From assembly GCA_017480495.1 (NCBI GenBank), contig JAFVAQ010000028.1:1-61606 (forward strand): a DNA stretch of 61,606 nucleotides, in the 5' to 3' direction. Shown piece after piece: positions 1 to 61,606 of this stretch (positions are counted from its first letter, which is position 1; each line of letters begins with the position of its first letter). The notes beneath the pieces were generated by a model. That model was not told the DNA's origin. It was given only the letters and a program-made list of their open reading frames with translations, and ran no database searches. A program made the translations under genes and the position numbers. This DNA comes from Eubacterium sp. (GTDB lineage: Bacteria; Bacillota; Clostridia; Lachnospirales; Lachnospiraceae).

Positions 1-66
1 CCCCTGGAACAGCAAAAGCTGTTCCCTCGCCTTCCTGGCGAAGGACGGGGTTTGGGGTGGAACCCC
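1..66. other. Tandem hairpin-forming intergenic sequence
   Basis: Three short inverted repeats lie in a row. GGAACAGC/GCTGTTCC (6-13/18-25) is perfect with an AAAA loop. TCGCC/GGCGA (27-31/37-41) follows, and then GGGGTT/AACCCC-type arms around 47-66. No credible coding frame covers them. The window edge cuts the context, so it is unclear whether they belong to an upstream gene, a small RNA or a repeat family. Confidence 0.35.
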
Positions 67-71
67 AAGTA

Positions 72-98
72 TAACAAAAGCCCTGGAAAATCCAGGGC
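72..98 (-). terminator. Intrinsic terminator downstream of truA
   Basis: A perfect 8-bp stem GCCCTGGA/TCCAGGGC (80-87/91-98) with a 3-nt loop is followed, on the minus strand, by TTTTGTTAT. It lies about 110 nt beyond the truA stop and would end the ecfA-ecfT-truA transcript. Confidence 0.7.
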
Positions 99-210
99 AA
101 ATGTTTTAATCATTTCGGGACATAATCAAAAATGCTTGACACAAATTTCGTACTATTCTAGCGATTTTTCAGCCATTTTGCCACAAAAATATATTATTAT
201 GACATTTATG

Positions 211-999
211 TCAATTTTCCTCACTATATTTGATGCCAATCATCGTAAGTCCACAGGCTGGAGCAGTTGGTCCGGCGTCAGATCTGTCACGTGATTCGAG
301 TGCTTTACTGATGGATTCCGCGTCTCTTAGACCAGTACCGATTTCAAGAAGTGTTCCTGCGATTATTCTGACCATGTTGTAGAGAAAGCCCGAACCGCTA
401 ACTCTTATCCTTATCATTCTTCCGAAGTCTTCTCCAGACCCCGGTGCCGCATATTCTGGCATAGGGTCTACAATTATATCCCCACTGAAGATAGTTCTAA
501 CAGTCGTCTCTGCCTGTGAGCCCGAGCTGACAAATGCCCCAAAGTCATGTTCTCCGACAAGTGCCTTCGCCGCCTCACGCATTTTCTCGACATCTATATT
601 TCTATATGAGAAATGAGTGAATCTTCCCAGAACAGGATTCGGAAAAATGTCATTCCATATCTTATATTCATAAGTCTTCACGGAATCCACATGCCTTGGA
701 TGGAAGTCCGCCGCAACCGCTCTCGACTCGATAACTCTGACATCATCAGGAAGTCTTGTATTAAGCGCATAGGATATCTTTTCCGCAGGAATAGGACTCT
801 CTGTATCAAATATACAAACATTTCCAAGAGAATGAACGCCCGCGTCTGTCCTGCTAGCACCTATCACCTGAATGTCCTCGCCCGTCAGATCACTGACGGC
901 TGCATTCAGAACGCCCTCCACAGTTGTAGCATTGGGTTGCAATTGCCATCCACTATATTCAGTTCCGTCATATGACACCCGGAGCATTACCCTTTGCAT
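211..999 (-). CDS. truA: tRNA pseudouridine(38-40) synthase TruA
   Basis: TruA converts uridines 38-40 of the tRNA anticodon arm to pseudouridine. The 262-residue protein has the usual family length. The catalytic motif GASRTDAGVHS contains the invariant Asp at residue 52, and the N-terminal VSYDGTEYSGWQ strand and the C-terminal GSGFLYNMVR motif are typical. Its ATG shares one base with the ecfT stop codon (TAATG), so translation is probably coupled. The order ecfA-ecfT-truA after the ribosomal cluster is the usual Firmicutes arrangement. A hairpin terminator follows. Confidence 0.95.
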   Translation of the reverse strand: MQRVMLRVSYDGTEYSGWQLQPNATTVEGVLNAAVSDLTGEDIQVIGASRTDAGVHSLGNVCIFDTESPIPAEKISYALNTRLPDDVRVIESRAVAADFHPRHVDSVKTYEYKIWNDIFPNPVLGRFTHFSYRNIDVEKMREAAKALVGEHDFGAFVSSGSQAETTVRTIFSGDIIVDPMPEYAAPGSGEDFGRMIRIRVSGSGFLYNMVRIIAGTLLEIGTGLRDAESISKALESRDRSDAGPTAPACGLTMIGIKYSEEN

Positions 1000-1628
1000 T
1001 AGACTTTCCTTCCATTTCTCTTAACTGATGATATAAACTGTCTCTTATCCATCGCCTCGTACTGTCTCTTCGATCTGGCATAAGCATACTTGATATCAGG
1101 TATTGCTAGCAGCATTTCCTTACGAAGCTTCTCAAATATCTTACCGCTGAAAGGATCTACTCCTCTCGCACGCTGAGCCATCCTGCCTCTCTTCTTCTCT
1201 CTATATATCTTAGGAATGAAATCGAGAATCAGCATGAGCATCCTTGCTGTGCCGCCCCTCAGTCGAAAGCCCTGAGTAAGGCCGTAAAGTATGTCCGACT
1301 GCTTCATTCCGATAACAATTAGTAGCGACACTACTGTAAACATTTCCAGCTTCACAGTTATATAGAAGCCTATCTTGAGCGGCAGGAAAATCATACATAC
1401 TATACCGATCACCAGCAGAATTATCATCTGCCCCTTCGCATTACTGATAACCTTCTGCAGTTCCTCTCTACAAAGGAAGATAAGAAATGCACCTGTCAAA
1501 ACAAACAGAGTCATTCCAATCACATCCCACGTTGCGAGGGTTAGGATTAGATAGATAAGCAATATATAAAGTTTTATTCTTGGATCATAAGTCTTGAGTC
1601 GACTTATCCTTCTACTGTTATTATGCAT
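999..1628 (-). CDS. ecfT: ECF transporter transmembrane subunit EcfT
   Basis: EcfT is the membrane scaffold of an energy-coupling factor vitamin importer, joining the ATPases to interchangeable substrate-binding S components. The frame has about five hydrophobic segments between residues 25 and 125, followed by a basic, helical C-terminal part with ARGVDPF-like and MDKRQF-like coupling sequence. An upstream TTG at 1643 is open in frame. The ATG at 1628 is preceded by GGGAAGGA and fits the family start better, giving 209 residues. The gene begins inside the end of ecfA, an overlap of about 25 nt. No S component lies nearby, as expected for a group II ECF system. Confidence 0.85.
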   Translation of the reverse strand: MHNNSRRISRLKTYDPRIKLYILLIYLILTLATWDVIGMTLFVLTGAFLIFLCREELQKVISNAKGQMIILLVIGIVCMIFLPLKIGFYITVKLEMFTVVSLLIVIGMKQSDILYGLTQGFRLRGGTARMLMLILDFIPKIYREKKRGRMAQRARGVDPFSGKIFEKLRKEMLLAIPDIKYAYARSKRQYEAMDKRQFISSVKRNGRKV

Positions 1629-2938
1629 TTTCCTTCCCTGCAAAGTCCTCTGATTATATTCTCTATATGCTTCTTTGTCTTATAGTCGAGTCCCACATAA
1701 GGCTCATCGATTAGTAGGAAATCCGGATTAAGAGCCAGAGCTCCCGCAATCGCAACAAGCCTCTGCTCACCAAAGGATAAGCTCAGTGGTGAACGTCCCC
1801 ACAGATTTTCCTTTACCCCTACGAATCTTAGTACCGACTGAGACATTTCCCTGGCTTCTCTTTTCGAGATACCATCACTCATCGGTCCAAACATTACATC
1901 ATCCAGAACAGTATTCTCTACGAAGCCGTCCTCTGGATACTGGAACACATATCCCAGCTTACTTGTTTCACCTACGAAGATTTCGCCCTCGTAAGGTTTA
2001 AGAAGTCCGCCTATTAGCTGCAGGAATGTAGTCTTACCACATCCTGGCGCACCGATTATTCTATAAGCTGAACCCGCCTCGTATCTTCCATTTACAGTAT
2101 CTATTATCAAACTATTTCCATAACCGAAAGAAGCATTATGTAAACTAATGCCATTTTCAGTTTTAGAGTTACCTCCAGATATATACCTCTCAACCTGTAT
2201 CTTTCGATTAACATCTATATACTCAGCTCTACTTCCAACCTGTATGCCCCGTGTATCGCCTGCATCCAGTGGCATACCATCAACATCTATTTCGTAGATC
2301 TGTCCATTTACTATTTCATACGCTCGGTCAACCTTCTTCAGCACATCACGCATCTTTGTAAAGATTATAACGGTCTGACCTCTTTTTCTTGCCCCTGAGA
2401 TAAGCATATTTACGTATTTTATCTTATCATCAGTTTTCTGCATGCTGAAGGGTTCATCAAATACCAGAATATCCTGCTTCATCATAAGTGCCGCAGCAAT
2501 GGAAGCTCTCTGTACCTCAGAACCACTAAGGGAACTATATAGTCTAGACTGCTTCTTATATAAGTCCAAATGTTTAAAAAGGTACGACGCTCTTTTATTT
2601 ATCTTTTCCTTCTTCATTCCCTGATTCTGGGCACCGAAGACCGCATCTCTTCCCACCATCTCAAATACGCGGCCTGTAGCAGGGTCCTGAAAGGTCATTC
2701 CGACCTGTCTTCTAATCTTCTGTATATCAAGCTCAGAGAAAGGATCCATTCCATCTATAATAACCTTGCCTATTGCATCTGGCCGTAGGATACCTGTGAG
2801 ATATTTTGCAAGCGTAGACTTACCGCTACCACTATCTCCAGTTATACCTATGATTGCGCCCTTCTCAATATTCAGGCTGATACTACTGTCCGGTATATAT
2901 TCCATATTCAGTTGATTAAGTTTAATGTATGGAATCAT
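1604..2938 (-). CDS. Fused double-ATPase ECF transporter protein (EcfA1-EcfA2-like)
   Basis: This 444-residue protein carries two ABC ATPase domains in one chain, where most Firmicutes use separate ecfA1 and ecfA2 genes. Domain 1 has Walker A GDSGSGKST (about 34-42), a degenerate signature SLSGSEVQR and Walker B LVFDEPF. The position of the switch histidine reads IIFTKMRD, so the His is Lys. Domain 2 has Walker A GAPGCGKTT, a Q-loop near VFQYPEDGF, signature LSFGEQRL and Walker B LLIDEPYVGLD. It stops at CIITVEG, just where the H-loop should come. No obvious frame change restores it. The protein probably energises EcfT, with unusual asymmetry in the ATP sites. Confidence 0.8.
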   Translation of the reverse strand: MIPYIKLNQLNMEYIPDSSISLNIEKGAIIGITGDSGSGKSTLAKYLTGILRPDAIGKVIIDGMDPFSELDIQKIRRQVGMTFQDPATGRVFEMVGRDAVFGAQNQGMKKEKINKRASYLFKHLDLYKKQSRLYSSLSGSEVQRASIAAALMMKQDILVFDEPFSMQKTDDKIKYVNMLISGARKRGQTVIIFTKMRDVLKKVDRAYEIVNGQIYEIDVDGMPLDAGDTRGIQVGSRAEYIDVNRKIQVERYISGGNSKTENGISLHNASFGYGNSLIIDTVNGRYEAGSAYRIIGAPGCGKTTFLQLIGGLLKPYEGEIFVGETSKLGYVFQYPEDGFVENTVLDDVMFGPMSDGISKREAREMSQSVLRFVGVKENLWGRSPLSLSFGEQRLVAIAGALALNPDFLLIDEPYVGLDYKTKKHIENIIRGLCREGKCIITVEG

Positions 2939-2978
2939 ATCTTTCCTCTGAATAAAATTTATTTTACTTAGTATCTTA

Positions 2979-3015
2979 GAAATAAAAATGGCATCTGCAT
3001 AAGAGCAGATGCCAT
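2979..3015 (-). terminator. Intrinsic terminator of the ribosomal superoperon after rplQ
   Basis: A perfect 11-bp stem ATGGCATCTGC/GCAGATGCCAT (2988-2998/3005-3015) with a 6-nt loop is followed on the minus strand by TTTTTATT. It lies 15 nt past the rplQ stop and separates the ribosomal cluster from ecfA-ecfT-truA. Confidence 0.9.
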
Positions 3016-3029
3016 CATTAAATCAAAAA

Positions 3030-3566
3030 TTATACAAGCTCAAGTATTACTTCAAGAGCGCCATCGCCCTTACGCTGTGCGATCTTTACTATTCTTGTGT
3101 ATCCACCCTTACGATCAGCATACTTTACAGCATACTCATCAAAGAGCTTCTCTGTAAGGTCAACCTTACGAGCAGCCTTCTTCTTACCTTCAGCGCTCTC
3201 AGGAATCTCAGATACAGGATAGAGAACCTTAAGCATCTCTCTACGAGCATGAAGTCTTGAAGGATTATCCTTCTTAACTGTCTTCTCAACTTCGTCATAA
3301 ACTGTAACCTTCTTACCGTCTACAACTTCCTTAACTCTCTTTCCATCCTTATCCTTACGAGCTTCCTTAGCAGTAACTGTGATCTCCTCGTAATTGTCCT
3401 TCTCTCTAATAGCAAGTGTAATAAGGTGCTCAGCTATTTTTCTAACTTCCTTAGCTCTTGCTTCTGTAGTCTTTATCTTACCATGAAAGATAAGCTGTGT
3501 TACCTGGCTTCTAAGAAGTGCCTTTCTCTGGTCTGCCTTCTTACCTAATTTTCTATACTGTGCCAT
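3030..3566 (-). CDS. rplQ: 50S ribosomal protein L17 (bL17), long form
   Basis: The last gene of the alpha operon, encoding a large-subunit protein near the exit-tunnel rim. The N-terminus MAQYRKLGKKADQRKALLRSQV and the C-terminal GGYTRIVKIAQRKGDGA motif are diagnostic. At 178 residues it is longer than the common 115-130. A Lys/Asp/Glu/Val-rich insert (about residues 68-150) separates the conserved halves; I recall such inserts from other Lachnospiraceae. It is separated from rpoA by a 109-nt spacer rich in inverted repeats and followed by a strong terminator. Confidence 0.97.
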   Translation of the reverse strand: MAQYRKLGKKADQRKALLRSQVTQLIFHGKIKTTEARAKEVRKIAEHLITLAIREKDNYEEITVTAKEARKDKDGKRVKEVVDGKKVTVYDEVEKTVKKDNPSRLHARREMLKVLYPVSEIPESAEGKKKAARKVDLTEKLFDEYAVKYADRKGGYTRIVKIAQRKGDGALEVILELV

Positions 3567-3594
3567 TTTATATAATCCTCCTTACCTACGGCCT

Positions 3595-3665
3595 GGCCGT
3601 GGTCTTCACTTTGCTTACTAAGTCCGCCGAGACTTAACTGAGTACTCAGCGACTTCAGCTTAAGT
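3595..3665 (-). other. Palindrome-rich rpoA-rplQ spacer
   Basis: The spacer contains CTGAGTACTCAG (a perfect palindrome), flanking ACTTAA/TTAAGT arms, and ACGGC/GCCGT near 3581-3593. Most spacers in this cluster are 10-25 nt, so this one is unusually long. It could be an RNA structure that sets the L17:alpha ratio or a processing site. No T-tract follows, so it is not an obvious terminator. Confidence 0.4.
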
Positions 3666-3675
3666 GGTAAATGTA

Positions 3676-4632
3676 TTACTCTCCCTCGTTAAGAGAAAGT
3701 CCAAGTTCCTTAAGTTTTGCTAATACTTCTTCAAGAGACTTACGACCAAGGTTACGAACCTTCATCATCTCATCAGGAGTCTTACTGCAGAGCTCCTTAA
3801 CTGTATTAATATTAGCTCTCTTAAGGCAGTTATAAGAACGAACACTGAGCTCAAGCTCATCAATGCTCATATCCTTAGCTGTTGACTCAGGAACCTCTGT
3901 CTGCTTCTCTGTGATAATTGTCTTATCCTTAACATTATCAGAAAGATTGATGAACAGGCTAAGATGCTCGCTAAGAACCTTAGCTGCATAGCTAACTGCA
4001 TCATCTGGAGCAAGAGTTCCATTTGTAAATACATCAAGTGTCAGCTTATCATAATCAGTTATCTGACCTACACGTGTATTCTCTACTGTAAGATTAACTC
4101 TCTCTACTGGTGTATAGATAGAATCTACAGCGATAACATCGATTGATGTCTCATTTTCCTTGTTCTTATCAGCGCTAACATATCCTCTGCCGTTTGTGAT
4201 GGTAAGTTCCATCTCAAGTCTGGCATCTGGACCGTTGAGGTTAGCAATAACAAGATCAGGATTAAGTATTTCAAGGTCTCCATCTACATGAATATCTGCA
4301 GCTGTAACAACCTTATCTCCAGAAGCCTCAATGTATCCGATCTTTGGCTCATCACTTGATGAGTTATTCTTGATACAAAGCTCTTTGATATTCATTACTA
4401 TTTCAGTAACATCCTCTTTTACCCCTGGGATTGAACTGAACTCATGAAGTACGCCTTTGATCTTGATGAATGATACTGCTGTTCCTGGAAGTGAAGAAAG
4501 CATTACACGACGAAGTGAGTTACCGAGAGTTGTACCATAACCTCTCTCAAGTGGCTCAATGACGAATCTTCCATACTTACCATCTTCAGACATTTCATCT
4601 ATTACTATTCTTGGCTTTTCAAATTCGAACAT
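3676..4632 (-). CDS. rpoA: DNA-directed RNA polymerase alpha subunit
   Basis: Alpha dimerises to start RNA polymerase assembly and contacts activators and UP elements through its C-terminal domain. The 318-residue frame shows the N-terminal [20 protein letters not shown] dimerisation motif, a flexible linker near residues 235-250, and the alphaCTD with [15 protein letters not shown] and [11 protein letters not shown]. The length is normal for clostridia. Located between rpsD and rplQ as in most Firmicutes alpha operons. Confidence 0.98.
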
Positions 4633-4682
4633 TCATAACCTCCAAATATATATGTGCTGTAATAAATAGATCAACTAAAATC

Positions 4683-5276
4683 TTACTTAGAATACAGCTC
4701 GACGATGAGTGTTTCATTTACAGGAACGTCTATCTGCTCTCTAAGAGGTATCTGAACTACCTTACCGCTAAGCTTCTCTGAATCACCTTCAAGCCAAGCT
4801 GGTACTGAAATACCCTTATTAGCTTCAACGATATCCTTAAATCTCTGAAGAGACTTGCTCTTCTCCTTGATCTCTATTACATCTTCAGGGCTAACCTTGT
4901 ATGATGGAATGTTTACTGTCTTACCATTTACAGTTACATGCTTATGAGATACGATCTGTCTAGCCTCACGTCTTGTTCTAGCGAATCCAAGACGGAATAC
5001 AATGTTGTCAAGTCTGAGCTCAAGTAACTGCATAAGGTTTGTACCTACTAGTCCAGGCATTCTCTCAGCCTTCTCATACATGTTACGGAAAGGCTTCTCC
5101 TGTACTCCGTAGATGAACTTTGCCTTCTGCTTCTCACGAAGCTGAAGTCCATATTCACTAACTTTTCTATTTGCTCTTGTGTTCTTTCTATGAGATGTCT
5201 TATTAACTCCGAGATAAGAAGGCTCGAGGTCAAGTGATCTACATCTCTTAAGAACTGGTGTTCTATTAATTGCCAT
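4683..5276 (-). CDS. rpsD: 30S ribosomal protein S4 (uS4)
   Basis: Primary 16S rRNA-binding protein that nucleates assembly of the 30S body and guards decoding fidelity. The 197-residue sequence has the S4 RNA-binding domain [32 protein letters not shown] in the middle and ends [12 protein letters not shown]. The N-terminus carries no CxxC zinc pair, so it is the C-minus form. It sits 19 nt downstream of rpsK. In some bacteria S4 represses its own operon, and the structured leader before rpsM would be a candidate target here. Confidence 0.97.
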
Positions 5277-5295
5277 TCTAACTTTACCTCCTTAA

Positions 5296-5694
5296 TTAGA
5301 CTCTTCTTCTCTTTGGTGGACGACATCCGTTATGTGGAACTGGGGTAACGTCCTTGATGGTTAAAACTTCAAGACCACATGCTGCAAGAGCACGGATAGC
5401 AGCCTCACGGCCTGATCCTGGTCCCTTAACCATAACATCAATTTTCTTAAGTCCATAAGGAGCTGCAGCCTTTGCAGCTGTCTCTGCTGCCATCTGAGCA
5501 GCATAAGGTGTTGACTTCTTAGATCCTCTGAATCCAAGTCCACCTGCACTAGCCCATGAGAGAGCATTTCCCTCTGAGTCAGTTAATGTTACGATAGTAT
5601 TATTAAATGATGACTGAATGTGAGCCTGTCCATGCTCTACATTACGTCTATTACGCTTTTTAGTTACTTTCTTTGTAACCTTATTACTAGCCAT
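5296..5694 (-). CDS. rpsK: 30S ribosomal protein S11 (uS11)
   Basis: Small-subunit platform protein at the mRNA exit site. The 132-residue frame starts [20 protein letters not shown] and contains [29 protein letters not shown] and the conserved [15 protein letters not shown]. The C-terminus [14 protein letters not shown] is canonical. It lies 27 nt after rpsM and 19 nt before rpsD in the alpha operon. Confidence 0.98.
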
Positions 5695-5721
5695 AGAGTT
5701 TACTCCTCCAAATCAATATAT

Positions 5722-6090
5722 TTACTTCTTCTTGTTTGCAACTGTCTTCTTAGGTCCCTTACGAGTACGAGCATTATTCTTTGTGTTCTGTCCACGTACT
5801 GGAAGACCCTTTCTGTGACGAATGCCTCGATAGCAACCTATCTCCTGCAGACGCTTAATGTTAAGCGCTGTCTCACGTCTGAGATCACCTTCGACCATAA
5901 GCTCATTGTTTACGTAGTCACTGATCTTTCTTACTTCATCATCTGTAAGATCCTTAACTCTTGTATCTGGGTTAACACCAGTTGTTTCAAGAATCTTCTG
6001 TGAAGTCTTAAGTCCGATACCGTAGATGTATGTAAGACCAACCTCTACACGCTTGTCTCTAGGTAAATCTACTCCTGAAATACGAGCCAT
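5722..6090 (-). CDS. rpsM: 30S ribosomal protein S13 (uS13)
   Basis: Protein of the small-subunit head that contacts the P-site tRNA and forms inter-subunit bridges. [26 protein letters not shown], the [11 protein letters not shown] segment and the basic tail [24 protein letters not shown] identify it. An in-frame start at 6105 would add five residues. The ATG at 6090 follows GGAGG at a normal distance and matches the family N-terminus, giving 122 residues. It is preceded by a 251-nt structured spacer after rpmJ, the longest gap inside the cluster. Confidence 0.97.
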
Positions 6091-6099
6091 TAATTCTAC

Positions 6100-6335
6100 C
6101 TCCAAAAATATAAACTGTTATTTATTCAGCCGCTACGGTTTTCTTCTATAATATATAGTAGAAATGCCGTAAGTATTCATCAGCATTAAACGCGCTGATG
6201 ACCGCGTCCTGTCTGTACCTTCTGGTACAAATTAACCTACCTAAATAAAAGGTAGCAAACGCACAAAGCAAGGACAATACTTCTCCGATGGGCTAAACAT
6301 CAGATCCATACATCCTTTGTCATATAGTAAATAAT
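6100..6335 (-). promoter_or_regulatory. Structured RNA leader between rpmJ and rpsM
   Basis: On the minus strand this non-coding stretch holds several stems in succession: CTACC/GGTAG, GTACC/GGTAC, CATCAGC/GCTGATG (7 bp), and a two-tier stem with outer TACGG/CCGTA and inner TTCTA/TAGAA arms. The rpsM Shine-Dalgarno follows directly. The density of paired arms suggests a cis-regulatory leader for the alpha operon, perhaps bound by S4 or S13. The ligand is inferred, not seen. An internal promoter in this region is also possible. Confidence 0.5.
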
Positions 6336-6341
6336 TGATTA

Positions 6342-6455
6342 TTATCCTTGACGCTGTTTGTGCTTTGGATTTTCGCAGATTACAAGTATTCTGCCTTTTC
6401 TTTTAATGACTTTGCACTTATCGCAAATTGGTTTTACTGATGCGCGAACCTTCAT
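6342..6455 (-). CDS. rpmJ: 50S ribosomal protein L36 (bL36), zinc-binding form
   Basis: A 37-residue protein starting [15 protein letters not shown] and ending NPKHKQRQG. It has the zinc ligands of the C-plus form: the CDKC pair, then a Cys in VICENP and the His in KHKQ. L36 is a late-assembling large-subunit protein. An A-rich ACTC..GGAG-type ribosome-binding site precedes the ATG. Location between infA and rpsM is the normal Firmicutes order. Confidence 0.96.
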
Positions 6456-6559
6456 TAAAATACTCTCCTTTCCAAAAAGTGTCCTGCAAATGTCGATTCT
6501 AACATTTTTCAGTGCCTAATGCAAGGACTTTCTGAAGTTCTTTAAATAAATACTTCTGG

Positions 6560-6778
6560 TTACTTCGCTCTCCATGTGATTCTACCCTTTGAAAGGTCAT
6601 ATGGTGACAGTACAACTGTAACCTTATCACCAGGTAGTATCTTGATATAGTTCATACGAAGCTTGCCACTTATATGAGCAAGTATTTCATGACCATTTTC
6701 AAGTTCTACTCTGAACATGGCATTTGGAAGTTTTTCTAGTACTACACCTTCGCACTCAATTTCGTCAGCTTTGGACAT
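6560..6778 (-). CDS. infA: Translation initiation factor IF-1
   Basis: IF-1 occupies the 30S A site during initiation. The 72-residue S1/OB-fold protein has the typical sequence [20 protein letters not shown], then [17 protein letters not shown] and the ending [12 protein letters not shown]. It lies 18 nt after adk. The map (methionine aminopeptidase) gene often found between adk and infA in Firmicutes is absent here. Confidence 0.98.
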
Positions 6779-6796
6779 ATGTTCACTCCTTTTTAA

Positions 6797-7438
6797 CTAT
6801 CCAAGTATTGCTACAATATCAGCAAATACTTTATCAAGATCCTGTGTTCCATCGATGTTCTTAACTATTCCCTTACCATCATAGTAATCGATAAGAGGCT
6901 GTGTCTGCTCATGATAAACGCTCAGTCTGTTAAGAACAGTTTCTGGCTTATCATCCTCTCTCTGGATGAGTTCGCTGCCACAATTGTCGCAAACACCTTC
7001 AGTCTTTGGAGCATTATACTTTATATGATATGTTGCTCCACACTTAACGCAAGCACGTCTACCCGACATTCTTGTAACGATGTTCTCATCTGGAACATCA
7101 ACGTTAATTGCATAGTCAACTGACTCGCCTGCCTCAGCAAGTGCAGCATCAAGTGCCTCAGCCTGAGGAATAGTTCTTGGGAATCCATCGAGAACATAAC
7201 CATTTGCAGCATCATCCTGATGAATTCTATCAATAACAAGATCAACTACTAATGAATCAGGTACTAACTCACCTGCATCCATGTAACCCTTAGCCTTCTG
7301 GCCAAGCTCTGTACCATTCTTGATATTTGCTCTGAAGATATCTCCAGTAGAAATATGTGGAATGTTGTACTTATTGCAAATCATATCTGCCTGAGTACCT
7401 TTACCGGCACCAGGAGCACCTAACATAATTATCTTCAT
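6797..7438 (-). CDS. adk: Adenylate kinase
   Basis: Catalyses ATP + AMP to 2 ADP in the cytosol. The P-loop is [10 protein letters not shown] at residues 7-16. The AMP-binding region STGDIFR, the DGFPRT motif and a LID domain follow. The LID contains four Cys (CVKC...CDNC), the zinc-stabilised form typical of Gram-positive bacteria. An in-frame start at 7459 exists. The ATG at 7438 follows AAAGGAG at the right distance and yields the family start [10 protein letters not shown], 213 residues. A strong hairpin separates it from secY upstream. Confidence 0.97.
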
Positions 7439-7473
7439 ACACTTCTCCTTTTTACTCATATAAACTACATAAA

Positions 7474-7511
7474 GTCATCCTAAGTGATACTGTAGTACCA
7501 CTCAGAATGAC
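7474..7511 (-). repeat. Long hairpin between secY and adk
   Basis: Arms GTCATCCTAAGTG (7474-7486) and CACTCAGAATGAC (7499-7511) pair over 13 positions, counting G-U wobbles in the RNA. The loop can pair further (TACT/AGTA). On the minus strand it begins GTCATTCTGAG, the same opening as the element at 23759-23787. No T-tract follows, so it may be a dispersed repeat, an RNA-processing site or a stabilising hairpin rather than a terminator. Confidence 0.6.
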
Positions 7512-7519
7512 ATTATAAT

Positions 7520-8836
7520 TTAGCTTAAGAATCCAGAATAGTTACGAACTATCATCTTAGACTCGATCTGCTTGATTGTCTCAATGATAACACCACAGAT
7601 GATGATAAGTGATGTACCACCGAAGCTTACGTCAGCGCTGAATCTACCGTTAAAGAATATTGGAATAACGGCAACGATGATAAGTCCAATGGCTCCAATA
7701 ATTACGATGTAATTAAGTATCTTATTGAGGTAATCCTGTGTAGACTTACCTGGTCTGATACCTGGAATGAAACCACCCTGCTTCTTCAGGTTATTAGCTA
7801 ATTCCATTGGATTGAATGAAATAGCTGTGTAAAAATATGCAAAGAATACAACCAGAACAATATATAGAACAAGTCCGATATATGCCCATGGGTATCCTGG
7901 TCTAAACCAATATGAAGTGTTGAGTCCTTCAAATATCCTAGCTACTACCTGGCTCTTTATATTTACATTAAAAAGATTTGTTACTATTGAAGGTATAGAC
8001 ATCAGTGTTGATGCGAAGATAATTGGCATAACATTTCCTGTATTAACCTTAAGAGGAATATGTGATGAATTACCTCCAACCTGCTTTCTACCCTGTACCT
8101 TCTGTGCATATGATACTGGAATCTTTCTAACTGCTTCGTTGAGCAGAATAGTAAGAATAGTTGTGATTACAACTACAGCTATGATAATAACTGATGCAAA
8201 TATCATATTAACGACTGGCTTACCCTTAACAAACATGTTGTAAAGGTTATAGAAGTCATTAGGCATACGAGATACGATATTGATAAGCAGAATAATTGAT
8301 ACTCCGTTTCCTATACCCTTCTCAGTGATTCTTTCACCCAGCCACATAACAAATGTACTACCAGCTGTAAGTGTTATAACTATAGTAGCTACTGTCAGGA
8401 AATCGAATTTATTCAGAAGTCCTGCACGACCAAAACCGATTGAAAGTCCAAGAGACTCGATGATAGCAAGTGCTACCGAAACGATTCTGGTGATTGCCGT
8501 CATTCTCTTACGTCCTTCATTTCCATCCTTCTGCATTTCTTCAAGTGCTGGAATAGCAATTGTGAGAAGCTGAATGATAATAGATGAAGTAATGTATGGT
8601 GTAACAGACAATGCAAATATAGTCATACGCTGGAATGAACCACCCGTAAATGAATCCAGGAGCGAGTTTGCACCCGCGCCTAGATTATTTGCAAAAAAGT
8701 TACTAAGCTTGTCAACATTAACACCTGGAGTAGGGATAGCTGAACCAAGCCTAACTACTACTAAGATGCAAAATGTAAATATAAGACCATTTCTAATCTC
8801 TTTAATTTTGAGTGCATCTCTAATGGTTTTAAGCAT
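7520..8836 (-). CDS. secY: Protein translocase subunit SecY
   Basis: Channel-forming subunit of the Sec translocon. The 438-residue frame contains about ten hydrophobic segments. It has the conserved N-terminal IRNGLIFTFCILVVVRLGSAIPTPGV, the plug-region GGSFQRMTIFALSVTPYITSS, the cytosolic loops with LNEAVRKIPVSYAQKV, and PGIRPGKSTQDYL near the C-terminus. It is encoded 12 nt after rplO, at the usual end of the spc section, and followed by adk. Confidence 0.98.
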   Translation of the reverse strand: MLKTIRDALKIKEIRNGLIFTFCILVVVRLGSAIPTPGVNVDKLSNFFANNLGAGANSLLDSFTGGSFQRMTIFALSVTPYITSSIIIQLLTIAIPALEEMQKDGNEGRKRMTAITRIVSVALAIIESLGLSIGFGRAGLLNKFDFLTVATIVITLTAGSTFVMWLGERITEKGIGNGVSIILLINIVSRMPNDFYNLYNMFVKGKPVVNMIFASVIIIAVVVITTILTILLNEAVRKIPVSYAQKVQGRKQVGGNSSHIPLKVNTGNVMPIIFASTLMSIPSIVTNLFNVNIKSQVVARIFEGLNTSYWFRPGYPWAYIGLVLYIVLVVFFAYFYTAISFNPMELANNLKKQGGFIPGIRPGKSTQDYLNKILNYIVIIGAIGLIIVAVIPIFFNGRFSADVSFGGTSLIIICGVIIETIKQIESKMIVRNYSGFLS

Positions 8837-8848
8837 ATCAAACTACCT

Positions 8849-9298
8849 CTAATTTTCTTTAGCCTGCTCTAGCTTTCCGCCAGCAGCTTCGATCTTCTCG
8901 ATAGCTGACTTACTAGCAGCGTCAACAGAAACTGTAAGCTTCTTAGTAAGCTCTCCATTTCCTAATATCTTAACTCCATCTCTAGGATTCTTAACAAGTC
9001 CGATCTCCTTAAGAGATTCAACTGTTACTGTAGCACCATCTTCAAATCTGTTAAGATCTGATACGTTGATGCTGATGATATTCTTAGTATTTCTGCACTT
9101 AAAGCCTCTCTTAGGTATACGTCTGAAGAGTGGCATCTGACCTCCTTCGAAGCCAGGTCTTGGAGCTCCAGAACGTGCCTTCTGACCCTTATGTCCCTTA
9201 CCAGCTGTCTTTCCATTTCCTGATCCGTGACCACGTCCACGTCTGAAGTCATCACGAGTTACTGCGCCTTCATTAGGTGCAAGATTTGATAAATCCAT
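8849..9298 (-). CDS. rplO: 50S ribosomal protein L15 (uL15)
   Basis: Large-subunit protein with a long basic, glycine-rich N-terminal extension that threads into 23S rRNA. The 149 residues begin [20 protein letters not shown], then [20 protein letters not shown] and [18 protein letters not shown]. The globular C-terminal half ends in [15 protein letters not shown]. It lies between rpmD and secY as expected. Confidence 0.98.
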
Positions 9299-9312
9299 CC
9301 TCTTCGACCTCC

Positions 9313-9492
9313 TTATTCTTCAACCTTAAGTAAATACTCAACCTGCTTAATCATTCCCTGAGTTGCTGCGTTGTTAGGAAGCTCAACTGTCTTGCCAACC
9401 TTCTTAAGTCCAAGTGCCTCAACTGTCTTTCTATGCTTAGGAATGCGTCCGATTGTTGATTTTACAAGTGTTACCTTAATTGTATCTGCCAT
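9313..9492 (-). CDS. rpmD: 50S ribosomal protein L30 (uL30)
   Basis: A 59-residue gene filling the gap between rpsE and rplO. The translation starts [20 protein letters not shown], continues through [19 protein letters not shown], and ends [11 protein letters not shown]. The pattern is that of bacterial L30, a small ferredoxin-like-fold protein on the large subunit. The ATG has a GGAGGT-type ribosome-binding site, and spacing to both neighbours is 13-14 nt. Confidence 0.97.
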
Positions 9493-9505
9493 TTTTCTCT
9501 ACCTC

Positions 9506-10015
9506 CTAGTTAAGAATCTCAGCAACTGACTTACCACGAAGTCTTGCGATATCTTCTGGATCCTGAATGGCCTTAAGTCCCTCGATAGTAGCAAGAACTA
9601 CGTTCTGCTTATTGTTTGAACCAAGTGACTTAGTACGTATATTTCTGTATCCTGCGAGATCAAGCACGCTACGTGCAGGACCACCAGCGATGATACCTGT
9701 ACCTTCTGGAGCTGACTTCAGAAGAACCTTAGCGCTTCCGAACTCACCTGTATATCCATAAGGTATACTTCCATTCTCATTGATTGGAACTGTTACTAAC
9801 TTCTTTATAGCATCCTCTTTAGCCTTTCTAATAGCCTCAGGGATTTCTGCTGCTTTACCGATACCAGCACCTACGTGACCGTTACGATCACCAACTACGA
9901 TAAGTGCAGAGAATCTCATGTTACGTCCACCCTTAACAACCTTGGTGACACGCTTGATTGCAACTACATTATCAAATAGTTCCATCTGGCTTACATCTAA
10001 CTTTGTATGTCTCAT
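9506..10015 (-). CDS. rpsE: 30S ribosomal protein S5 (uS5)
   Basis: S5 lies at the mRNA entry channel and affects fidelity. The double-stranded-RNA-binding-like N-domain contains [18 protein letters not shown] and [19 protein letters not shown]. The C-domain has [20 protein letters not shown] and [20 protein letters not shown]. The 169-residue length is normal. Located between rplR and rpmD in the spc segment. Confidence 0.98.
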
Positions 10016-10031
10016 TTACACTTCCTCCTTA

Positions 10032-10400
10032 TTAGAATACCAGGCCAGCTTCTCTAGCTGCCTCAGCAAGTGCTTTAACCTTACCTGTATAGATAAAGCC
10101 ACCTCTGTCAAATACTACCTCTTTGATGTTTGCTGCAATTGCTCTCTCTGCAATAACCTTGCCTACATATGCTGCTGCTTCAACATTGTTTGTCTTCTCA
10201 AGTTCGGAAGCTATTTTCTTTTCATTAGTAGAAGCTGAAACAATCGTCTTACCAACTGTATCGTCGATAATTTGAGCGTATACATGATTATTACTTCTGT
10301 ACACTGCAAGTCTTGGTCTCTCAGTAGTACCACTGAAACGATTGCGTATCTTTAAATGCTTCTTCTGACGAATAACATTTCTTGATTCCTTATTAATCAT
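10032..10400 (-). CDS. rplR: 50S ribosomal protein L18 (uL18)
   Basis: 5S rRNA-binding protein of the central protuberance. The 122-residue sequence begins [20 protein letters not shown] and includes the motif [20 protein letters not shown]. The C-terminal [20 protein letters not shown] is characteristic. Spacing to rplF and rpsE is 19 and 16 nt. Confidence 0.98.
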
Positions 10401-10419
10401 ATCTTACTCTCTCCTTATC

Positions 10420-10959
10420 TTACTTCTTACCGGCCTTACCGACCTTACGTCTGATAACTTCATAATCATACTTGATACCCTTGCCCTTATATGGCTCTGG
10501 AGCTCTTGTAGAACGGATCTCTGCAGCATACTGTCCTACCTTCTCCTTATCGATACCAGATACGATAATCTTGTTCTCATCTACCTTTGTCTCAAGACCT
10601 TCTGGATCTTCCATCTCTACTGGATGTGAATATCCAAGGTTAAGTACGAGCTTCTTACCCTGCTTTGCAGCTCTGTAACCAACTCCGTTAACCTCAAGTG
10701 TTTTTGTATAACCTTCTGTAACACCAATGATCATGTTGTTAAGAAGTGTTCTTGTAAGCCCGTGAAGAGCTCTGTTTCTCTTTAAGTCGTTAGGTCTAGA
10801 TACTGTGATTACATCACCATCCATCTTGATCTCCATCTCTGGAGCAAGCTGACGTGAAAGCTCACCCTTTGGACCCTTGACAGTCACCTTATTATTTTCT
10901 GCTATATCTACTGTAACACCAGCAGGTACAGCGATAGGCATTTTACCGATACGTGACAT
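10420..10959 (-). CDS. rplF: 50S ribosomal protein L6 (uL6)
   Basis: L6 sits at the base of the L7/L12 stalk near the factor-binding site. The frame is open to 11037, but the ATG at 10959 follows AAGGAGG and gives the family N-terminus [15 protein letters not shown], for 179 residues. The conserved C-terminal [31 protein letters not shown] is present. The 87-nt spacer upstream toward rpsH contains GCCC/GGGC and CCTGC/GCAGG arms. Confidence 0.97.
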
Positions 10960-11046
10960 TTCGCCTTTCCTCCTTAATTTTTTAATGGGGCTGTTTTTAT
11001 AACTAACCCAGTTTACGGCGCCTGCCCTTATGGGCACGCAGGTGCT

Positions 11047-11448
11047 CTACCATATAAAAGCGAGCACTTCACCACCAACATTCTCCTTACGAGCTTCTTT
11101 GTCTGTAAGGACACCCTTGTTAGTAGAGATAATAGCTGTTCCCATTCCTCCAAGAACCTTTGGAAGATTCTCTGTATCTGCATATACTCTAAGTCCTGGC
11201 TTAGATATTCTCTTGAGACCCTTGATAACCTTCTCATTCTTATCCTTACCATACTTAAGTGTAATTCTGATTACATCGAAGTTTCCTTCTTTTACAGTTT
11301 CAACGGCACTAATGTATCCTTCGTCAAGAAGAATCTTAGCAATCGCCTGCTTCATCTTAGATGCAGGTATATCTACTGTATCATGCTTCGCAGTATTTGC
11401 ATTACGAATTCTTGTAAGCATATCTGCAATTGGATCGCTTGTTGCCAT
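11047..11448 (-). CDS. rpsH: 30S ribosomal protein S8 (uS8)
   Basis: Primary 16S rRNA-binder, and in E. coli the repressor of the spc operon. [20 protein letters not shown] at the N-terminus, then [19 protein letters not shown] and the C-terminal [19 protein letters not shown] with the ending GGEVLAFIW identify it. A start at 11463 is open, but that ATG overlaps the GGAGGAAC ribosome-binding site. The ATG at 11448 is the likely start and gives 133 residues. Confidence 0.97.
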
Positions 11449-11493
11449 TTTTTGTTCCTCCATTTAATAATCGTAAAACAGTTTATATTGATT

Positions 11494-11679
11494 TTACCAA
11501 GATGATTTCTTTACTCCTGGAATATCACCATTGTAAGCAAGTTCTCTGAAACATACTCTGCATATACCATATTTTCTAAGATATGCATGTGGTCTACCAC
11601 AGATCTTGCAACGTGAATATTCTCTAGTAGAGAACTTCTGCTTTCTCTGCTGCTTTACTTTCATAGCTGTCTTAGCCAT
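11494..11679 (-). CDS. rpsN: 30S ribosomal protein S14, type Z (zinc-binding, uS14)
   Basis: The 61-residue short form of S14, with two CxxC pairs (CKIC and CRVC) that bind zinc. It begins [20 protein letters not shown], the family start. The frame extends upstream to 11745, but this ATG has GGAGGAA just before it. This is the normal housekeeping form in clostridia. It lies between rplE and rpsH. Confidence 0.97.
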
Positions 11680-11692
11680 AGTTTCTTCCTCC

Positions 11693-12232
11693 TTACTTCT
11701 TGAATGGCATACCGAAGAGTCTGAGAAGCTCTCTTGCCTCTTCATCTGTCTTAGCTGTAGTTACAAAAATGATGTCCATTCCTCTAACCTTGTCTACCTT
11801 ATCGTACTCAATCTCAGGGAAGATGATCTGCTCCTTGATACCAAGTGCATAGTTTCCTCTTCCGTCAAATGATTCAGCACTAACACCACGGAAGTCACGT
11901 ACACGTGGAAGAGCAAGGTTTACAAGTCTATCTGCAAACTCATACATTCTCTCGCCACGAAGTGTAACCTTACATCCGATTGGCATGCCTTCACGAAGCT
12001 TGAAGTTAGCTACTGATTTCTTAGCTCTTGTTATAACAGGCTTCTGACCTGAAATAGTTGTCAGATCCTTAACAGCTGACTCAAGAATCTTGCTGTTTTC
12101 CTTAGCCTCACCAACACCCATGTTGATGACGATCTTCTCTAATCTTGGAACCTGCATAACATTCTTGTAGCCGAATTTCTCTGTCATTGCTGCTTTGATT
12201 TCACTCTCGTATGTATCTCTTAATCTACTCAA
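11693..12232 (-). CDS. rplE: 50S ribosomal protein L5 (uL5)
   Basis: 5S rRNA-associated protein of the central protuberance, contacting P-site tRNA. The 179 residues include [20 protein letters not shown], the [20 protein letters not shown] motif and a C-terminal [20 protein letters not shown] followed by [15 protein letters not shown]. Located between rplX and rpsN. Confidence 0.98.
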
Positions 12233-12253
12233 TGTATTTTCCTCCTTCCAAGA

Positions 12254-12571
12254 TTAATCTATTGTCTCGAGCTTGCCGTCTACTTTAGCTACTCTCTTCT
12301 TATCCTTACCTTCGCCCTGGAAACCAACTCTTACAGTCTTTCCTTTGTAAAGGTACATAACATTTGATATATCGATTGGTGCTTCCTTCTCGATGATACC
12401 GCCGTTCTGATTCTGATAGCTTGGCTTGCTGTGCTTGAATACCATGTTAACGCCCTCAACGAGAACCTTACCATTCTTTACATCAACGCTCAGAACTTTG
12501 CCTTCCTTATCCTTATCCTTACCAGCGATAACTTTTACAAGGTCACCCTTCTTAATCTTTGATGTTGCCAC
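12254..12571 (-). CDS. rplX: 50S ribosomal protein L24 (uL24)
   Basis: Assembly initiator protein near the tunnel exit. It carries a KOW motif, [20 protein letters not shown], at residues 7-26, then [20 protein letters not shown] and [20 protein letters not shown]. At 105 residues it is the usual length. It lies 12 nt after rplN and 21 nt before rplE. Confidence 0.98.
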
Positions 12572-12583
12572 GATGCTACCTCC

Positions 12584-12952
12584 TTAAAGTACCTCAGGTG
12601 CAAGTGAGATAATCTTCATGAACTTCTTATCTCTAAGCTCTCTTGCAACTGGTCCGAAAATACGTGTTCCTCTTGGATTATTATCATCCTTGATAATAAC
12701 TGCAGCGTTCTCGTCAAATCTGATGTAGCTTCCATCCTTACGGTGTGAACCGTGCTTTGTACGAACTACAACAGCCTTAACAACATCGCCCTTCTTAACA
12801 GTACCACCTGGTGTAGCTTCCTTAACAGATGCTACGATGATATCACCGATATTTGCATATCTTCTGGTTGATCCGCCAAGTACTCTGATGCAAAGGAGTT
12901 CCTTAGCACCTGTGTTGTCGGCAACCTTAAGTCTTGATTCCTGCTGTATCAT
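12584..12952 (-). CDS. rplN: 50S ribosomal protein L14 (uL14)
   Basis: Large-subunit interface protein that forms bridges to 16S rRNA. The 122 residues begin [20 protein letters not shown] and contain [20 protein letters not shown] and [20 protein letters not shown], ending [12 protein letters not shown]. First gene of the classical spc section and continuous with the S10 section, 15 nt after rpsQ. Confidence 0.98.
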
Positions 12953-12967
12953 AGTTACTCGACCTCC

Positions 12968-13222
12968 TTACTTAGCTCTCTCAATTATTTCAACAAGTCT
13001 CCATCTCTTATCCTTTGAGAGTGGTCTTGTTTCCATTACTCTAACTCTATCGCCCTTCTTGCACTCGTTGTTCTCATCATGTGCCTTGAGCTTATATGTT
13101 CTCTTAACGATCTTGCCATAAAGTGGATGCTTAACATTGTCGATAATTGAAACAACAATAGTTTTATCCATCTTGTCGCTTGTAACAAGACCAACACGTG
13201 TTTTACGTAAATTTCTTTCCAT
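12968..13222 (-). CDS. rpsQ: 30S ribosomal protein S17 (uS17)
   Basis: OB-fold primary binding protein of 16S rRNA. The 84 residues start [20 protein letters not shown], followed by [20 protein letters not shown] and the C-terminal [20 protein letters not shown]. The ATG at 13222 has a GGAGATAAAC ribosome-binding sequence. It lies 21 nt after rpmC. Confidence 0.97.
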
Positions 13223-13243
13223 TGTTTATCTCCTTTCCGACAC

Positions 13244-13447
13244 TTAAGCATTTGCCTTTTCAGCTATAACAGTCTGAATACGTGCAATGTTTCTTCTAAC
13301 CTCTTTAATTCTGCTTGTGTTCTCCAGCTGATTTGTTGCATTCTGGAACTTGAGGTTGAATAGCTCTTTCTTAGCATCTACAAGGTCAAGATTTAACTCG
13401 TCAACTGACTTTGTCTTTAACTCTTCTACGAATTCCTTAGTTTTCAC
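13244..13447 (-). CDS. rpmC: 50S ribosomal protein L29 (uL29)
   Basis: Small helical-hairpin protein at the tunnel exit, a docking site for signal recognition particle and trigger factor. The 67 residues are [40 protein letters not shown] and an ending [14 protein letters not shown]. The start codon is GTG, overlapping the rplP stop (TAGTG) with GGAGG nine bases upstream. The tight coupling suggests translational reinitiation. Confidence 0.96.
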
Positions 13448-13869
13448 TATTCGTTACCTCCTTCCAGATCAGCCTTTGAAACGATCTTACACTTAATTGG
13501 AAGCTTGTGTGATGCAAGTCTAAGAGCTTCTCTAGCCTTCTCTTCTGGCACACCAGCTACCTCGAATAATACTCTACCTGGCTTAACAACTGCTACCCAG
13601 TATTCTACAGCACCCTTTCCGGATCCCATACGAACACCGATAGGCTTAGATGTTACAGGCTTGTCTGGGAACATATCTATCCAAACTTTACCTTCACGTC
13701 TAAGGTGACGTGTGATAGCAACTCTGGCAGCTTCTATCTGATTTGATTTGATCCAGGCTGGCTCCATAGCCACGATACCGTAATCACCACGGTTAATCTT
13801 GTTACCTCTGGTAGCCTTACCCTTCATAGAACCACGCTGCTGCTTACGATATTTAACTCTTTTTGGCAT
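13447..13869 (-). CDS. rplP: 50S ribosomal protein L16 (uL16)
   Basis: Protein near the A site and peptidyl-transferase centre. It begins [20 protein letters not shown] and contains [19 protein letters not shown] and [20 protein letters not shown]. The ATG two codons downstream of the longest start (13875) matches the family N-terminus, giving 140 residues. The last base of its stop codon is shared with the rpmC GTG. Confidence 0.97.
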
Positions 13870-13881
13870 TAACATAGGTTT

Positions 13882-14541
13882 TTACGCTCCTTCCTTCTTA
13901 TTCTTAGTTGGAAGTACTTCACCATGGTAAATCCAAGTCTTAACTCCTACCTTACCGTAGGTTGTGTCAGCCTCAGCAAAACCATAGTCGATGTCGGCAC
14001 GAAGAGTCTGAAGAGGAATTGTTCCCTCACTGTATGACTCTGTTCTAGCCATATCTGCACCACCAAGACGTCCTGATACACTAGTCTTGATTCCAAGAAC
14101 TCCGCCCTTCATAGCTCTACCCATGCAAGACTTCATAGCTCTACGGAATGAGATACGATCCTCGAGCTGCTTAGCAATGTTCTCAGCTACGAGCTGTGCA
14201 TCTATATCAGGTTTCTTAATTTCTTTTACGTCGATGAGAAGCTTCTTCTTTGTAAGCTTCTGCACATCAGCTTTAAGCTTCTCGATCTCAGCTCCACCCT
14301 TACCGATTACGATACCAGGCTTAGCTGTCCAAAGACTTATCTTAACTCTATCTCTTGTTCTCTCGATATTGATCTTAGAGATGTTAGCATCGTAAAGTCT
14401 TTTCTTGAGATATTTTCTAATGTTGTAATCTTCAACAAGGTTGTTTGAGAATTCATCATTCTTTGTATCTGCATACCAGTTAGAATTCCAATCCTTGATG
14501 ACACCAACTCTTAAACCATGTGGATTAACTTTCTGTCCCAT
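13882..14541 (-). CDS. rpsC: 30S ribosomal protein S3 (uS3)
   Basis: S3 shapes the mRNA entry tunnel. The frame is open to 14571, but [20 protein letters not shown] at 14541 is the family start with GGAGGATAAGC before it, for 219 residues. The KH domain motif [17 protein letters not shown] is present, and the C-terminal domain contains [20 protein letters not shown] and [11 protein letters not shown]. Located between rplV and rplP. Confidence 0.98.
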
Positions 14542-14551
14542 GCTTATCCTC

Positions 14552-14938
14552 CTATCTTTCGTCAAGCACAACTGTTATGTGGCTTGTTCTCTTCTCGATT
14601 CTATATGCTCTACCCTGAGCTCTTGGATGAATTCTCTTCATTGTAGGTCCTTTGTTAGCAAAGCACTCTGCAACGTAGAGGTTCTCAGCCTTGAGACCAT
14701 TGTTATTCTCCGCATTAGCTACAGCTGACTGAAGTAGCTTGTAAACTATCTTAGAACCTTTACGATTGTTATACTGTAGGATAGCAAGAGCTTCGTTGAC
14801 ATCCTTGCCTCTTATGGCATCTAGTACGAAACATGCCTTTGTTACAGAAACCCTAGCGTAAGAAATCTTAGCTGAAGGTCTTGTATCTTTATTTTCATTT
14901 CTCTCTCTCTTAATTTGAGATCTATGCCCTTTTGCCAT
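14552..14938 (-). CDS. rplV: 50S ribosomal protein L22 (uL22)
   Basis: Its extended hairpin lines the nascent-peptide tunnel. The 128 residues include [40 protein letters not shown] (Ala-Glu-Asn spacing as in the family) and the loop [20 protein letters not shown], ending HITVVLDER. It lies 13 nt after rpsS and 10 nt before rpsC. Confidence 0.97.
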
Positions 14939-14951
14939 TTTCTACTCCTCC

Positions 14952-15227
14952 TTATCTACCCTTCTTCTCGTCCTTGCCGTGTCCCTTGTAAGTTCTTGTT
15001 GCAACGAACTCGCCAAGCTTGTGACCAACCATATCCTCTGTTACATATACAGGAATATGTGTTCTACCATTATGAACTGCAATTGTATGTCCAACAAATG
15101 AAGGGAAGATAGTTGAACGTCTTGACCAAGTCTTAACAACTTCTTTAGCGTCATTCTTGTTCATCTCATCGATCTTCTTGAGTAAACTCGCATCTGCAAA
15201 TGGGCCTTTCTTTAATGAACGTGCCAT
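14952..15227 (-). CDS. rpsS: 30S ribosomal protein S19 (uS19)
   Basis: Protein of the small-subunit head that partners with S13. The 91 residues begin [20 protein letters not shown] and contain [20 protein letters not shown] and [20 protein letters not shown]. It ends [10 protein letters not shown]. Located between rplB and rplV. Confidence 0.98.
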
Positions 15228-15241
15228 TTAATTAGTCCTCC

Positions 15242-16084
15242 TTACTTAACATTCTTACCAGATCTGTTTCTGATAATCATCTTATTAGACTTATTCTTCT
15301 TCTTCCTTGTCTTAAGACCAAGTGCTGGCTTACCCCAAGGAGTTGAAGGACCAGGTCTACCGATTGGTGCTCTACCTTCACCACCACCGTGTGGGTGATC
15401 GTTAGGGTTCATAACAGATCCACGAACTGTAGGACGAATGCCCATGTGACGCTTACGTCCAGCCTTACCGATATTAACAAGGCTGTGCTCTCCATTTCCT
15501 ACACTACCTATAGTTGCTCTTGACTGGATAGGTACGTATCTCATCTCTCCTGATGGAAGACGAAGTGTTGCGTACTTTCCTTCTTTAGCCATAAGCTGTG
15601 CTGAGTTACCAGCTGAACGAACGAGCTGACCACCCTTACCAGGTACAAGCTCAATGTTATGAATCTCAGTACCTACTGGGATATTTGCAAGTGGAAGGCA
15701 GTTACCAACCTTAACCTCTGCATCTGCTCCGTTCATAAGTGTATCTCCAACCTTAAGTCCTGCTGGAGCTAAAATGTATGACTTAGCGCCGTCTGCATAA
15801 ACGATAAGAGCTATATTAGCTGTTCTGTTTGGATCGTACTCAATAGTAGCGACCTTTGCAGGGATACCATCCTTATTACGCTTGAAGTCTACTAATCTAT
15901 ATTTCTGTCTATTACCACCGCCGTGATGTCTAACAGTAATCTTACCCTGATTGTTACGACCTGCTGTCTTGTTCTTTGATACAAGAAGTGACTTCTCAGG
16001 CTTATCAGTTGTGATTACGTCAAAATCAAGACCGGTCATATTCCTTCTGGAAGGTGTATATGGATTATATACTTTGATTCCCAT
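15242..16084 (-). CDS. rplB: 50S ribosomal protein L2 (uL2)
   Basis: One of the most conserved ribosomal proteins, needed for subunit association and close to the peptidyl-transferase centre. The 280-residue frame contains [40 protein letters not shown] and the near-universal motif [20 protein letters not shown] with the functional His. It ends [13 protein letters not shown]. Confidence 0.99.
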
Positions 16085-16107
16085 CTTGTTTCTCCTTTCA
16101 AACTATC

Positions 16108-16407
16108 TTACAGTCCCTCAAAAAGCTGAATGTCTGCGCTGTCAGCTGTAAGCTGAACATATGCCTTCTTGCTCTTTGATGTCTTACCAAATGTCATTCC
16201 ACGTCTCTTTGTCTTGCCGTCCTGGTTCATTGTGTTAACCTTAGCAACCTTAACGCCATCGAACATCTTCTCAACAGCTTCTTTGATCTGTGACTTGTTA
16301 GCATCTGGATGAACGAGGAATGTATACTTCTTCTCTGCCATTGTGTTCATACTCTTCTCTGTAAGAACCGGCTTTAAAATAACGTCATAATACTTAAGAT
16401 CTGCCAT
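16108..16407 (-). CDS. rplW: 50S ribosomal protein L23 (uL23)
   Basis: Tunnel-exit protein that docks trigger factor. It begins [20 protein letters not shown] and contains [20 protein letters not shown] and [20 protein letters not shown]. The 99 residues are a normal length. The ATG overlaps the rplD stop by one base (TAATG). Confidence 0.97.
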
Positions 16408-17027
16408 TATGCATATACCTCCTCTAAAGCTTTAACTGCATCCTTTGTCATTACAAGGCTGTCATGCTTAAGAATGTCATAAACATTGATAGCTGTTCTA
16501 GCCTCTGTATCAACATCAGGAATATTTCTAGCTGAAAGAACTACATTTTCATTCTCTCCCTCTAGTACTACGAGAGCCTTGCTAGCCTTGATGTTCTCAA
16601 GAACCTTTACAAACTCCTTAGTCTTTGGTGCATCAAATGCCAGGCTATCAACTACGATGAGTTTCTCATCCTGAAGCTTTGATGTAAGAGCAGAGAAAAG
16701 TGCAAGTCTGCTTTCTTTCTTGTTTATCTTCTTTGAATAATCTCTTGGCTTTGGTGCAAATACAACACCACCGCCTGTCCACTGTGGAGCTCTGATAGAA
16801 CCCTGTCTAGCATGACCAGTTCCCTTCTGTCTCCAAGGCTTTCTACCACCACCACGTACTTCAGAACGTGTAAGAGCACTCTGTGTACCCTGGCGCTTGT
16901 TAGCAAGCTGTGCAACAACTGCCTTGTGAACAATTCCTTCATTTATCTCTACACCGAAAATCTTGTCGCTAAGCTCTAATGTCTCAACTTCTTTTCCGTC
17001 GGTGTTTACTACAGATATTGTTGCCAT
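16407..17027 (-). CDS. rplD: 50S ribosomal protein L4 (uL4)
   Basis: L4 lines the tunnel. In E. coli it is the autogenous regulator of the S10 operon through the leader RNA. The 206 residues include [20 protein letters not shown] and the extended loop [20 protein letters not shown]. The C-terminal region has [20 protein letters not shown] and [20 protein letters not shown]. The terminator-like attenuator in the leader upstream of rpsJ makes comparable autoregulation plausible here, though it is inferred. Confidence 0.97.
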
Positions 17028-17051
17028 TTCTTAATCCTCCTTCCGTAAGTC

Positions 17052-17738
17052 TTATGCTCCAGCCTTAACTGACTCTGTAATTACAACGAGTGACTTCTTA
17101 GGTCCTGGAACAGCACCTCTTACGAGAATTATGTTATTCTCGGCATCTATCTTAACAACCTCAAGGTTCTGAATAGTTACCTGTTCAGCTCCCATGTGTC
17201 CCGGCATCTTCTTGCCCTTCATTACCTTACTAGGATCAGAAGCAGCACCGTTTGAACCAGCATGACGATGGTACTTAGAACCATGTCCTGAAGGACCAGA
17301 CTTAAGACCGTGTCTCTTGATACCGCCTGCATATCCATGTCCCTTTGACTTAGCAGTTACATCAACCTTATCTCCCTCTTCGAAGATGTCAGCCTTTATA
17401 ACTGTCTCGCCAGGTACATACTCACTAGCATTCTCAAACTTGAACTCCTTGATGAATCTCTTAGGTTCAACGCCTGCCTTCTTAGCATGTCCAACTTCTG
17501 CCTTTGTAGCTCCGTGTGGGTTATGAACTACCTTCTTACCGGAACCATCCTTTGTTATTATCTTCTCTTTGATTTCTCCGAAGCCAACCTGTACTGCTTC
17601 GTAGCCATCGTTCTCAACTGTCTTAACCTGTAATACTTCACAAGGTCCTGCAGCAAGAACTGTTACTGGAATGAGCTGTCCGTTTTCGCTCCAGATCTGA
17701 GTCATTCCAACTTTTTCTGCAAGTGTTGCTTTCTTCAT
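17052..17738 (-). CDS. rplC: 50S ribosomal protein L3 (uL3)
   Basis: Early-assembly protein close to the peptidyl-transferase centre. The 228-residue sequence starts [20 protein letters not shown] and contains the conserved loop [20 protein letters not shown] and [20 protein letters not shown]. The Gln methylated in other bacteria would sit in this loop region. A 174-nt spacer with two hairpins precedes it, so expression of L3 onward may be tuned separately from rpsJ. Confidence 0.97.
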
Positions 17739-17757
17739 TTCTGAATTTCCTCCTAAT

Positions 17758-17880
17758 TTGATTTACAGCGGATTTCATACTTATAAGTAGAAATCATTCT
17801 AAATTATTTACAGCGGACCATACTCAGGTGGTCTTACTAAATACGCTACATTATTATGTGCAGGAATTTTGTTAATGTAG
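17758..17880 (-). promoter_or_regulatory. Two hairpin modules between rpsJ and rplC, each followed by CGCTGTAAAT
   Basis: Reading the minus strand, CTACATT/AATGTAG-type arms come first. Then GACCA/TGGTC forms a hairpin followed directly by CGCTGTAAAT. Next GATTTC/GAAATC, with the inner palindrome TACTTATAAGTA, is again followed by CGCTGTAAAT, and the rplC ribosome-binding site comes shortly after. The duplicated hairpin-plus-decamer arrangement looks like a tandem RNA element. A role in L3/L4 regulation or RNA processing is inferred. Confidence 0.5.
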
Positions 17881-17912
17881 TCAATTAGGTACTGTATTAT
17901 AATTTTTCCTCT

Positions 17913-18224
17913 TTATTTCATACGCATGTCAACGTATACACCAGCTGAAATGTCGATCTTACGAAGAACATCAACTGTCTTCTGATTAGGTGCGATAACG
18001 TCGATCAGTCTCTTATGAGTTCTCTGCTCGAACTGCTCTCTACTATCCTTATACTTATGTACAGCTCTAAGGATTGTAACCTTCTCAATTTTTGTAGGCA
18101 TTGGAATAGGACCGCTTACCTGTGCTCCTGAATTCTTAACAGCTTCTACAATTTCCTTAGCTGCCTGATCGATTAACTCATGATCATATGCCTTTAATGT
18201 GATTCTCATTTTCTGATTAGCCAT
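17913..18224 (-). CDS. rpsJ: 30S ribosomal protein S10 (uS10, NusE)
   Basis: First gene of the superoperon. S10 belongs to the small-subunit head and is also NusE, the antitermination factor. The 103 residues begin [20 protein letters not shown] and include [20 protein letters not shown] and [20 protein letters not shown], ending VYVDMRMK. Preceded by a leader of about 250 nt containing an attenuator-like hairpin, and by a sigma-A-type promoter at 18481-18509. Confidence 0.98.
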
Positions 18225-18310
18225 AAAAAAAGCCGCCTCCTTCTAACATTTTTGAAATGCCGAACAAGTGGTGACTGTACAACTTTCCCGGGTGTGTCGC
18301 GCTTCTCCCT

Positions 18311-18364
18311 TAAAAAAAGAGATAGAACGGAGGGACATCCGTCATCTCTGACCCGTGTCAGATG
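18311..18364 (-). promoter_or_regulatory. Transcription attenuator in the S10 leader
   Basis: On the minus strand, AGAGAT and ACGGA pair with TCCGT and ATCTCT (plus-strand arms 18338-18349 and 18318-18331), with a small asymmetric bulge and loop 18332-18337, and run straight into seven T residues (18312-18318). This is a canonical intrinsic terminator inside the leader, about 90 nt before rpsJ. The upstream arm also fits an alternative stem, CTGAC/GTCAG plus a CAT/ATG extension, covering 18343-18364. The two stems would be mutually exclusive, so a switch is plausible. The sensor (L4, or stalled RNA polymerase with Nus factors) is not known. Confidence 0.7.
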
Positions 18365-18480
18365 GTTATAGTACAGTGACTTGTCGCCAGATTCTTTGAT
18401 CTTGACATTCGCTCCACGATATTACCTGCTCCTGCAGCAGCAACTACCGCTTCATAGCTATCAATGTCACAGCAAGAGAT

Positions 18481-18509
18481 ATACTAACACAACTAAACAC
18501 GTAATGCAA
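18481..18509 (-). promoter_or_regulatory. Sigma-A-type promoter of the ribosomal superoperon
   Basis: Minus-strand -35 TTGCAT (18504-18509), 17-nt spacer and -10 TAGTAT (18481-18486). Transcription would start near 18473 and give a leader of about 250 nt before rpsJ. Confidence 0.75.
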
Positions 18510-18523
18510 GCACTTTTTTTAAA

Positions 18524-18654
18524 TGAGTATATAGGGACGGTGAGTATATAGGGACGGTTCTCTTTTACTCACTTTTGAGTAAATAAGAACCGTCCCCATA
18601 TACTCATTAAGTGAGTAAAAGAGAACCGTCCCTATATACTCACCCATATACTCA
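18524..18654. repeat. Cluster of REP-like TGAGTATATAGGGACGGTTC repeats, in both orientations
   Basis: Copies: a truncated one at 18524-18540, a full 31-nt copy at 18541-18571, an inverted variant at 18576-18606, an inverted full copy at 18612-18642 (perfectly complementary to the second), and a partial inverted end at 18646-18654. Each full unit starts TGAGTATATAGGGACGGTTC and ends with ACTCA. The core recurs near 32.7, 33.5, 34.25, 35.27 and 36.85 kb. It resembles the palindromes mobilised by RAYT (REP-associated tyrosine) transposases. No such transposase is visible in the window. Confidence 0.8.
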
Positions 18655-18717
18655 TGAGATTACACGGTTGCGGCCGGTTTCTTTTGCAGTGTAGAGATGT
18701 TCATCTGCCTTTCTTAC
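18652..18717 (-). pseudogene. C-terminal remnant of a GGDEF diguanylate cyclase
   Basis: Twenty-one codons read VRKADEHLYTAKETGRNRVI and a final Ser before TGA, which matches the invariant GGDEF-domain tail (ADEALYxAKxxGRNRV). Nothing of the catalytic domain precedes it. On the 5' side the frame runs into the end of the methyltransferase gene, which it overlaps by four bases. The stop codon is the TGA of a repeat end. This is a deletion or rearrangement scar beside the repeat cluster, not a functional gene. Confidence 0.7.
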
Positions 18718-19676
18718 TTGCTCCAACGTGTAGTTGAGCCGCATGGCAGCACAAGTCCTGTATCACGTACCGGGAGACCTATCTCATCTGAGTAAACCTC
18801 TCCTCCGTGGGTCTTTACTATTGTTGTTGATATCATATAATCCAGGACTGCAGGTGACAGCCCGGTTGTATACATATTAATAAGGAAGATAATGGCATCC
18901 TCTGCAAGTATCTGGCTGGTAAGATTGATAAAGTCGAAGATGCTGTCCTCCATCTTCCATATTTCACCCTTAGGGCCTCTGCCATATGACGGAGGATCCA
19001 TGATTATCACTTGATATTTGTTACCACGTCTGATTTCACGCTCCACGAATTTGACGCAGTCATCCACCAGCCACCTTATTGGTGCATCAGCCAGACCTGA
19101 GGAGCGGGCATTTTCCTTAGCCCAGGTCACCATGCCCTTTGAGGCATCCACATGAGTTACCTTTGAGCCCGCCATTGCTGCAGCAACTGTGGCACCACCG
19201 GTATAAGCAAATAGATTCAGAGTCTTCAGTGCCTTATCCTCTGGAATCCTTGCAAGACCATTCCTAACATTAGAGAATGTGTCAGCCTTGATGACGCCTC
19301 TCTTTATATATTCATCCTTAATTGTATTAAAGATAAAGTCCCAATTAGCGGCCTGCTCCGGAAACAGTCCCGTATGCTTAAAGGAAAATGGTTTCAGGTT
19401 AAATGTAACCTCATCGCTTCCAGTGATTCCTGCATCAGGAAGGCTATAATGTATCTGCCACTCCTGAGGCAGATCGAAGAATTCCCATTCTCCGCCACCA
19501 CGATTACTTCTATGATAGTGTCCATTTAACTTCTTCCATTCTTTGGACATATGTTTAGTTTTCCAGATCACCTGTGGGTCTGGACGAAGTAGTATATAAT
19601 TACCCCATCTCTCCAGCTTTTCTCCACCAGAGGTATCCAGCACCTGATAATCCTTCCATCTATCTGATAAAATCAT
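18714..19676 (-). CDS. Class I SAM-dependent methyltransferase, RlmI/RlmK-like
   Basis: Predicted AdoMet-dependent methyltransferase of the family with 23S rRNA cytosine-5 methyltransferases. The AdoMet-binding motif is NLFAYTGGATVAAAMAG, followed by VTHVDASKGMVTWAKENARS, the acidic motif IRWLVDDCVKFVEREI and the motif IV MDPPSYGRG. The N-terminal 100 residues lack an evident PUA domain. The ATG at 19676 follows GGTGAGA. A TTG start at 19688 would overlap the citrate synthase stop. 320 residues. Substrate unproven. Likely co-transcribed with citrate synthase. Confidence 0.8.
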   Translation of the reverse strand: MILSDRWKDYQVLDTSGGEKLERWGNYILLRPDPQVIWKTKHMSKEWKKLNGHYHRSNRGGGEWEFFDLPQEWQIHYSLPDAGITGSDEVTFNLKPFSFKHTGLFPEQAANWDFIFNTIKDEYIKRGVIKADTFSNVRNGLARIPEDKALKTLNLFAYTGGATVAAAMAGSKVTHVDASKGMVTWAKENARSSGLADAPIRWLVDDCVKFVEREIRRGNKYQVIIMDPPSYGRGPKGEIWKMEDSIFDFINLTSQILAEDAIIFLINMYTTGLSPAVLDYMISTTIVKTHGGEVYSDEIGLPVRDTGLVLPCGSTTRWSK

Positions 19677-19681
19677 TATTC

Positions 19682-21043
19682 TCACCAATTTCTCTCTTCT
19701 ATCGGCAGGTACTCACGGTGAGTTCCTACATATTTATAAGCAGGTCTGATAATCTTGCCCTTACTTACAAGCTCTTCTATTCTATGCGCGCTCCAACCTG
19801 CTATTCTGGAAATAGCAAAAACCGGAGTGAAAAGTTCTACAGGAATCTTGAGTACTGAATAAACGAATCCACTGTAGAAATCAACATTTGCGCATACCGG
19901 TTTCTTCACGTCACGATTCTTCGTGATAAGTTCCTTCGCTATTCTCTCGATTCTGTCATAAAGTTCGAACTCTTTAGTGTAGCCCTCTGCCTCTGACAGC
20001 TTCTTTGCATAAGACTTAAGTATCTCTGCTCTAGGATCGGAAATGGTATAGATGGCGTGACCCATTCCATATATAAGTCCCGCTCCATCAAAAGCCTGCT
20101 TATTCAGCACCTTTGTGAGATATGCTCTAATCTGAGCATCATTTTCTGCATCCTCTACATTCGCCTTGAGGTCAGCAACCATCTGCTGAACCTTGTGGTT
20201 AGCTCCACCATGTCTAGGTCCCTTAAGGGATCCAAGAGAACCGGCAACTGTAGAATATGTATCTGTACCTGTAGTTGTTATAACATGTGTTGTAAATGTA
20301 GAGTTGTTACCACCACCATGCTCAGCATGAAGCACAAGACAAACATCAAGAACCTCAGCCTCTAGATCTGTAAATGTAGGATCAGGTCTGAGCAGTCTCA
20401 GGATATTCTCTGCTGTCGAAAGCTCTGGCTTAGGTCTATGGATAACAAGACTGGAATCCATAAACTTATGTCTGTAGCTCTGATATCCATATGTTGCGAT
20501 AACAGGAAATCTCGCAATCAGACTAAGCGACTGAGCAAGCACGTGTCTAACACTTATATTATCTGGATCCTCATCATAGGAATAAAGTGTCAGCACGCAT
20601 CTCTCTAATACGTTCATTATATTCTTGCTAGGAGCCTTCATGATAACATCTCTGTTGAAGTTTTCAGGAAGTGGTCTAAGCTGACCGAGGAGCAGCATGA
20701 ATTCTCTAAGCTCTTCCTCTGTTGGAAGCTCACCGAAAATAAGCAGGAATATAGTTTCCTCAAAACCATGCTTTGTTCCTCTGAACCCTTCTACCAGCTC
20801 CTTTATGTTGTAGCCCTGGAAATACAATTCTCCAGGTATAGGAATTCTCTCTCCATTTTCAACCTTGAAACCAGATACATCAGATATTTCTGTAAGACCT
20901 GTAAGTACACCTCGTCCATCTGAATCTCTGAGTCCTCTCTTAACATCATACTTAGAATAAAGGGCCGGATCTATGCGACCACGTTGTTCGCACATTTCCA
21001 CATATTTACCTACACGGTTTCTAAGTTCTGCAAATGTCTCCAT
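19682..21043 (-). CDS. Citrate (Si)-synthase
   Basis: Condenses oxaloacetate and acetyl-CoA to citrate, the first step of the oxidative half-TCA branch that leads to glutamate in anaerobes. The 453-residue frame has LYFQGYNIKELVEGF, the catalytic-site HAEHGGGNNSTFTTHVITTT, LKGPRHGGANHKVQQM and GMGHAIYTISDPRAEIL with the catalytic His and Asp region. It is slightly longer at the N-terminus than CitZ types, as I recall for clostridial enzymes. The ATG follows directly on the stop of the phosphoesterase gene. Confidence 0.93.
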   Translation of the reverse strand: METFAELRNRVGKYVEMCEQRGRIDPALYSKYDVKRGLRDSDGRGVLTGLTEISDVSGFKVENGERIPIPGELYFQGYNIKELVEGFRGTKHGFEETIFLLIFGELPTEEELREFMLLLGQLRPLPENFNRDVIMKAPSKNIMNVLERCVLTLYSYDEDPDNISVRHVLAQSLSLIARFPVIATYGYQSYRHKFMDSSLVIHRPKPELSTAENILRLLRPDPTFTDLEAEVLDVCLVLHAEHGGGNNSTFTTHVITTTGTDTYSTVAGSLGSLKGPRHGGANHKVQQMVADLKANVEDAENDAQIRAYLTKVLNKQAFDGAGLIYGMGHAIYTISDPRAEILKSYAKKLSEAEGYTKEFELYDRIERIAKELITKNRDVKKPVCANVDFYSGFVYSVLKIPVELFTPVFAISRIAGWSAHRIEELVSKGKIIRPAYKYVGTHREYLPIEERNW

Positions 21044-21643
21044 CTATAACTCCTCTATCTCAATAATATGTCTCTCGTATGCATTTATCACACGGGTTTT
21101 ACCATACATATCCTCGCGCTTAAAATCTCTTCCATAGTTCTTATGAACATGACCATGAACGAACAGCTTAGGCTCATACTTTTCCAAAATGTCATTGAAA
21201 CACTGGAATCCATGATGCGGCATATCCTGTCCATCGTGGAAGTCCTTCGCCGGCGCATGCGTCAACAAAATGTCTATACCCTTGTTACGCCAGATCTTCG
21301 GCTTCAGCTTCCAGAGTCTCCTCTTCATTTCCGACTCCTTATACTGATATGTGCCGTAGTTGTAGCACATGCTTCCGCCCAGCCCCATTATCCTGAGTCC
21401 CTTATAATTATATATATCATCATCTATACATATGCAACCCAGAGGTGGGGTCGAATCATAACATGCATCATGATTACCATGTATGTACAGTATCGGAACC
21501 TTGGCATAGGTTGCCAGAAACTCCAGATACTGTGGTGCAAGATCCCCCGCCGACAGAATCAGATCTATATCCTCTAATTTAGTTTTTTCAAAAAAATCCC
21601 ACAGATATTTTGATTCAACATCTGCCAAAGCGAGAATCCTCAA
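21044..21643 (-). CDS. Calcineurin-like metallophosphoesterase
   Basis: A 199-residue dimetal phosphoesterase. Family motifs: ADVESKYL (in place of the usual DxH), LILSAGDL (GD motif), LYIHGNHDACYDS (GNHD), LLTHAPAKDFHDG and FVHGHVHKNYGRDF (GHxH). The first motif is degenerate: Asp-Val-Glu, where DxH is normal. The start codon appears to be TTG, 12 nt after a GAAGGGGTG ribosome-binding sequence that overlaps the end of the upstream gene. The substrate is unknown. Same operon as the BMP-like protein and citrate synthase. Confidence 0.8.
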   Translation of the reverse strand: MRILALADVESKYLWDFFEKTKLEDIDLILSAGDLAPQYLEFLATYAKVPILYIHGNHDACYDSTPPLGCICIDDDIYNYKGLRIMGLGGSMCYNYGTYQYKESEMKRRLWKLKPKIWRNKGIDILLTHAPAKDFHDGQDMPHHGFQCFNDILEKYEPKLFVHGHVHKNYGRDFKREDMYGKTRVINAYERHIIEIEEL

Positions 21644-21649
21644 CGCTAT

Positions 21650-23734
21650 CTACACCCCTTCATTAGTATCATCCGTCTGAGCGTTTACCTGTTCCTTAGT
21701 AGCATCCTTCTGGACACCCTTTATCTCAACAAGTTCCTTCGCAATATCATCCAGTTCTTCCTTAACCGGAATCTCTCCCACTACATTTTCTACCAGCCAG
21801 TTCATTTTGATAATGTCATCTACATCCAGCTCCACGCCTTCCTCGCTGATGACCTCACCATTCTGAATCTTTATCTCTCCTGTAAATGGCGATATCCTGT
21901 CTTCGATAATCAGTCCCTTCATTATGTCAACCAGTCTTCTGGTGTCAGATGGAACTTTATCTGATACAATTATGTCAACCACTCCTGCTGATAATCCCCA
22001 CCAATAATTGATAGGCTTACCCTCACTGTCGGTATCTGTACTAGACCAGTTTCCATTCATTATTATACTGATTATTCTCTTGTACAGAACGCCCCAGTTA
22101 TATACTGTCATCGTCATATTCTCCGGCGCATCCGCTGTCAGCTTGTACATTCCGAAGTTACGACTCGCCTCATTCGGAGTTATCATATCCTGATCGGATA
22201 CATAATCAATTCCCTCTTCATAGAGACTCTTATATATTTCTTTTCTATCTCCAACCTCTTTAAGAGTTGTCCATTTAAGATGTACTTTAACCGATGGATT
22301 TACCATACGGGCTCCCAGCGCAAATGCATTTATATTCGCAGTTATTCCATAGATAGGATAGTCTGCGATATAACCTATCTTGTCCGTCTCAGTTAGCGCT
22401 CCGGCTATCATTCCAGAAAGGAACTTAGCCTCATAGAGTCTGGCATCATAGGTTCTTATATATCTGTGAGTTGTATTTATAGAACAGTTAAGTATTTTTA
22501 CATTTGGATATTTGATAGCGCATTTAAGGCTCGCTCCAACCATTTTCACAGTAGGAGTAAATATAACCTCAACACCATGATTCTCGATAAGATCCGTCAT
22601 AGCATCTATCGCATCCTGTTCAGTTTCGATTCCTGAAATCTTCAGCGATACAAGTCTATCTCCAAACTCTTCCTTCACATAGTTTCTACCCAGTTCATGT
22701 GCATAGAACCAGTCAGACTGAGCAGGATCCACTCCATAGATAAATGCAACCTTAAGCGGCTTTGCTGCAGTATAGTTAGGAGCAAGTATCTGGGACAGCT
22801 TGGTTGTCCTCTCTTCAGGAGGATCGAGCGACACCTCAACCTCATACTCTTCATTAACCACTAAGAACTCCTGCCACATCGAGGATATACCTGCCTCTAT
22901 ATCTTCAAGTCCCATCTCGCATATCTCATCAAAGCTTCGAAGCTCCAGGAATACCACAAATGCATCTCCTGTAGTTACATTTGACAGGTGATCTCCACCC
23001 TTTTGTTTATATGCTTTTTCAAATCTCTTATACGCCGCCTTCAGCTCCAGCAGGGTGTCTTCAGACCATATCTTGGTACTATCAGCTCTAATAACTGTTC
23101 CGGATCCATCTGCCGAATCCGAAGCAGAACCAACTTCAGAAACTACCGTTGATTCACCCAACTCTCCACCATGCTTTTCAGATACTCTGACCTGTTCCAT
23201 GAGTCTCTCGTATCCACCTGTATGACTGAACCATATGAAGTTCACTCCGGTCTTCTTGTAGAAGTCCATGAATTCATAGTAAACCTTAATGGTTTCATCC
23301 TCAGTAAGTTTGGGAACCTTACGAGTTACGAAGGCCGGGATAGAGTCAGCTCCGAAATATTTCAAAACGCTAACTCTCTTATTACCCTCAACCACATAGT
23401 AATAGTTTAGATATTCATATACCTTGATAGGATCTCTGATACCCTCTTCCAAATGGGCATCACAAAGCTTGGACCATTTAGCTCCAAACTCCGTCTTTGA
23501 ATCCATCAGTGGCATGAAATCAGAAGCAAAGGCCTGAGTACGTCCAGCAGTGCTGGTTCCCACCACTCTATCAAGTGGAACGTCTACGAGTCCAAGACTC
23601 ACATCACTTGATATAGTTTCCTTCTGGATAATGTCATCCAGTACAGGAAGGAAAGGATATCTACCTGCAGACACATTTTGCTTATATGTCTTCTGTCCTA
23701 TTTTTCTAGCTTTTTCGTATAACTCAATTGACAT
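21650..23734 (-). CDS. Cytosolic ParB-like/BMP (PnrA-like) substrate-binding fusion protein
   Basis: A 694-residue protein without signal peptide or lipobox. Residues about 45-145 look like a ParB/sulfiredoxin-type fold: VDVPLDRVVGTSTAGRTQAF, then YYVVEGNKRVSVLKYFGA, which parallels the ParB GNHR motif. From about residue 325 the sequence follows the basic-membrane-protein/PnrA nucleoside-binding family: PLKVAFIYGVDPAQSDWFYA, IKYPNVKILNCSINTTHRYI and KFLSGMIAGALTETDKIGYI. The missing export signal argues against an ABC-transporter role and for an intracellular nucleoside or ligand sensor. First of a likely operon with the phosphoesterase, citrate synthase and methyltransferase. Confidence 0.75.
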   Translation of the reverse strand: MSIELYEKARKIGQKTYKQNVSAGRYPFLPVLDDIIQKETISSDVSLGLVDVPLDRVVGTSTAGRTQAFASDFMPLMDSKTEFGAKWSKLCDAHLEEGIRDPIKVYEYLNYYYVVEGNKRVSVLKYFGADSIPAFVTRKVPKLTEDETIKVYYEFMDFYKKTGVNFIWFSHTGGYERLMEQVRVSEKHGGELGESTVVSEVGSASDSADGSGTVIRADSTKIWSEDTLLELKAAYKRFEKAYKQKGGDHLSNVTTGDAFVVFLELRSFDEICEMGLEDIEAGISSMWQEFLVVNEEYEVEVSLDPPEERTTKLSQILAPNYTAAKPLKVAFIYGVDPAQSDWFYAHELGRNYVKEEFGDRLVSLKISGIETEQDAIDAMTDLIENHGVEVIFTPTVKMVGASLKCAIKYPNVKILNCSINTTHRYIRTYDARLYEAKFLSGMIAGALTETDKIGYIADYPIYGITANINAFALGARMVNPSVKVHLKWTTLKEVGDRKEIYKSLYEEGIDYVSDQDMITPNEASRNFGMYKLTADAPENMTMTVYNWGVLYKRIISIIMNGNWSSTDTDSEGKPINYWWGLSAGVVDIIVSDKVPSDTRRLVDIMKGLIIEDRISPFTGEIKIQNGEVISEEGVELDVDDIIKMNWLVENVVGEIPVKEELDDIAKELVEIKGVQKDATKEQVNAQTDDTNEGV

Positions 23735-23758
23735 ACGTTATTAAATACCTCATATTAA

Positions 23759-23787
23759 AATGATTCTTCGCTACGCTCAGAATGACA
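23759..23787 (-). repeat. Dispersed TGTCATTCTGAGCGTAGCGA element
   Basis: On the minus strand the malic enzyme/BMP spacer contains TGTCATTCTGAGCGTAGCGA followed by AGAATC. I recognise this as a short intergenic motif that recurs widely in bacterial genomes. Its TTCT and AGAA ends can pair around GCG/CGC. The hairpin at 7474-7511 begins with the same GTCATTCTGAG. Confidence 0.6.
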
Positions 23788-23788
23788 A

Positions 23789-24961
23789 TTATAGTTTACT
23801 GATACCTGATCTCTTTGCCTCGTCAGCAACAGCTTTAGCTACTACCTTTGCAACATTTTCATTGAAAGCATCTGGAATGATATATTCCTCTGACAGTTCA
23901 TCCTCTGAAACAACTGCTGCTATCGCTCTTGCTGCAGCCTCTTTCATAGGCTCTGTTATGGCACTTGCTCTCGCATCCAGCGCACCTCTGAAGATTCCCG
24001 GGAATACCAGAACATTATTGATCTGGTTAGGAAAATCCGAACGTCCTGTTGCTACTATTCTGGCTCCACCAGCCTTTGCCTCATCTGGCATGATTTCTGG
24101 AGTTGGGTTTGCCATAGCGAAAACGATAGGATCGCTTGCCATAGTACGAACCATGTCTGCTGTTACAAGTCCTGGTGCAGAAACTCCGATGAAGATATCC
24201 TTACCCTTAAGAACATCAGCAAGACTTCCACTCTCTTTATCCTTATTTGTTACTGCAGCTATTTCCTGCTTAGCAGGATTAAGTCTAGGATCACCGTCTA
24301 CAAGTGCGCCCTTACTATCTACGAGTACTACATTTCCGAGTCCAAAGCTCTGAAGCAGCTTACAGATGGAGATACCGGCAGAACCAGCACCACTTATAAC
24401 TGCGGAGCAATCCTCCCACTTCTTACCAACTATCTTAAGAGCATTTGTAAGACCAGCAGCAACTACGATTGCTGTACCATGCTGATCATCATGGAATACA
24501 GGAATATCAAGTTCTTCCTTAAGTCTTCTCTCTATCTCGAAACATCTAGGAGCTGAGATATCCTCAAGGTTGATTCCACCAAAGGATGGAGCAAGTCTCT
24601 TAACTGTCTCAATTATTTCTTCTGTATCCTTTGTATCAAGGCAGATAGGAAATGCATCTACATTTCCAAACTTCTTGAAAAGCACTGACTTACCTTCCAT
24701 TACAGGAATGGCTGCAAGTGGTCCTATATCTCCAAGTCCGAGAACTGCTGTACCATCTGAAACTACAGCTACTGTATTAGCCTTCAGAGTATACTTGTAA
24801 GCATCCGCTGGATTCTTGTGAATCTCTCTACAAGGCTCTGCAACGCCTGGGGTATAGGCTGTTGACAGGTCATCCTTGTTCTCCAGCTGCACCTTAAGTG
24901 CCACTTCAAGTTTTCCCTGATTATCCTCGTGCATCTTTAAACTTGCTGCATTGTAATCCAT
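23789..24961 (-). CDS. NAD(P)-dependent malic enzyme (oxaloacetate-decarboxylating)
   Basis: Oxidatively decarboxylates malate to pyruvate, linking C4 acids to the PFOR step. The 390-residue short bacterial form has STAYTPGVAEPCREI with the catalytic Tyr, GDIGPLAAIPVMEGKSVLFK with the catalytic Lys, GGINLEDISAPRCFEIERRL with metal-binding acids, and VFHDDQHGTAIVVAAGLTNA. The dinucleotide fold is VISGAGSAGISICKLL, with Asp in VLVDSKGAL, suggesting NAD preference. No C-terminal phosphotransacetylase-like extension. Confidence 0.93.
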   Translation of the reverse strand: MDYNAASLKMHEDNQGKLEVALKVQLENKDDLSTAYTPGVAEPCREIHKNPADAYKYTLKANTVAVVSDGTAVLGLGDIGPLAAIPVMEGKSVLFKKFGNVDAFPICLDTKDTEEIIETVKRLAPSFGGINLEDISAPRCFEIERRLKEELDIPVFHDDQHGTAIVVAAGLTNALKIVGKKWEDCSAVISGAGSAGISICKLLQSFGLGNVVLVDSKGALVDGDPRLNPAKQEIAAVTNKDKESGSLADVLKGKDIFIGVSAPGLVTADMVRTMASDPIVFAMANPTPEIMPDEAKAGGARIVATGRSDFPNQINNVLVFPGIFRGALDARASAITEPMKEAAARAIAAVVSEDELSEEYIIPDAFNENVAKVVAKAVADEAKRSGISKL

Positions 24962-24989
24962 TAATTTTTCCTCTTTTCTTATATATAGT

Positions 24990-25005
24990 AGTGTCTTATG
25001 ACACT
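24990..25005. promoter_or_regulatory. Palindrome upstream of the malic enzyme gene
   Basis: AGTGTC TTAT GACACT is a perfect 6-bp inverted repeat 28-45 bases upstream of the malic enzyme start codon and beside an AT-rich TATATA stretch. It could be an operator, or, read on the plus strand where TTTTATTTG follows, part of a weak terminator. Confidence 0.35.
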
Positions 25006-25050
25006 TTTATTTGTATTCTAAAGTTTCTAAGGCTTCGCCAAAGAATCTTT

Positions 25051-25911
25051 CTAAGCTATATCGAAGATACTTAGCTGGCTTCCGACAGTCTTATTCTCGT
25101 ACTGTCTCTTCCAGGCCTTTATCTTCTGGCTGCTCACCATGATGCCTTTACCCTTACATATGTTTTGCAGGGCCTCCAGCTCTTCCTTCGCATTAGGTGG
25201 AATGAGCTCGCCGGTCTCCTCATAATTATCTGAGAACACCTTATATTCCTTCGGAAATCTCTCTCTAAATTCATTATAGAAGAACTCCCTAACAGACTTC
25301 TTGATAGCGAGTCTATAGTCCATCAGGTCAATCCCAAGTATATCATACTGTACAAGACACTGCACCACTTCTCTGATGTCAGAATCATTTACATATGGTA
25401 TGATAGGCCCCGTTGTTATCAGGACATCTATATCCTGCTTACGGAGCAGGCTTATGAGCCTCAGTCGATCCTGTATGGAAATGACCTCTTCCCCCTCAAT
25501 TAGCCTGAGCTTATTTTCATCGAGAGTCGGAAAGGAAAGCTCGACCACACATTTTGTTTTAGATGTGATTCCCTTCAGAATATCCATATCTCTTTCGATA
25601 AGGTCTCTCTTAGTGGAAATGACAACTCCGTAGTCATTCATCTCTATAACCTTGAGAGCGTTACGGGTCAGACCATATTCCTTTTCCAGTTCATTATATG
25701 GGTCACCCATATTTCCCATCAGGATAATACTCTTATTACGTCTGGTTCTTAGCACTCCAGCAAGAAGCTCAGTAGCATCCACCTTGACTCCTATATCCAT
25801 AGAATCAGCACCTGGAATTTCTGTCAACATTATTGAGTTTTCTGTTCGGCCTCTATATATGTTGAGACCATTTTGTGGTGTAAGAATATTTCTACTCTCT
25901 ATGGTGTACAT
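25051..25911 (-). CDS. SPL-family radical-SAM-fold protein with no cluster cysteines, in the SMC operon
   Basis: The 286-residue protein aligns by eye with SPL-type radical SAM enzymes. The N-terminus NILTPQNGLNIYRG fits that family, normally followed by the CxxxCxxC cluster ligands. Here those positions are Arg22, Ser26 and Leu29 (RTENSIML), confirmed at codon level. The rest is intact: VDVK-like GVKVDATELL, ILMGNMGDPYNELEKEYGLT, VVISTKRDLIERDMDIL, a TTGPIIPYVNDSDI strand, and the C-terminal FRERFPKEY and QLSIFD tail. Without a [4Fe-4S] cluster it cannot do radical chemistry, so it is probably a pseudoenzyme or AdoMet/partner-binding protein. It starts 14 nt after the SMC gene with a GAGG ribosome-binding site, in the slot where Wadjet operons carry the JetD nuclease. 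Confidence 0.8.
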   Translation of the reverse strand: MYTIESRNILTPQNGLNIYRGRTENSIMLTEIPGADSMDIGVKVDATELLAGVLRTRRNKSIILMGNMGDPYNELEKEYGLTRNALKVIEMNDYGVVISTKRDLIERDMDILKGITSKTKCVVELSFPTLDENKLRLIEGEEVISIQDRLRLISLLRKQDIDVLITTGPIIPYVNDSDIREVVQCLVQYDILGIDLMDYRLAIKKSVREFFYNEFRERFPKEYKVFSDNYEETGELIPPNAKEELEALQNICKGKGIMVSSQKIKAWKRQYENKTVGSQLSIFDIA

Positions 25912-25925
25912 CTTTCTGCCTCACA

Positions 25926-28900
25926 TTAAACGAAGTCAAAGGTCTGCTGTGTATAATCCAGATCCTTATATTCGAGTTCCTCACCCTTAGTCTTACTGCT
26001 GTAGTTAACTACTACTGTTGTAGTTCTGTTGCCAGTCATCTGTTGACCAAGAACGTAGTTGATATCAAACTTCGCGGTTATCTCAGGAGTCGCTCCACGG
26101 GCAGGAACGATTAATTGACATTTATTTTCTTCCAGGAGCCTGAAGATAGGTTCCCAGATATATATATCCTTAGCCGCTCCAAATGGGTTATCGATAAAGA
26201 GCGTCTTCGACCTAGTTGTATCCACGATTGAATACATTCCAGATATATAATTGATTATCGAAATCAGGAACTGAATGTATATACCCTGTGACTGTCCTGT
26301 ACTACCTACAGCCTCTTCGTATCTGAGGTATCTGCTCTGCTCCTTGATACGTTCTCTCTTGTAGAGCATCAGTCTAATCTTAGACATATCCGTTACTATT
26401 ACTGAGAAGAGCTTCTTCATAGCAAGACTTCCACTCAGGAACTTCTGTCTGTCGTTATCAGTCTCCTTCTTATCTACCTCTTCAACAACAGAGTCGATAT
26501 ATTCAGACATTCTGTCCTTGATGAATTCATCCTTTACATATGGAATAGAAAGTCTGATCATCTGAACCTTCTCATTCCCCATTGTAATTTCTGACAGCTT
26601 AGTCAGCTTATCCAGCTCAGTTCTGACATCCAGACATCTCTCTACACACTGATCCACGAAGTTATCCTTCAGCTGCTGCATGCTTAAGAGACTCTTCTCT
26701 ACTCTATCTCTTTCAAGGATAATGATCTCGATAACATCTCTCAGTCTCTTCAGAAGCTTCTCTGCCTCGTCTCTATTTTCAGGAATGCTTACATCATCTC
26801 TTATTGAAACCGCAAGCTCCTGAACCTTCATACCTATGAGCGTATCATATACATTCATCTTGACCTTCAGCATATCTGCTCTGGCTCTATCTATATCCTT
26901 AGAAAGTTTGTCGTACTTCATTATCAGGTTGTCGAAATTCTCACTGATATTGTCCATGCTTTCAAGAGGAGCAAGCTCAGATATATTAATGTTATTGGAC
27001 TCAACTATTCTAGTAGCCATACGATTCAGCTCGTCACTACTTCTAGCTGCACTAGCCGCTTTGTCGAGATCTCTCTTTGCTTCTTCGAGGTCACTCTTCA
27101 GCTGCTGTCTCATAGCCCGGAGTTCCTCCACTGATTTAAGATTTCCCTCCTGCTTCTCTTCCCCAATATGAGCAAGTCTCTCAACAGCTTCTGGTCCGAA
27201 CTCAGACTCCAGTCTCTCTTTAGCATACTGAATACTTCCCTCAAGTCTTGCCTTCTCAGTATTTATTCCAGCGAGATCCTTCTCAAGAGCCACTCTGTCC
27301 TGATTCATTTTGCCAAGCTCTTCCTTCATTGTCGCAAGAACCGAATCAGGAACCTTGGTTATGCCAGAACTCTTGTCCTGTTCTTCCAGATCCTTAATAT
27401 CTATTCCGAGTCCTGTTATGACTCTGGTCTGTCTATCTATCGTAGCCTTAAGGGTATCCTCCAGGAGCTTCTCCTTCTCAAGAGATATTCTGCTATCTCC
27501 TGAACCACCAAGAGCTCTATCGAAAGCACTTTCCAGTTCGTCGTCACTTAGATCAAGAGGTGGGAATGGAGTATTATCAACATAGTAAATGCTATACTTA
27601 TTCTCCCATCTATAATCCAGCTCCTGCTTTTCCTGATTAAGACTTTCAACCAGAGATTTCTGCTCCAGAGCTTTAAGCTCCGCACTTCTTATCTCTGAAT
27701 CTATTTCACCCAGTCTCTTATCGAGACTATTTCTCTCACTCTTTAGCTTATCCTTCTTAGAGGAAGCTTCATTTATTCTGTCCTGAAGAGATACAAGGTT
27801 GCTCAGGCTTATCATAGAAGTCTGGTCCTTCTCCATCTTGGCCTTTAGACCTTCCATCTTCTCCTGAAGCTTCTCTATATCTCTCTCCAGCTGGCTACGA
27901 ACATCCGTTTCTTCATTCACGGCCTTCTCGAGGGCATTTCTCTTTTCACTTAATTCCTCGAAGTCTGCTTCTACCGTTGCATAGCCCTTTGCCTTATAAT
28001 TTCTGACAAAGTCCATATCCTCACGAAGAGTTTCGAGCATAGCTTCATTATTCTTCAGCTCTTCTCTATGATTATCTATTTCTGAACCAAGGAGTCTAAG
28101 CTTTGAATCCATAAACTTAGGATCGATAAAGAACTCCTTAGGGCGTCTGATACATTCAACTCCCTCACCAAGAATTAGACCAGTTTCTCCCAGTTCATTC
28201 TTGTCATAGACAAATATCTCCTCGTCTGTATCCAGCTCCATCAGACCTGGATCATTCATAAGTGTACGAATATCCTCGACGATTATTCCATATGCGATTC
28301 CAGGTTCTTTGCTCAGCACCTCAGTTCTCGCAGCTTCTGGAAGAGCGGACAAATAGTCCATACCATACATCGCTGTTATTCCGTGTCTGGTAAAGAGATA
28401 ATCCATCACCTTCTGAACTCCAGGAGTCACATCTATGAGGCGGCCATTTCTTATATCTGCCTCTCTCTTCTCCAGCTTTTCAAGTTCCTGACGAAGCTGA
28501 TAAACCTTTATAACACTACTACTGATTCTATCCTGCAGACTGTCCTCTACATTTTCTGGAGACGCCTCTCTCTCATCAGAATAAATACTGCAGATAGAAG
28601 TATATTTTCCTTTTAGGTTCTTATACTCCGTCAGCTTTTCAGATAGCACCTCGAGTTCAGCCTCAGCTATTCTCTGTTCTGAGATAGATTCCTCGAGCTT
28701 CTTTTCAGACTGAACGAGGTCTGTTTCAAGCTTTTGCTTCTTCTCCGCTAAACTTGATATCTCTTCTTCTTCCTTTCGGATATCTGACTCAATATCTCTC
28801 ATAGAGGATCTAGGATCCATCATCATACCGATGCTTACATCATCTCTAAGGGAGTCCATTTCTTTTTCAAGGAGGGATATATCCTGACTCAGATATTCCA

Positions 28901-30335
28901 GTCTGCTTCCTGCGACAGCCTTCTCTGTTTCGCCTTCATTTCTAGCCTTGCGGAGTTTCTCCACTTCGGTCGTTGCAGCATTTAGAGACTCCTTTAGTGG
29001 AACAAGTCTTGCATCTATATCTGCCTGCTTCTTATCAAGTCTATCTCTGATATTAGCAACAACAGTATAGATATCCTGAGCATCCTTCGGAATATCCTTC
29101 TTCTCCCTTTTAAGAGATTCAAGCTCGGACAGGGAATTCCTTAGTTCCAGATATTCATTCTCTGCAACTCTCTGCTTATATGCCATATCAGTAAGATTTA
29201 TCTCCGACTGAAGCTTACTGATACCAGCAGACTTATGGTCCAGAAGATCATTTCTGGAAGCAAGTTCTTCGATATCTTTATATATCTTAAGTATCTCTAT
29301 AAGTTCATTTGTAGAGCTGAGTTTCTCCTGCGCTTCTTCCATCTTAGCCTGGAGAGCTGCCATTCTATCCTCACGACTCTTCTTCTCATTTTCTAGAGTC
29401 ACAAGTATCTGTCCACACTGAGAAGCCGTTTTCTCCTGCTCAACATATAGCTCCATAAAGGACTCTATTCTATCGATCAGAAGCTGAACCAGTTCCTGCT
29501 CGTGATCATAGAGCTGTATTCCCTTCTTCTTCTCCGCGAGACTCTTCAGCTCCTCCTGAATAGTCATAAGAAGTGAAACAGTACTTTCTGTCTTGTCAGA
29601 CTCTCTCTCTGTTTTAGCTTGATAAGCTTTCTCTATTATTTCCTCTATCAGAAGATCTTCGATTACTCTTCTGGTAGTCTTGTAGTTTGATTCAAAGTAA
29701 GTACGTACGTGTCCCTCGGTTTTATTGATTCCACGGATTATCTCCCAATGACTTTCGTACAGTCCATAGCCCGCGATGAATCTCTGATATTCACCCTTCC
29801 TGTCAAAGATCTGAACTATCAGATTCTTATCATTTCTGGATAGGTCATGTAGATAATTTCTGAGAGCCTTGTAGGATATTCTCTCATTATCCTTTACGAG
29901 AGGAAGATTCACGATATCATTCTTGTTATAGTCGCGATAGAAGATAACATAGTTGAAATACTCTATCTGAGCAGTTCCGTCCTCTCTATCCTCTTCGGTC
30001 GTTGCGGCCTTTCTGGCAGCAAAGCCTGTTGTCATATATCGCATTCCCTCTTTGATATCCACATCATCGAGCTTCCATTCGATCAGGGAATGTATAACAG
30101 TATTGCTTGGATCTCTGAAGAGCTTCTCAATAGGCTGCTTATCATCCAGTGTACTGTTAGGTATCAGATTCTGCATAAGGAGAAGCATGAGCACACTCTT
30201 ACCACCACCATTTGCTAGATCGTAGAGGGTATTTCTTCCATACATTCTCATAGAGAAATCATCATAGCTCTGAGTACCGAAGTTATACTTAACATTATTT
30301 ACTCTTATACGATTAATACTAGGCATCTGATTCAC
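25926..30335 (-). CDS. JetC/MukB-like SMC coiled-coil ATPase
   Basis: A 1469-residue SMC-type ATPase. An N-terminal Walker A LYDLANGGGKS (K46) is followed by long heptad coiled coil (about 230-620). A hinge-like globular segment of about 130 residues contains HGITAMYGMDYLSALPEAAR, a second coiled coil follows, and the C-terminal head has signature STGQSQG (about 1345) and Walker B TLFIDNPFG (about 1382). The residue after the Walker B Asp is Asn rather than the usual Glu. I recall DNPFG in related type III JetC proteins, so this may be a family trait. The gene overlaps the jetB-like gene by 17 nt. A loop-extruding DNA-sensing role is inferred from the family. Confidence 0.85.
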   Translation of the reverse strand: MNQMPSINRIRVNNVKYNFGTQSYDDFSMRMYGRNTLYDLANGGGKSVLMLLLMQNLIPNSTLDDKQPIEKLFRDPSNTVIHSLIEWKLDDVDIKEGMRYMTTGFAARKAATTEEDREDGTAQIEYFNYVIFYRDYNKNDIVNLPLVKDNERISYKALRNYLHDLSRNDKNLIVQIFDRKGEYQRFIAGYGLYESHWEIIRGINKTEGHVRTYFESNYKTTRRVIEDLLIEEIIEKAYQAKTERESDKTESTVSLLMTIQEELKSLAEKKKGIQLYDHEQELVQLLIDRIESFMELYVEQEKTASQCGQILVTLENEKKSREDRMAALQAKMEEAQEKLSSTNELIEILKIYKDIEELASRNDLLDHKSAGISKLQSEINLTDMAYKQRVAENEYLELRNSLSELESLKREKKDIPKDAQDIYTVVANIRDRLDKKQADIDARLVPLKESLNAATTEVEKLRKARNEGETEKAVAGSRLEYLSQDISLLEKEMDSLRDDVSIGMMMDPRSSMRDIESDIRKEEEEISSLAEKKQKLETDLVQSEKKLEESISEQRIAEAELEVLSEKLTEYKNLKGKYTSICSIYSDEREASPENVEDSLQDRISSSVIKVYQLRQELEKLEKREADIRNGRLIDVTPGVQKVMDYLFTRHGITAMYGMDYLSALPEAARTEVLSKEPGIAYGIIVEDIRTLMNDPGLMELDTDEEIFVYDKNELGETGLILGEGVECIRRPKEFFIDPKFMDSKLRLLGSEIDNHREELKNNEAMLETLREDMDFVRNYKAKGYATVEADFEELSEKRNALEKAVNEETDVRSQLERDIEKLQEKMEGLKAKMEKDQTSMISLSNLVSLQDRINEASSKKDKLKSERNSLDKRLGEIDSEIRSAELKALEQKSLVESLNQEKQELDYRWENKYSIYYVDNTPFPPLDLSDDELESAFDRALGGSGDSRISLEKEKLLEDTLKATIDRQTRVITGLGIDIKDLEEQDKSSGITKVPDSVLATMKEELGKMNQDRVALEKDLAGINTEKARLEGSIQYAKERLESEFGPEAVERLAHIGEEKQEGNLKSVEELRAMRQQLKSDLEEAKRDLDKAASAARSSDELNRMATRIVESNNINISELAPLESMDNISENFDNLIMKYDKLSKDIDRARADMLKVKMNVYDTLIGMKVQELAVSIRDDVSIPENRDEAEKLLKRLRDVIEIIILERDRVEKSLLSMQQLKDNFVDQCVERCLDVRTELDKLTKLSEITMGNEKVQMIRLSIPYVKDEFIKDRMSEYIDSVVEEVDKKETDNDRQKFLSGSLAMKKLFSVIVTDMSKIRLMLYKRERIKEQSRYLRYEEAVGSTGQSQGIYIQFLISIINYISGMYSIVDTTRSKTLFIDNPFGAAKDIYIWEPIFRLLEENKCQLIVPARGATPEITAKFDINYVLGQQMTGNRTTTVVVNYSSKTKGEELEYKDLDYTQQTFDFV

Positions 30336-31032
30336 CTCCGTTCAGTTCGGCGAAGATGGCGCTGCCATTATCCTCGAAATAGTTTTCTGCAATTGCATGG
30401 AATCTATCGGTAGGATATAGTCTGTCGTCAATCACAGTAAATATCCCTTCAGTATTCATGAAGTTGCTAGCCAGCTTAACAAAGCCCACGCGGGAACCAC
30501 GAGAAGCCTTATTTCTATCCTTATCCTCAGATATCATTGGAGGAAGCGAATCCCACAGAAGCGCAACAGCCTTGAAGGAGCTGTCATTTGTATCATCTGT
30601 GCTATATACATTTATGTCTCCACTGATTCTGCTAAGCTCACGACTTACTGATTCTATTATCTCATCAACTCTGACATAGTCCTTAACCTGATAAGTGTCA
30701 GAGGTTTTGTAGAACTGGAGCAATGTTTCATAAACTATGAAATAAACAAGGTAGAGTTCCTTGTTGAGTCTGAGCCCCAGATTTCTCTTCAACTCATCAT
30801 TTGTATATCCAAAGACTTTATTTCCACTACCCGCTGTAACGAAGATGGACTCATTATATTCATAGAGCTTCAGATTGAGTCTATCCAGCAGACCAACAAC
30901 TGTGTCATAAACCTCGGAATCAGAGTAGAAAGAGTTATAGAGCTCGCTGGTTTCCTTATCCTTAGAAGATATACTTTTTCCAGACGCGAGCACGCTATAT
31001 ATATCAAGTGCTTTCTCAAGTGATTTCTCCAT
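30319..31032 (-). CDS. JetB/MukE-like KITE subunit (DUF6063-like)
   Basis: A 237-residue soluble protein between the JetA-like and SMC genes, the usual position for the KITE subunit that bridges kleisin and ATPase. Visible features: an N-terminal helical stretch, KVFGYTNDELKRNLGLRLNK, LYLVYFIVYETLLQFY, and a winged-helix-like C-terminal half ending in TVIDDRLYPTDRFHAIAENY. No enzymatic motif. The start overlaps the preceding stop by one base, and the end overlaps the SMC gene by 17 nt, which implies translational coupling and a stoichiometric complex. The family name comes from memory and context. Confidence 0.7.
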   Translation of the reverse strand: MEKSLEKALDIYSVLASGKSISSKDKETSELYNSFYSDSEVYDTVVGLLDRLNLKLYEYNESIFVTAGSGNKVFGYTNDELKRNLGLRLNKELYLVYFIVYETLLQFYKTSDTYQVKDYVRVDEIIESVSRELSRISGDINVYSTDDTNDSSFKAVALLWDSLPPMISEDKDRNKASRGSRVGFVKLASNFMNTEGIFTVIDDRLYPTDRFHAIAENYFEDNGSAIFAELNGGESDA

Positions 31033-32588
31033 CAGTCCATCCTCCTTTCATCTATTCTCACGAATGTCATATCTGTTATCTCGCCTATCTCGCCAGAATC
31101 CTCAAGTTCCAGTTTGATAGTATCAGTTCCAAAATGTATCTCAAAGGCCATATCAGCAAATTCGTCCAGCTGATCCGGAGATATATACTCCGCCACCATT
31201 CCTTCGAGGAAGGTTTCAGCATTTTCTCTTATATCCTTTATGCTGTAATGCTCCTTGCCAGCAAGGTGCGTCATGAAGGAATAATAATCTCTATTCTTAT
31301 AAATATCAGCCGCGAACTTGACCTCGAGTATCGCATTATATTCTTCAAGCGTAACCTTCTCCCATCTCTTCAGTCTTCCGACTAATTCGAGGAAGAGCTT
31401 AGCGAAGTTTCTTCCTGTATTCTCCGTCAGGATTTCATCCTCGTACCGGAAGCTTAGATCCGCCTTTACTTCTTCTCTTGTCTCACCCTTCAGAGATTCT
31501 GTTGTTTTCTGAAGGACTATGTTATCGATAGTTGCGATGGCGAGGGACTTGTGTCTCTTCGGAAGCAGGAAAGGATTGATCATATTCATGAGGGCATCGA
31601 GCCTGTCTTCCTTTATCATTCTTCCAAGAGTTGCTTCGTAGTCATAGGAAACTCGTAGGCTTCTCGTTCTGCTGCGTCTTACCATTTCATCAGAGAACCT
31701 GGACAGCTCCGCCGTTGCCGCGATAAGAGCACTGTGACTCTCAATCGTTTGCTTCAGCATTGTCTGAAGAGAAGTTATATCGCGAGCAGTCTTCGTATCT
31801 CCACCGTAGGTAAGTCTTGCAACCGCCTTATCCACCAGCTCTCTATTTCTAGCAAAGGACTTACGCTCCTCAGCAAACCAGACAGAAGTCTGATCCATAT
31901 ATTCGTCTACCGCCTTCGTACCAGCGTGGACGTCTGTAAGTAGGAGCTGAACTACTTCTTCTCTCTTTTTCTCCAGAGCCTTAACTTCGATATTGATTCT
32001 CTGGATCACATCCATACTTCCACTAAAGTTTTCAGACTTGATCAGTTTCTCGAGCAGGAGCTGATCCATGTTGATGCGGCTCTCATCACGAACTTCCTTA
32101 GTAGATAGATAAAACTCTATTCCATCCTCGGTGATGCTATAAACAACCTCGTCGGCTTTTACATTACTATCTATCAGCCTGACTCTCGCCACCTTCTCCT
32201 TCCTGTCAGCAGGATCAAAGAATGTGAACTCGAAAGCCTTTCCATAGTTGCGTAGCTTGTCGAAGATATATCTTACAAGTTCATCTATATCTTCCTTGGT
32301 ATTATCCTCATCCACTCTTATATCAAAATCTCTACTCAGAAGTTTAGAGCAGAAATCCTTATAACCTATGTATGTAACAGGACTATCGTTGAAGCTATTC
32401 TCATTTATAAAGTATCTCAGAACAGCAAGAGTTATATACCCCATATCAAGAGACTTATATCTGCCCTCTTTATACTGGCTGAAGGTACTTTCTGACAGCA
32501 CAAAAAAAGGATAGAATTTCCTTAGATTGAGTATACGCTCATAGTGATTTTTAATTATGTCATCAATCAGTGTAAACTGCTCTGCCAT
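31032..32588 (-). CDS. JetA/MukF-like kleisin subunit (DUF5716-like)
   Basis: First gene of the SMC operon, 518 residues. The N-terminal half looks like tandem winged helices (FTLIDDIIKNHYERILNLRK, DMGYITLAVLRYFINENSFN, then TEDGIEFYLSTKEVRDESRI). A long helical middle follows (about 190-330, including EVKALEKKREEVVQLLLTDV), and then a C-terminal globular region. The segment FYLSTKEVRDESRINMDQLL matches what I recall of JetA-family kleisins. The ATG at 32588 follows GGTGGAG; a GTG 15 nt upstream is possible. An extended -10 promoter lies about 70 nt upstream. Confidence 0.7.
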   Translation of the reverse strand: MAEQFTLIDDIIKNHYERILNLRKFYPFFVLSESTFSQYKEGRYKSLDMGYITLAVLRYFINENSFNDSPVTYIGYKDFCSKLLSRDFDIRVDEDNTKEDIDELVRYIFDKLRNYGKAFEFTFFDPADRKEKVARVRLIDSNVKADEVVYSITEDGIEFYLSTKEVRDESRINMDQLLLEKLIKSENFSGSMDVIQRINIEVKALEKKREEVVQLLLTDVHAGTKAVDEYMDQTSVWFAEERKSFARNRELVDKAVARLTYGGDTKTARDITSLQTMLKQTIESHSALIAATAELSRFSDEMVRRSRTRSLRVSYDYEATLGRMIKEDRLDALMNMINPFLLPKRHKSLAIATIDNIVLQKTTESLKGETREEVKADLSFRYEDEILTENTGRNFAKLFLELVGRLKRWEKVTLEEYNAILEVKFAADIYKNRDYYSFMTHLAGKEHYSIKDIRENAETFLEGMVAEYISPDQLDEFADMAFEIHFGTDTIKLELEDSGEIGEITDMTFVRIDERRMD

Positions 32589-32655
32589 AGCTCCACCCGA
32601 CACAAGTTTTTTCTAGATTTCTATGCTGATTTTTCCAGTCCGCATAGACTTCTAT

Positions 32656-32664
32656 ATTGTACCA
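32656..32664 (-). promoter_or_regulatory. Extended -10 promoter of the SMC operon
   Basis: Minus-strand TGGTACAAT gives an extended -10 (TACAAT at 32656-32661). The -35 is poor. The predicted transcript would start near 32649, about 60 nt before the JetA-like start codon. Confidence 0.5.
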
Positions 32665-32713
32665 TAAACTAAGGGAAAATACTATATTTTGCGATATGAA
32701 TATTAATGATCCA

Positions 32714-32760
32714 GTGGGGACGGTTCCTGTGACAACTTTTGTGAACAAAAATTCACAAAA
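32714..32760. repeat. REP-like GTGGGGACGGTTCCTGTGAC repeat with terminal hairpin
   Basis: This variant pairs the GGGACGGTTC core with GTGACAACTTTTG instead of the TGAGTA ends. It is followed by TTTTGTGAA/TTCACAAAA arms (32737-32745/32752-32760). Two copies in opposite orientation lie at 36842-36904. It sits between the divergent SMC operon and the AIM24-like gene. Confidence 0.7.
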
Positions 32761-32783
32761 AAATTTTAAAAATATCAAAAAAC

Positions 32784-32792
32784 TGTTACAAT
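32784..32792 (+). promoter_or_regulatory. Extended -10 promoter of the AIM24-like gene
   Basis: TGTTACAAT provides an extended -10 (TACAAT at 32787-32792). It lies 38 nt before the ATG and just after the repeat hairpin. The -35 region is AT-rich without a clear match. Confidence 0.45.
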
Positions 32793-32829
32793 AGAAATTG
32801 TCAAATAATAAACAGGAGGTATTTTAAGT

Positions 32830-33510
32830 ATGAATTATCAGATTCAAGGAGACAATCTTCCAGTTGTTCTTATCAACCTGGAAGCAGGTGAACAGGTGAG
32901 AACTGAAGGTGGCGGAATGTCATGGATGACTCCAAACATGAAGATGGAGACATCCGGTGGCGGACTTGGAAAAATGTTCAGCCGTGCAGTTTCAGGAGAG
33001 TCAATTTTCCAGAACATTTACACAGCTGAGGGTGGACCTGGAATGATCGCATGTGCATCAAGCTTCCCAGGATCTATCAAAGCATTCGAGGTAGGACCAG
33101 GAAACTCAATCATCCTTCAGAAGACAGCATTTCTTGCTTCAGTAGGAAACGTTGATCTTTCTATTCATTTCAAGAAAAAGCTCGGAGCAGGACTCTTCGG
33201 CGGTGAAGGCTTCATCATGCAGAAGGTATCTGGACAGGGTGTTGCATTTGCAGAGTTTGACGGATCAGTTATTGAGTATGATCTTCAGGCAGGACAGCAG
33301 ATGGTAATCGATACAGGAAATCTTGCAGCTATGACAGAGTCATGTACAATGGATATCCAGACTGTTAAGGGACTTAAGAACATCGCATTCGGTGGTGAAG
33401 GACTCTTCAACACAGTTGTTACAGGACCTGGACATATTTGGCTACAGTCAATGCCAGCATCTGGCCTTGCAGCAGCTATCCAGCCATACATCGTAACCTC
33501 AGGAAACTAA
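32830..33510 (+). CDS. AIM24/TIGR00266-family protein
   Basis: A 226-residue beta-rich protein. The glycine-rich pattern NLEAGEQVRTEGGGMSWMTP, then GPGNSIILQKTAFLASVGNV, QKVSGQGVAFAEFDGSVIEY and TGPGHIWLQSMPASGLAAAI follows the TIGR00266/AIM24 family, whose bacterial role is not established. No signal peptide. AACAGGAGGTATTTTAAGT supplies a strong ribosome-binding site. It is transcribed divergently from the SMC operon and is a single-gene unit ending at two REP-like repeats. Codon use resembles the highly expressed genes in the window. Confidence 0.85.
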   Translation: MNYQIQGDNLPVVLINLEAGEQVRTEGGGMSWMTPNMKMETSGGGLGKMFSRAVSGESIFQNIYTAEGGPGMIACASSFPGSIKAFEVGPGNSIILQKTAFLASVGNVDLSIHFKKKLGAGLFGGEGFIMQKVSGQGVAFAEFDGSVIEYDLQAGQQMVIDTGNLAAMTESCTMDIQTVKGLKNIAFGGEGLFNTVVTGPGHIWLQSMPASGLAAAIQPYIVTSGN

Positions 33511-33518
33511 ATCCAAAC

Positions 33519-33581
33519 TGAGTATATAGGGACGGTTCTTATTTACTCACTGAGTATATAGGGACGGTTCTTATTCACTCA
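33519..33581. repeat. Two direct REP-like repeats downstream of the AIM24-like gene
   Basis: Two 31-nt units (33519-33549 and 33551-33581) both start TGAGTATATAGGGACGGTTC and end in ACTCA, differing at one base. They share the unit found at 18541-18571 and, inverted, at 34250-34280 and 35266-35294. Confidence 0.85.
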
Positions 33582-33602
33582 CTTTCTATAGAAGCAAATA
33601 CA

Positions 33603-33664
33603 AAAATGGGGACATTTCTATTTTACACATTTTAAAGTGTGCAAATAAGAAATGTCCCCATTTT
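33603..33664. terminator. Long perfect hairpin between convergent genes (bidirectional terminator or REP variant)
   Basis: Arms AAAATGGGGACATTTCT (33603-33619) and AGAAATGTCCCCATTTT (33648-33664) are perfectly complementary over 17 bp, with further pairing inside (CACA/TGTG). The GGGGACA core resembles the neighbouring repeats, with ATTTCT in place of GGTTCT. It lies between the convergent AIM24-like and lipoprotein genes and ends in TTTT in both directions, so it could terminate both. Confidence 0.7.
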
Positions 33665-33707
33665 CACTATGATTTAGTTCAAATAGTTTTATTAAATATC
33701 AATATCT

Positions 33708-34169
33708 CTACTGCTCCTCAGGGCTCTTAAATGTAAGGTCCGGATTTCCTCTTGAACGAAGCACTCCATCTGTTCCCTCGTAATAAACAGCACCACTATC
33801 AGTTGTCCATGTCTCATCCTCTTGAAGAGTTAAATACACCGTAGAACCATCGCTTGCATAAGCAGGAACTGTTGGCTTAGCCAGGTTACTAGAGGTATCT
33901 GACAGATCCTCAGTTGTAGCTTCTGGAGCAGTTTCTGGAGCTGCTTCTGTAGTTGACTTAGCCGCTGTAGTTGCTTCTGTTGTAGCTTCTGTAGTAGTCT
34001 TCGCCTCTGTTGTCGCAGCTGTAGTTGCTTCAGTAGTTTTTTCCTGTTCAGTAGTTGCTGCTGTGGTCTTTACTTCTTTCTTATCTTTCTTTGCGTCCTT
34101 CTTGTCGCCACATGCAACAAGTCCAAACATAAGTAATAGAACGACAATTGATAAAACTAGTTTTTTCAT
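33708..34169 (-). CDS. Thr/Ala/Glu-rich surface lipoprotein
   Basis: A 153-residue secreted lipoprotein. The signal peptide MKKLVLSIVVLLLMFGLVAC ends in the lipobox LVAC, so Cys20 would be lipidated. Lys-rich residues 21-33 are followed by a low-complexity stretch of about 70 residues built from TTEATTEA-type repeats, probably a wall-spanning linker. A short C-terminal domain follows (VYLTLQEDETWTTDSGAVYY and RGNPDLTF). No enzymatic motif. The function is unknown; a surface anchor or cell-envelope role fits. Confidence 0.75.
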   Translation of the reverse strand: MKKLVLSIVVLLLMFGLVACGDKKDAKKDKKEVKTTAATTEQEKTTEATTAATTEAKTTTEATTEATTAAKSTTEAAPETAPEATTEDLSDTSSNLAKPTVPAYASDGSTVYLTLQEDETWTTDSGAVYYEGTDGVLRSRGNPDLTFKSPEEQ

Positions 34170-34249
34170 TTTTTTATATCCTCCGCGAAATTATTTTACC
34201 ACTCAAATCATATTATATATATTAGTCCCTCAAAAAACCATCATAAAAA

Positions 34250-34280
34250 TGAGTAAATAAGAACCGTCCCTATATACTCA
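34250..34280. repeat. REP-like repeat, inverted copy
   Basis: A 31-nt unit starting TGAGTAAATAAGAACCGTCC and ending TATATACTCA, the reverse complement of the units at 33519-33581. It lies between the lipoprotein start and the HTH-Uma2 promoter. Confidence 0.85.
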
Positions 34281-34321
34281 TTAGTCCTTGTATCATTTTT
34301 GGATATATTTGGATATTATCC

Positions 34322-34350
34322 TTGTTGTTTTATCCATTTTTGGATATAAT
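34322..34350 (+). promoter_or_regulatory. Promoter with operator-like palindrome for the HTH-Uma2 gene
   Basis: -35 TTGTTG (34322-34327), 17-nt spacer, -10 TATAAT (34345-34350). The palindrome ATCCA TTTT TGGAT (34332-34345) fills the spacer and touches the -10. Related half-sites TTTTGGATAT and TTGGATATTATCC occur at 34297-34320. Such placement fits autorepression by the HTH domain of the encoded protein (inferred). Confidence 0.65.
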
Positions 34351-34387
34351 ATAATCAAGATAAATGTTATATAAAGGAGGGCAAATT

Positions 34388-35272
34388 ATGGATACTATGA
34401 CCATCGAACAAATGAATAAAACAAAAGACGAACTCGGTCTGACATATAGAAAAATATCTGAACTCTCCGGGGTTCCATTTAGTACTGTCCAGAAGGTATT
34501 AGGCGGTATCACGCCCTCACCAAGATATAGTACAGTTAAAGCTCTGAGTGACGTACTCCTTTATGAATCCAGAAAAAACAATCCCTATGCCACCTATCAT
34601 TACTCTAACTACAAATATGGAGAAAAACCTGAAAAAGATAAAGAACTAGTTGAACTCGTAGAAGAAGCATCGCCCTTTTTGGTTCATGGTTCAAATGCAC
34701 CACTAAATAAAGATTACTTCACTGTTGAGGATTATAATAATCTTGGTGACGACAGAAGAACTGAGCTAATAAATGGTGTTTTCTACGACATGGCACCCCC
34801 AACAATAGAACACCAATTGATCGTCGGCCGAATATGGGCTGCATTTTCTAATTTCATCGCTAAAAGCAAAGGCAAATGCCTTCCAGTGATGGCCCCATTT
34901 GATGTTCAAATAAAGGACGACGATTTTAATATGGTAGAACCTGACGTGATGATTATATGCGACAAGAATAAGTTGTGCAACAACTATGTAGTCGGCGCTC
35001 CCGATCTTGTTGTGGAAGTTGTATCTAAGTCCTCCATATCTCACGATAAGATAAGGAAACTTAACCTCTACTACGAATCAAAGGTCCGAGAATATTGGAT
35101 AGTCGATCCAACAGAAAATGAGATCCTTGTATACGATTTTTCAGAGAGTGATTTCAAAAAATACAGTTATACCTTTGAGGATAAAGTTCCAGTTAGTATT
35201 TATGATAATAAACTCAAAATCGATTTCAAGGAAATAAGGACATATGTTGAAAACATGATCAGAAATGAGTAA
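34388..35272 (+). CDS. HTH-Uma2 fusion protein (PD-(D/E)XK nuclease fold)
   Basis: A 294-residue protein. Residues about 5-60 form a helix-turn-helix (YRKISELSGVPFSTVQKVLG). The rest is a Uma2/DUF820 domain: FTVEDYNNLGDDRRTELING, MAPPTIEHQLIVGRIWAAF, MVEPDVMIICDKNKL and GAPDLVVEVVSKSSISHDKI, with the Asp and Glu-x-Val-x-Lys pattern of the PD-(D/E)XK fold apparently intact. It ends after a predicted wHTH-like tail. The ATG at 34388 follows AAAGGAGGG. The stop codon TAA lies inside a REP-like repeat. Uma2 proteins are common and abundant, but their role is poorly defined. Confidence 0.85.
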   Translation: MDTMTIEQMNKTKDELGLTYRKISELSGVPFSTVQKVLGGITPSPRYSTVKALSDVLLYESRKNNPYATYHYSNYKYGEKPEKDKELVELVEEASPFLVHGSNAPLNKDYFTVEDYNNLGDDRRTELINGVFYDMAPPTIEHQLIVGRIWAAFSNFIAKSKGKCLPVMAPFDVQIKDDDFNMVEPDVMIICDKNKLCNNYVVGAPDLVVEVVSKSSISHDKIRKLNLYYESKVREYWIVDPTENEILVYDFSESDFKKYSYTFEDKVPVSIYDNKLKIDFKEIRTYVENMIRNE

Positions 35273-35294
35273 ATAAGAACCGTCCCTATACTCA
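35266..35294. repeat. REP-like repeat that holds both stop codons of two convergent genes
   Basis: A 29-nt copy starting TGAGTAAATAAGAACCGTCC and ending CTATACTCA. The TAA at 35270-35272 ends the HTH-Uma2 gene, and the terminal TCA at 35292-35294 is the TGA of the serine-hydrolase gene on the other strand. The element therefore fills the whole space between the two genes. Confidence 0.85.
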
Positions 35295-36818
35295 CTTCGT
35301 CTTTTTATAAATGTTTCTTAGCTCCAAACAAAGTGGTTCGATGCCCTCGAGATTTGACGGAATATCCGTACATATGGCTATTATATATGGCGAGCTATCC
35401 TTTGGATAAATGATACCTCCATCGGTTGTTGCTCTATATCTTCCTTCACATATCCAGCCCGCCTTTGACTCTGTCCTATCTGTTAAAGCTAATAGTGTTC
35501 TTTCATTCATCTTTATTTCTGCAGTTCCAAGGGAACTATGGATCGCAGATTGATTAGGATTTGTGAACCAATCCTTCATCTTACGACCTGTCTCATCTGT
35601 ATTAAGAAAAAAGTAGTTCTGAATCCAAAGCTTGGCGAGAGATCTTGCACTAAGCTGTGGATAGTGATAGGTTGCATTTCCCCTATCTATTCCAGCCTCT
35701 TCGCACCAATCGGCGAAAAAGGCATTTCCATAGCTTCTTCTAGTGTTACTATATATCTTATTATCCGAATTCTGAATAACCTGGATAAATGTATTCGAGT
35801 TTTTATCTACCATCTCTGGTTTATAAGCCGCGAGGGAGGCCATATAAGGGCCCTTGATGCAGCTGGCCGAATAAACCGTGCTATCCATATTGTAGGCTAC
35901 GCCCTTCCCGTTATCGAGATTGATCATCACGAAGCCGGCTGTATTACAAGCCTTTAGTTCCTCGACTATATTCAGAATATTATTTACGTCCTCTCTATCC
36001 GGTTCGTAACCGCCAAGGCCGATTAGCTCATAGTCTTTCTTTGGAGCCTTCGCATTAGTCTCTGGCATTGGCACGCTGTCGATCGAAGCCATAAGCTCAT
36101 CCTTTGTAACAATGGCTCCATCAATGCCGAATATATAGTACTTATTATCTATCTTCTGAACACCTGTCTTCAGGCATCCTGTGTTATCTGCATAGCATTT
36201 CTTACCAAGATTATTGATCCATCCAGTTTCAGGATTTCCCTCTTCATCAAATAAATATGTCTTCTTATCTATCTCGCAAACACCTGTTGCTACGGAACCA
36301 TCTTGGTTTACATAAAATCTATTACCATTATAATCCGTCCATCCCTCTTTCGGAGTTCCATCCTCTGCAAACAGGTAATCTTTTCCCTCTATTTCAACTC
36401 GTCCCGTACTAAGGACACCATCGTCATCAAAATGATACTTGGTCCCTTCTATTTCCTGCCAGCCTGTAGCGACCTCATGCTCCTCCATCACATACATCTT
36501 GCCGGCTGATACATCCACCCATCCCGTCTGGAGAGCTCCTGTATCAGAGAATTTGTAGGTATAACCTCCCACTTCCTTCTCGCCTATTAGAACGTAACCC
36601 TCATCATCAAAATAGTACCAGTTACCCTCTATATTCAGCCACTCACTTCTGGCCTCTTCACCATCCAGCTTGGTATAGCTTATCCCCTTGGAATTATTTG
36701 AATCCCAGGTTCCTCTCTTATTTCTCATAGTTACTAAGTAGTATGATACACAACCTGCAGCTACAATAAAAAGAACTATGACATATATATAAAGTTTTTT
36801 TCCACTTAACTTACTCAA
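35292..36818 (-). CDS. Membrane-anchored cell-wall-binding serine hydrolase (beta-lactamase/transpeptidase-like)
   Basis: A 508-residue envelope protein. A transmembrane segment at residues 9-29 is followed by about eight 20-residue cell-wall/glucan-binding repeats (residues 57-235, motif GWxxxxGxxYYFDxxG). The C-terminal domain (265-508) resembles class A beta-lactamase-like serine hydrolases: YSASCIKGPYMA carries the Ser319-x-x-Lys322 pair, QNSDNKIYSN a possible SxN element, and SKAGWICEGRYRATTDGGII a K-A-G in place of KTG. Likely extracellular and wall-bound; a true beta-lactamase is less likely. The stop lies in a repeat. Confidence 0.75.
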   Translation of the reverse strand: MSKLSGKKLYIYVIVLFIVAAGCVSYYLVTMRNKRGTWDSNNSKGISYTKLDGEEARSEWLNIEGNWYYFDDEGYVLIGEKEVGGYTYKFSDTGALQTGWVDVSAGKMYVMEEHEVATGWQEIEGTKYHFDDDGVLSTGRVEIEGKDYLFAEDGTPKEGWTDYNGNRFYVNQDGSVATGVCEIDKKTYLFDEEGNPETGWINNLGKKCYADNTGCLKTGVQKIDNKYYIFGIDGAIVTKDELMASIDSVPMPETNAKAPKKDYELIGLGGYEPDREDVNNILNIVEELKACNTAGFVMINLDNGKGVAYNMDSTVYSASCIKGPYMASLAAYKPEMVDKNSNTFIQVIQNSDNKIYSNTRRSYGNAFFADWCEEAGIDRGNATYHYPQLSARSLAKLWIQNYFFLNTDETGRKMKDWFTNPNQSAIHSSLGTAEIKMNERTLLALTDRTESKAGWICEGRYRATTDGGIIYPKDSSPYIIAICTDIPSNLEGIEPLCLELRNIYKKTK

Positions 36819-36841
36819 AACATATTCCCTTAAAAGTTAAC

Positions 36842-36904
36842 AAAAGTTGTCATAGGAACCATCCCTATTGGTCCAAAAAGTTGTCACAGGAACCGTCCCC
36901 ATTG
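36842..36904. repeat. Two REP-like AAAAGTTGTCACAGGAACCG repeats
   Basis: Copies at 36842-36870 (GGAACCATCCC) and 36875-36904 (GGAACCGTCCCC) run in the same direction and are inverted relative to the copy at 32714. They lie directly upstream of the serine-hydrolase gene, where its promoter would be expected. Confidence 0.75.
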
Positions 36905-36950
36905 ACAACTATAGCATATATTCTAAGGTATTAAAATCTCTTTTGAACAA

Positions 36951-36979
36951 AAAAACACCGGCCACCTTACGGTGACCGG
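36951..36979 (-). terminator. Intrinsic terminator of nifJ
   Basis: CCGGCCACC (36958-36966) and GGTGACCGG (36971-36979) form a 9-bp stem, with one G-U wobble in the RNA, and a TTAC loop. A run of T residues follows on the minus strand. It lies about 35 nt past the nifJ stop. Confidence 0.9.
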
Positions 36980-37012
36980 CATCATTTAAATACTAATTAG
37001 AATAAGCTAGAA

Positions 37013-40000
37013 TTACTCAGCCTTTGTTCCATCATACAGATCAACGAGACCCTGAAGATGAGCGAACTTCTTCTTTGAGTTCTCCTCAGCCATAGCGAAG
37101 AGCTTATCAGCCTTATCCTTATTAATCTTCTGAAGAGCTGTGTAACGAGCCTCTCCTGAAAGGAATTCCTGATAAGGAACTGTTGCAGCCTTAGAATCAA
37201 GACTGAACTTCTTATCCTCATCTGGGTTGAATCTGAACAGGTTCCAATATCCAGCATCTACTGCCTTCTTCTCCTCAGCCATAGCCTTGCTCATACCAAC
37301 ACGGATTCTGTGGTTGATACATGGAGCGTATGCGATGATGAGTGATGGACCATGATAGCTCTCAGCTTCCTTGATAGCCTTGATGAGCTGGTTGTAATTA
37401 GCACCCATAGAAACCTGAGCAACATATACATAACCGTAACTCATAGCGATAGCAGCAAGATCCTTCTGCTTGATCTCCTTACCACCTGCAGCGAACTGTG
37501 CAACAGCACCTGTAGGAGTAGCCTTTGAAGACTGTCCACCAGTATTTGAGTAAACCTCTGTATTGAATACGAATACGTTTACATCCTCTCCTGAAGCGAG
37601 TACGTGGTCAACTCCACCGAATCCGATATCGTATGCCCAACCGTCACCACCGAAGATCCACTGTGACTTCTTAGCAAGGAAATCCTTATCCTTAACAACT
37701 GCCTTAGCTTCTGGGCTATCAACCTTCTCAAGCTCAGCGATAAGAGCATCAGCAGCTTCTGTATTTGTATTTGTGTCATCATATGTCTCGAAGAACTTAT
37801 CTGCAGCAGCCTTAACAGCAGCGTTAGACTCAGCTACGACCTTAACCTTCTCTGAAAGGCTCTCACGAAGAGTCTTCTGAGCAAGATACATACCGAAACC
37901 GAACTCAGCATTATCTTCGAACAGTGAGTTATCCCAAGCAGGTCCCTTACCAGCCTTATTTGTTGTATAAGGTGTAGATGGTGAAGAGTTACCCCAGATA
38001 GATGAACATCCTGTTGCATTTGAGATGTACATTCTATCACCATAGAGCTGAGTGATAAGCTTAGCATATGGTGTCTCACCACAACCAGCACAAGCGCCTG
38101 AGAACTCAAGCAGTGGCTGCTTGAACTGTGATCCCTTAACTGTAGCAGCACCAAACTTATTGATTACTTCTTCCTTATCAGGAACTGAGATAGCATAATC
38201 GAAGAGGTTCTGCTCAGCCTTAAGAGCATCATCAAGTGGCTTCATCTCAATAGACTTTGTAGGACATACATTTGTACATGATCCACATCCAAGACAGTCC
38301 ATTGTAGAAATAGCTACTGCATACTTGTAACCAGCGATTTCTGGCTTGAAGTCCTTAGCCTTGAAGCCTTCTGGAGCAGCTGCAACTTCTGCATCTGTAA
38401 GAGCAACTGTTCTGATAGCAGCATGAGGACATACATATGAACAAAGACCACAGCCTACACACTTCTCAGCATCCCATACAGGAACTGATACGGAAACACC
38501 TCTCTTCTCGTATGCTGCTGTACCTGATGGTGTAGAACCATCCATGTATCTAGCAACAACAGAAACAGGAATTGTGTTACCTTCCTGAGCTGAAACCTTA
38601 ATCTGAACGTCGTTAACGAAGTCGATCTGCTCTTTTGTACCCTTTGTAGCTGCAGGATAGTCAAGACCCTCATCTACTCCATTTGTCCAATCAGCAGGAA
38701 CATCTACCTTAACAACTGCGTCAGCACCAAGATCAATAGCCTTCCAGTTCATCTGAACGATATCATCACCCTTCATACCGTAAGACTTCTTAGCAGCTGC
38801 CTTCATGTACTCGATTGCCTCAGCCTCTGGGATGATACCTGTAAGCTTGAAGAATGCTGACTGAAGAATTGTGTTGATACGTGTAGGTCCCATACCTGAC
38901 TCGATACCAAGCTTAACACCATCGATAGTGTAGAAGTTGATATTGTGATCAGCGATGTACTTCTTTACCTGTCCTGGGAGATGCTTATCAAGCTCTTCTC
39001 CTGTCCATGGGCAGTTAAGAAGGAATGTACCACCATCAACAAGCTCCTCAACCATGTGATACTTCTTAACGTAAGCTGCATTGTGGCAAGCTACGAAGTT
39101 AGCCTTATGGATAAGGTATGTTGACTTGATTGGCTTATCACCAAATCTAAGGTGTGACATTGTTATACCACCAGACTTCTTTGAGTCATAATCGAAGTAA
39201 GCCTGAACGTACTTATCTGTGTTATCACCAATGATCTTGATAGAGTTCTTGTTAGCACCAACAGTACCGTCAGCACCAAGACCCCAGAACTTACAACAAA
39301 CTGTTCCCTCTGGAGTTGTAACAAGAGCTTCACCAGAATCAAGTGAAAGATTTGTAACATCATCGAAGATTGAAAGAGTGAACTCTTCCTTCTCTGTGTT
39401 GTTGAATGCAGCAACGATCTCTGATGGAGTTGTATCCTTAGAACCAAGTCCGTAACGACCTCTTGTGATAAGAGTATCCTTGAACTCTGTTCCTCTAACT
39501 GCAGCCATAACATCAAGAGCAAGTGGCTCAGCGTTTGAACCAGGCTCCTTAGTTCTATCAAGAACGATGATCTGCTTAGCTGTCTTAGGGATAGCTGCAA
39601 TGAATTTATCATTAACGAATGGTCTGTAAAGACGAACCTTAACAACTCCGACCTTCTCGCCCTTAGCTGTAAGGTAATCAATTGTCTCTTCAATAGTATC
39701 ACATACAGAACCCATAGCTACGATAACCTTCTCAGCATCAGGTGCTCCATAGTAATTGAAGAGCTTGTAGTCTGTACCGATCTTAGCATTGATCTTGTCC
39801 ATGTACTTCTCAACGATAGCTGGGAGATCATTGTAAGCTGGGTTACAAGCCTCTCTTGTCTGGAAGAATACGTCAGGGTTCTGAGCAGATCCCTTCTCGC
39901 ATGGATGATTTGGATTAAGAGCCTCAGCTCTGAACTTATCAAGTGCATCATATGGGAATACATCTTCGAAATCTTCGTTTGACCAGCAATCGATCTTCTG

Positions 40001-40540
40001 GATCTCATGTGATGTACGGAAACCATCAAAGAAGTTGATGAAAGGAAGTCTTCCTTCAAGAGCTGCCATATAAGCAACTGGAGTAAGGTCCATAACTTCC
40101 TGTACAGATGACTCACAGAGCATTGCGCAACCTGTCTGACGACAAGCATATACGTCTGAGTGATCACCGAAAATGTTAAGAGCATGTGATGCAACGCATC
40201 GTGCACTAACGTTAAATACACCTGGAAGTCTTTCACCAGCTACCTTATAAAGGTTAGGGATCATAAGAAGAAGTCCCTGTGAAGCTGTGTAAGTAGATGT
40301 CATAGCACCTGCAACAAGTGAACCGTGTACTGTACCAGCAGCACCTGCTTCAGATTCCATCTCTAAGATTTTTACAGTGTTGCCGAAGATATTCTTTCTT
40401 CCAGCAGTTGCCCATTCATCAGTATGTTCAGCCATAGGTGATGATGGAGTGATAGGATAGATAGCAGCGCAGTCAGTAAAGATATACGATGCATGAGCTG
40501 CAGCTTCGTTACCATCCATGGTCTTTTTGAATCTTGCCAT
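37013..40540 (-). CDS. nifJ: Pyruvate:ferredoxin (flavodoxin) oxidoreductase
   Basis: Single-chain 1175-residue PFOR that converts pyruvate and CoA to acetyl-CoA, CO2 and reduced ferredoxin, the central step of clostridial fermentation. Domain I begins MDGNEAAAHASYIFTDCAAI with YPITPSSPMAEHTDEWA. Two [4Fe-4S] clusters are bound by CVGCGLCSYVCPHAAI and CLGCGSCTNVCPTKSI. The thiamine diphosphate domain has FSGACAGCGETPYAKL, NATGCSSIWGNSSPSTPY, GDGWAYDIGFGGVDHV and NTEVYSNTGGQSSKATPTGA. Own promoter and terminator. The reduced ferredoxin would feed the hydrogenase encoded at 56-60 kb. Confidence 0.98.
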   Translation of the reverse strand: MARFKKTMDGNEAAAHASYIFTDCAAIYPITPSSPMAEHTDEWATAGRKNIFGNTVKILEMESEAGAAGTVHGSLVAGAMTSTYTASQGLLLMIPNLYKVAGERLPGVFNVSARCVASHALNIFGDHSDVYACRQTGCAMLCESSVQEVMDLTPVAYMAALEGRLPFINFFDGFRTSHEIQKIDCWSNEDFEDVFPYDALDKFRAEALNPNHPCEKGSAQNPDVFFQTREACNPAYNDLPAIVEKYMDKINAKIGTDYKLFNYYGAPDAEKVIVAMGSVCDTIEETIDYLTAKGEKVGVVKVRLYRPFVNDKFIAAIPKTAKQIIVLDRTKEPGSNAEPLALDVMAAVRGTEFKDTLITRGRYGLGSKDTTPSEIVAAFNNTEKEEFTLSIFDDVTNLSLDSGEALVTTPEGTVCCKFWGLGADGTVGANKNSIKIIGDNTDKYVQAYFDYDSKKSGGITMSHLRFGDKPIKSTYLIHKANFVACHNAAYVKKYHMVEELVDGGTFLLNCPWTGEELDKHLPGQVKKYIADHNINFYTIDGVKLGIESGMGPTRINTILQSAFFKLTGIIPEAEAIEYMKAAAKKSYGMKGDDIVQMNWKAIDLGADAVVKVDVPADWTNGVDEGLDYPAATKGTKEQIDFVNDVQIKVSAQEGNTIPVSVVARYMDGSTPSGTAAYEKRGVSVSVPVWDAEKCVGCGLCSYVCPHAAIRTVALTDAEVAAAPEGFKAKDFKPEIAGYKYAVAISTMDCLGCGSCTNVCPTKSIEMKPLDDALKAEQNLFDYAISVPDKEEVINKFGAATVKGSQFKQPLLEFSGACAGCGETPYAKLITQLYGDRMYISNATGCSSIWGNSSPSTPYTTNKAGKGPAWDNSLFEDNAEFGFGMYLAQKTLRESLSEKVKVVAESNAAVKAAADKFFETYDDTNTNTEAADALIAELEKVDSPEAKAVVKDKDFLAKKSQWIFGGDGWAYDIGFGGVDHVLASGEDVNVFVFNTEVYSNTGGQSSKATPTGAVAQFAAGGKEIKQKDLAAIAMSYGYVYVAQVSMGANYNQLIKAIKEAESYHGPSLIIAYAPCINHRIRVGMSKAMAEEKKAVDAGYWNLFRFNPDEDKKFSLDSKAATVPYQEFLSGEARYTALQKINKDKADKLFAMAEENSKKKFAHLQGLVDLYDGTKAE

Positions 40541-40625
40541 TTCGTGATTCCTCCTAGAATTATTGTATTAGCACGCCCCTAAGTTGCCATTTAAAAGCAA
40601 GGCAGGGCGCAAAAAGCTAAATAAA

Positions 40626-40654
40626 ATAATAACACAAAATGAACTTCTTGTGAA
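40626..40654 (-). promoter_or_regulatory. Sigma-A-type promoter of nifJ
   Basis: Minus-strand -35 TTCACA (40649-40654), 17-nt spacer, -10 TATTAT (40626-40631). The predicted transcript starts near 40619, leaving a leader of about 80 nt that contains a GCCC/GGGC-rich inverted repeat. The rest of the 264-nt gap to the next gene holds only that gene's terminator. Confidence 0.75.
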
Positions 40655-40756
40655 CAACGAAAAGCCCCTATTTTACTAATCTTTATAAGGCATAACATAC
40701 CAAAGTTAGACTTAGTTAATCGCAGAAAAATAGATCCTTCTTTTCACTCAAGAGAA

Positions 40757-40796
40757 CAAAAAAATAAGACGTCAATCCTTTTGTGATTGACGCCTT
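40757..40796 (-). terminator. Intrinsic terminator of the tubulin-ACP operon
   Basis: AAGACGTCAATC (40766-40777) and GATTGACGCCTT (40785-40796) form a 12-bp stem with a 7-nt loop. The minus strand continues ATTTTTTTG. It lies 9 nt past the stop codon of the 353-residue gene. Confidence 0.9.
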
Positions 40797-40804
40797 GATT
40801 TTTT

Positions 40805-41866
40805 TTACTTAGCTCTCTGATCGAGTCTTGAGAGCACTTCCAGGAGGACAGCTACCTCCTTCTCTTTTGCGATTCGGAAGTAGTCCTTAAATCTTGATGC
40901 CTCTGTGACATCCTCGCTAATAGATATCTTGATAAGAAGATTACGAGCTGCCTGCATGTTCTTAACTACATCCTCGTAAGACTCAATTAGATCAGCATCA
41001 TAATTCAGATATCCATTCGCCATAAGATACTTGATTCTCTCAAGCATCAGTACCTTATGATCATACATTACATGTAAAGCTCTGATATCGAAATCAGGCT
41101 CTTCTGACTGCATCTGCTTCATAACTCTTTCGAGTGCTGTGTCATAAACCTCTACACCGAAGGTTGTATCATTGAAGCGGTTTCTCATCATACGGAAATG
41201 ATTCTTTGTATCCTGAGAATTCAGATACTCACGGAGAGTATCTCTTATCAGGGTTGTATCTACATCATAGTAGCAGGTATCTGTGTTCTTGAAGATTACA
41301 TAGAGACCTCTTGTTCCCTTGTAATCATCCTTAAACATATGATCCTCTGCAGCTGATATAACTTCGTAACCCTTACGAACATCCTCAAAGGTGAGCTTGT
41401 TATGTGCATACTTATCCTTGAATGTGAAGTCTCCACAATAGAAGCCTTCTCCTTCCAGATCGTATCCATAGATGAATAGCTCATGAGGGAACTTATAGTC
41501 AACATCTACATCACTAAGAATCTTTGCCTCATCGAATACACCATATACATATCCACCGAGGTCAATAGTCTTGATAATGAAATCAACTATATCTCCGCAA
41601 TAGCTCTGAATCTGTTCCTTAGTCATAAGTGAAGTAATCAGATATGGGCACTCTTTAAGAGAAGAACTACCTGGCATGATGTCAGCAAATAGCATATCAT
41701 CTCCAGTAAATATTTCTTCTATATTGTAACATCTCAGCTGTATATAATTACTGAAAATCCATTTCTTCGCATTATCATCCTCTGAAAGAATTGAGAATAA
41801 TGTGGCATGCCACTGCCATGATGTTATAAGCGGATTCTTTGTTACCGGTAATCTCTTTTTTGCCAT
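40805..41866 (-). CDS. Uncharacterised protein of the tubulin-ACP operon (possible C39/BtrH-like acyltransferase fold)
   Basis: A 353-residue soluble protein that I cannot assign firmly. N-terminal PLITSWQWHATLFSILSEDD and KKWIFSNYIQLRCYNIEEIF, then GGYVYGVFDEAKI, LFIYGYDLEGEGFYCGDFTF and the helical C-terminal half. The segment FIYGYDLEGEGFYCGDFTFK resembles the papain/C39-like N-domain of BtrH-type proteins, which transfer acyl groups from carrier proteins. A matching catalytic Cys is not obvious. It lies 13 nt after an acyl carrier protein gene, which supports, but does not prove, a carrier-dependent role. Confidence 0.45.
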   Translation of the reverse strand: MAKKRLPVTKNPLITSWQWHATLFSILSEDDNAKKWIFSNYIQLRCYNIEEIFTGDDMLFADIMPGSSSLKECPYLITSLMTKEQIQSYCGDIVDFIIKTIDLGGYVYGVFDEAKILSDVDVDYKFPHELFIYGYDLEGEGFYCGDFTFKDKYAHNKLTFEDVRKGYEVISAAEDHMFKDDYKGTRGLYVIFKNTDTCYYDVDTTLIRDTLREYLNSQDTKNHFRMMRNRFNDTTFGVEVYDTALERVMKQMQSEEPDFDIRALHVMYDHKVLMLERIKYLMANGYLNYDADLIESYEDVVKNMQAARNLLIKISISEDVTEASRFKDYFRIAKEKEVAVLLEVLSRLDQRAK

Positions 41867-41879
41867 TTGTCACCCCTCC

Positions 41880-42134
41880 TTAGTCTACCTTATCCAGTTT
41901 AGCTTTGATAACAGCTGCTAGATCCTCAAATGTTTTGTAGTCTTCCAGACTCAGCTCGTAGTCTGTAAACTTAACCCCAAACTTTTCCTCTGCAGCTACA
42001 ATAAGTCTGATAATTGAAACAGAATTAACCCCGTACTCACTTGTTATTTCCGCATCCATTGATACATCACCGAGCTCTGGCATAACGTCATCTATAAGAG
42101 CTTTAAGTGACTGTCTTACTTCTTCCTTTTCCAT
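41880..42134 (-). CDS. Stand-alone acyl carrier protein
   Basis: An 84-residue acidic four-helix protein. The phosphopantetheine attachment site is the Ser in YGVNSVSIIRLI, a variant of the DSL motif. Helix II-III continues AAEEKFGVKFTDYELSLEDY and the C-terminus is FEDLAAVIKAKLDKVD. The ATG at 42134 follows AAAGGGG; the frame is open to 42170. No fatty-acid or polyketide genes lie nearby. Its position between a tubulin-like GTPase and an uncharacterised protein, with 13-22 nt spacings, points to a dedicated carrier rather than the housekeeping AcpP. Confidence 0.85.
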   Translation of the reverse strand: MEKEEVRQSLKALIDDVMPELGDVSMDAEITSEYGVNSVSIIRLIVAAEEKFGVKFTDYELSLEDYKTFEDLAAVIKAKLDKVD

Positions 42135-42156
42135 GTAATGTAACCCCTTTCTGTTC

Positions 42157-44655
42157 TTATTTATAATCATAGGTATGAAGTCCCATATAAGTACCGCGGG
42201 ATACTACCTGACCATAAGCTGTCTCCATTTCAGTTGCACATTCGAGCATATTTACACGTACACCTGAATAGAAATCATCTGTGGTGATAACCTGTTCACC
42301 AATATTTGTTGTCATAGAATCAGCTGATTCATTATAAGGCGCATCCGTCAGAATCTCCTTCATAGCGGAGGAGAAATGTGGCATCGAATCAGGAAGTGAT
42401 ATATATCTATGACTCATAACCTTATCCTGGAATCCATCCTTCATTATACACAGCTGTTTCTTCGCAGTTTTCTCCATTGCATTTGATACAAATGCTTTTG
42501 CAGCAGTCTTGAGAACTTCTCTACGAACCTCACTATCAAAGGATACGAACATAGCATTCATATCCTGCATAGACGGTTGCTTCTCTGCAAATGCTGCAGC
42601 AATAACCTTCTCATTAGGATATACACCAAGTCCAAGTAGGAAGTTCTTATATATATGCTCCATCTCATCAGCAACCGGAACAACCTTATCACCATTTATA
42701 TCCGCCTCATGATTTACCATCATATTGATAAGTCCAGTTCTGAACTGCTCTATTCTATCCTCTGTAACATAGTCTGTTGGAAGGAACTCATGTCTCTTAG
42801 CATCTGTAAGAGTGAAGTCTACTATTCTTCTTCCCTGGATAGCCAGGTCCTCAACAGCATTAACCAGATCCTGACTAAACTGTGAAAATGTATCGCTCAG
42901 CTGTTCTGCCCTCTGACGAAGCTGTCTAATAATATCACCAAATACATCCTGTGAATTCAGCTCAGCCATGAGCATATTTCTCTCCTGGGCAAGTGCACTC
43001 TTGATGCACGCTTCGTGATAACCAGTTTCGGTTTCACGCTTAGCAGAAGGAAATGCGAAAAGCCTCTTTTTTACGATTCCAAGGATAGAGTTGATGATAC
43101 CTTCATAATCGTCTGATGGAGTATATTTTGAGAGCGTGTCTTCCAGAGCTTTAACCTCTGCAACCATGTTCTCATCCTTCTCACATCCACCGATTCCGGC
43201 AGCACCAATGATACGCATGGTAATAAATGGACCATACTCTCTCATGTACTTCTCTATATTAGAATCAAGCATCTGAGACATCTTGATACGAAGCGACTTA
43301 GCGATAACAGGAATGTCTGTTTTAACAGAATCAAGTGCCCGTGGAAGCATAGTACTGAGTCTATCCGTTCTCTTCTTGATATCCTTATAAGCAGGAGCAG
43401 GGAACTGACCAGTCTTAATAAGACCATTTACAGACAGATCAATCTCATCACCAGGAGCACCTTCCATAAAGGTTTTAATTTCACCGAAAATGCTCTGTAT
43501 ATCAGCCTGCATCTTTTCATCCTTTTCAGGAATCCTGTTCATTCTTGAATAAGCCTCTGTAAATACAGAATGCTCAACTATATTCTCTATTTCCTTGATA
43601 GGAATCTTGTAATCTGCTTCATTAACGACCTTGAAATATCCTAGCTTACTTCTCTCAAAGAAGGAATCTCTGAGAAGCTTACGCTTTCCGTTTTCATCCG
43701 CGTCATCTATATACTTGTTATGTGCCAGCTTGTATAAGAAGTAAGCAACATCACTGAAGATTATTCCATCAGGAATGTAACCCTGCTCATCCTTCTTTCC
43801 GGAAACCAGCATACAGCTATCAAATATATTATCACTCATACTTAGTCTATGAGAGGTACTTTCGAAGACATAATTTCTTCCTTCGTACTTAGCCTGAATG
43901 AAGTCGGAAACCTCCAGCATAGTAGCCTGACCATTTGCAAGAAGAAGTGTTCTTAGCTCGTCGTCCTCATGAATGGACCTGTTAGCAAAGAGTGTGTCTG
44001 GCATAAGAAGACATCCACCAACTCTTACGTTCTCCCATTTTCTAGACTTTGCATAAGCCTTGATATTGTAAGTAACGTCTGCTAGTATTCCGCTTCCTGT
44101 TCCACCACAGGTACTGCTGACAATTATAATATCAAGCTTCTTGGATACAGAATCACTGTACATGTCCTCAAGCTTTTCAAATAAAAGAATTCTCATATCC
44201 TCATATGCATTTGAGAACATAAGTCTTCCTACCTGTCTATTACCCTTAGCACCTTCTGTACCGATGTTAAGCTTTGGGAAATCAGGGCTCATCCAACGAG
44301 CCAGACTAGCCTGAACCGGCTGATTATTATAGCCCTTCTCAAGTATATCCTCGAGATTAGGTCTATATATACTTAGAATCTCCATTGCATTAAGACCATC
44401 GCCATCCTTGCTGGCCTTAATCATATCTTCCATTTCTGGAATGTCTGAATCTATTAATAAGTAATGTATATTATCCTCTGAGGTTATCTCATTTCTAAGC
44501 ATTCCCTTCAGAGCACTAGCAACTTTGCCTCCAACTCCGCCAAGACCTACGATAAGAAGATCGCCATTTATTCTCTCTCCTTCTTCTTCATTACCAAAGA
44601 TTCTGACGTCTTTTAACTTACTAAACGCTTCCTTTTGTGTTTCAAGTAGGATCAT
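42157..44655 (-). CDS. Large tubulin/FtsZ-like GTPase (Tubulin_2-like)
   Basis: An 832-residue protein with an N-terminal tubulin-type nucleotide-binding fold. GDLLIVGLGGVGGKVASALK (31-50) is the first glycine-rich loop, HYLLIDSDIPEMEDMI the next strand, and IIIVSSTCGGTGSGILADVT (178-197) contains the tubulin signature GGTGSG. The remaining 600 residues are mostly helical, with no transmembrane segment. Similar proteins are usually annotated as tubulin-like domain proteins and their role is unknown. The ATG at 44655 follows AAAAGGAGA; the frame is open to 44736. First gene of a three-gene operon ending at the 40757-40796 terminator. Confidence 0.75.
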   Translation of the reverse strand: MILLETQKEAFSKLKDVRIFGNEEEGERINGDLLIVGLGGVGGKVASALKGMLRNEITSEDNIHYLLIDSDIPEMEDMIKASKDGDGLNAMEILSIYRPNLEDILEKGYNNQPVQASLARWMSPDFPKLNIGTEGAKGNRQVGRLMFSNAYEDMRILLFEKLEDMYSDSVSKKLDIIIVSSTCGGTGSGILADVTYNIKAYAKSRKWENVRVGGCLLMPDTLFANRSIHEDDELRTLLLANGQATMLEVSDFIQAKYEGRNYVFESTSHRLSMSDNIFDSCMLVSGKKDEQGYIPDGIIFSDVAYFLYKLAHNKYIDDADENGKRKLLRDSFFERSKLGYFKVVNEADYKIPIKEIENIVEHSVFTEAYSRMNRIPEKDEKMQADIQSIFGEIKTFMEGAPGDEIDLSVNGLIKTGQFPAPAYKDIKKRTDRLSTMLPRALDSVKTDIPVIAKSLRIKMSQMLDSNIEKYMREYGPFITMRIIGAAGIGGCEKDENMVAEVKALEDTLSKYTPSDDYEGIINSILGIVKKRLFAFPSAKRETETGYHEACIKSALAQERNMLMAELNSQDVFGDIIRQLRQRAEQLSDTFSQFSQDLVNAVEDLAIQGRRIVDFTLTDAKRHEFLPTDYVTEDRIEQFRTGLINMMVNHEADINGDKVVPVADEMEHIYKNFLLGLGVYPNEKVIAAAFAEKQPSMQDMNAMFVSFDSEVRREVLKTAAKAFVSNAMEKTAKKQLCIMKDGFQDKVMSHRYISLPDSMPHFSSAMKEILTDAPYNESADSMTTNIGEQVITTDDFYSGVRVNMLECATEMETAYGQVVSRGTYMGLHTYDYK

Positions 44656-44795
44656 TTTCAGTCTCCTTTTTCCCCCATTATCCATATATTCATAGCTAGT
44701 CTCAATGATAGCATAAATCATACAAAAATAACACACCTTTTTGTAAATATTGTTACAATTTTTCGATTATTTTTGAGTACAGTGACGAAAATAAT

Positions 44796-44825
44796 AATTA
44801 AAAAAGGCGCCACAAATGTGACGCC
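44796..44825 (-). terminator. Intrinsic terminator of the aldolase gene
   Basis: GGCGCCACA (44806-44814) and TGTGACGCC (44817-44825) pair over 9 bp with one wobble. The minus strand continues CCTTTTTTAATT. It separates fba from the tubulin-ACP operon. Confidence 0.85.
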
Positions 44826-44844
44826 CTTCAAAGTTTCAAAATGT

Positions 44845-45708
44845 TTAGGCTTTGTTAGCTGAACCAAATACAGCAACACGATCCTTAACTTCATCTCTGA
44901 TTGCCTGAGCACCAGGAGCAAGAAGCTTACGTGGATCGTAACCCTTACCCTGCTGATCCTTACCTTCTTCGATGTACTTACGTGTTGCAGCAGCGAATAC
45001 AAGCTGGCACTCTGTGTTAACGTTAACCTTAGCAACGCCCATTGAGATAGCCTTCTTAATCTGCTCATCAGGAATTCCTGAACCACCGTGAAGTACAAGT
45101 GGAGTATTTCCAACTTCAGCCTTAACAGCCTCAAGTACCTGGAACTGAAGTCCTTCCCAGTTATCTGGGTACTTACCATGGATGTTACCGATACCACAAG
45201 CAAGCATATCAACACCAAGATCGTTGATCATCTTGCACTCTGCAGGATCTGCGCACTCACCTGTTGATGATACGCCATCCTCTTCACCACCGATACCACC
45301 AACCTCAGCTTCGATTGAGATACCCTTCTCGCGGCAGATAGCTACAAGCTCTTTTGTCTTCTCGATGTTCTCATCGATTGGAAGTGATGAACCATCGAAC
45401 ATTATAGATGTGAAGCCAGCCTCGATACAAGCCTTAGCTCCTTCATATGAACCATGATCAAGGTGAAGTGCAACTGGAACTGTAATTCCAAGTGACTCAT
45501 CCATAGCCTTAACCATAGCTGAAACTGTCTTGAATCCAGTCATATACTTACCAGCACCCTCAGATACTCCAAGTATAACAGGAGTCTTAAGCTCCTCACA
45601 CTCAAGCAGAATTGACTTTGTCCACTCAAGATTGTTGATGTTGAACTGTGCTACTGCATATCCACCAGCAACAGCCTTCTCAAGCATTTCTTTTGCTGAA
45701 ACTAACAT
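44845..45708 (-). CDS. fba: Class II fructose-bisphosphate aldolase
   Basis: Zinc-dependent glycolytic aldolase, 287 residues. MLVSAKEMLEKAVAGGYAVA, the metal-binding HLDHGSYEGAKACIEAGFTS with SIMFDGSSLP, EAEVGGIGGEEDGV, and GKYPDNWEGLQFQVLEAV follow the family order. Substrate-binding LHGGSGIPDEQIKKAISMGV and KVNVNTE come next. The frame is open upstream to 45744, but the ATG at 45708 follows GGAGGTAAC. Single-gene unit with its own terminator. Confidence 0.97.
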   Translation of the reverse strand: MLVSAKEMLEKAVAGGYAVAQFNINNLEWTKSILLECEELKTPVILGVSEGAGKYMTGFKTVSAMVKAMDESLGITVPVALHLDHGSYEGAKACIEAGFTSIMFDGSSLPIDENIEKTKELVAICREKGISIEAEVGGIGGEEDGVSSTGECADPAECKMINDLGVDMLACGIGNIHGKYPDNWEGLQFQVLEAVKAEVGNTPLVLHGGSGIPDEQIKKAISMGVAKVNVNTECQLVFAAATRKYIEEGKDQQGKGYDPRKLLAPGAQAIRDEVKDRVAVFGSANKA

Positions 45709-45838
45709 TTTGTTACCTCCGTTTTTTTTATTATACTGACACACCGAAGTACGTCATTATTAATCGCGACATCCATTATAACCCAAACCAGTTGGCAAAA
45801 CAACTACAAATGTTAGAATTATCTAACCATTTATTTGG

Positions 45839-46996
45839 TTATTTTCTCTTACCCATCAGTCTTAGAAGTCTGATAAACAGGTTGATGAAATCAAGATATA
45901 GCTCCATGGCTCCGTACATACCAAGTACTCCAGCGGATAGTCCTGTGTTCATTCTGGACATCTTAGTTATCTTATTTACATCATAAGCTGTATAAGCCAT
46001 GAATACTACGATTCCGATAATTGTTATTACATAGTCTGCCATAGTTGAACCCACAAAGAAATTGATAAGCGATCCAACAATTATTCCTATCAGACCTGCA
46101 AAAAGAATTGGTCCCCATCCTGTCAGGTCCTTCTTAGTAATCGCACCATACATCGACATTATTCCAAATACGAGTGATGTAATAAAGAACACACGACATA
46201 TAGAGGAAATAGTGAATACAAGGAATATAACAGAAAATGTCAAACCATTAACTATCGCAAAGCCTGCAAACAGAAATGCCGATAACCAGAAGTTATCCTT
46301 CTGCATAGCAGTTGTACAAGCAATCACGAGACCAAACTCTAACACAAGTATTATGATAAGTGACAGTCTTCCACCTGCAAAAATCGCTGTAAAGAAAGCT
46401 GGTGAAGAAGCCACAATAAGAGCTGTAATACCTGTTATCAGAAGTGCGATAAACATATATAAATATGCATTTACAAGCACTTCATTTATAAGCGCTGCAC
46501 TGACAACTCCAGCCGCTCCATTTCTTGTTCCATATCCATATCCTCTATGATAATGATGGCGATGATGATAACTATTATGATGACTTCTACTATAGCTACT
46601 ATCATCACTACCAAAGCCCGTGGAACCACCTGCGTTTGAAATGCTATCCATCATGCCACCCACTCCAGCCGCCATACCAGCTGTCTTCATAAGTGGATTC
46701 ATCATATCAACACTCGCACTACCTGCCGGCTCATCATAGAAGCCGTCACCCAGGTCTGTTCTTCCATAGCCATATTGCTGGTATGGATTTACAGACTGCT
46801 CTGTACCATATTGATTGTATGGATTCTGGCTATATGCGCTCTGATCTCCGTAATAGCCTGGATCTCCATATGAGGTATTATCAAAGGTACCCGAGCTATC
46901 ACCTGACTCATAATAGGAATTCGGATTATTATAATTTGGATTATTATAATTTGAATTATTATTTGGGGTATTATCTGGATTATTTTTTAACTGCAT
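45839..46996 (-). CDS. Bax inhibitor-1/YccA-family membrane protein with low-complexity N-terminus
   Basis: A 385-residue protein. Residues 1-165 are low complexity, rich in Asn, Tyr, Gly, Ser and His (NNPNYNNPN repeats, QYGTEQSVNPYQQYGYGRTD, HHNSYHHRHHYHRGYGYG), without a signal peptide. Residues 170-385 contain seven hydrophobic segments and match the BI-1/YccA pattern, with VFMAYTAYDVNKITKMSRMN and AMELYLDFINLFIRLLRLMG at the C-terminus. BI-1 proteins are calcium-leak channels or regulators in other organisms. The tail looks like a prion-like disordered segment. The ATG has AAGGAGGAAAAA. Confidence 0.85.
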   Translation of the reverse strand: MQLKNNPDNTPNNNSNYNNPNYNNPNSYYESGDSSGTFDNTSYGDPGYYGDQSAYSQNPYNQYGTEQSVNPYQQYGYGRTDLGDGFYDEPAGSASVDMMNPLMKTAGMAAGVGGMMDSISNAGGSTGFGSDDSSYSRSHHNSYHHRHHYHRGYGYGTRNGAAGVVSAALINEVLVNAYLYMFIALLITGITALIVASSPAFFTAIFAGGRLSLIIILVLEFGLVIACTTAMQKDNFWLSAFLFAGFAIVNGLTFSVIFLVFTISSICRVFFITSLVFGIMSMYGAITKKDLTGWGPILFAGLIGIIVGSLINFFVGSTMADYVITIIGIVVFMAYTAYDVNKITKMSRMNTGLSAGVLGMYGAMELYLDFINLFIRLLRLMGKRK

Positions 46997-47044
46997 TTTT
47001 TCCTCCTTGTATGTTTACTTAAAACCATCCATAGAATCTATAAA

Positions 47045-47530
47045 CTAGAAGCCCTCAACTCGTCTCTGTCTTCTAACCTCTAGTCTCTTCTTTGCGCCTT
47101 CCCACTCTGCCTTCTCAGCTTCAGTCTCAGGCGTAAGACCATATTTCAGAGGAACTGGCTTTCCTTTCTCATCCACCTGAACCTCTGTAAAATAAGCTCT
47201 ATTAATAACTCTTCTCTGACCGCTCTCTCTTTCTTCTATATAGACATCAACTCTGACCTCCATAGAAGTACGGCCAACATATGTCAGTTTAGCTCTGATA
47301 ACTATTATATCATTGAGGAAGCAGCCTGCCTTGAACTGTAGATTGTCGACTGCGGCTGTAGTAACATATCCACCGCAATGTCTGGTAGCAGCTATACCTG
47401 CAACCTCATCCATCCAGCTCATAAGCCTTCCTCCGAAAAGTCGGTCATTACCATTTATATCTTCGTATTGTATACATTTCATCCACTCAGTACGTGAATC
47501 CTCAACTGTTTTGTAGCTCTCGTATGCCAT
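47045..47530 (-). CDS. Hotdog-fold acyl-CoA thioesterase
   Basis: A 161-residue hotdog enzyme resembling the YciA/BACH group that hydrolyses acyl-CoA. NDRLFGGRLMSWMDEVAGIA is the hotdog helix with the catalytic Asp, then TTAAVDNLQFKAGCFLNDII and RAKLTYVGRTSMEVRVDVYI. The C-terminal tail is charged. It is transcribed from a 47.5 kb start directly after dtd, with the Bax-like gene next, and may be its own unit. The substrate is unknown. Confidence 0.85.
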   Translation of the reverse strand: MAYESYKTVEDSRTEWMKCIQYEDINGNDRLFGGRLMSWMDEVAGIAATRHCGGYVTTAAVDNLQFKAGCFLNDIIVIRAKLTYVGRTSMEVRVDVYIEERESGQRRVINRAYFTEVQVDEKGKPVPLKYGLTPETEAEKAEWEGAKKRLEVRRQRRVEGF

Positions 47531-47577
47531 CTATATACCTCTTATCCTAATCTTTTGAAATGTCATGCCAGAACTTA

Positions 47578-48039
47578 TTACAGCTCCGTACTGTCCAAAT
47601 CTATAGTAAATGGTCCTTCATTCACCAGACTGCATTTCATATCTGCACCAAAGATTCCTGTCTCGACCTTGACGCCTTCCATATCTGTTGTCAGTCTCTT
47701 GCACTCCGAAACTATGTAGTCATATATCTCCTCAGCGTGTTCAGGAGAACCCGCATCTATAAAGGAAGGTCTGTTGCCCTTCTTACAATTTGCATACAGA
47801 GTAAACTGTGAAACTAGAAGCAGGGAGCCGCCCACACTTGCCATATCAAGATTCGTCTTGCCCTCTGAGTCAGAGAATATTCTCATCTTCAGAAGCTTTC
47901 CTATCATCTTGTCAGCTACCTCTTTGGTATCGGACTCGTTCACCCCTATTAGCACGAAGAAGCCTTTACCTATCTCTCCGGTCAGCTTTCCATCTACCTC
48001 AACCTTTGCTTCACTAACACGCTGTACAACAAATTTCAT
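47578..48039 (-). CDS. dtd: D-aminoacyl-tRNA deacylase
   Basis: Removes D-amino acids mischarged on tRNA. The 153 residues begin [17 protein letters not shown] and contain [35 protein letters not shown] with the SQFTLYA motif, and the C-terminal [11 protein letters not shown] with the cross-subunit Gly-cisPro motif. The frame is open to 48075, but the ATG at 48039 matches the family start. It begins one base after the stop of the upstream HD-GYP gene, so the two are probably co-transcribed. Confidence 0.95.
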
Positions 48040-48040
48040 T

Positions 48041-49744
48041 TTATTCTCCGTACATTTCGATGACATCTGCAACATGATCCTGGATATTCAGGAAGGCATC
48101 AACTATATCAGGATCGAAATGTGTTCCCTTTTCTTCTATTATTATTTTAATAGCCTTTTCTACTGGCATACCATCCTTGTATGGTCTCTTCGACACAAGT
48201 GCATCGAACACATCTGCTACCGCCATTATTCTGGCAGCAAGTGGTATATTTTCACCTGTTAAGCCCGCAGGATAGCCCCTATCACTATCGCCGTACCACT
48301 CATGATGATAATACGCTATATCCTTTGCCATATCCATATAAGCATTATCGCCCAGATTCTCCGTGGCTGAAATGAGCATTTCCATTCCTATACCAGGATG
48401 AGTTTTGATATCATCAAACTCCTGCGGTGTAAGCCTATCCTTCTTATTTAGTATAGCATCCGATATATGAATCTTTCCTATATCATGTAGAGGCGCCGCA
48501 ATTGACAGAGTCTCTATATATTCATTCGTAAGTACATCGGTAAACTTACCTTCACGTCTCAGCTCCTCAGCTATGAGCCTGCAATACTCTGCAGTTCTCT
48601 TAACATGATGACCTGTAACCTTATCGCGACTCTCAACTATATCTGCAAGGGTAGTGATGATATTCACATGAAGGGCTGCTATTGTATCCGCCTGTTCATT
48701 AGTTTTATCTATATAATCATCAACGTCTTTAACAGTTTTAGACATAGCGACATATAGTTCTTCTATTTCATTTCCTGTTCGAATATCCAGAGCCTTGATC
48801 TTGTCATAAGACTTATCTCTTCCGCTGTCTATATCATAAGCATAATGGCGCATTTCTTTTGCCATTGTATGCAGCGGTCTGACTAAAGTATGATCTGCAA
48901 TAACCATGGCAAATGACACTATACAAAGCAGCAGTCCCAGGACTACAGAAAGCAGCTTGCCACTATAAAGCAGAGACTCTGTTCTAAGTGACACCACATC
49001 ATAGGTCGCGTTCTCAAGACCTGCAACACGAGCTTCCATATAGGTCTTATAGGAAATAAAAAATGACACTACCGCTATCAGAAGACCCGCCCAGAATAGA
49101 CCAATGGCTATCTGGAACCTGAGAGAATTTCTATGTCCCGTTTCCTTTTGAATATTTTTTCTGAGCTCGTTACCGGTTATTCTTCCGAATTCAACTCTCG
49201 TTCTGGCAGGAACAAGCTTCACAAGGAAAAATGTAACAATAAGTGATATCAGTTTATCCGGCAGCTCCACGCAGAAGTCACCTAATATCTGAGAAAGAAT
49301 TATCGGCATTCCCATATCATTGAACATCTTAACAGCCGGCGAAGCAACATTTTCTCCCACCTGAAACTCAAAAAGCATATAGGTTAGGAAAGAGCATGGA
49401 ATACTCAGAAGCAGGAAAAGGGGAATAAGTGTAAGCACCTTGTAAAGCTTATCGAAATATCCATTTTCCGCAGCCACTCCAACGATAAGTGCAATGAGTA
49501 CATTTATTATTCCATAATAAAATGTAGTCGAGTCAGATAAGCCACCAATCACATTTGATATGAAGCCCACCACCATACCTGGGAAGAATCCGCCAATCAC
49601 CGTTGAAAACATGGTTCCTATTGAATCCAGATAAAGTGACAGTCCTAACAAACTGCTAATAGCAGATATTCCTCTATTCAGAACAATACCTACTATTATC
49701 AAAACCACTACGTATATTATATTTTTAAAGGATACCTTCTTCAT
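48041..49744 (-). CDS. Membrane HD-GYP phosphodiesterase with ECF-S-component-like sensor
   Basis: A 567-residue predicted cyclic-di-GMP phosphodiesterase. Residues 1-185 hold about six transmembrane segments; [20 protein letters not shown] followed by [14 protein letters not shown] resembles ECF transporter S components. Two more membrane spans (210-235 and 265-285) flank a short external loop. A HAMP-like and coiled-coil linker follows (about 287-365). The HD-GYP domain carries [45 protein letters not shown] (a GYP variant) and [15 protein letters not shown]. Vitamin-like ligand sensing through the S-like domain is inferred. Confidence 0.85.
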
Positions 49745-49756
49745 AGTCTTATCTAA

Positions 49757-50686
49757 TTATTTAACCCCATTAAGTTTATCTATAATATTTGGAAGTTCAG
49801 CATCTACCTTGTCATTATCCAGCTGGCAGGTACCGGCATTTGCATGACCGCCGCCACCGTAGCTGAGACAAAGCTCACCGATGTTGAAATCAGAGTTCTT
49901 ATTGATAATTGATTTACCAATCATAACTGCTGTGTTCTGCTTCTTGAAGCCCCAGGCAACATGCACTGATATCTCTACTTCAGGCCACATAGCATAGACC
50001 ATAAATCTATTTCCTGTATAGATAGTCTCTTCATTTCTAAGATCTATAACAGCAACCTTATCATGAATCTTGGTTATTTTCTGCAGCTGTGCTTTGAAGA
50101 GTTCCTGCTGTTCAAAGTACATATCAACTCTTTCCTTAACATCAGGAAGCTCCAGTACCTGATCCACATTATGATCCACACAGTAATCGATAAGCTCCAT
50201 CATGAGATCATAGTTTGAAATACGAAAATCATGGAATCTTCCAAGTCCTGTTCTTGCATCCATAAGGAAGTTCATCAGCACCCATCCTGTAGGATTCAGT
50301 ATCTCCTCCTCAGTAAAATCAGCGCTGTCCCCCTTATCTACTGCGAGCATTATTTCTTCAGATACTCTGGTGAACTTCTCCGCTCCACCATAGTAATCAT
50401 ATACAACTCTGGCAGCGGACTTAGCATTGCCATCGATTATATATTTACCCTTATATTCCTCAGGATCATTTCTAAGCAGCTCACTTTCATGATGATCAAA
50501 AGCAAGTCCTACTCTCTTATCATAAGGAAGGTTAGTAGTAATATCATTCTCAGATAATTCTACTTTGCCATCCTGAACATCCTTAGGATGTACGAATTTT
50601 ATTTCATCAATCAGGTCCATTTCTTTGAGTAGCATTGCACAAACAAGACCGTCAAAATCGCTACGTGTAACAAGTCGTTTTTTCAT
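49757..50686 (-). CDS. DHH-family phosphoesterase
   Basis: A 309-residue member of the DHH/DHHA1 superfamily (oligoribonuclease, pyrophosphatase or cyclic-dinucleotide hydrolases). The first metal motif is RSDFDGLVCA rather than DHD. LAFDHHESELLRND provides DHH, DKGDSADFTEEEI a third acidic site, and LSYGGGGHANAGTCQL the DHHA1 GGGH motif. The ATG at 50686 has GGAGGGG upstream; 50710 is open in frame. The specific substrate cannot be told. It precedes the HD-GYP gene by 12 nt, which makes a nucleotide second-messenger link tempting but unproven. Confidence 0.82.
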   Translation of the reverse strand: MKKRLVTRSDFDGLVCAMLLKEMDLIDEIKFVHPKDVQDGKVELSENDITTNLPYDKRVGLAFDHHESELLRNDPEEYKGKYIIDGNAKSAARVVYDYYGGAEKFTRVSEEIMLAVDKGDSADFTEEEILNPTGWVLMNFLMDARTGLGRFHDFRISNYDLMMELIDYCVDHNVDQVLELPDVKERVDMYFEQQELFKAQLQKITKIHDKVAVIDLRNEETIYTGNRFMVYAMWPEVEISVHVAWGFKKQNTAVMIGKSIINKNSDFNIGELCLSYGGGGHANAGTCQLDNDKVDAELPNIIDKLNGVK

Positions 50687-50809
50687 TAGGTACCCCTCCC
50701 ATAAAAACAAAATAAAACTACCTTATATAATACCTAAAATTCGATTCACGTTCAATACTTATTCAAACAAAATCTGGATAATTCTTTATTTGGGTTTACA
50801 GGCATTTTA

Positions 50810-50841
50810 TGGTAAAATAAAGGAGTCAGGACGGGGGTCCT
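50810..50841 (+). promoter_or_regulatory. Extended -10 promoter and leader hairpin of the sensor gene
   Basis: TGGTAAAAT (-10 TAAAAT at 50813-50818) is an extended -10. A short stem AGGAC/GTCCT with a GGGG loop follows at 50828-50841, 33 nt before the GTG start codon. Confidence 0.4.
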
Positions 50842-50874
50842 TATAGATATACTTGAATCTGGGGGGGATTTATA

Positions 50875-52605
50875 GTGAGTAGCAAAAAAACAATCGGTTT
50901 TCTAGTTGGCGGCATAATGGATGAGTTCACTGAACCTTTATGCAAGGGCGCCATCGAGGAAGCTGCTGGAGACGACATCAATATCGTCTTCATACCTATA
51001 AAATATATCAACAGGGAGATGAAAGACATCCCTGATCTATATGAGTTTCAATATCAAACAACTGTCAGCTGTATCAAATCTAATAATATCGATATCCTGA
51101 TTGTCTCCGCGGACAATATAGGATGTCTTACCACGCAGGAAAACCTATACCGTTTCATGGACGACCTGAAGGCGTTAGGTATTCCTATAGTTCTTGCGGC
51201 TTCCAAAATAGCTGGATATCCCGGAGTAACCTTCGACAACAAATCTGCAATATATGATGGTATGACCTATCTCGTTGATGAGCTAGGTCTTAGAAATATC
51301 TGCATGCTCACTTCTCTCGAGCATAATGCCGATGTTGCTGAGAGATACGAAGCTTTCCAGGAAATGGCAGAATATTACAAGCTGGAAATTGGACCAAACT
51401 CTGTTGTAAAGACTCCACTTGCCTTCGATGACTGCAAGGCAAATTGCGAGAAGCTGCTGGACCTTAATCCAGACGTTGAAGCGGTTATCTGTATAAATGA
51501 TGACAACGCACTAGGCCTCTACGAAGTTATGGAGGAACGAGGACTAGTACCCGGCAAGGATATCATGGTTATGGGCTTCGATAATTCTCTTACGGGAAGT
51601 ATGGCAACGCCTTCTCTTACAACTGCCGATGCAGATGCGAAGAAGCTGGGTGCAAAAACCTATACTCTAGCTAAGAGAATACTCGATGGATGGAATGGTG
51701 GTGAGCTAACTGTCCCTACACGTTTTATACTAAGAGATTCCTTTGGATCCTTCATGGATAGAAAAAATGTTGATAAGAAGATACTTGATAAGCAGTATCT
51801 GGATGAATACTTTAATAGCATTTTCTATAAGTTTGAGAATAACTCAAAGCCTGAAGACTTCCGTATATTCCTTACCTATAAAGCACTTATGAATATCATT
51901 ATCGATTACGTAAATGATGTGGAATATAGTCCCGAAAGAGTTAGCTTTATCAAGACTAAGACAGATGAATTCTTTATGATGGGTGCTCTCGAATACACCG
52001 ATGTAGATGTTCTGATATCCTACGTCGACAGAGTAAAGGCCGCCGTAATTAATAGATTCGATTCCTACGAAAGAAAATGTCAGGTTTATGAAACCTTCTC
52101 TACTATATTAAAAAAGGTCGCTCTCACTTTAAGGAGCGACACTATGGAATATAAATTATCTATGAAGTCCTCTATGGGCTCCCTTAAGAGACTGCTTGAG
52201 GAAACCCTTGATTTCAGTCAGGGTGGCGACGAGAACTATATAACTATCCTTAATAACTTAAGTTCTCTCGGAGTAAACAATGCATATCTCTATATGTACG
52301 AAACACCTATCATTCATAGACAGGACGAAATCTTCAATATGCCTGATCATGTACTGCTCAAGGCTGCCATGACAGACGGAACCAAGTCGATAGTTCCACC
52401 TTCTGCACAGTACATAGATACGAAGCATTTATTTGATAATTCATTCCTGACACAGGAGCAGTACAACATGGTACTGATGCCTCTCTATTTCAGAGATACA
52501 TTATATGGTGTTATTCTGTTTGATCTAAATGACGCCGCCTTCCAGAATGGCGACTTCCTAGCCAACCAATATGCAACTGTAGCAAGAGTTATCAATCTAT
52601 TATGA
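50875..52605 (+). CDS. LacI/periplasmic-binding-type sensor protein with GAF-like C-terminus, no output domain
   Basis: A 576-residue soluble protein. Residues 1-290 form a type I periplasmic-binding fold as in LacI regulators, but with no HTH: KKTIGFLVGGIMDEFTEPLC, EAVICINDDNALGLYEVMEE and DIMVMGFDNSLTGSMATPSL. A helical linker follows, and residues about 425-570 look GAF-like (NNLSSLGVNNAYLYMYET, MVLMPLYFRDTLYGVILFDL). The usual partner in Lachnospiraceae, a GGDEF domain after the GAF, is missing, and the protein ends QYATVARVINLL. Start is GTG behind GGGGGGGAT. It ends convergent with the DMT gene, overlapping six bases. Confidence 0.7.
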   Translation: MSSKKTIGFLVGGIMDEFTEPLCKGAIEEAAGDDINIVFIPIKYINREMKDIPDLYEFQYQTTVSCIKSNNIDILIVSADNIGCLTTQENLYRFMDDLKALGIPIVLAASKIAGYPGVTFDNKSAIYDGMTYLVDELGLRNICMLTSLEHNADVAERYEAFQEMAEYYKLEIGPNSVVKTPLAFDDCKANCEKLLDLNPDVEAVICINDDNALGLYEVMEERGLVPGKDIMVMGFDNSLTGSMATPSLTTADADAKKLGAKTYTLAKRILDGWNGGELTVPTRFILRDSFGSFMDRKNVDKKILDKQYLDEYFNSIFYKFENNSKPEDFRIFLTYKALMNIIIDYVNDVEYSPERVSFIKTKTDEFFMMGALEYTDVDVLISYVDRVKAAVINRFDSYERKCQVYETFSTILKKVALTLRSDTMEYKLSMKSSMGSLKRLLEETLDFSQGGDENYITILNNLSSLGVNNAYLYMYETPIIHRQDEIFNMPDHVLLKAAMTDGTKSIVPPSAQYIDTKHLFDNSFLTQEQYNMVLMPLYFRDTLYGVILFDLNDAAFQNGDFLANQYATVARVINLL

Positions 52606-53508
52606 TTCTTTAACGCTAACACTTTCTGTGTTGGCGTTTCTTGCTTTATGCCAGCGGAACACTGCCACTCCTATGATTATTACATAACCTATGATACTCA
52701 TCCATTCTGGTATCTCGCCCAGGAAGAGTATTCCCCATAGGGCAGCAAATATAACCTGAGTATAGTCAAACACTGAAATGTCCTTAGCAGGAGCAAACTT
52801 ATAGGCAGAGGTTATTCCGAACTGACCAACCGCTGCTGATACACCTGCCATAATAAGACATAGCAGCTGCCAGGTCTCCATATGCTGATAATTGAATATA
52901 AGAAATGGTGCTGATACAAGGCACGAGAATAGAGAGAAACACATGACGATGATCGGTGTTCTCTCTCCTTTTTTGCCCAGTTTACGAACGAAAACATAAG
53001 CCATTCCAGCACCGAAACCACCATAGAGTCCGGAAAGCGCTGGGATAACTCTCATACTTGAACCTGTTGGTCTAATAATAAATAGCGCACCAATAAAGGC
53101 TATTATTGTTGCGATCACATCTGTACGATTTGGCTTCTCCTTAAGTATAGGAATAGACATTATGATAGCGAAGAAAGGGGACAGCTTATTTAGCATATTT
53201 GCGTCTGATAAGTCCAGTCTATCTATCGCATAGAAGTTAGCTATAACTCCCGATGTTCCGAAGAGACATCTCATCAGAATATCCACTCTATTCTTCTTAT
53301 CTATATGAAAATTTCCACCGTTCGCGACAAGTGTTATCACCGCAATAACCAGCGCAACAGCATTTCTGAAGAAGACCTTCTGCATAGTAGGTAGTTCACC
53401 CGATATTCGAACAAAAAAGGTCATGAAAGAAAACCCTGCCGCTGCCGCAATTATGCAGAGTATTCCCTTTAAATGATTATTCATATTTTTATAATTTAGC
53501 TTTTCCAT
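52600..53508 (-). CDS. EamA/DMT-superfamily transporter
   Basis: A 302-residue membrane protein with ten hydrophobic segments in two EamA repeats. Typical landmarks are GILCIIAAAAGFSFMTFFVR, FFRNAVALVIAVITLVA, FAIDRLDLSDA-like YAIDRLDLSDANMLNKLSPF, and in the second half TSAYKFAPAKDISVFDYTQV and LWGILFLGEIPEWMSIIGYV. These transporters export metabolites or amino acids; the substrate is unknown. The start could be 53508 or the Met at 53484, and neither has a strong ribosome-binding site. A 6-nt convergent overlap with the sensor gene. Confidence 0.88.
   Translation of the reverse strand: MEKLNYKNMNNHLKGILCIIAAAAGFSFMTFFVRISGELPTMQKVFFRNAVALVIAVITLVANGGNFHIDKKNRVDILMRCLFGTSGVIANFYAIDRLDLSDANMLNKLSPFFAIIMSIPILKEKPNRTDVIATIIAFIGALFIIRPTGSSMRVIPALSGLYGGFGAGMAYVFVRKLGKKGERTPIIVMCFSLFSCLVSAPFLIFNYQHMETWQLLCLIMAGVSAAVGQFGITSAYKFAPAKDISVFDYTQVIFAALWGILFLGEIPEWMSIIGYVIIIGVAVFRWHKARNANTESVSVKES
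52612..52645 (+). terminator. Terminator-like hairpin inside the 3' end of the DMT gene
   Basis: AACGCTAACAC (52612-52622) and GTGTTGGCGTT (52628-52638) pair over 11 bp with one wobble, followed by TCTTGCTTT. It serves the plus-strand sensor gene and overlaps the last codons of the minus-strand gene. Confidence 0.6.
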
Positions 53509-53631
53509 AGTTACACATTTTAACGCTAACGCCCTTTTAAAACAATCGACTAATTGCCATAAAATAACAAAAATGATATAGTGATTTCATGTGATTATTC
53601 ACAAATGGGGTTATGTTATTTGGAGGGGTTT

Positions 53632-56016
53632 ATGAAAAGAGATCTGACTTATCATAGAAAAAGAGCCGAGGAATTCGTTCGTAGCCTCAGCTTTGAAGAT
53701 AAGATGACTATATTCCACGGTAAATCCAAGAAACAGGCAGAGCTAGAAATCTATTATCTAAAGTTTGCCGGCGAGGCTGCTCACGGGGTTCAGGCTAGAC
53801 ATGATCAGGACTTTGATTATGGTGAGCCACAGTTCACTACTGTCTTTCCATGTCCTATCGGAATGGCTGCATCCTTTGATAAAGAGATGATGAAGAATAT
53901 CGGAAATGTAGTAGGTACCGAGATGCGAAGTCTGCTGAATGAGCACTTACATAACGGTCTTGGCGGACTAGCTCCAACCGTAGATATGGAGCGTGATCCT
54001 AGATGGGGAAGAAATGAAGAAGCCTACGGCGAGGACCCTCATCTCGTTTCTCGAATGGCCGGCGAATATATACGCGGAATCTATGGAGATAACGAGAACT
54101 TTATTCAGTGCGCTTCTACTCTGAAGCATTTCTACGGAAATAATGTCGAACATAATAGATTCATTTCAGACACAAAAATATCTGACGAACTGAAGGAAAA
54201 CTATTACCTCAGAGTCTATAAAGAAATCATCGAATATGGACAGCCGATGTCAGTAATGACCTCTTACAATCTTGTAAATGGCGTCCCTTCCACCTTCAAT
54301 CCAGACGCAAAAAATCTCCTCAAGAAATGGGGAGTCCCATATATCGTTTCAGATGCATTTACGCTCGAATATGCAGTCGAGGATCAGAAGACTGCTACCG
54401 ATGGAGCTGATGCAGTGAGAAAGGCCTTCGAGGCAGGTATTGACACCTTCTTCGAATCGCTTGATTTTGAATTTGCAGCTATGGACGACGCCTTCGAAAA
54501 GGGTCTAATAAACGAAGACTATATTACAGAAGCTATCATAAATAAGCTGACAGTTTATTCCGCACTCGGACTTATGCCAGAGGATCTCATGGAGGACGGA
54601 CGATCTAAGTACTTCCCACTCTCCGAATATAATAAGGAAAAGGTCGATACCGCTGAGTCAAGAATGCTCGCTCGCACCGCTGCTGCAGAGTCAGTTGTCC
54701 TTCTCAAAAATGAAACACTTCCTATAACTGAGGAAGACGAACCATTTTTATTCGGTCCATTTTCGAATAGATGTCCTCTCGACTGGTACAGCGGACTGCC
54801 AAGTCATACCGTCACCTTGAAGGAAGGCCTCTGCATAAAAAGTGAGGATCTCTATCCATATGTAAGAATCAAGATAAATGCCCCTTCTGGCGAATCCGAT
54901 AGCACTGACTCTAATAAAGGACCTATGTATGCTGGAATCCAGGAAGGAAAGGTGGTTCCTGTAAATAAAGAGTTTTCAGAAATCTTCCGTATCATGCTGT
55001 GGGATAACGCCCGCATAACTATAAGATCAACTTCTACAGGCAAGTTTCTCACAACTGCTTCCCCTGATTGCAAGTTTAGAAATAATGTCGAAGCCGCCGA
55101 AAGCTTCACCCTTTACACAAATGCTGACGAAGCCTTCAGCTGGTTTGTTAATGAAGCTTTTTTACTGATAGATAAGGACGGCAAGGAAATAATCTTCAGC
55201 GAAGATAATGCACTAACCTTCTGGGAAGACAGTCGAATCGCTGGAATCAAAAATACAGATGGTGAGATGTCCGTTTCCTTCGAAACCCTTATGGATGGAA
55301 GCACTCTTATCGAGAAGGCTATTGCTGAGAATAATCTGAAACGCGACACAAAAATAATCGCTGCTTTCGGCTTGCATCCAATAGTTAATTGTAAGGAAGA
55401 AAGAGATAGAGATACTATAGAGCTTCCACCATATCAAAGAGCTATCCTTCGTGAGCTTAGGGAGCATTTTGATAATATCACTCTCACTCTTCTCGCAAAT
55501 GCACCTATTGCCATAAGCGAAGAAGACGAAGCAATAGAGATAAAGAGTATTCTTTGGTCTGCTCTTGGTTCAGAGGAACTAGGAAATGGACTCGCCGACA
55601 TAATATATGGAAGAACTAGCCCAGCCGGCCGTCTTCCACAAACCTGGTACACCGGTGACGACCAGCTTCCAGCTATCGACGACTACGATATCAAGAAAAA
55701 TAGGATGACTTATCTCTATATGACAGACGAACCCCTCTATAGATTCGGTTACGGACTAACCTACTCAAAGTTTGATTCAGAACTGATTATTGAAGGAGAC
55801 AAAACCCTCGTCCGTGTAACTAACAAAGGAAATGTCCCTTCCGATTATTCAGTTCTACTCTTCCAGTCTGAAGACGGAAAAACTTATCTATATGGAGAAG
55901 ATAGATCTTTCATAGATGTATCAGGAAATGAGATACCTGTCGGAAGTCGTCTTGTTGCCTTCCATCGATTTAAGGATATCCAGCCAGGAAGCGCTAAAAC
56001 ATTGGAATTAACATAG
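53632..56016 (+). CDS. GH3-family glycoside hydrolase with inserted fascin-like domain
   Basis: A 794-residue cytosolic enzyme (no signal peptide) of the beta-glucosidase/xylosidase family. The catalytic (beta/alpha)8 part has FPCPIGMAASFDKEMMKNIG, GLAPTVDMERDPRWGRNEEA and STLKHFYGNNVEHNR. The nucleophile Asp is in PYIVSDAFTLEY, where SDW is usual. The second alpha/beta domain begins VLLKNETLPI but is interrupted by a beta-rich insert (about 400-550, including RITIRSTSTGKFLTTASPDC), which looks fascin/ricin-like. It ends with a fibronectin-III-like domain containing TYLYMTDEPLYRFGYGLTYS. The ATG at 53632 follows GGAGGGG. Confidence 0.85.
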   Translation: MKRDLTYHRKRAEEFVRSLSFEDKMTIFHGKSKKQAELEIYYLKFAGEAAHGVQARHDQDFDYGEPQFTTVFPCPIGMAASFDKEMMKNIGNVVGTEMRSLLNEHLHNGLGGLAPTVDMERDPRWGRNEEAYGEDPHLVSRMAGEYIRGIYGDNENFIQCASTLKHFYGNNVEHNRFISDTKISDELKENYYLRVYKEIIEYGQPMSVMTSYNLVNGVPSTFNPDAKNLLKKWGVPYIVSDAFTLEYAVEDQKTATDGADAVRKAFEAGIDTFFESLDFEFAAMDDAFEKGLINEDYITEAIINKLTVYSALGLMPEDLMEDGRSKYFPLSEYNKEKVDTAESRMLARTAAAESVVLLKNETLPITEEDEPFLFGPFSNRCPLDWYSGLPSHTVTLKEGLCIKSEDLYPYVRIKINAPSGESDSTDSNKGPMYAGIQEGKVVPVNKEFSEIFRIMLWDNARITIRSTSTGKFLTTASPDCKFRNNVEAAESFTLYTNADEAFSWFVNEAFLLIDKDGKEIIFSEDNALTFWEDSRIAGIKNTDGEMSVSFETLMDGSTLIEKAIAENNLKRDTKIIAAFGLHPIVNCKEERDRDTIELPPYQRAILRELREHFDNITLTLLANAPIAISEEDEAIEIKSILWSALGSEELGNGLADIIYGRTSPAGRLPQTWYTGDDQLPAIDDYDIKKNRMTYLYMTDEPLYRFGYGLTYSKFDSELIIEGDKTLVRVTNKGNVPSDYSVLLFQSEDGKTYLYGEDRSFIDVSGNEIPVGSRLVAFHRFKDIQPGSAKTLELT

Positions 56017-56070
56017 TTAGAATAATCTAATAAAGATTATATTAATCAAACATATCTTAAGTTTTAAATT

Positions 56071-56117
56071 ACTGATATATCAAGTATAATAGTACTCGAT
56101 ATATCAGTTTTCATTTT
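56071..56117 (+). terminator. AT-rich terminator after the GH3 gene
   Basis: ACTGATATATC (56071-56081) and GATATATCAGT (56098-56108) are perfect 11-bp arms with a 16-nt loop, followed by TTTCATTTT. It lies 55 nt past the GH3 stop. Confidence 0.65.
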
Positions 56118-56151
56118 ACGCATTTTCCAGTTACATTTCTAAAAGTATCTA

Positions 56152-56179
56152 TTAACAGGTACAAAATGCACGATATATT
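56152..56179 (+). promoter_or_regulatory. Candidate promoter of the hydrogenase operon
   Basis: -35 TTAACA (56152-56157), 16-nt spacer, -10 TATATT (56174-56179). The transcript would start near 56186. The leader of about 125 nt holds GCCTTTTG/CAAAAGGC (56196-56203/56217-56224) with TTCATTTTTG after it, and CGGG/CCCG near 56270-56287. The first hairpin could act as an attenuator. Apart from these elements and the preceding terminator, the 297-nt gap shows nothing else. Confidence 0.5.
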
Positions 56180-56313
56180 TGTAAGTCTGAATACTGCCTT
56201 TTGTTTTGGTGTAAATCAAAAGGCGGCTTCATTTTTGCGCTAAATTCTTAATTAACTGGCAAGTGCTATCGGGGCGCTTCGCACCCGTAATATAACTTAA
56301 TAGGAGGTCATAT

Positions 56314-56799
56314 ATGGCGAAACTGAATGCTGCGGCGGCAGCAAAGATCAACGAAATCTGTGAAAGATACACAGATGAAAAAACTCCTCTTATGATGATA
56401 CTAAGTGATATCCAGAATGAGTATGGATACATCCCTCTTGAGGTTCAGGAGATAGTATCAAAGCATACAGGAATCTCAGTTGCTGAGATCTACGGAGTTG
56501 TAACATTCTATTCATTCTTCTCTCTTACACCAAAGGGAAAATTCGTTATAGGATGTTGTTTAGGTACTGCTTGCTACGTTAAGGGAGCACAGCAGGTAAT
56601 TGATAAGTTCTCTGAATTACTTAACATCAAGCCTGGCGAAACTAGCGAGGACGGACTCTTTACACTTGATGCTCTTAGATGTATCGGTGCATGTGGTATC
56701 GCTCCAGCCGTTAGTATCAACGGTAAGGTTTATCCTAAGGTTGAAGTTGGACAGGTTCCAGAGATTATCGAATCTTATAGAAAGGAGGCATCAGCATGA
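56314..56799 (+). CDS. NuoE-like subunit of NAD-dependent [FeFe] hydrogenase
   Basis: A 161-residue thioredoxin-like [2Fe-2S] protein, the HydC/HndA-type subunit of a trimeric electron-bifurcating hydrogenase. EVQEIVSKHTGISVAEIYGV and TFYSFFSLTPKGKFVIGCC lead into the four cluster cysteines, CLGTACYVKG and LRCIGACGIAPAV. A good ribosome-binding site TAGGAGGTC precedes the ATG. The stop overlaps the next start by four bases (ATGA), so translation of the two subunits is coupled. Confidence 0.93.
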   Translation: MAKLNAAAAAKINEICERYTDEKTPLMMILSDIQNEYGYIPLEVQEIVSKHTGISVAEIYGVVTFYSFFSLTPKGKFVIGCCLGTACYVKGAQQVIDKFSELLNIKPGETSEDGLFTLDALRCIGACGIAPAVSINGKVYPKVEVGQVPEIIESYRKEASA

Positions 56800-58685
56800 G
56801 TAAGATAACAACAGTTGAAGAGCTTGAGACAAGTGCCGGTGCTTGCACCAAATGTCTTGATGATAAGCTTAGCGGAGCTGATGGAAAGCGTCACATCGTT
56901 CTTTGCGGTGGTACAGGATGTCTTTCAAGTAACTCTGCAGAAATCACCAAAAAATTCGAGGAAGTTCTCGAGGCAAAGGGCCTTTCAGATAAGGTTACAG
57001 TAAATCAGGTTGGATGCTTCGGTTTCTGTTCACAGGGACCATTCGTTAAGATCTATCCTGAAGATACACTCTATCGTATGGTTAGTATCGATGATGTTGA
57101 TGAGATCGTTGAGTCAGATATCATCAACAACACAATAGTAGAAAGACTTCTCTATGTTGATCCATCATCTAACGAGAAGAAGACAAAGCAGGAGGATATC
57201 AACTTCTATAAGAAGCAGCGTCGTGTTGCTCTTCATGGTTGTGGAGTTATCAATCCTGAGGACATTAATGAAGCAATTGGTATGGGTGCCTTCCAGGGTA
57301 TCAAGAAAGCTCTTACAATGACACCACAGGAAGTAGTTGATGAAGTACTTGCTTCTGGTCTTCGTGGCCGAGGCGGCGGCGGATTCCCTACAGGTAGAAA
57401 GTGGCAGTTCGCATTAAACGTAGATTCTGATCAGAAGTACGTTGTATGTAACGGCGACGAGGGTGACCCAGGTGCATTCATGGATCGTTCTATCCTTGAA
57501 GGTAACCCACTTGGAGTTATCGAAGGTATGATGATTGCAGGTTATGCTTTCGGTGCATCAGAAGGTTACTTCTATGTACGTGCTGAGTATCCTATCGCTG
57601 TTAATCGTCTTAAGATTGCTATCAACCAGGCTCGTGAAATGGGACTTCTCGGAGAGAATATCCTTGGTTCAGGATTCAGCTTCGACTGTCACATCAGACT
57701 TGGTGCTGGTGCATTCGTTTGTGGTGAGGAGACAGCTCTTCTTAACTCTATCGAGGGTAAGAGAGGTATGCCTAGACCTCGTCCTCCTTTCCCTGCAATT
57801 AAGGGACTTTGGGAGAAGCCAACTTGCGTTAACAACGTTGAGACACTTGCTTGTGTACCTTATATTCTTCGTGAAGGAGCAGCTGAGTTTGCTTCCGTTG
57901 GTACAGAGGGATCAAAGGGTACTAAGGTATTCGCTCTCGGTGGTAAGGTAAATAACGTAGGACTTGTAGAGGTTCCTATGGGAACAACTCTCCGCGAGCT
58001 GATTTATGATATCGGTGGTGGTATTCCAAATGGTAAGAAATTCAAGGCTATTCAGACATGTGGTCCTTCAGGTGGATGTCTGACTGAGGAATTCCTTGAT
58101 GAGCCAATCGATTTCGATAACCTGGTACAGAAGGGATCTATGATGGGTTCCGGTGGTGCTATCGTTATGGATGAAGATAACTGTATGGTTGACGTTGCTA
58201 AGTTCTACATGGAGTTCATCTGTGATGAGTCTTGTGGTAAGTGTTCACCATGTCGTATCGGAACAAAGCGTATCCTCGAGATACTTACAAAGATTACAGA
58301 GGGCAAGGGTACTATGGAAGACCTTGATACTCTTGAAGAGCTCAGTAAGACAATTCAGACAAATTCACTTTGTGCTCTTGGTCAGACTGCAGCTAACCCT
58401 GTTAATTCAACACTTAAGCATTTCCGTGATGAGTATATTGCTCACATCGTTGATAAGAAATGTCCTGCACACGTATGTAAGAGTCTTATGCAGTACAAGA
58501 TCGATCAGGATAAATGTATCGGTTGTGGACTTTGCGCACGCAACTGTCCTGCAGGCTGCATAGAGAAGACAGATTACATCGCTGAGGGTCACAAGCTTCC
58601 ATCTATGAAGATTGATCCTGAGAAGTGTGTAAAGTGTGGTCTATGTATGAGTAACTGTAAATTCGCAGCAATTTCTAAGAACTAA
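56796..58685 (+). CDS. NuoF-like NAD/FMN subunit of [FeFe] hydrogenase
   Basis: A 629-residue flavoprotein that connects NAD(H) to the hydrogenase (HydB type). N-terminal thioredoxin-like [2Fe-2S] part with LCGGTGCLSSNSAEI and VNQVGCFGFCSQGP. FMN/NADH core with LRGRGGGGFPTGRKW, CNGDEGDPGAFMDRSILEGN and FVCGEETALLNSIEGKRGMP. Then the [4Fe-4S] motif ESCGKCSPCRIG. The C-terminus adds two ferredoxin clusters, CIGCGLCARNCPAGCI and CVKCGLCMSNCKFAAI, the extension expected of bifurcating enzymes. 13 nt separate it from the catalytic subunit gene. Confidence 0.95.
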   Translation: MSKITTVEELETSAGACTKCLDDKLSGADGKRHIVLCGGTGCLSSNSAEITKKFEEVLEAKGLSDKVTVNQVGCFGFCSQGPFVKIYPEDTLYRMVSIDDVDEIVESDIINNTIVERLLYVDPSSNEKKTKQEDINFYKKQRRVALHGCGVINPEDINEAIGMGAFQGIKKALTMTPQEVVDEVLASGLRGRGGGGFPTGRKWQFALNVDSDQKYVVCNGDEGDPGAFMDRSILEGNPLGVIEGMMIAGYAFGASEGYFYVRAEYPIAVNRLKIAINQAREMGLLGENILGSGFSFDCHIRLGAGAFVCGEETALLNSIEGKRGMPRPRPPFPAIKGLWEKPTCVNNVETLACVPYILREGAAEFASVGTEGSKGTKVFALGGKVNNVGLVEVPMGTTLRELIYDIGGGIPNGKKFKAIQTCGPSGGCLTEEFLDEPIDFDNLVQKGSMMGSGGAIVMDEDNCMVDVAKFYMEFICDESCGKCSPCRIGTKRILEILTKITEGKGTMEDLDTLEELSKTIQTNSLCALGQTAANPVNSTLKHFRDEYIAHIVDKKCPAHVCKSLMQYKIDQDKCIGCGLCARNCPAGCIEKTDYIAEGHKLPSMKIDPEKCVKCGLCMSNCKFAAISKN

Positions 58686-58698
58686 GGAGGTAACTACT

Positions 58699-60471
58699 AT
58701 GGCGATGGTAAATATTAAAATAGAAGGCATCTCCTATCAGGTAGAGGAAGGACTTACTATCCTCGAGGCTGCTAAGAAGTGCGGTTATGAGATCCCTTCA
58801 CTTTGTGCATTTAATCACGGTGAGTGCAATCATGGTTCATGCCGTGTTTGTCTCGTTGAGGCAACAGGCGCTAGAGGCCTTGTAGCATCATGTGTATACC
58901 CTGTAGCTGAGGGAATGGAAATTACTATTTCTTCACCTAAGGCTACTGCAGCTAGACGTCACAGCGTTGAGCTGCTTCTATCAAACCACAATCAGAACTG
59001 CCAGCAGTGTGACAAGAACGGTAAGTGTGAGCTTCTCAATGTTGCATATCTGACAGGTGCTAGAGAAGGTGCATTTGCAGGAGTTCATTCAGAGACTCAT
59101 CTTGATGAGCTTGCTCCTGGTCTTGTAAGAGATACTTCAAAATGTATCCTTTGTGGTAGATGTATTGAAAGATGTAAGAACGCTCATGGTCTTGGAATCC
59201 TCGGATTCGAGAACAGAGGTTTTAACACATTCGTTTCTCCAGCTGAAAACCGTGGATTCAATGATTCACCATGTATCCAGTGTGGACAGTGTGTAAATGT
59301 ATGTCCTACAGGTGCACTTATGGAGCATTCAGAGATCGATAAGATTGACGTTGCATTTGCTGCCGGCAAGGTTGTTATTGCACAGGCTGCTCCTGCAGTT
59401 AGAGCTGCACTTGGCGAGGAGTTCGGATATAAGATTGGAACACCTGTTACAGGTAAGATGGCAGCAGCTATGAGAAGACTTGGATTCGAGAGAGTTTACG
59501 ATGTAAACTTCGGTGCTGACCTCACAATCATGGAGGAAGGTACAGAGCTTCTTGGACGCCTTCAGAATGGTGGAACACTTCCAATGATCACATCTTGTTC
59601 ACCAGGATGGGTTAACTATGCTGAGTACAACTATGGTGATCTGCTTCCACACCTTTCATCATGTAAGTCACCTCACCAGATGCAGGGTGCTATCATCAAG
59701 TCCTATTGGGCTGAGCAGAATGGTGTTAAGCCAGAAGATGTATTCGTAGTATCTGTAATGCCATGTACAGCTAAGAAGTTTGAGAGACAGCGTGATCAGC
59801 TGAAGGTTAACGGACTGGATGATGTAGATGCTGTTATCACAACAAGAGAGCTTGCTCGTATGATCAAGCGTGCCGGTATCAGATTCGACAAGCTTCCAGA
59901 GGAAGATTGGGATCAGGATATCATGGGCGACTACACAGGTGCCGGAGTTATCTTCGGTGTTACCGGTGGTGTTATGGAGGCTGCACTTCGTACAGTTTAC
60001 TTCAAGCTTACTGGTAAGGAGTCAGAGCCTATCGAGTTTAAGGCAGTTCGTGGACATGATGCTGGTATCAGAGAGGCTTCTATCGATATCAACGGAACAA
60101 CTGTTAATGTAGCTATCGCTTCAGGTATGAAGTCAGCTAAGGTTCTCCTTGATGAGATCAGAGAAGGCAAGTCAAAGTATCAGTTCATCGAGATTATGGG
60201 ATGTCCTGGTGGATGTATCAACGGTGGTGGTCAGCCTTACGTTCGTGAGTGCTTCCTTCCTAACGAAGATGATGACATCATGGATACATACAAGGAGAAG
60301 AGAGCTCAGGCTCTTTACTCAGAGGATGAGAGGCAGACTCTTCGTCAGTCACACAATAATCCTCAGATCATTGATCTGTATGAGAAGTTCCTTGGTGAGC
60401 CAAACAGCCATAAGGCACATGAGCTTCTGCATACAACATATGCAGCAAGAGAAGGCTTCAATGAGGTTTAA
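58699..60471 (+). CDS. [FeFe] hydrogenase catalytic subunit (group A)
   Basis: A 590-residue H2-producing subunit. N-terminal plant-type [2Fe-2S] domain (CAFNHGECNHGSCRVC), the His-ligated cluster motif HNQNCQQCDKNGKC, and two [4Fe-4S] clusters (CILCGRCIERC, CIQCGQCVNVC). The H-cluster domain carries L1 MITSCSPGWVNYAE, L2 VMPCTAKKFERQ and L3 EIMGCPGGCINGGGQP. Cys300 of L1 is present but the next residue is Ser301, where most group A enzymes have the proton-relay Cys. It ends with an SSU-like tail (HAHELLHTTY type). With the two upstream genes it forms an NADH/ferredoxin-linked hydrogenase. A strong terminator follows. Confidence 0.95.
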   Translation: MAMVNIKIEGISYQVEEGLTILEAAKKCGYEIPSLCAFNHGECNHGSCRVCLVEATGARGLVASCVYPVAEGMEITISSPKATAARRHSVELLLSNHNQNCQQCDKNGKCELLNVAYLTGAREGAFAGVHSETHLDELAPGLVRDTSKCILCGRCIERCKNAHGLGILGFENRGFNTFVSPAENRGFNDSPCIQCGQCVNVCPTGALMEHSEIDKIDVAFAAGKVVIAQAAPAVRAALGEEFGYKIGTPVTGKMAAAMRRLGFERVYDVNFGADLTIMEEGTELLGRLQNGGTLPMITSCSPGWVNYAEYNYGDLLPHLSSCKSPHQMQGAIIKSYWAEQNGVKPEDVFVVSVMPCTAKKFERQRDQLKVNGLDDVDAVITTRELARMIKRAGIRFDKLPEEDWDQDIMGDYTGAGVIFGVTGGVMEAALRTVYFKLTGKESEPIEFKAVRGHDAGIREASIDINGTTVNVAIASGMKSAKVLLDEIREGKSKYQFIEIMGCPGGCINGGGQPYVRECFLPNEDDDIMDTYKEKRAQALYSEDERQTLRQSHNNPQIIDLYEKFLGEPNSHKAHELLHTTYAAREGFNEV

Positions 60472-60493
60472 TTACTAAATCAATGTAAACCAA

Positions 60494-60530
60494 ACCCCTC
60501 TTAGTAACTCTACTAAGAGGGGTTTTTATT
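60494..60530 (+). terminator. Intrinsic terminator of the hydrogenase operon
   Basis: ACCCCTCTTAGTA (60494-60506) and TACTAAGAGGGGT (60511-60523) form a perfect 13-bp stem with an ACTC loop, followed by TTTTATTT. It lies 22 nt past the hydA stop. Confidence 0.95.
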
Positions 60531-60581
60531 TAACTAATTATCCTTTATTTCATTTACATTTTCTATTCATCTGTAGCCCCA

Positions 60582-61376
60582 CTACAGTCTACGTGACACC
60601 TCAGCACACGCTTCCATCGCGTCTATTAGACTTGCTCTGAAACCTGCCTCTTCCAGCACCTGTACAGCCTCAATAGTTGTACCTGCTGGTGAGCAAACCA
60701 TATCCTTAAGCTCTGCTGGATGTTTTCCAGTTTCGAGCACCATCTTGGCACTTCCAAGAACTGCCTGTGCAGCAAATTTATAAGCCTTTGCTCTAGGCAT
60801 TCCAAGCTTTACTGCTCCATCAGCCATTGCTTCTATCATCATGAAAACATATGCTGGTGAACTACCGGATACTGCTACTACGCTATCCATCAGATTCTCA
60901 GGAACGACTTCTGCCTCCCCAAAGGAGGAAAGTATACTGAGAGCCTTGCTCAGCTCTTCTTCTGTAACCTTACCAGATGGACTAACTCCAGTCATACCCT
61001 CTCCTACGAGAGCAGGTGTGTTAGGCATAGTTCTTATTACCTTGAGCTCACGACCAAAAGCTTCGTTATACCAAGCAATGGATTTACCAGCTACGATAGA
61101 AATGATGAGCTGTTCCTCTTTTAGGTCTCCCTTTATTTCTTCAGCAACTACAGGAATAACCTGTGGCTTAACAGCAAGAAGAATTATCTCAGACTTAGAA
61201 ACAACCTCTTTATTATCTGCAGTTACATTTATGCCAAACTCCTTAGCTGCCTTTTCTCTTTCTGCTTCAACAGGTGAGGAGCATATAATCTCTCCACTTG
61301 CTATTATTCCTTTTTTTACTATTCCACCGATTATAGCACTTGCCATATTTCCGGCGCCTATTATACCAAGCTTCAT
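60582..61376 (-). CDS. proC: Pyrroline-5-carboxylate reductase
   Basis: Last step of proline synthesis: reduction of pyrroline-5-carboxylate with NAD(P)H. The 264 residues begin MKLGIIGAGNMASAIIGGIV (Rossmann motif), continue with LLAVKPQVIPVVAEEI, VIRTMPNTPALVGEGMTGVS and AVSGSSPAYVFMMIEAMADG, and end with the conserved DMVCSPAGTTIEAVQVLEEA and FRASLIDAMEACAEVSRRL. The ATG at 61376 has AAGGGAG eight bases upstream; a GTG at 61385 is a less likely start. A single-gene unit, convergent with the hydrogenase operon. Confidence 0.96.
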   Translation of the reverse strand: MKLGIIGAGNMASAIIGGIVKKGIIASGEIICSSPVEAEREKAAKEFGINVTADNKEVVSKSEIILLAVKPQVIPVVAEEIKGDLKEEQLIISIVAGKSIAWYNEAFGRELKVIRTMPNTPALVGEGMTGVSPSGKVTEEELSKALSILSSFGEAEVVPENLMDSVVAVSGSSPAYVFMMIEAMADGAVKLGMPRAKAYKFAAQAVLGSAKMVLETGKHPAELKDMVCSPAGTTIEAVQVLEEAGFRASLIDAMEACAEVSRRL

Positions 61377-61479
61377 ACATTTCACTCCCTTACAATAAAC
61401 TAATAATAGTTTTATACCATTCTGAGATAGTAGTCAATTTGTTTTTGGAAAACAGGCGAGGGTTGTATAAGTCATTTTT

Positions 61480-61530
61480 GATAATGTCCTATTAAACCAC
61501 AAATGAAAATGTCCCAATGTGGTATACTAT
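61480..61530 (+). mobile_element. Left end of an insertion sequence (ISNCY-like)
   Basis: AATGTCC occurs at 61483-61489 and again at 61508-61514, and ACCACA (61496-61501) faces TGTGG (61518-61522). Together they form the kind of end sequence seen before ISNCY-type transposase genes. TATACT at 61523-61528 is a likely -10. The other end lies outside the window. Confidence 0.45.
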
Positions 61531-61554
61531 CCTCTCACTTGAGAGGAGGATATG

Positions 61555-61606
61555 ATGAGGAGAATTGACTTAAATATGGATGAACAAAAGAAGTATGAAG
61601 TAGTAA
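61555..61606 (+). CDS. Transposase, N-terminal fragment cut by the window end
   Basis: The visible frame reads MRRIDLNMDEQKKYEVV. This matches the start that I remember for ISNCY-family transposases of Firmicutes (MRRIDLTMNEQxKYEII). An ATG three bases upstream (61552) is also in frame, but AGGAGG at 61544-61549 is better spaced for 61555. Only 17 codons are inside the window, so completeness is unknown. Confidence 0.55.
   Translation, partial: MRRIDLNMDEQKKYEVV

Follow-up and report, generated by a model that had tools for sequence, protein, structure and literature searches.

Wadjet type III systems (JetABCD) combine a kleisin (JetA), a KITE protein (JetB) and an SMC ATPase (JetC) with the TOPRIM nuclease JetD in one operon, and in the JetD-bearing loci that we read the gene order is JetD-JetA-JetB-JetC. 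The MukBEF and MksBEF condensins likewise assemble an SMC protein, a kleisin and a KITE protein, without a nuclease. A review treats the derivation of MukBEF, and likely of MksBEF, from Wadjet as a tempting speculation, calls the origin unresolved, and regards the MksBEF of P. aeruginosa as likely to have arisen from Wadjet by loss of JetD (PMC10586767).

We analyzed a 61,606-nucleotide stretch of DNA, here termed the window, from Eubacterium sp., a gut and rumen bacterium of the Lachnospiraceae. It contains an operon of four tightly packed open reading frames, jetA, jetB, jetC and a fourth gene (gene 4), all on the minus strand, with the following features:

31032..32588, minus strand: operon gene 1, JetA-like kleisin, 518 aa, ATG start (PADLOC JetA3 PDLC00560, 1.4e-177, 590 bits)
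GTG at 32603, minus strand: alternative start of JetA, the frame being open there too
30319..31032, minus strand: JetB-like KITE protein, 237 aa, DUF6063 (PADLOC JetB3 PDLC00571, 1.8e-86, 288 bits; Pfam PF19539, 5.7e-43)
25926..30335, minus strand: JetC-like SMC ATPase, 1469 aa (PADLOC JetC3 PDLC00581, E=0, 1516 bits), with a conserved ATG at 30326
30195..30209, minus strand: Walker A of JetC, GGGKS, by motif reading
25932..25949, minus strand: C-terminal tail of JetC, QQTFDF, hexapeptide clamp-binding-like and weakly canonical, with a loose pattern in relatives
25051..25911, minus strand: gene 4, putative radical-SAM-fold pseudoenzyme, 286 aa, PA0069/Rv2578c-like (Pfam and NCBIfam profiles, cysteine motif reading, linkage to JetC)
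25825..25848, minus strand: former [4Fe-4S] site of gene 4, with C-x3-C-x2-C replaced by R22, S26 and L29
25063..25077, minus strand: C-terminal QLSIF of gene 4, clamp-binding-like motif (protein end QLSIFDIA)
23789..24961, minus strand: malic enzyme, a conserved flank outside the system (Pfam malic, 1.2e-33)

A preliminary description of this DNA had reported four coupled genes joined by a 1-bp overlap (jetA/jetB), a 17-bp overlap (jetB/jetC) and a 14-bp gap (jetC to gene 4), all of which agree with the coordinates of the reading frames; taking the conserved ATG as the start of JetC shortens the second overlap to 8 bp. Promoter and terminator scans stayed at chance level. Most of the genus loci that were read have the malic enzyme close to gene 4, and an FBA gene forms a second conserved flank on the JetA side.

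The same description had recognized kleisin-, KITE- and SMC-like proteins, and the PADLOC models place all three in the Wadjet type III families, with JetC scoring 1516 bits against JetC3 versus 22 bits against JetC2 and 8 bits against the MukB-like JetC1. JetA exceeds the cut-off of no Pfam family, and profile searches of solved structures returned nothing but coiled-coil proteins for JetC and no match below 0.03 for JetA. JetC further contains a Walker B, IDNPFG, and the motif GSTGQSQG; its ATPase motifs are intact. Its Walker B reads DN rather than DE, and we considered loss of the catalytic glutamate; the JetD-bearing type III proteins that were compared share this reading, with the same IDNPFG in that of locus L076, and it hence gives no sign of a dead ATPase. 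A JetB N-terminal motif was also inspected as a trace of JetD contact and proved uninformative. The operon thus encodes an SMC protein with intact ATPase motifs, a kleisin and a KITE protein, and no nuclease. It shares with Wadjet type III the three families, the A-B-C order and the JetC motifs, but differs in the absence of JetD, in an additional radical-SAM-derived gene at the 3' end and in its near-fixation in the genus. In composition it resembles MukBEF and MksBEF, but its sequences are of type III and the genus retains ScpA as well (found in 5 of the 6 genomes tested).

Gene 4 shows profile similarity to the radical SAM superfamily: it scores 28 bits (3e-6) against the Pfam radical SAM model, slightly below the cut-off of 29.5, and reaches 2.7e-27 with the NCBIfam PA0069 model NF033668, although its 96 bits fall far short of the equivalog cut-off, 360. 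The likeness to PA0069/Rv2578c proteins spans residues 39-245, with an invariant GxxxDPY region; spore photoproduct lyase is presumably another radical SAM relative. The preliminary reading of an SPL-type radical-SAM-fold protein stands as to this similarity, but it overlooked that all three iron-sulfur cysteines are gone, the site being YRGRTENSIML versus YRGCSHGCIYC in a paralogue from the same genome (G000:C26). None of the 56 gene-4 copies of the genus (one per genome read) has CxxxCxxC, and 19 non-redundant operon copies from sister genera retain it. Without the ligands that define a radical SAM enzyme, this apparently radical-SAM-derived protein should be unable to perform radical SAM chemistry. 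Profile searches of solved structures with gene 4 gave weak matches, the best (0.0073) to an unrelated-looking protein and one to the radical SAM protein SkfB (E 0.019). The Pfam and NCBIfam profiles gave no other family match pointing to a nuclease.

The JetD_C domain (PF09983) has no match in the host's own genome (66% complete), window included, in keeping with the earlier remark that the window holds no JetD-like gene. Across Lachnospiraceae, a distant type III clade has JetD_C on the 5' side of JetC, no more than 5 kb away, at 25 of 28 places; the clade to which this operon belongs, hereafter the JetD-less clade, has it there at 0 of 50. In these 50 loci it was also absent from the same contig. 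The sequence on the 5' side of JetA extends for 1.2 kb or more in 46 of them; the other four lack JetA or show less than 1.2 kb there, and one of them (L150) falls outside the clade on a long branch of the JetC tree. As for an undetected JetD beside JetA, the 5' genes of the clade are recR and various others, and neither JetD-seeded searches nor PF09983 found a JetD there, with 4 of the 48 family loci showing too little 5' sequence to be judged. Nor does JetD always accompany this clade from elsewhere in the genome: among the 54 genomes of the genus with JetC, 10 have some JetD_C match, never near the operon, and 44, some of them incomplete, have none. These unlinked matches, together with the Wadjet type III ancestry, could be taken to mean that plasmid or phage defence is retained, with gene 4 or an unlinked nuclease as effector. 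We consider this improbable: the two unlinked JetD loci examined (L087 and L088) sit in four-gene clusters of their own; gene 4 has neither a cluster site nor a nuclease-like family match; JetC occurs in 54 of the 61 genomes of the genus, denser than a patchy defence system would be expected to be; and in a set of 72,556 plasmid records a single one matches, over 16% of JetC.

In the JetC tree, from which 11 loci of the genus had been thinned, the JetD-bearing L076 adjoins the 62 rows without JetD, with an unstarred support of 91. The rows at the malic-enzyme locus form one clade (19 rows; 100, starred), inside which the cysteine-less rows form another (15 rows; 99, starred). Most of the JetD-less clade has no radical-SAM gene and surrounds the gene-4 subclade. 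The gene-4 tree, with 22 loci thinned, likewise unites the operon copies (100/99, starred) and, within them, the cysteine-less ones (97/82, starred). As far as these trees hold, JetD-less JetABC appears to be both wider and older than gene 4, which would have joined the operon with intact cysteines and lost them in the Eubacterium ruminantium group. Because of this wider, older clade, and because JetD comes first in related loci, gene 4 does not seem to have replaced JetD. The suggestion that a radical SAM protein stands instead of JetD therefore finds no support, and the statement that it occupies the JetD position was inexact, gene 4 lying at the opposite end of the operon. The JetD-less clade is present in only 50 of 397 Lachnospiraceae genomes and so does not represent a universal housekeeping complex.

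Of the 54 genomes of the genus that have JetC, 51 show gene 4 as its immediate 3' neighbour, and in the remaining three JetC meets the contig end; it is thus no random neighbour peculiar to one genome. The locus is, however, syntenic, and adjacency alone is weak evidence. Gene 4 might be a neighbour with a job of its own: related to a DNA-repair-like radical SAM enzyme but non-catalytic, and bound to the clamp, it would have no more than a transcript in common with JetABC, and inherited synteny would account for the linkage. Conservation extends to the flanks, malic enzyme and FBA. In 5 of 61 genomes of the genus, which fall in two places of the gene-4 tree, no JetABC was found although the malic-enzyme locus carries gene 4, again without cysteines; between two of these (L072 and L074) the dN/dS of gene 4 is low, 0.041 at dS 1.65. 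One genome of another genus (G168) has JetABC at the malic locus and no gene 4, so that neither strictly needs the other. Three observations weigh against an independent neighbour, which we consider somewhat unlikely: 1) Where both genes lay in the fetched stretch (flanks of 1.5 to 10 kb; duplicate genomes removed, as for the tail counts and tree comparison below), the gap between JetC and gene 4 exceeds 300 bp in 0 of 19 loci with cysteines and 0 of 51 without, whereas gaps of that size separate gene 4 from the malic enzyme in 14 loci out of 19 and 4 out of 48, respectively, and the FBA-JetA junction has also been opened by other genes. 2) In a mirror-tree comparison of 46 loci, with one slow gene, the malic enzyme, as control, gene 4 distances track JetC (partial correlation 0.84 given malic enzyme) and not malic enzyme (-0.06 given JetC), compared with 0.92 for JetA-JetC; the contrast is weaker within cysteine-less loci (0.68 vs 0.29). 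3) The operon copies have a common C-terminal signature, RxYxN...G.Q, absent from the free paralogues listed.

Despite the cysteine loss, gene 4 is, on sequence evidence, under purifying selection: its dN/dS is 0.02-0.12 in those 19 of 21 pairs that have a finite dS (8 of these 19 having dS <1). JetC gives 0.04-0.18 (11 pairs). The absence of JetD and of the gene 4 cysteines could indicate a Wadjet remnant in decay, with gene 4 as a dead passenger, but the low dN/dS of both genes, the intact ATPase motifs and the open gene 4 frame in 56 genomes of the genus already disfavour this idea, which we regard as very improbable.

Both gene 4 and JetC end in sequences reminiscent of sliding-clamp ligands. 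The consensus for clamp binding is given as QL[S/D]LF or QxxLF (PMC12309361; see also PMC4549789), and PolC carries such a motif at its C-terminus. The QLSIF of gene 4 is a motif of this type, marking it as a putative clamp binder. With near-identical tails removed, canonical clamp-like tails are carried by 16 of the 19 operon gene-4 proteins that have the cysteines and by 23 of the 55 that do not, versus 0 of 618 background genes; the motif is also on 18 of 24 free paralogues, which suits a neighbour with its own job. The JetC tail differs from known ligands in being less canonical and hexapeptide-like: among JetD-less JetC tails a loose pent- or hexapeptide pattern is found in 111 of 120 versus 13.8 in shuffled tails, the canonical pentapeptide in just one of 120, and QxxLF-like forms in 12 versus 7.6.

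The explanation we favour, with about as much confidence as doubt, is that the operon encodes an SMC complex that descends from Wadjet type III, lacks a nuclease and is passed on vertically, with gene 4 as a co-inherited, non-catalytic and possibly clamp-docking partner. Of the options offered by the preliminary description, the third, a housekeeping-like condensin to which a new accessory subunit has been added, is the best fit. In the proposed course of events, part of Lachnospiraceae would have come to inherit JetABC without a nuclease vertically, as a chromosomal complex; a PA0069/Rv2578c-type radical SAM enzyme would then have entered the operon with its [4Fe-4S] motif intact; and the ligands would later have been lost in the Eubacterium ruminantium group, where gene 4 was retained under purifying selection, most likely as a binding or adaptor protein. 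Judging from their tails, QLSIF in gene 4 and QxxFDF in JetC, both proteins may dock on the DnaN sliding clamp, which would put JetABC to work on newly replicated or damaged DNA. The missing nuclease and the retained gene 4 without its iron-binding site suggest the conversion of a defence weapon to normal chromosome upkeep. More tentatively, we entertain as possible a fuller domestication in Lachnospiraceae, of a defence SMC into a replication-linked chromosome complex: JetABC, free of its nuclease, would be tied to the clamp by the JetC tail and by the tail of a partner that was once a clamp-bound radical SAM enzyme, probably in DNA repair, and is in one genus now a pure adaptor or lesion reader. 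If true, this would provide a stepwise record of the defence-to-housekeeping conversion of an SMC complex, and an SMC partner of a kind unreported as far as literature searches show.

Candidate steps survive in living genera, namely JetD-bearing type III systems, JetABC without JetD at conserved places in the chromosome, acquisition of the radical SAM partner, and loss of the cluster with the protein kept; the derivation of condensins from defence systems thus becomes testable in cultured strains such as Eubacterium ruminantium ATCC 17233. The locus also warns against equating every JetABC match of a defence-finding model with Wadjet. As a lead, it points to a possible action of clostridial PA0069/Rv2578c-type radical SAM proteins on the sliding clamp.

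Among 69 Jet loci of other genera (L131-L200), 36 have, within a few genes on the 3' side of JetC, a gene of 750-1160 aa whose product contains a TPR-like region. We rejected it as a dedicated Jet partner: homologues occur in 144 of 150 family genomes, only 33 of which have a type III JetC, making it a core gene rather than a Jet subunit. In the same 69 loci, and in favour of a chromosomal role, recR is directly 5' of JetA in 16 and within three genes in 20.

The operon in the window most likely encodes an SMC complex that descends from a defence system and lacks a nuclease, together with a disarmed radical-SAM partner retained for binding, the target of which would perhaps be the sliding clamp. 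It comprises four minus-strand genes, with overlaps and a gap exactly as in the preliminary description:

31032-32588, minus strand: JetA (PADLOC JetA3, Wadjet type III, 590 bits)
30319-31032, minus strand: JetB (PADLOC JetB3, Wadjet type III, 288 bits)
25926-30335, minus strand: JetC (PADLOC JetC3, Wadjet type III, 1516 bits)
25051-25911, minus strand: gene 4 (radical SAM profile similarity)

Gene 4 matches the Pfam radical SAM profile at 3e-6, slightly below the cut-off, and the NCBIfam families PA0069 (2.7e-27) and Rv2578c (1.3e-18), both far below the equivalog cut-offs. A search of the window's own genome (66% complete) with JetD_C (PF09983), the profile of the Wadjet TOPRIM nuclease JetD, gave no match. 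About 1.8 kb past JetA, a plus-strand gene (34364-35272) combines a weak HTH-like N-terminus with a Uma2-type putative endonuclease domain; an S10-Clostridia ribosomal protein leader RNA lies at 18381-18463 (Rfam RF03136, 63 bits).

The radical SAM motif CxxxCxxC is replaced in the window's gene 4 by R-x3-S-x2-L (YRGRTENSIML), and is intact (YRGCSHGCIYC) in a free paralogue that the same genome carries on contig C26, as well as in free paralogues of other genomes. Within the window's genus, the Eubacterium ruminantium group, none of the 56 gene-4 copies read (51 beside JetC, five without JetABC) has CxxxCxxC, some retaining single cysteines; the GxxxDPY region is invariant or almost so in cysteine-less and cysteine-bearing proteins alike. 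Cysteine-bearing versions occur in the same operon of sister genera, at three loci (L138, L145, L170) of a family survey covering 397 genomes from 334 genera, and at 18 of the 80 loci kept from 317 relatives in a scan of named genomes. Two named loci (L201, L212) duplicate the L138 and L145 genomes, giving 19 non-redundant cysteine-bearing operon proteins in total. The 80 named relatives are mostly labelled Lachnospiraceae or its genera, some just Eubacterium, Clostridiales or similar, and one Bacteroides. In the gene-4 tree (68 rows, IQ-TREE), every operon copy falls in one clade (100/99) in which cysteine-bearing copies branch first; the cysteine-less copies form a single clade (97/82), with JetABC-less copies inside it at two places. 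As far as the trees hold, gene 4 would have entered the operon with its cysteines and lost the cluster site afterwards. Among 21 gene-4 pairs compared, the 19 that gave a finite dS have dN/dS values of 0.02-0.12 (dS is below 1 in eight of them, and the others are partly saturated), which indicates that gene 4 is maintained; the JetC values are 0.04-0.18 (11 pairs). A full-length homologue (28.7% identity) is also present in MT838272.1, a record of 5.5 kb from human faeces that is labelled as phage and carries no annotation.

Gene 4 is no random neighbour of JetABC, in keeping with the preliminary description: of 61 same-genus genomes including the window's own, 54 possess JetC (at least 190 bits), and in 51 of these gene 4 lies directly 3' of it on the same strand, JetC being truncated by a contig end in the other three. 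Among the seven genomes without JetC, five have kept gene 4, lacking the cysteines, at the malic-enzyme locus, a conserved site (malic enzyme at 23789-24961, minus strand, in the window), and two have neither gene. The link is not strict, because these five have gene 4 alone and one genome, G168, has JetABC at this locus without it. Furthermore, the locus is syntenic, with malic enzyme downstream and often FBA upstream, so adjacency is by itself weak evidence. The JetC-gene 4 gap exceeds 300 bp in none of 19 cysteine-bearing and none of 51 cysteine-less loci; the gap between gene 4 and malic enzyme does so in 14/19 and 4/48, respectively, with up to three additional genes inserted. In a mirror-tree comparison of 46 loci, gene 4 and JetC gave a partial r of 0.84 with malic enzyme controlled for (0.92 for JetA and JetC), against -0.06 for gene 4 and malic enzyme with JetC controlled for; among 27 cysteine-less loci the values were 0.68 (gene 4-JetC) and 0.29 (gene 4-malic enzyme). 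Measured against this thin control of a single slow gene, gene-4 distances appear to track JetC and not malic enzyme; both this and the gap comparison go beyond adjacency. At L138 a small gene (5051-5326, 91 aa, no Pfam match) stands between gene 4 and malic enzyme, and its homologues occur at the malic-enzyme locus even without gene 4 (L139) or without JetABC (L072-L074).

JetD does not regularly accompany this JetABC clade: JetD_C is found in 11 of the 61 same-genus genomes (one below cut-off) and in only 10 of the 54 with JetC, always on a different contig from JetC or, in the one-contig genome G002, more than 1 Mb off. In the family survey, close JetC (at least 990 bits) was found in 50 of the 397 genomes and distant JetC (87-190 bits) at 28 places. 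The 5 kb on the 5' side of JetC contain JetD_C in 25/28 distant versus 0/50 close cases; it shares a contig with none of the 50 close JetCs and occurs anywhere in the genome in 13. Other genera contribute 48 of the close loci; at least 1.2 kb is visible 5' of JetA in 44 of them, and less in four. JetD is the first gene in 18 of 20 distant loci read; in type I it is last, as passages of PMC10123090 indicate for C. glutamicum mksFEBG. A FastTree phylogeny of JetC with 88 rows, in which long branches were flagged, has the JetD-bearing L076 from another family adjoining the 62 JetD-less rows (91, not starred) and the truncated, long-branched L150 outside the JetD-less clade; the 19 malic-enzyme-locus rows form one clade (100), and the 15 cysteine-less rows form a clade nested in it (99). 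To the extent that these trees hold, JetD loss would have preceded gene 4, JetD's place having been the other operon end. Hence the operon observed in the preliminary description stands, but its reading of the radical-SAM gene as a JetD replacement is not supported, since JetD stands first in most of the distant loci read and the JetD-less clade surrounds the malic-locus rows. Two of the same-genus JetD_C loci unlinked to JetC were read completely, and each contains a four-gene cluster of type-I-like sizes (L087:1893-9883 in G011; L088:768-15971 in G043). In one genome such a cluster stands about 110 bp 5' of the radical SAM paralogue that is free and still has its cysteines; in another the two are no more than 8 kb apart. 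This perhaps reflects a hot spot for insertions, or else another connection of Jet systems with this radical SAM family.

The window's gene 4 ends in QLSIFDIA. A canonical tail, Q[LMI][SDTN][LIM]F within the last 14 residues, is present in 23/55 cysteine-less and 16/19 cysteine-bearing operon gene-4 proteins and in 18/24 free paralogues, and in none of 618 other genes, 140 JetA or 151 JetB. In the JetD-less clade the JetC tail is a hexapeptide-like QxxFDF (loose pattern in 111/120 versus 13.8 in shuffled tails), the canonical tail occurring once in 120 and QxxLF-like tails in only 12 versus 7.6 shuffled. Of 25 JetC proteins that are JetD-bearing or of another kind, 19 have QxxLF-like tails versus 2.5 shuffled, and neither of two type-I-like JetCs has one. 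As the sequences are kin, these counts are not mutually independent. Passages of PMC12309361 give the clamp-binding consensus as QL[S/D]LF or QxxLF, with QLSLF C-terminally in PolC, and part of PMC4549789 describes C-terminal QLxLF in transposases; by this resemblance the tails may mediate clamp binding. Free PA0069/Rv2578c-like proteins from other families of the order (L126, L127, L128, L130) have QLSLF-like ends, as if this family acted on the sliding clamp. According to a review (PMC10586767), MksBEF of P. aeruginosa likely derives from Wadjet through loss of JetD. In the open-access literature we found no report joining JetABC with radical SAM, or Wadjet with the sliding clamp or DnaN, and nothing relevant on MksBEF or Wadjet in Lachnospiraceae.

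ScpA is present in five of six genus genomes tested, the sixth being the incomplete genome of the window; given this and the restriction of the clade to 50/397 genomes, JetABC is an extra SMC complex and not the sole one. A single plasmid record of 72,556 matched, across 16% of JetC. Among 69 Jet loci (L131-L200), recR is immediately 5' of JetA in 16 and at most three genes away in 20, mostly in the order dnaX-ybaB-recR. This context and the conserved E. ruminantium group locus look like chromosomal inheritance. The dnaX-ybaB-recR neighbourhood surrounds JetD-less JetABC in several genera (L131, L132, L134, L135, L137 and others), and after JetABC comes a gene containing a TPR-like region, homologues of which exist in 144 of 150 genomes of the family.
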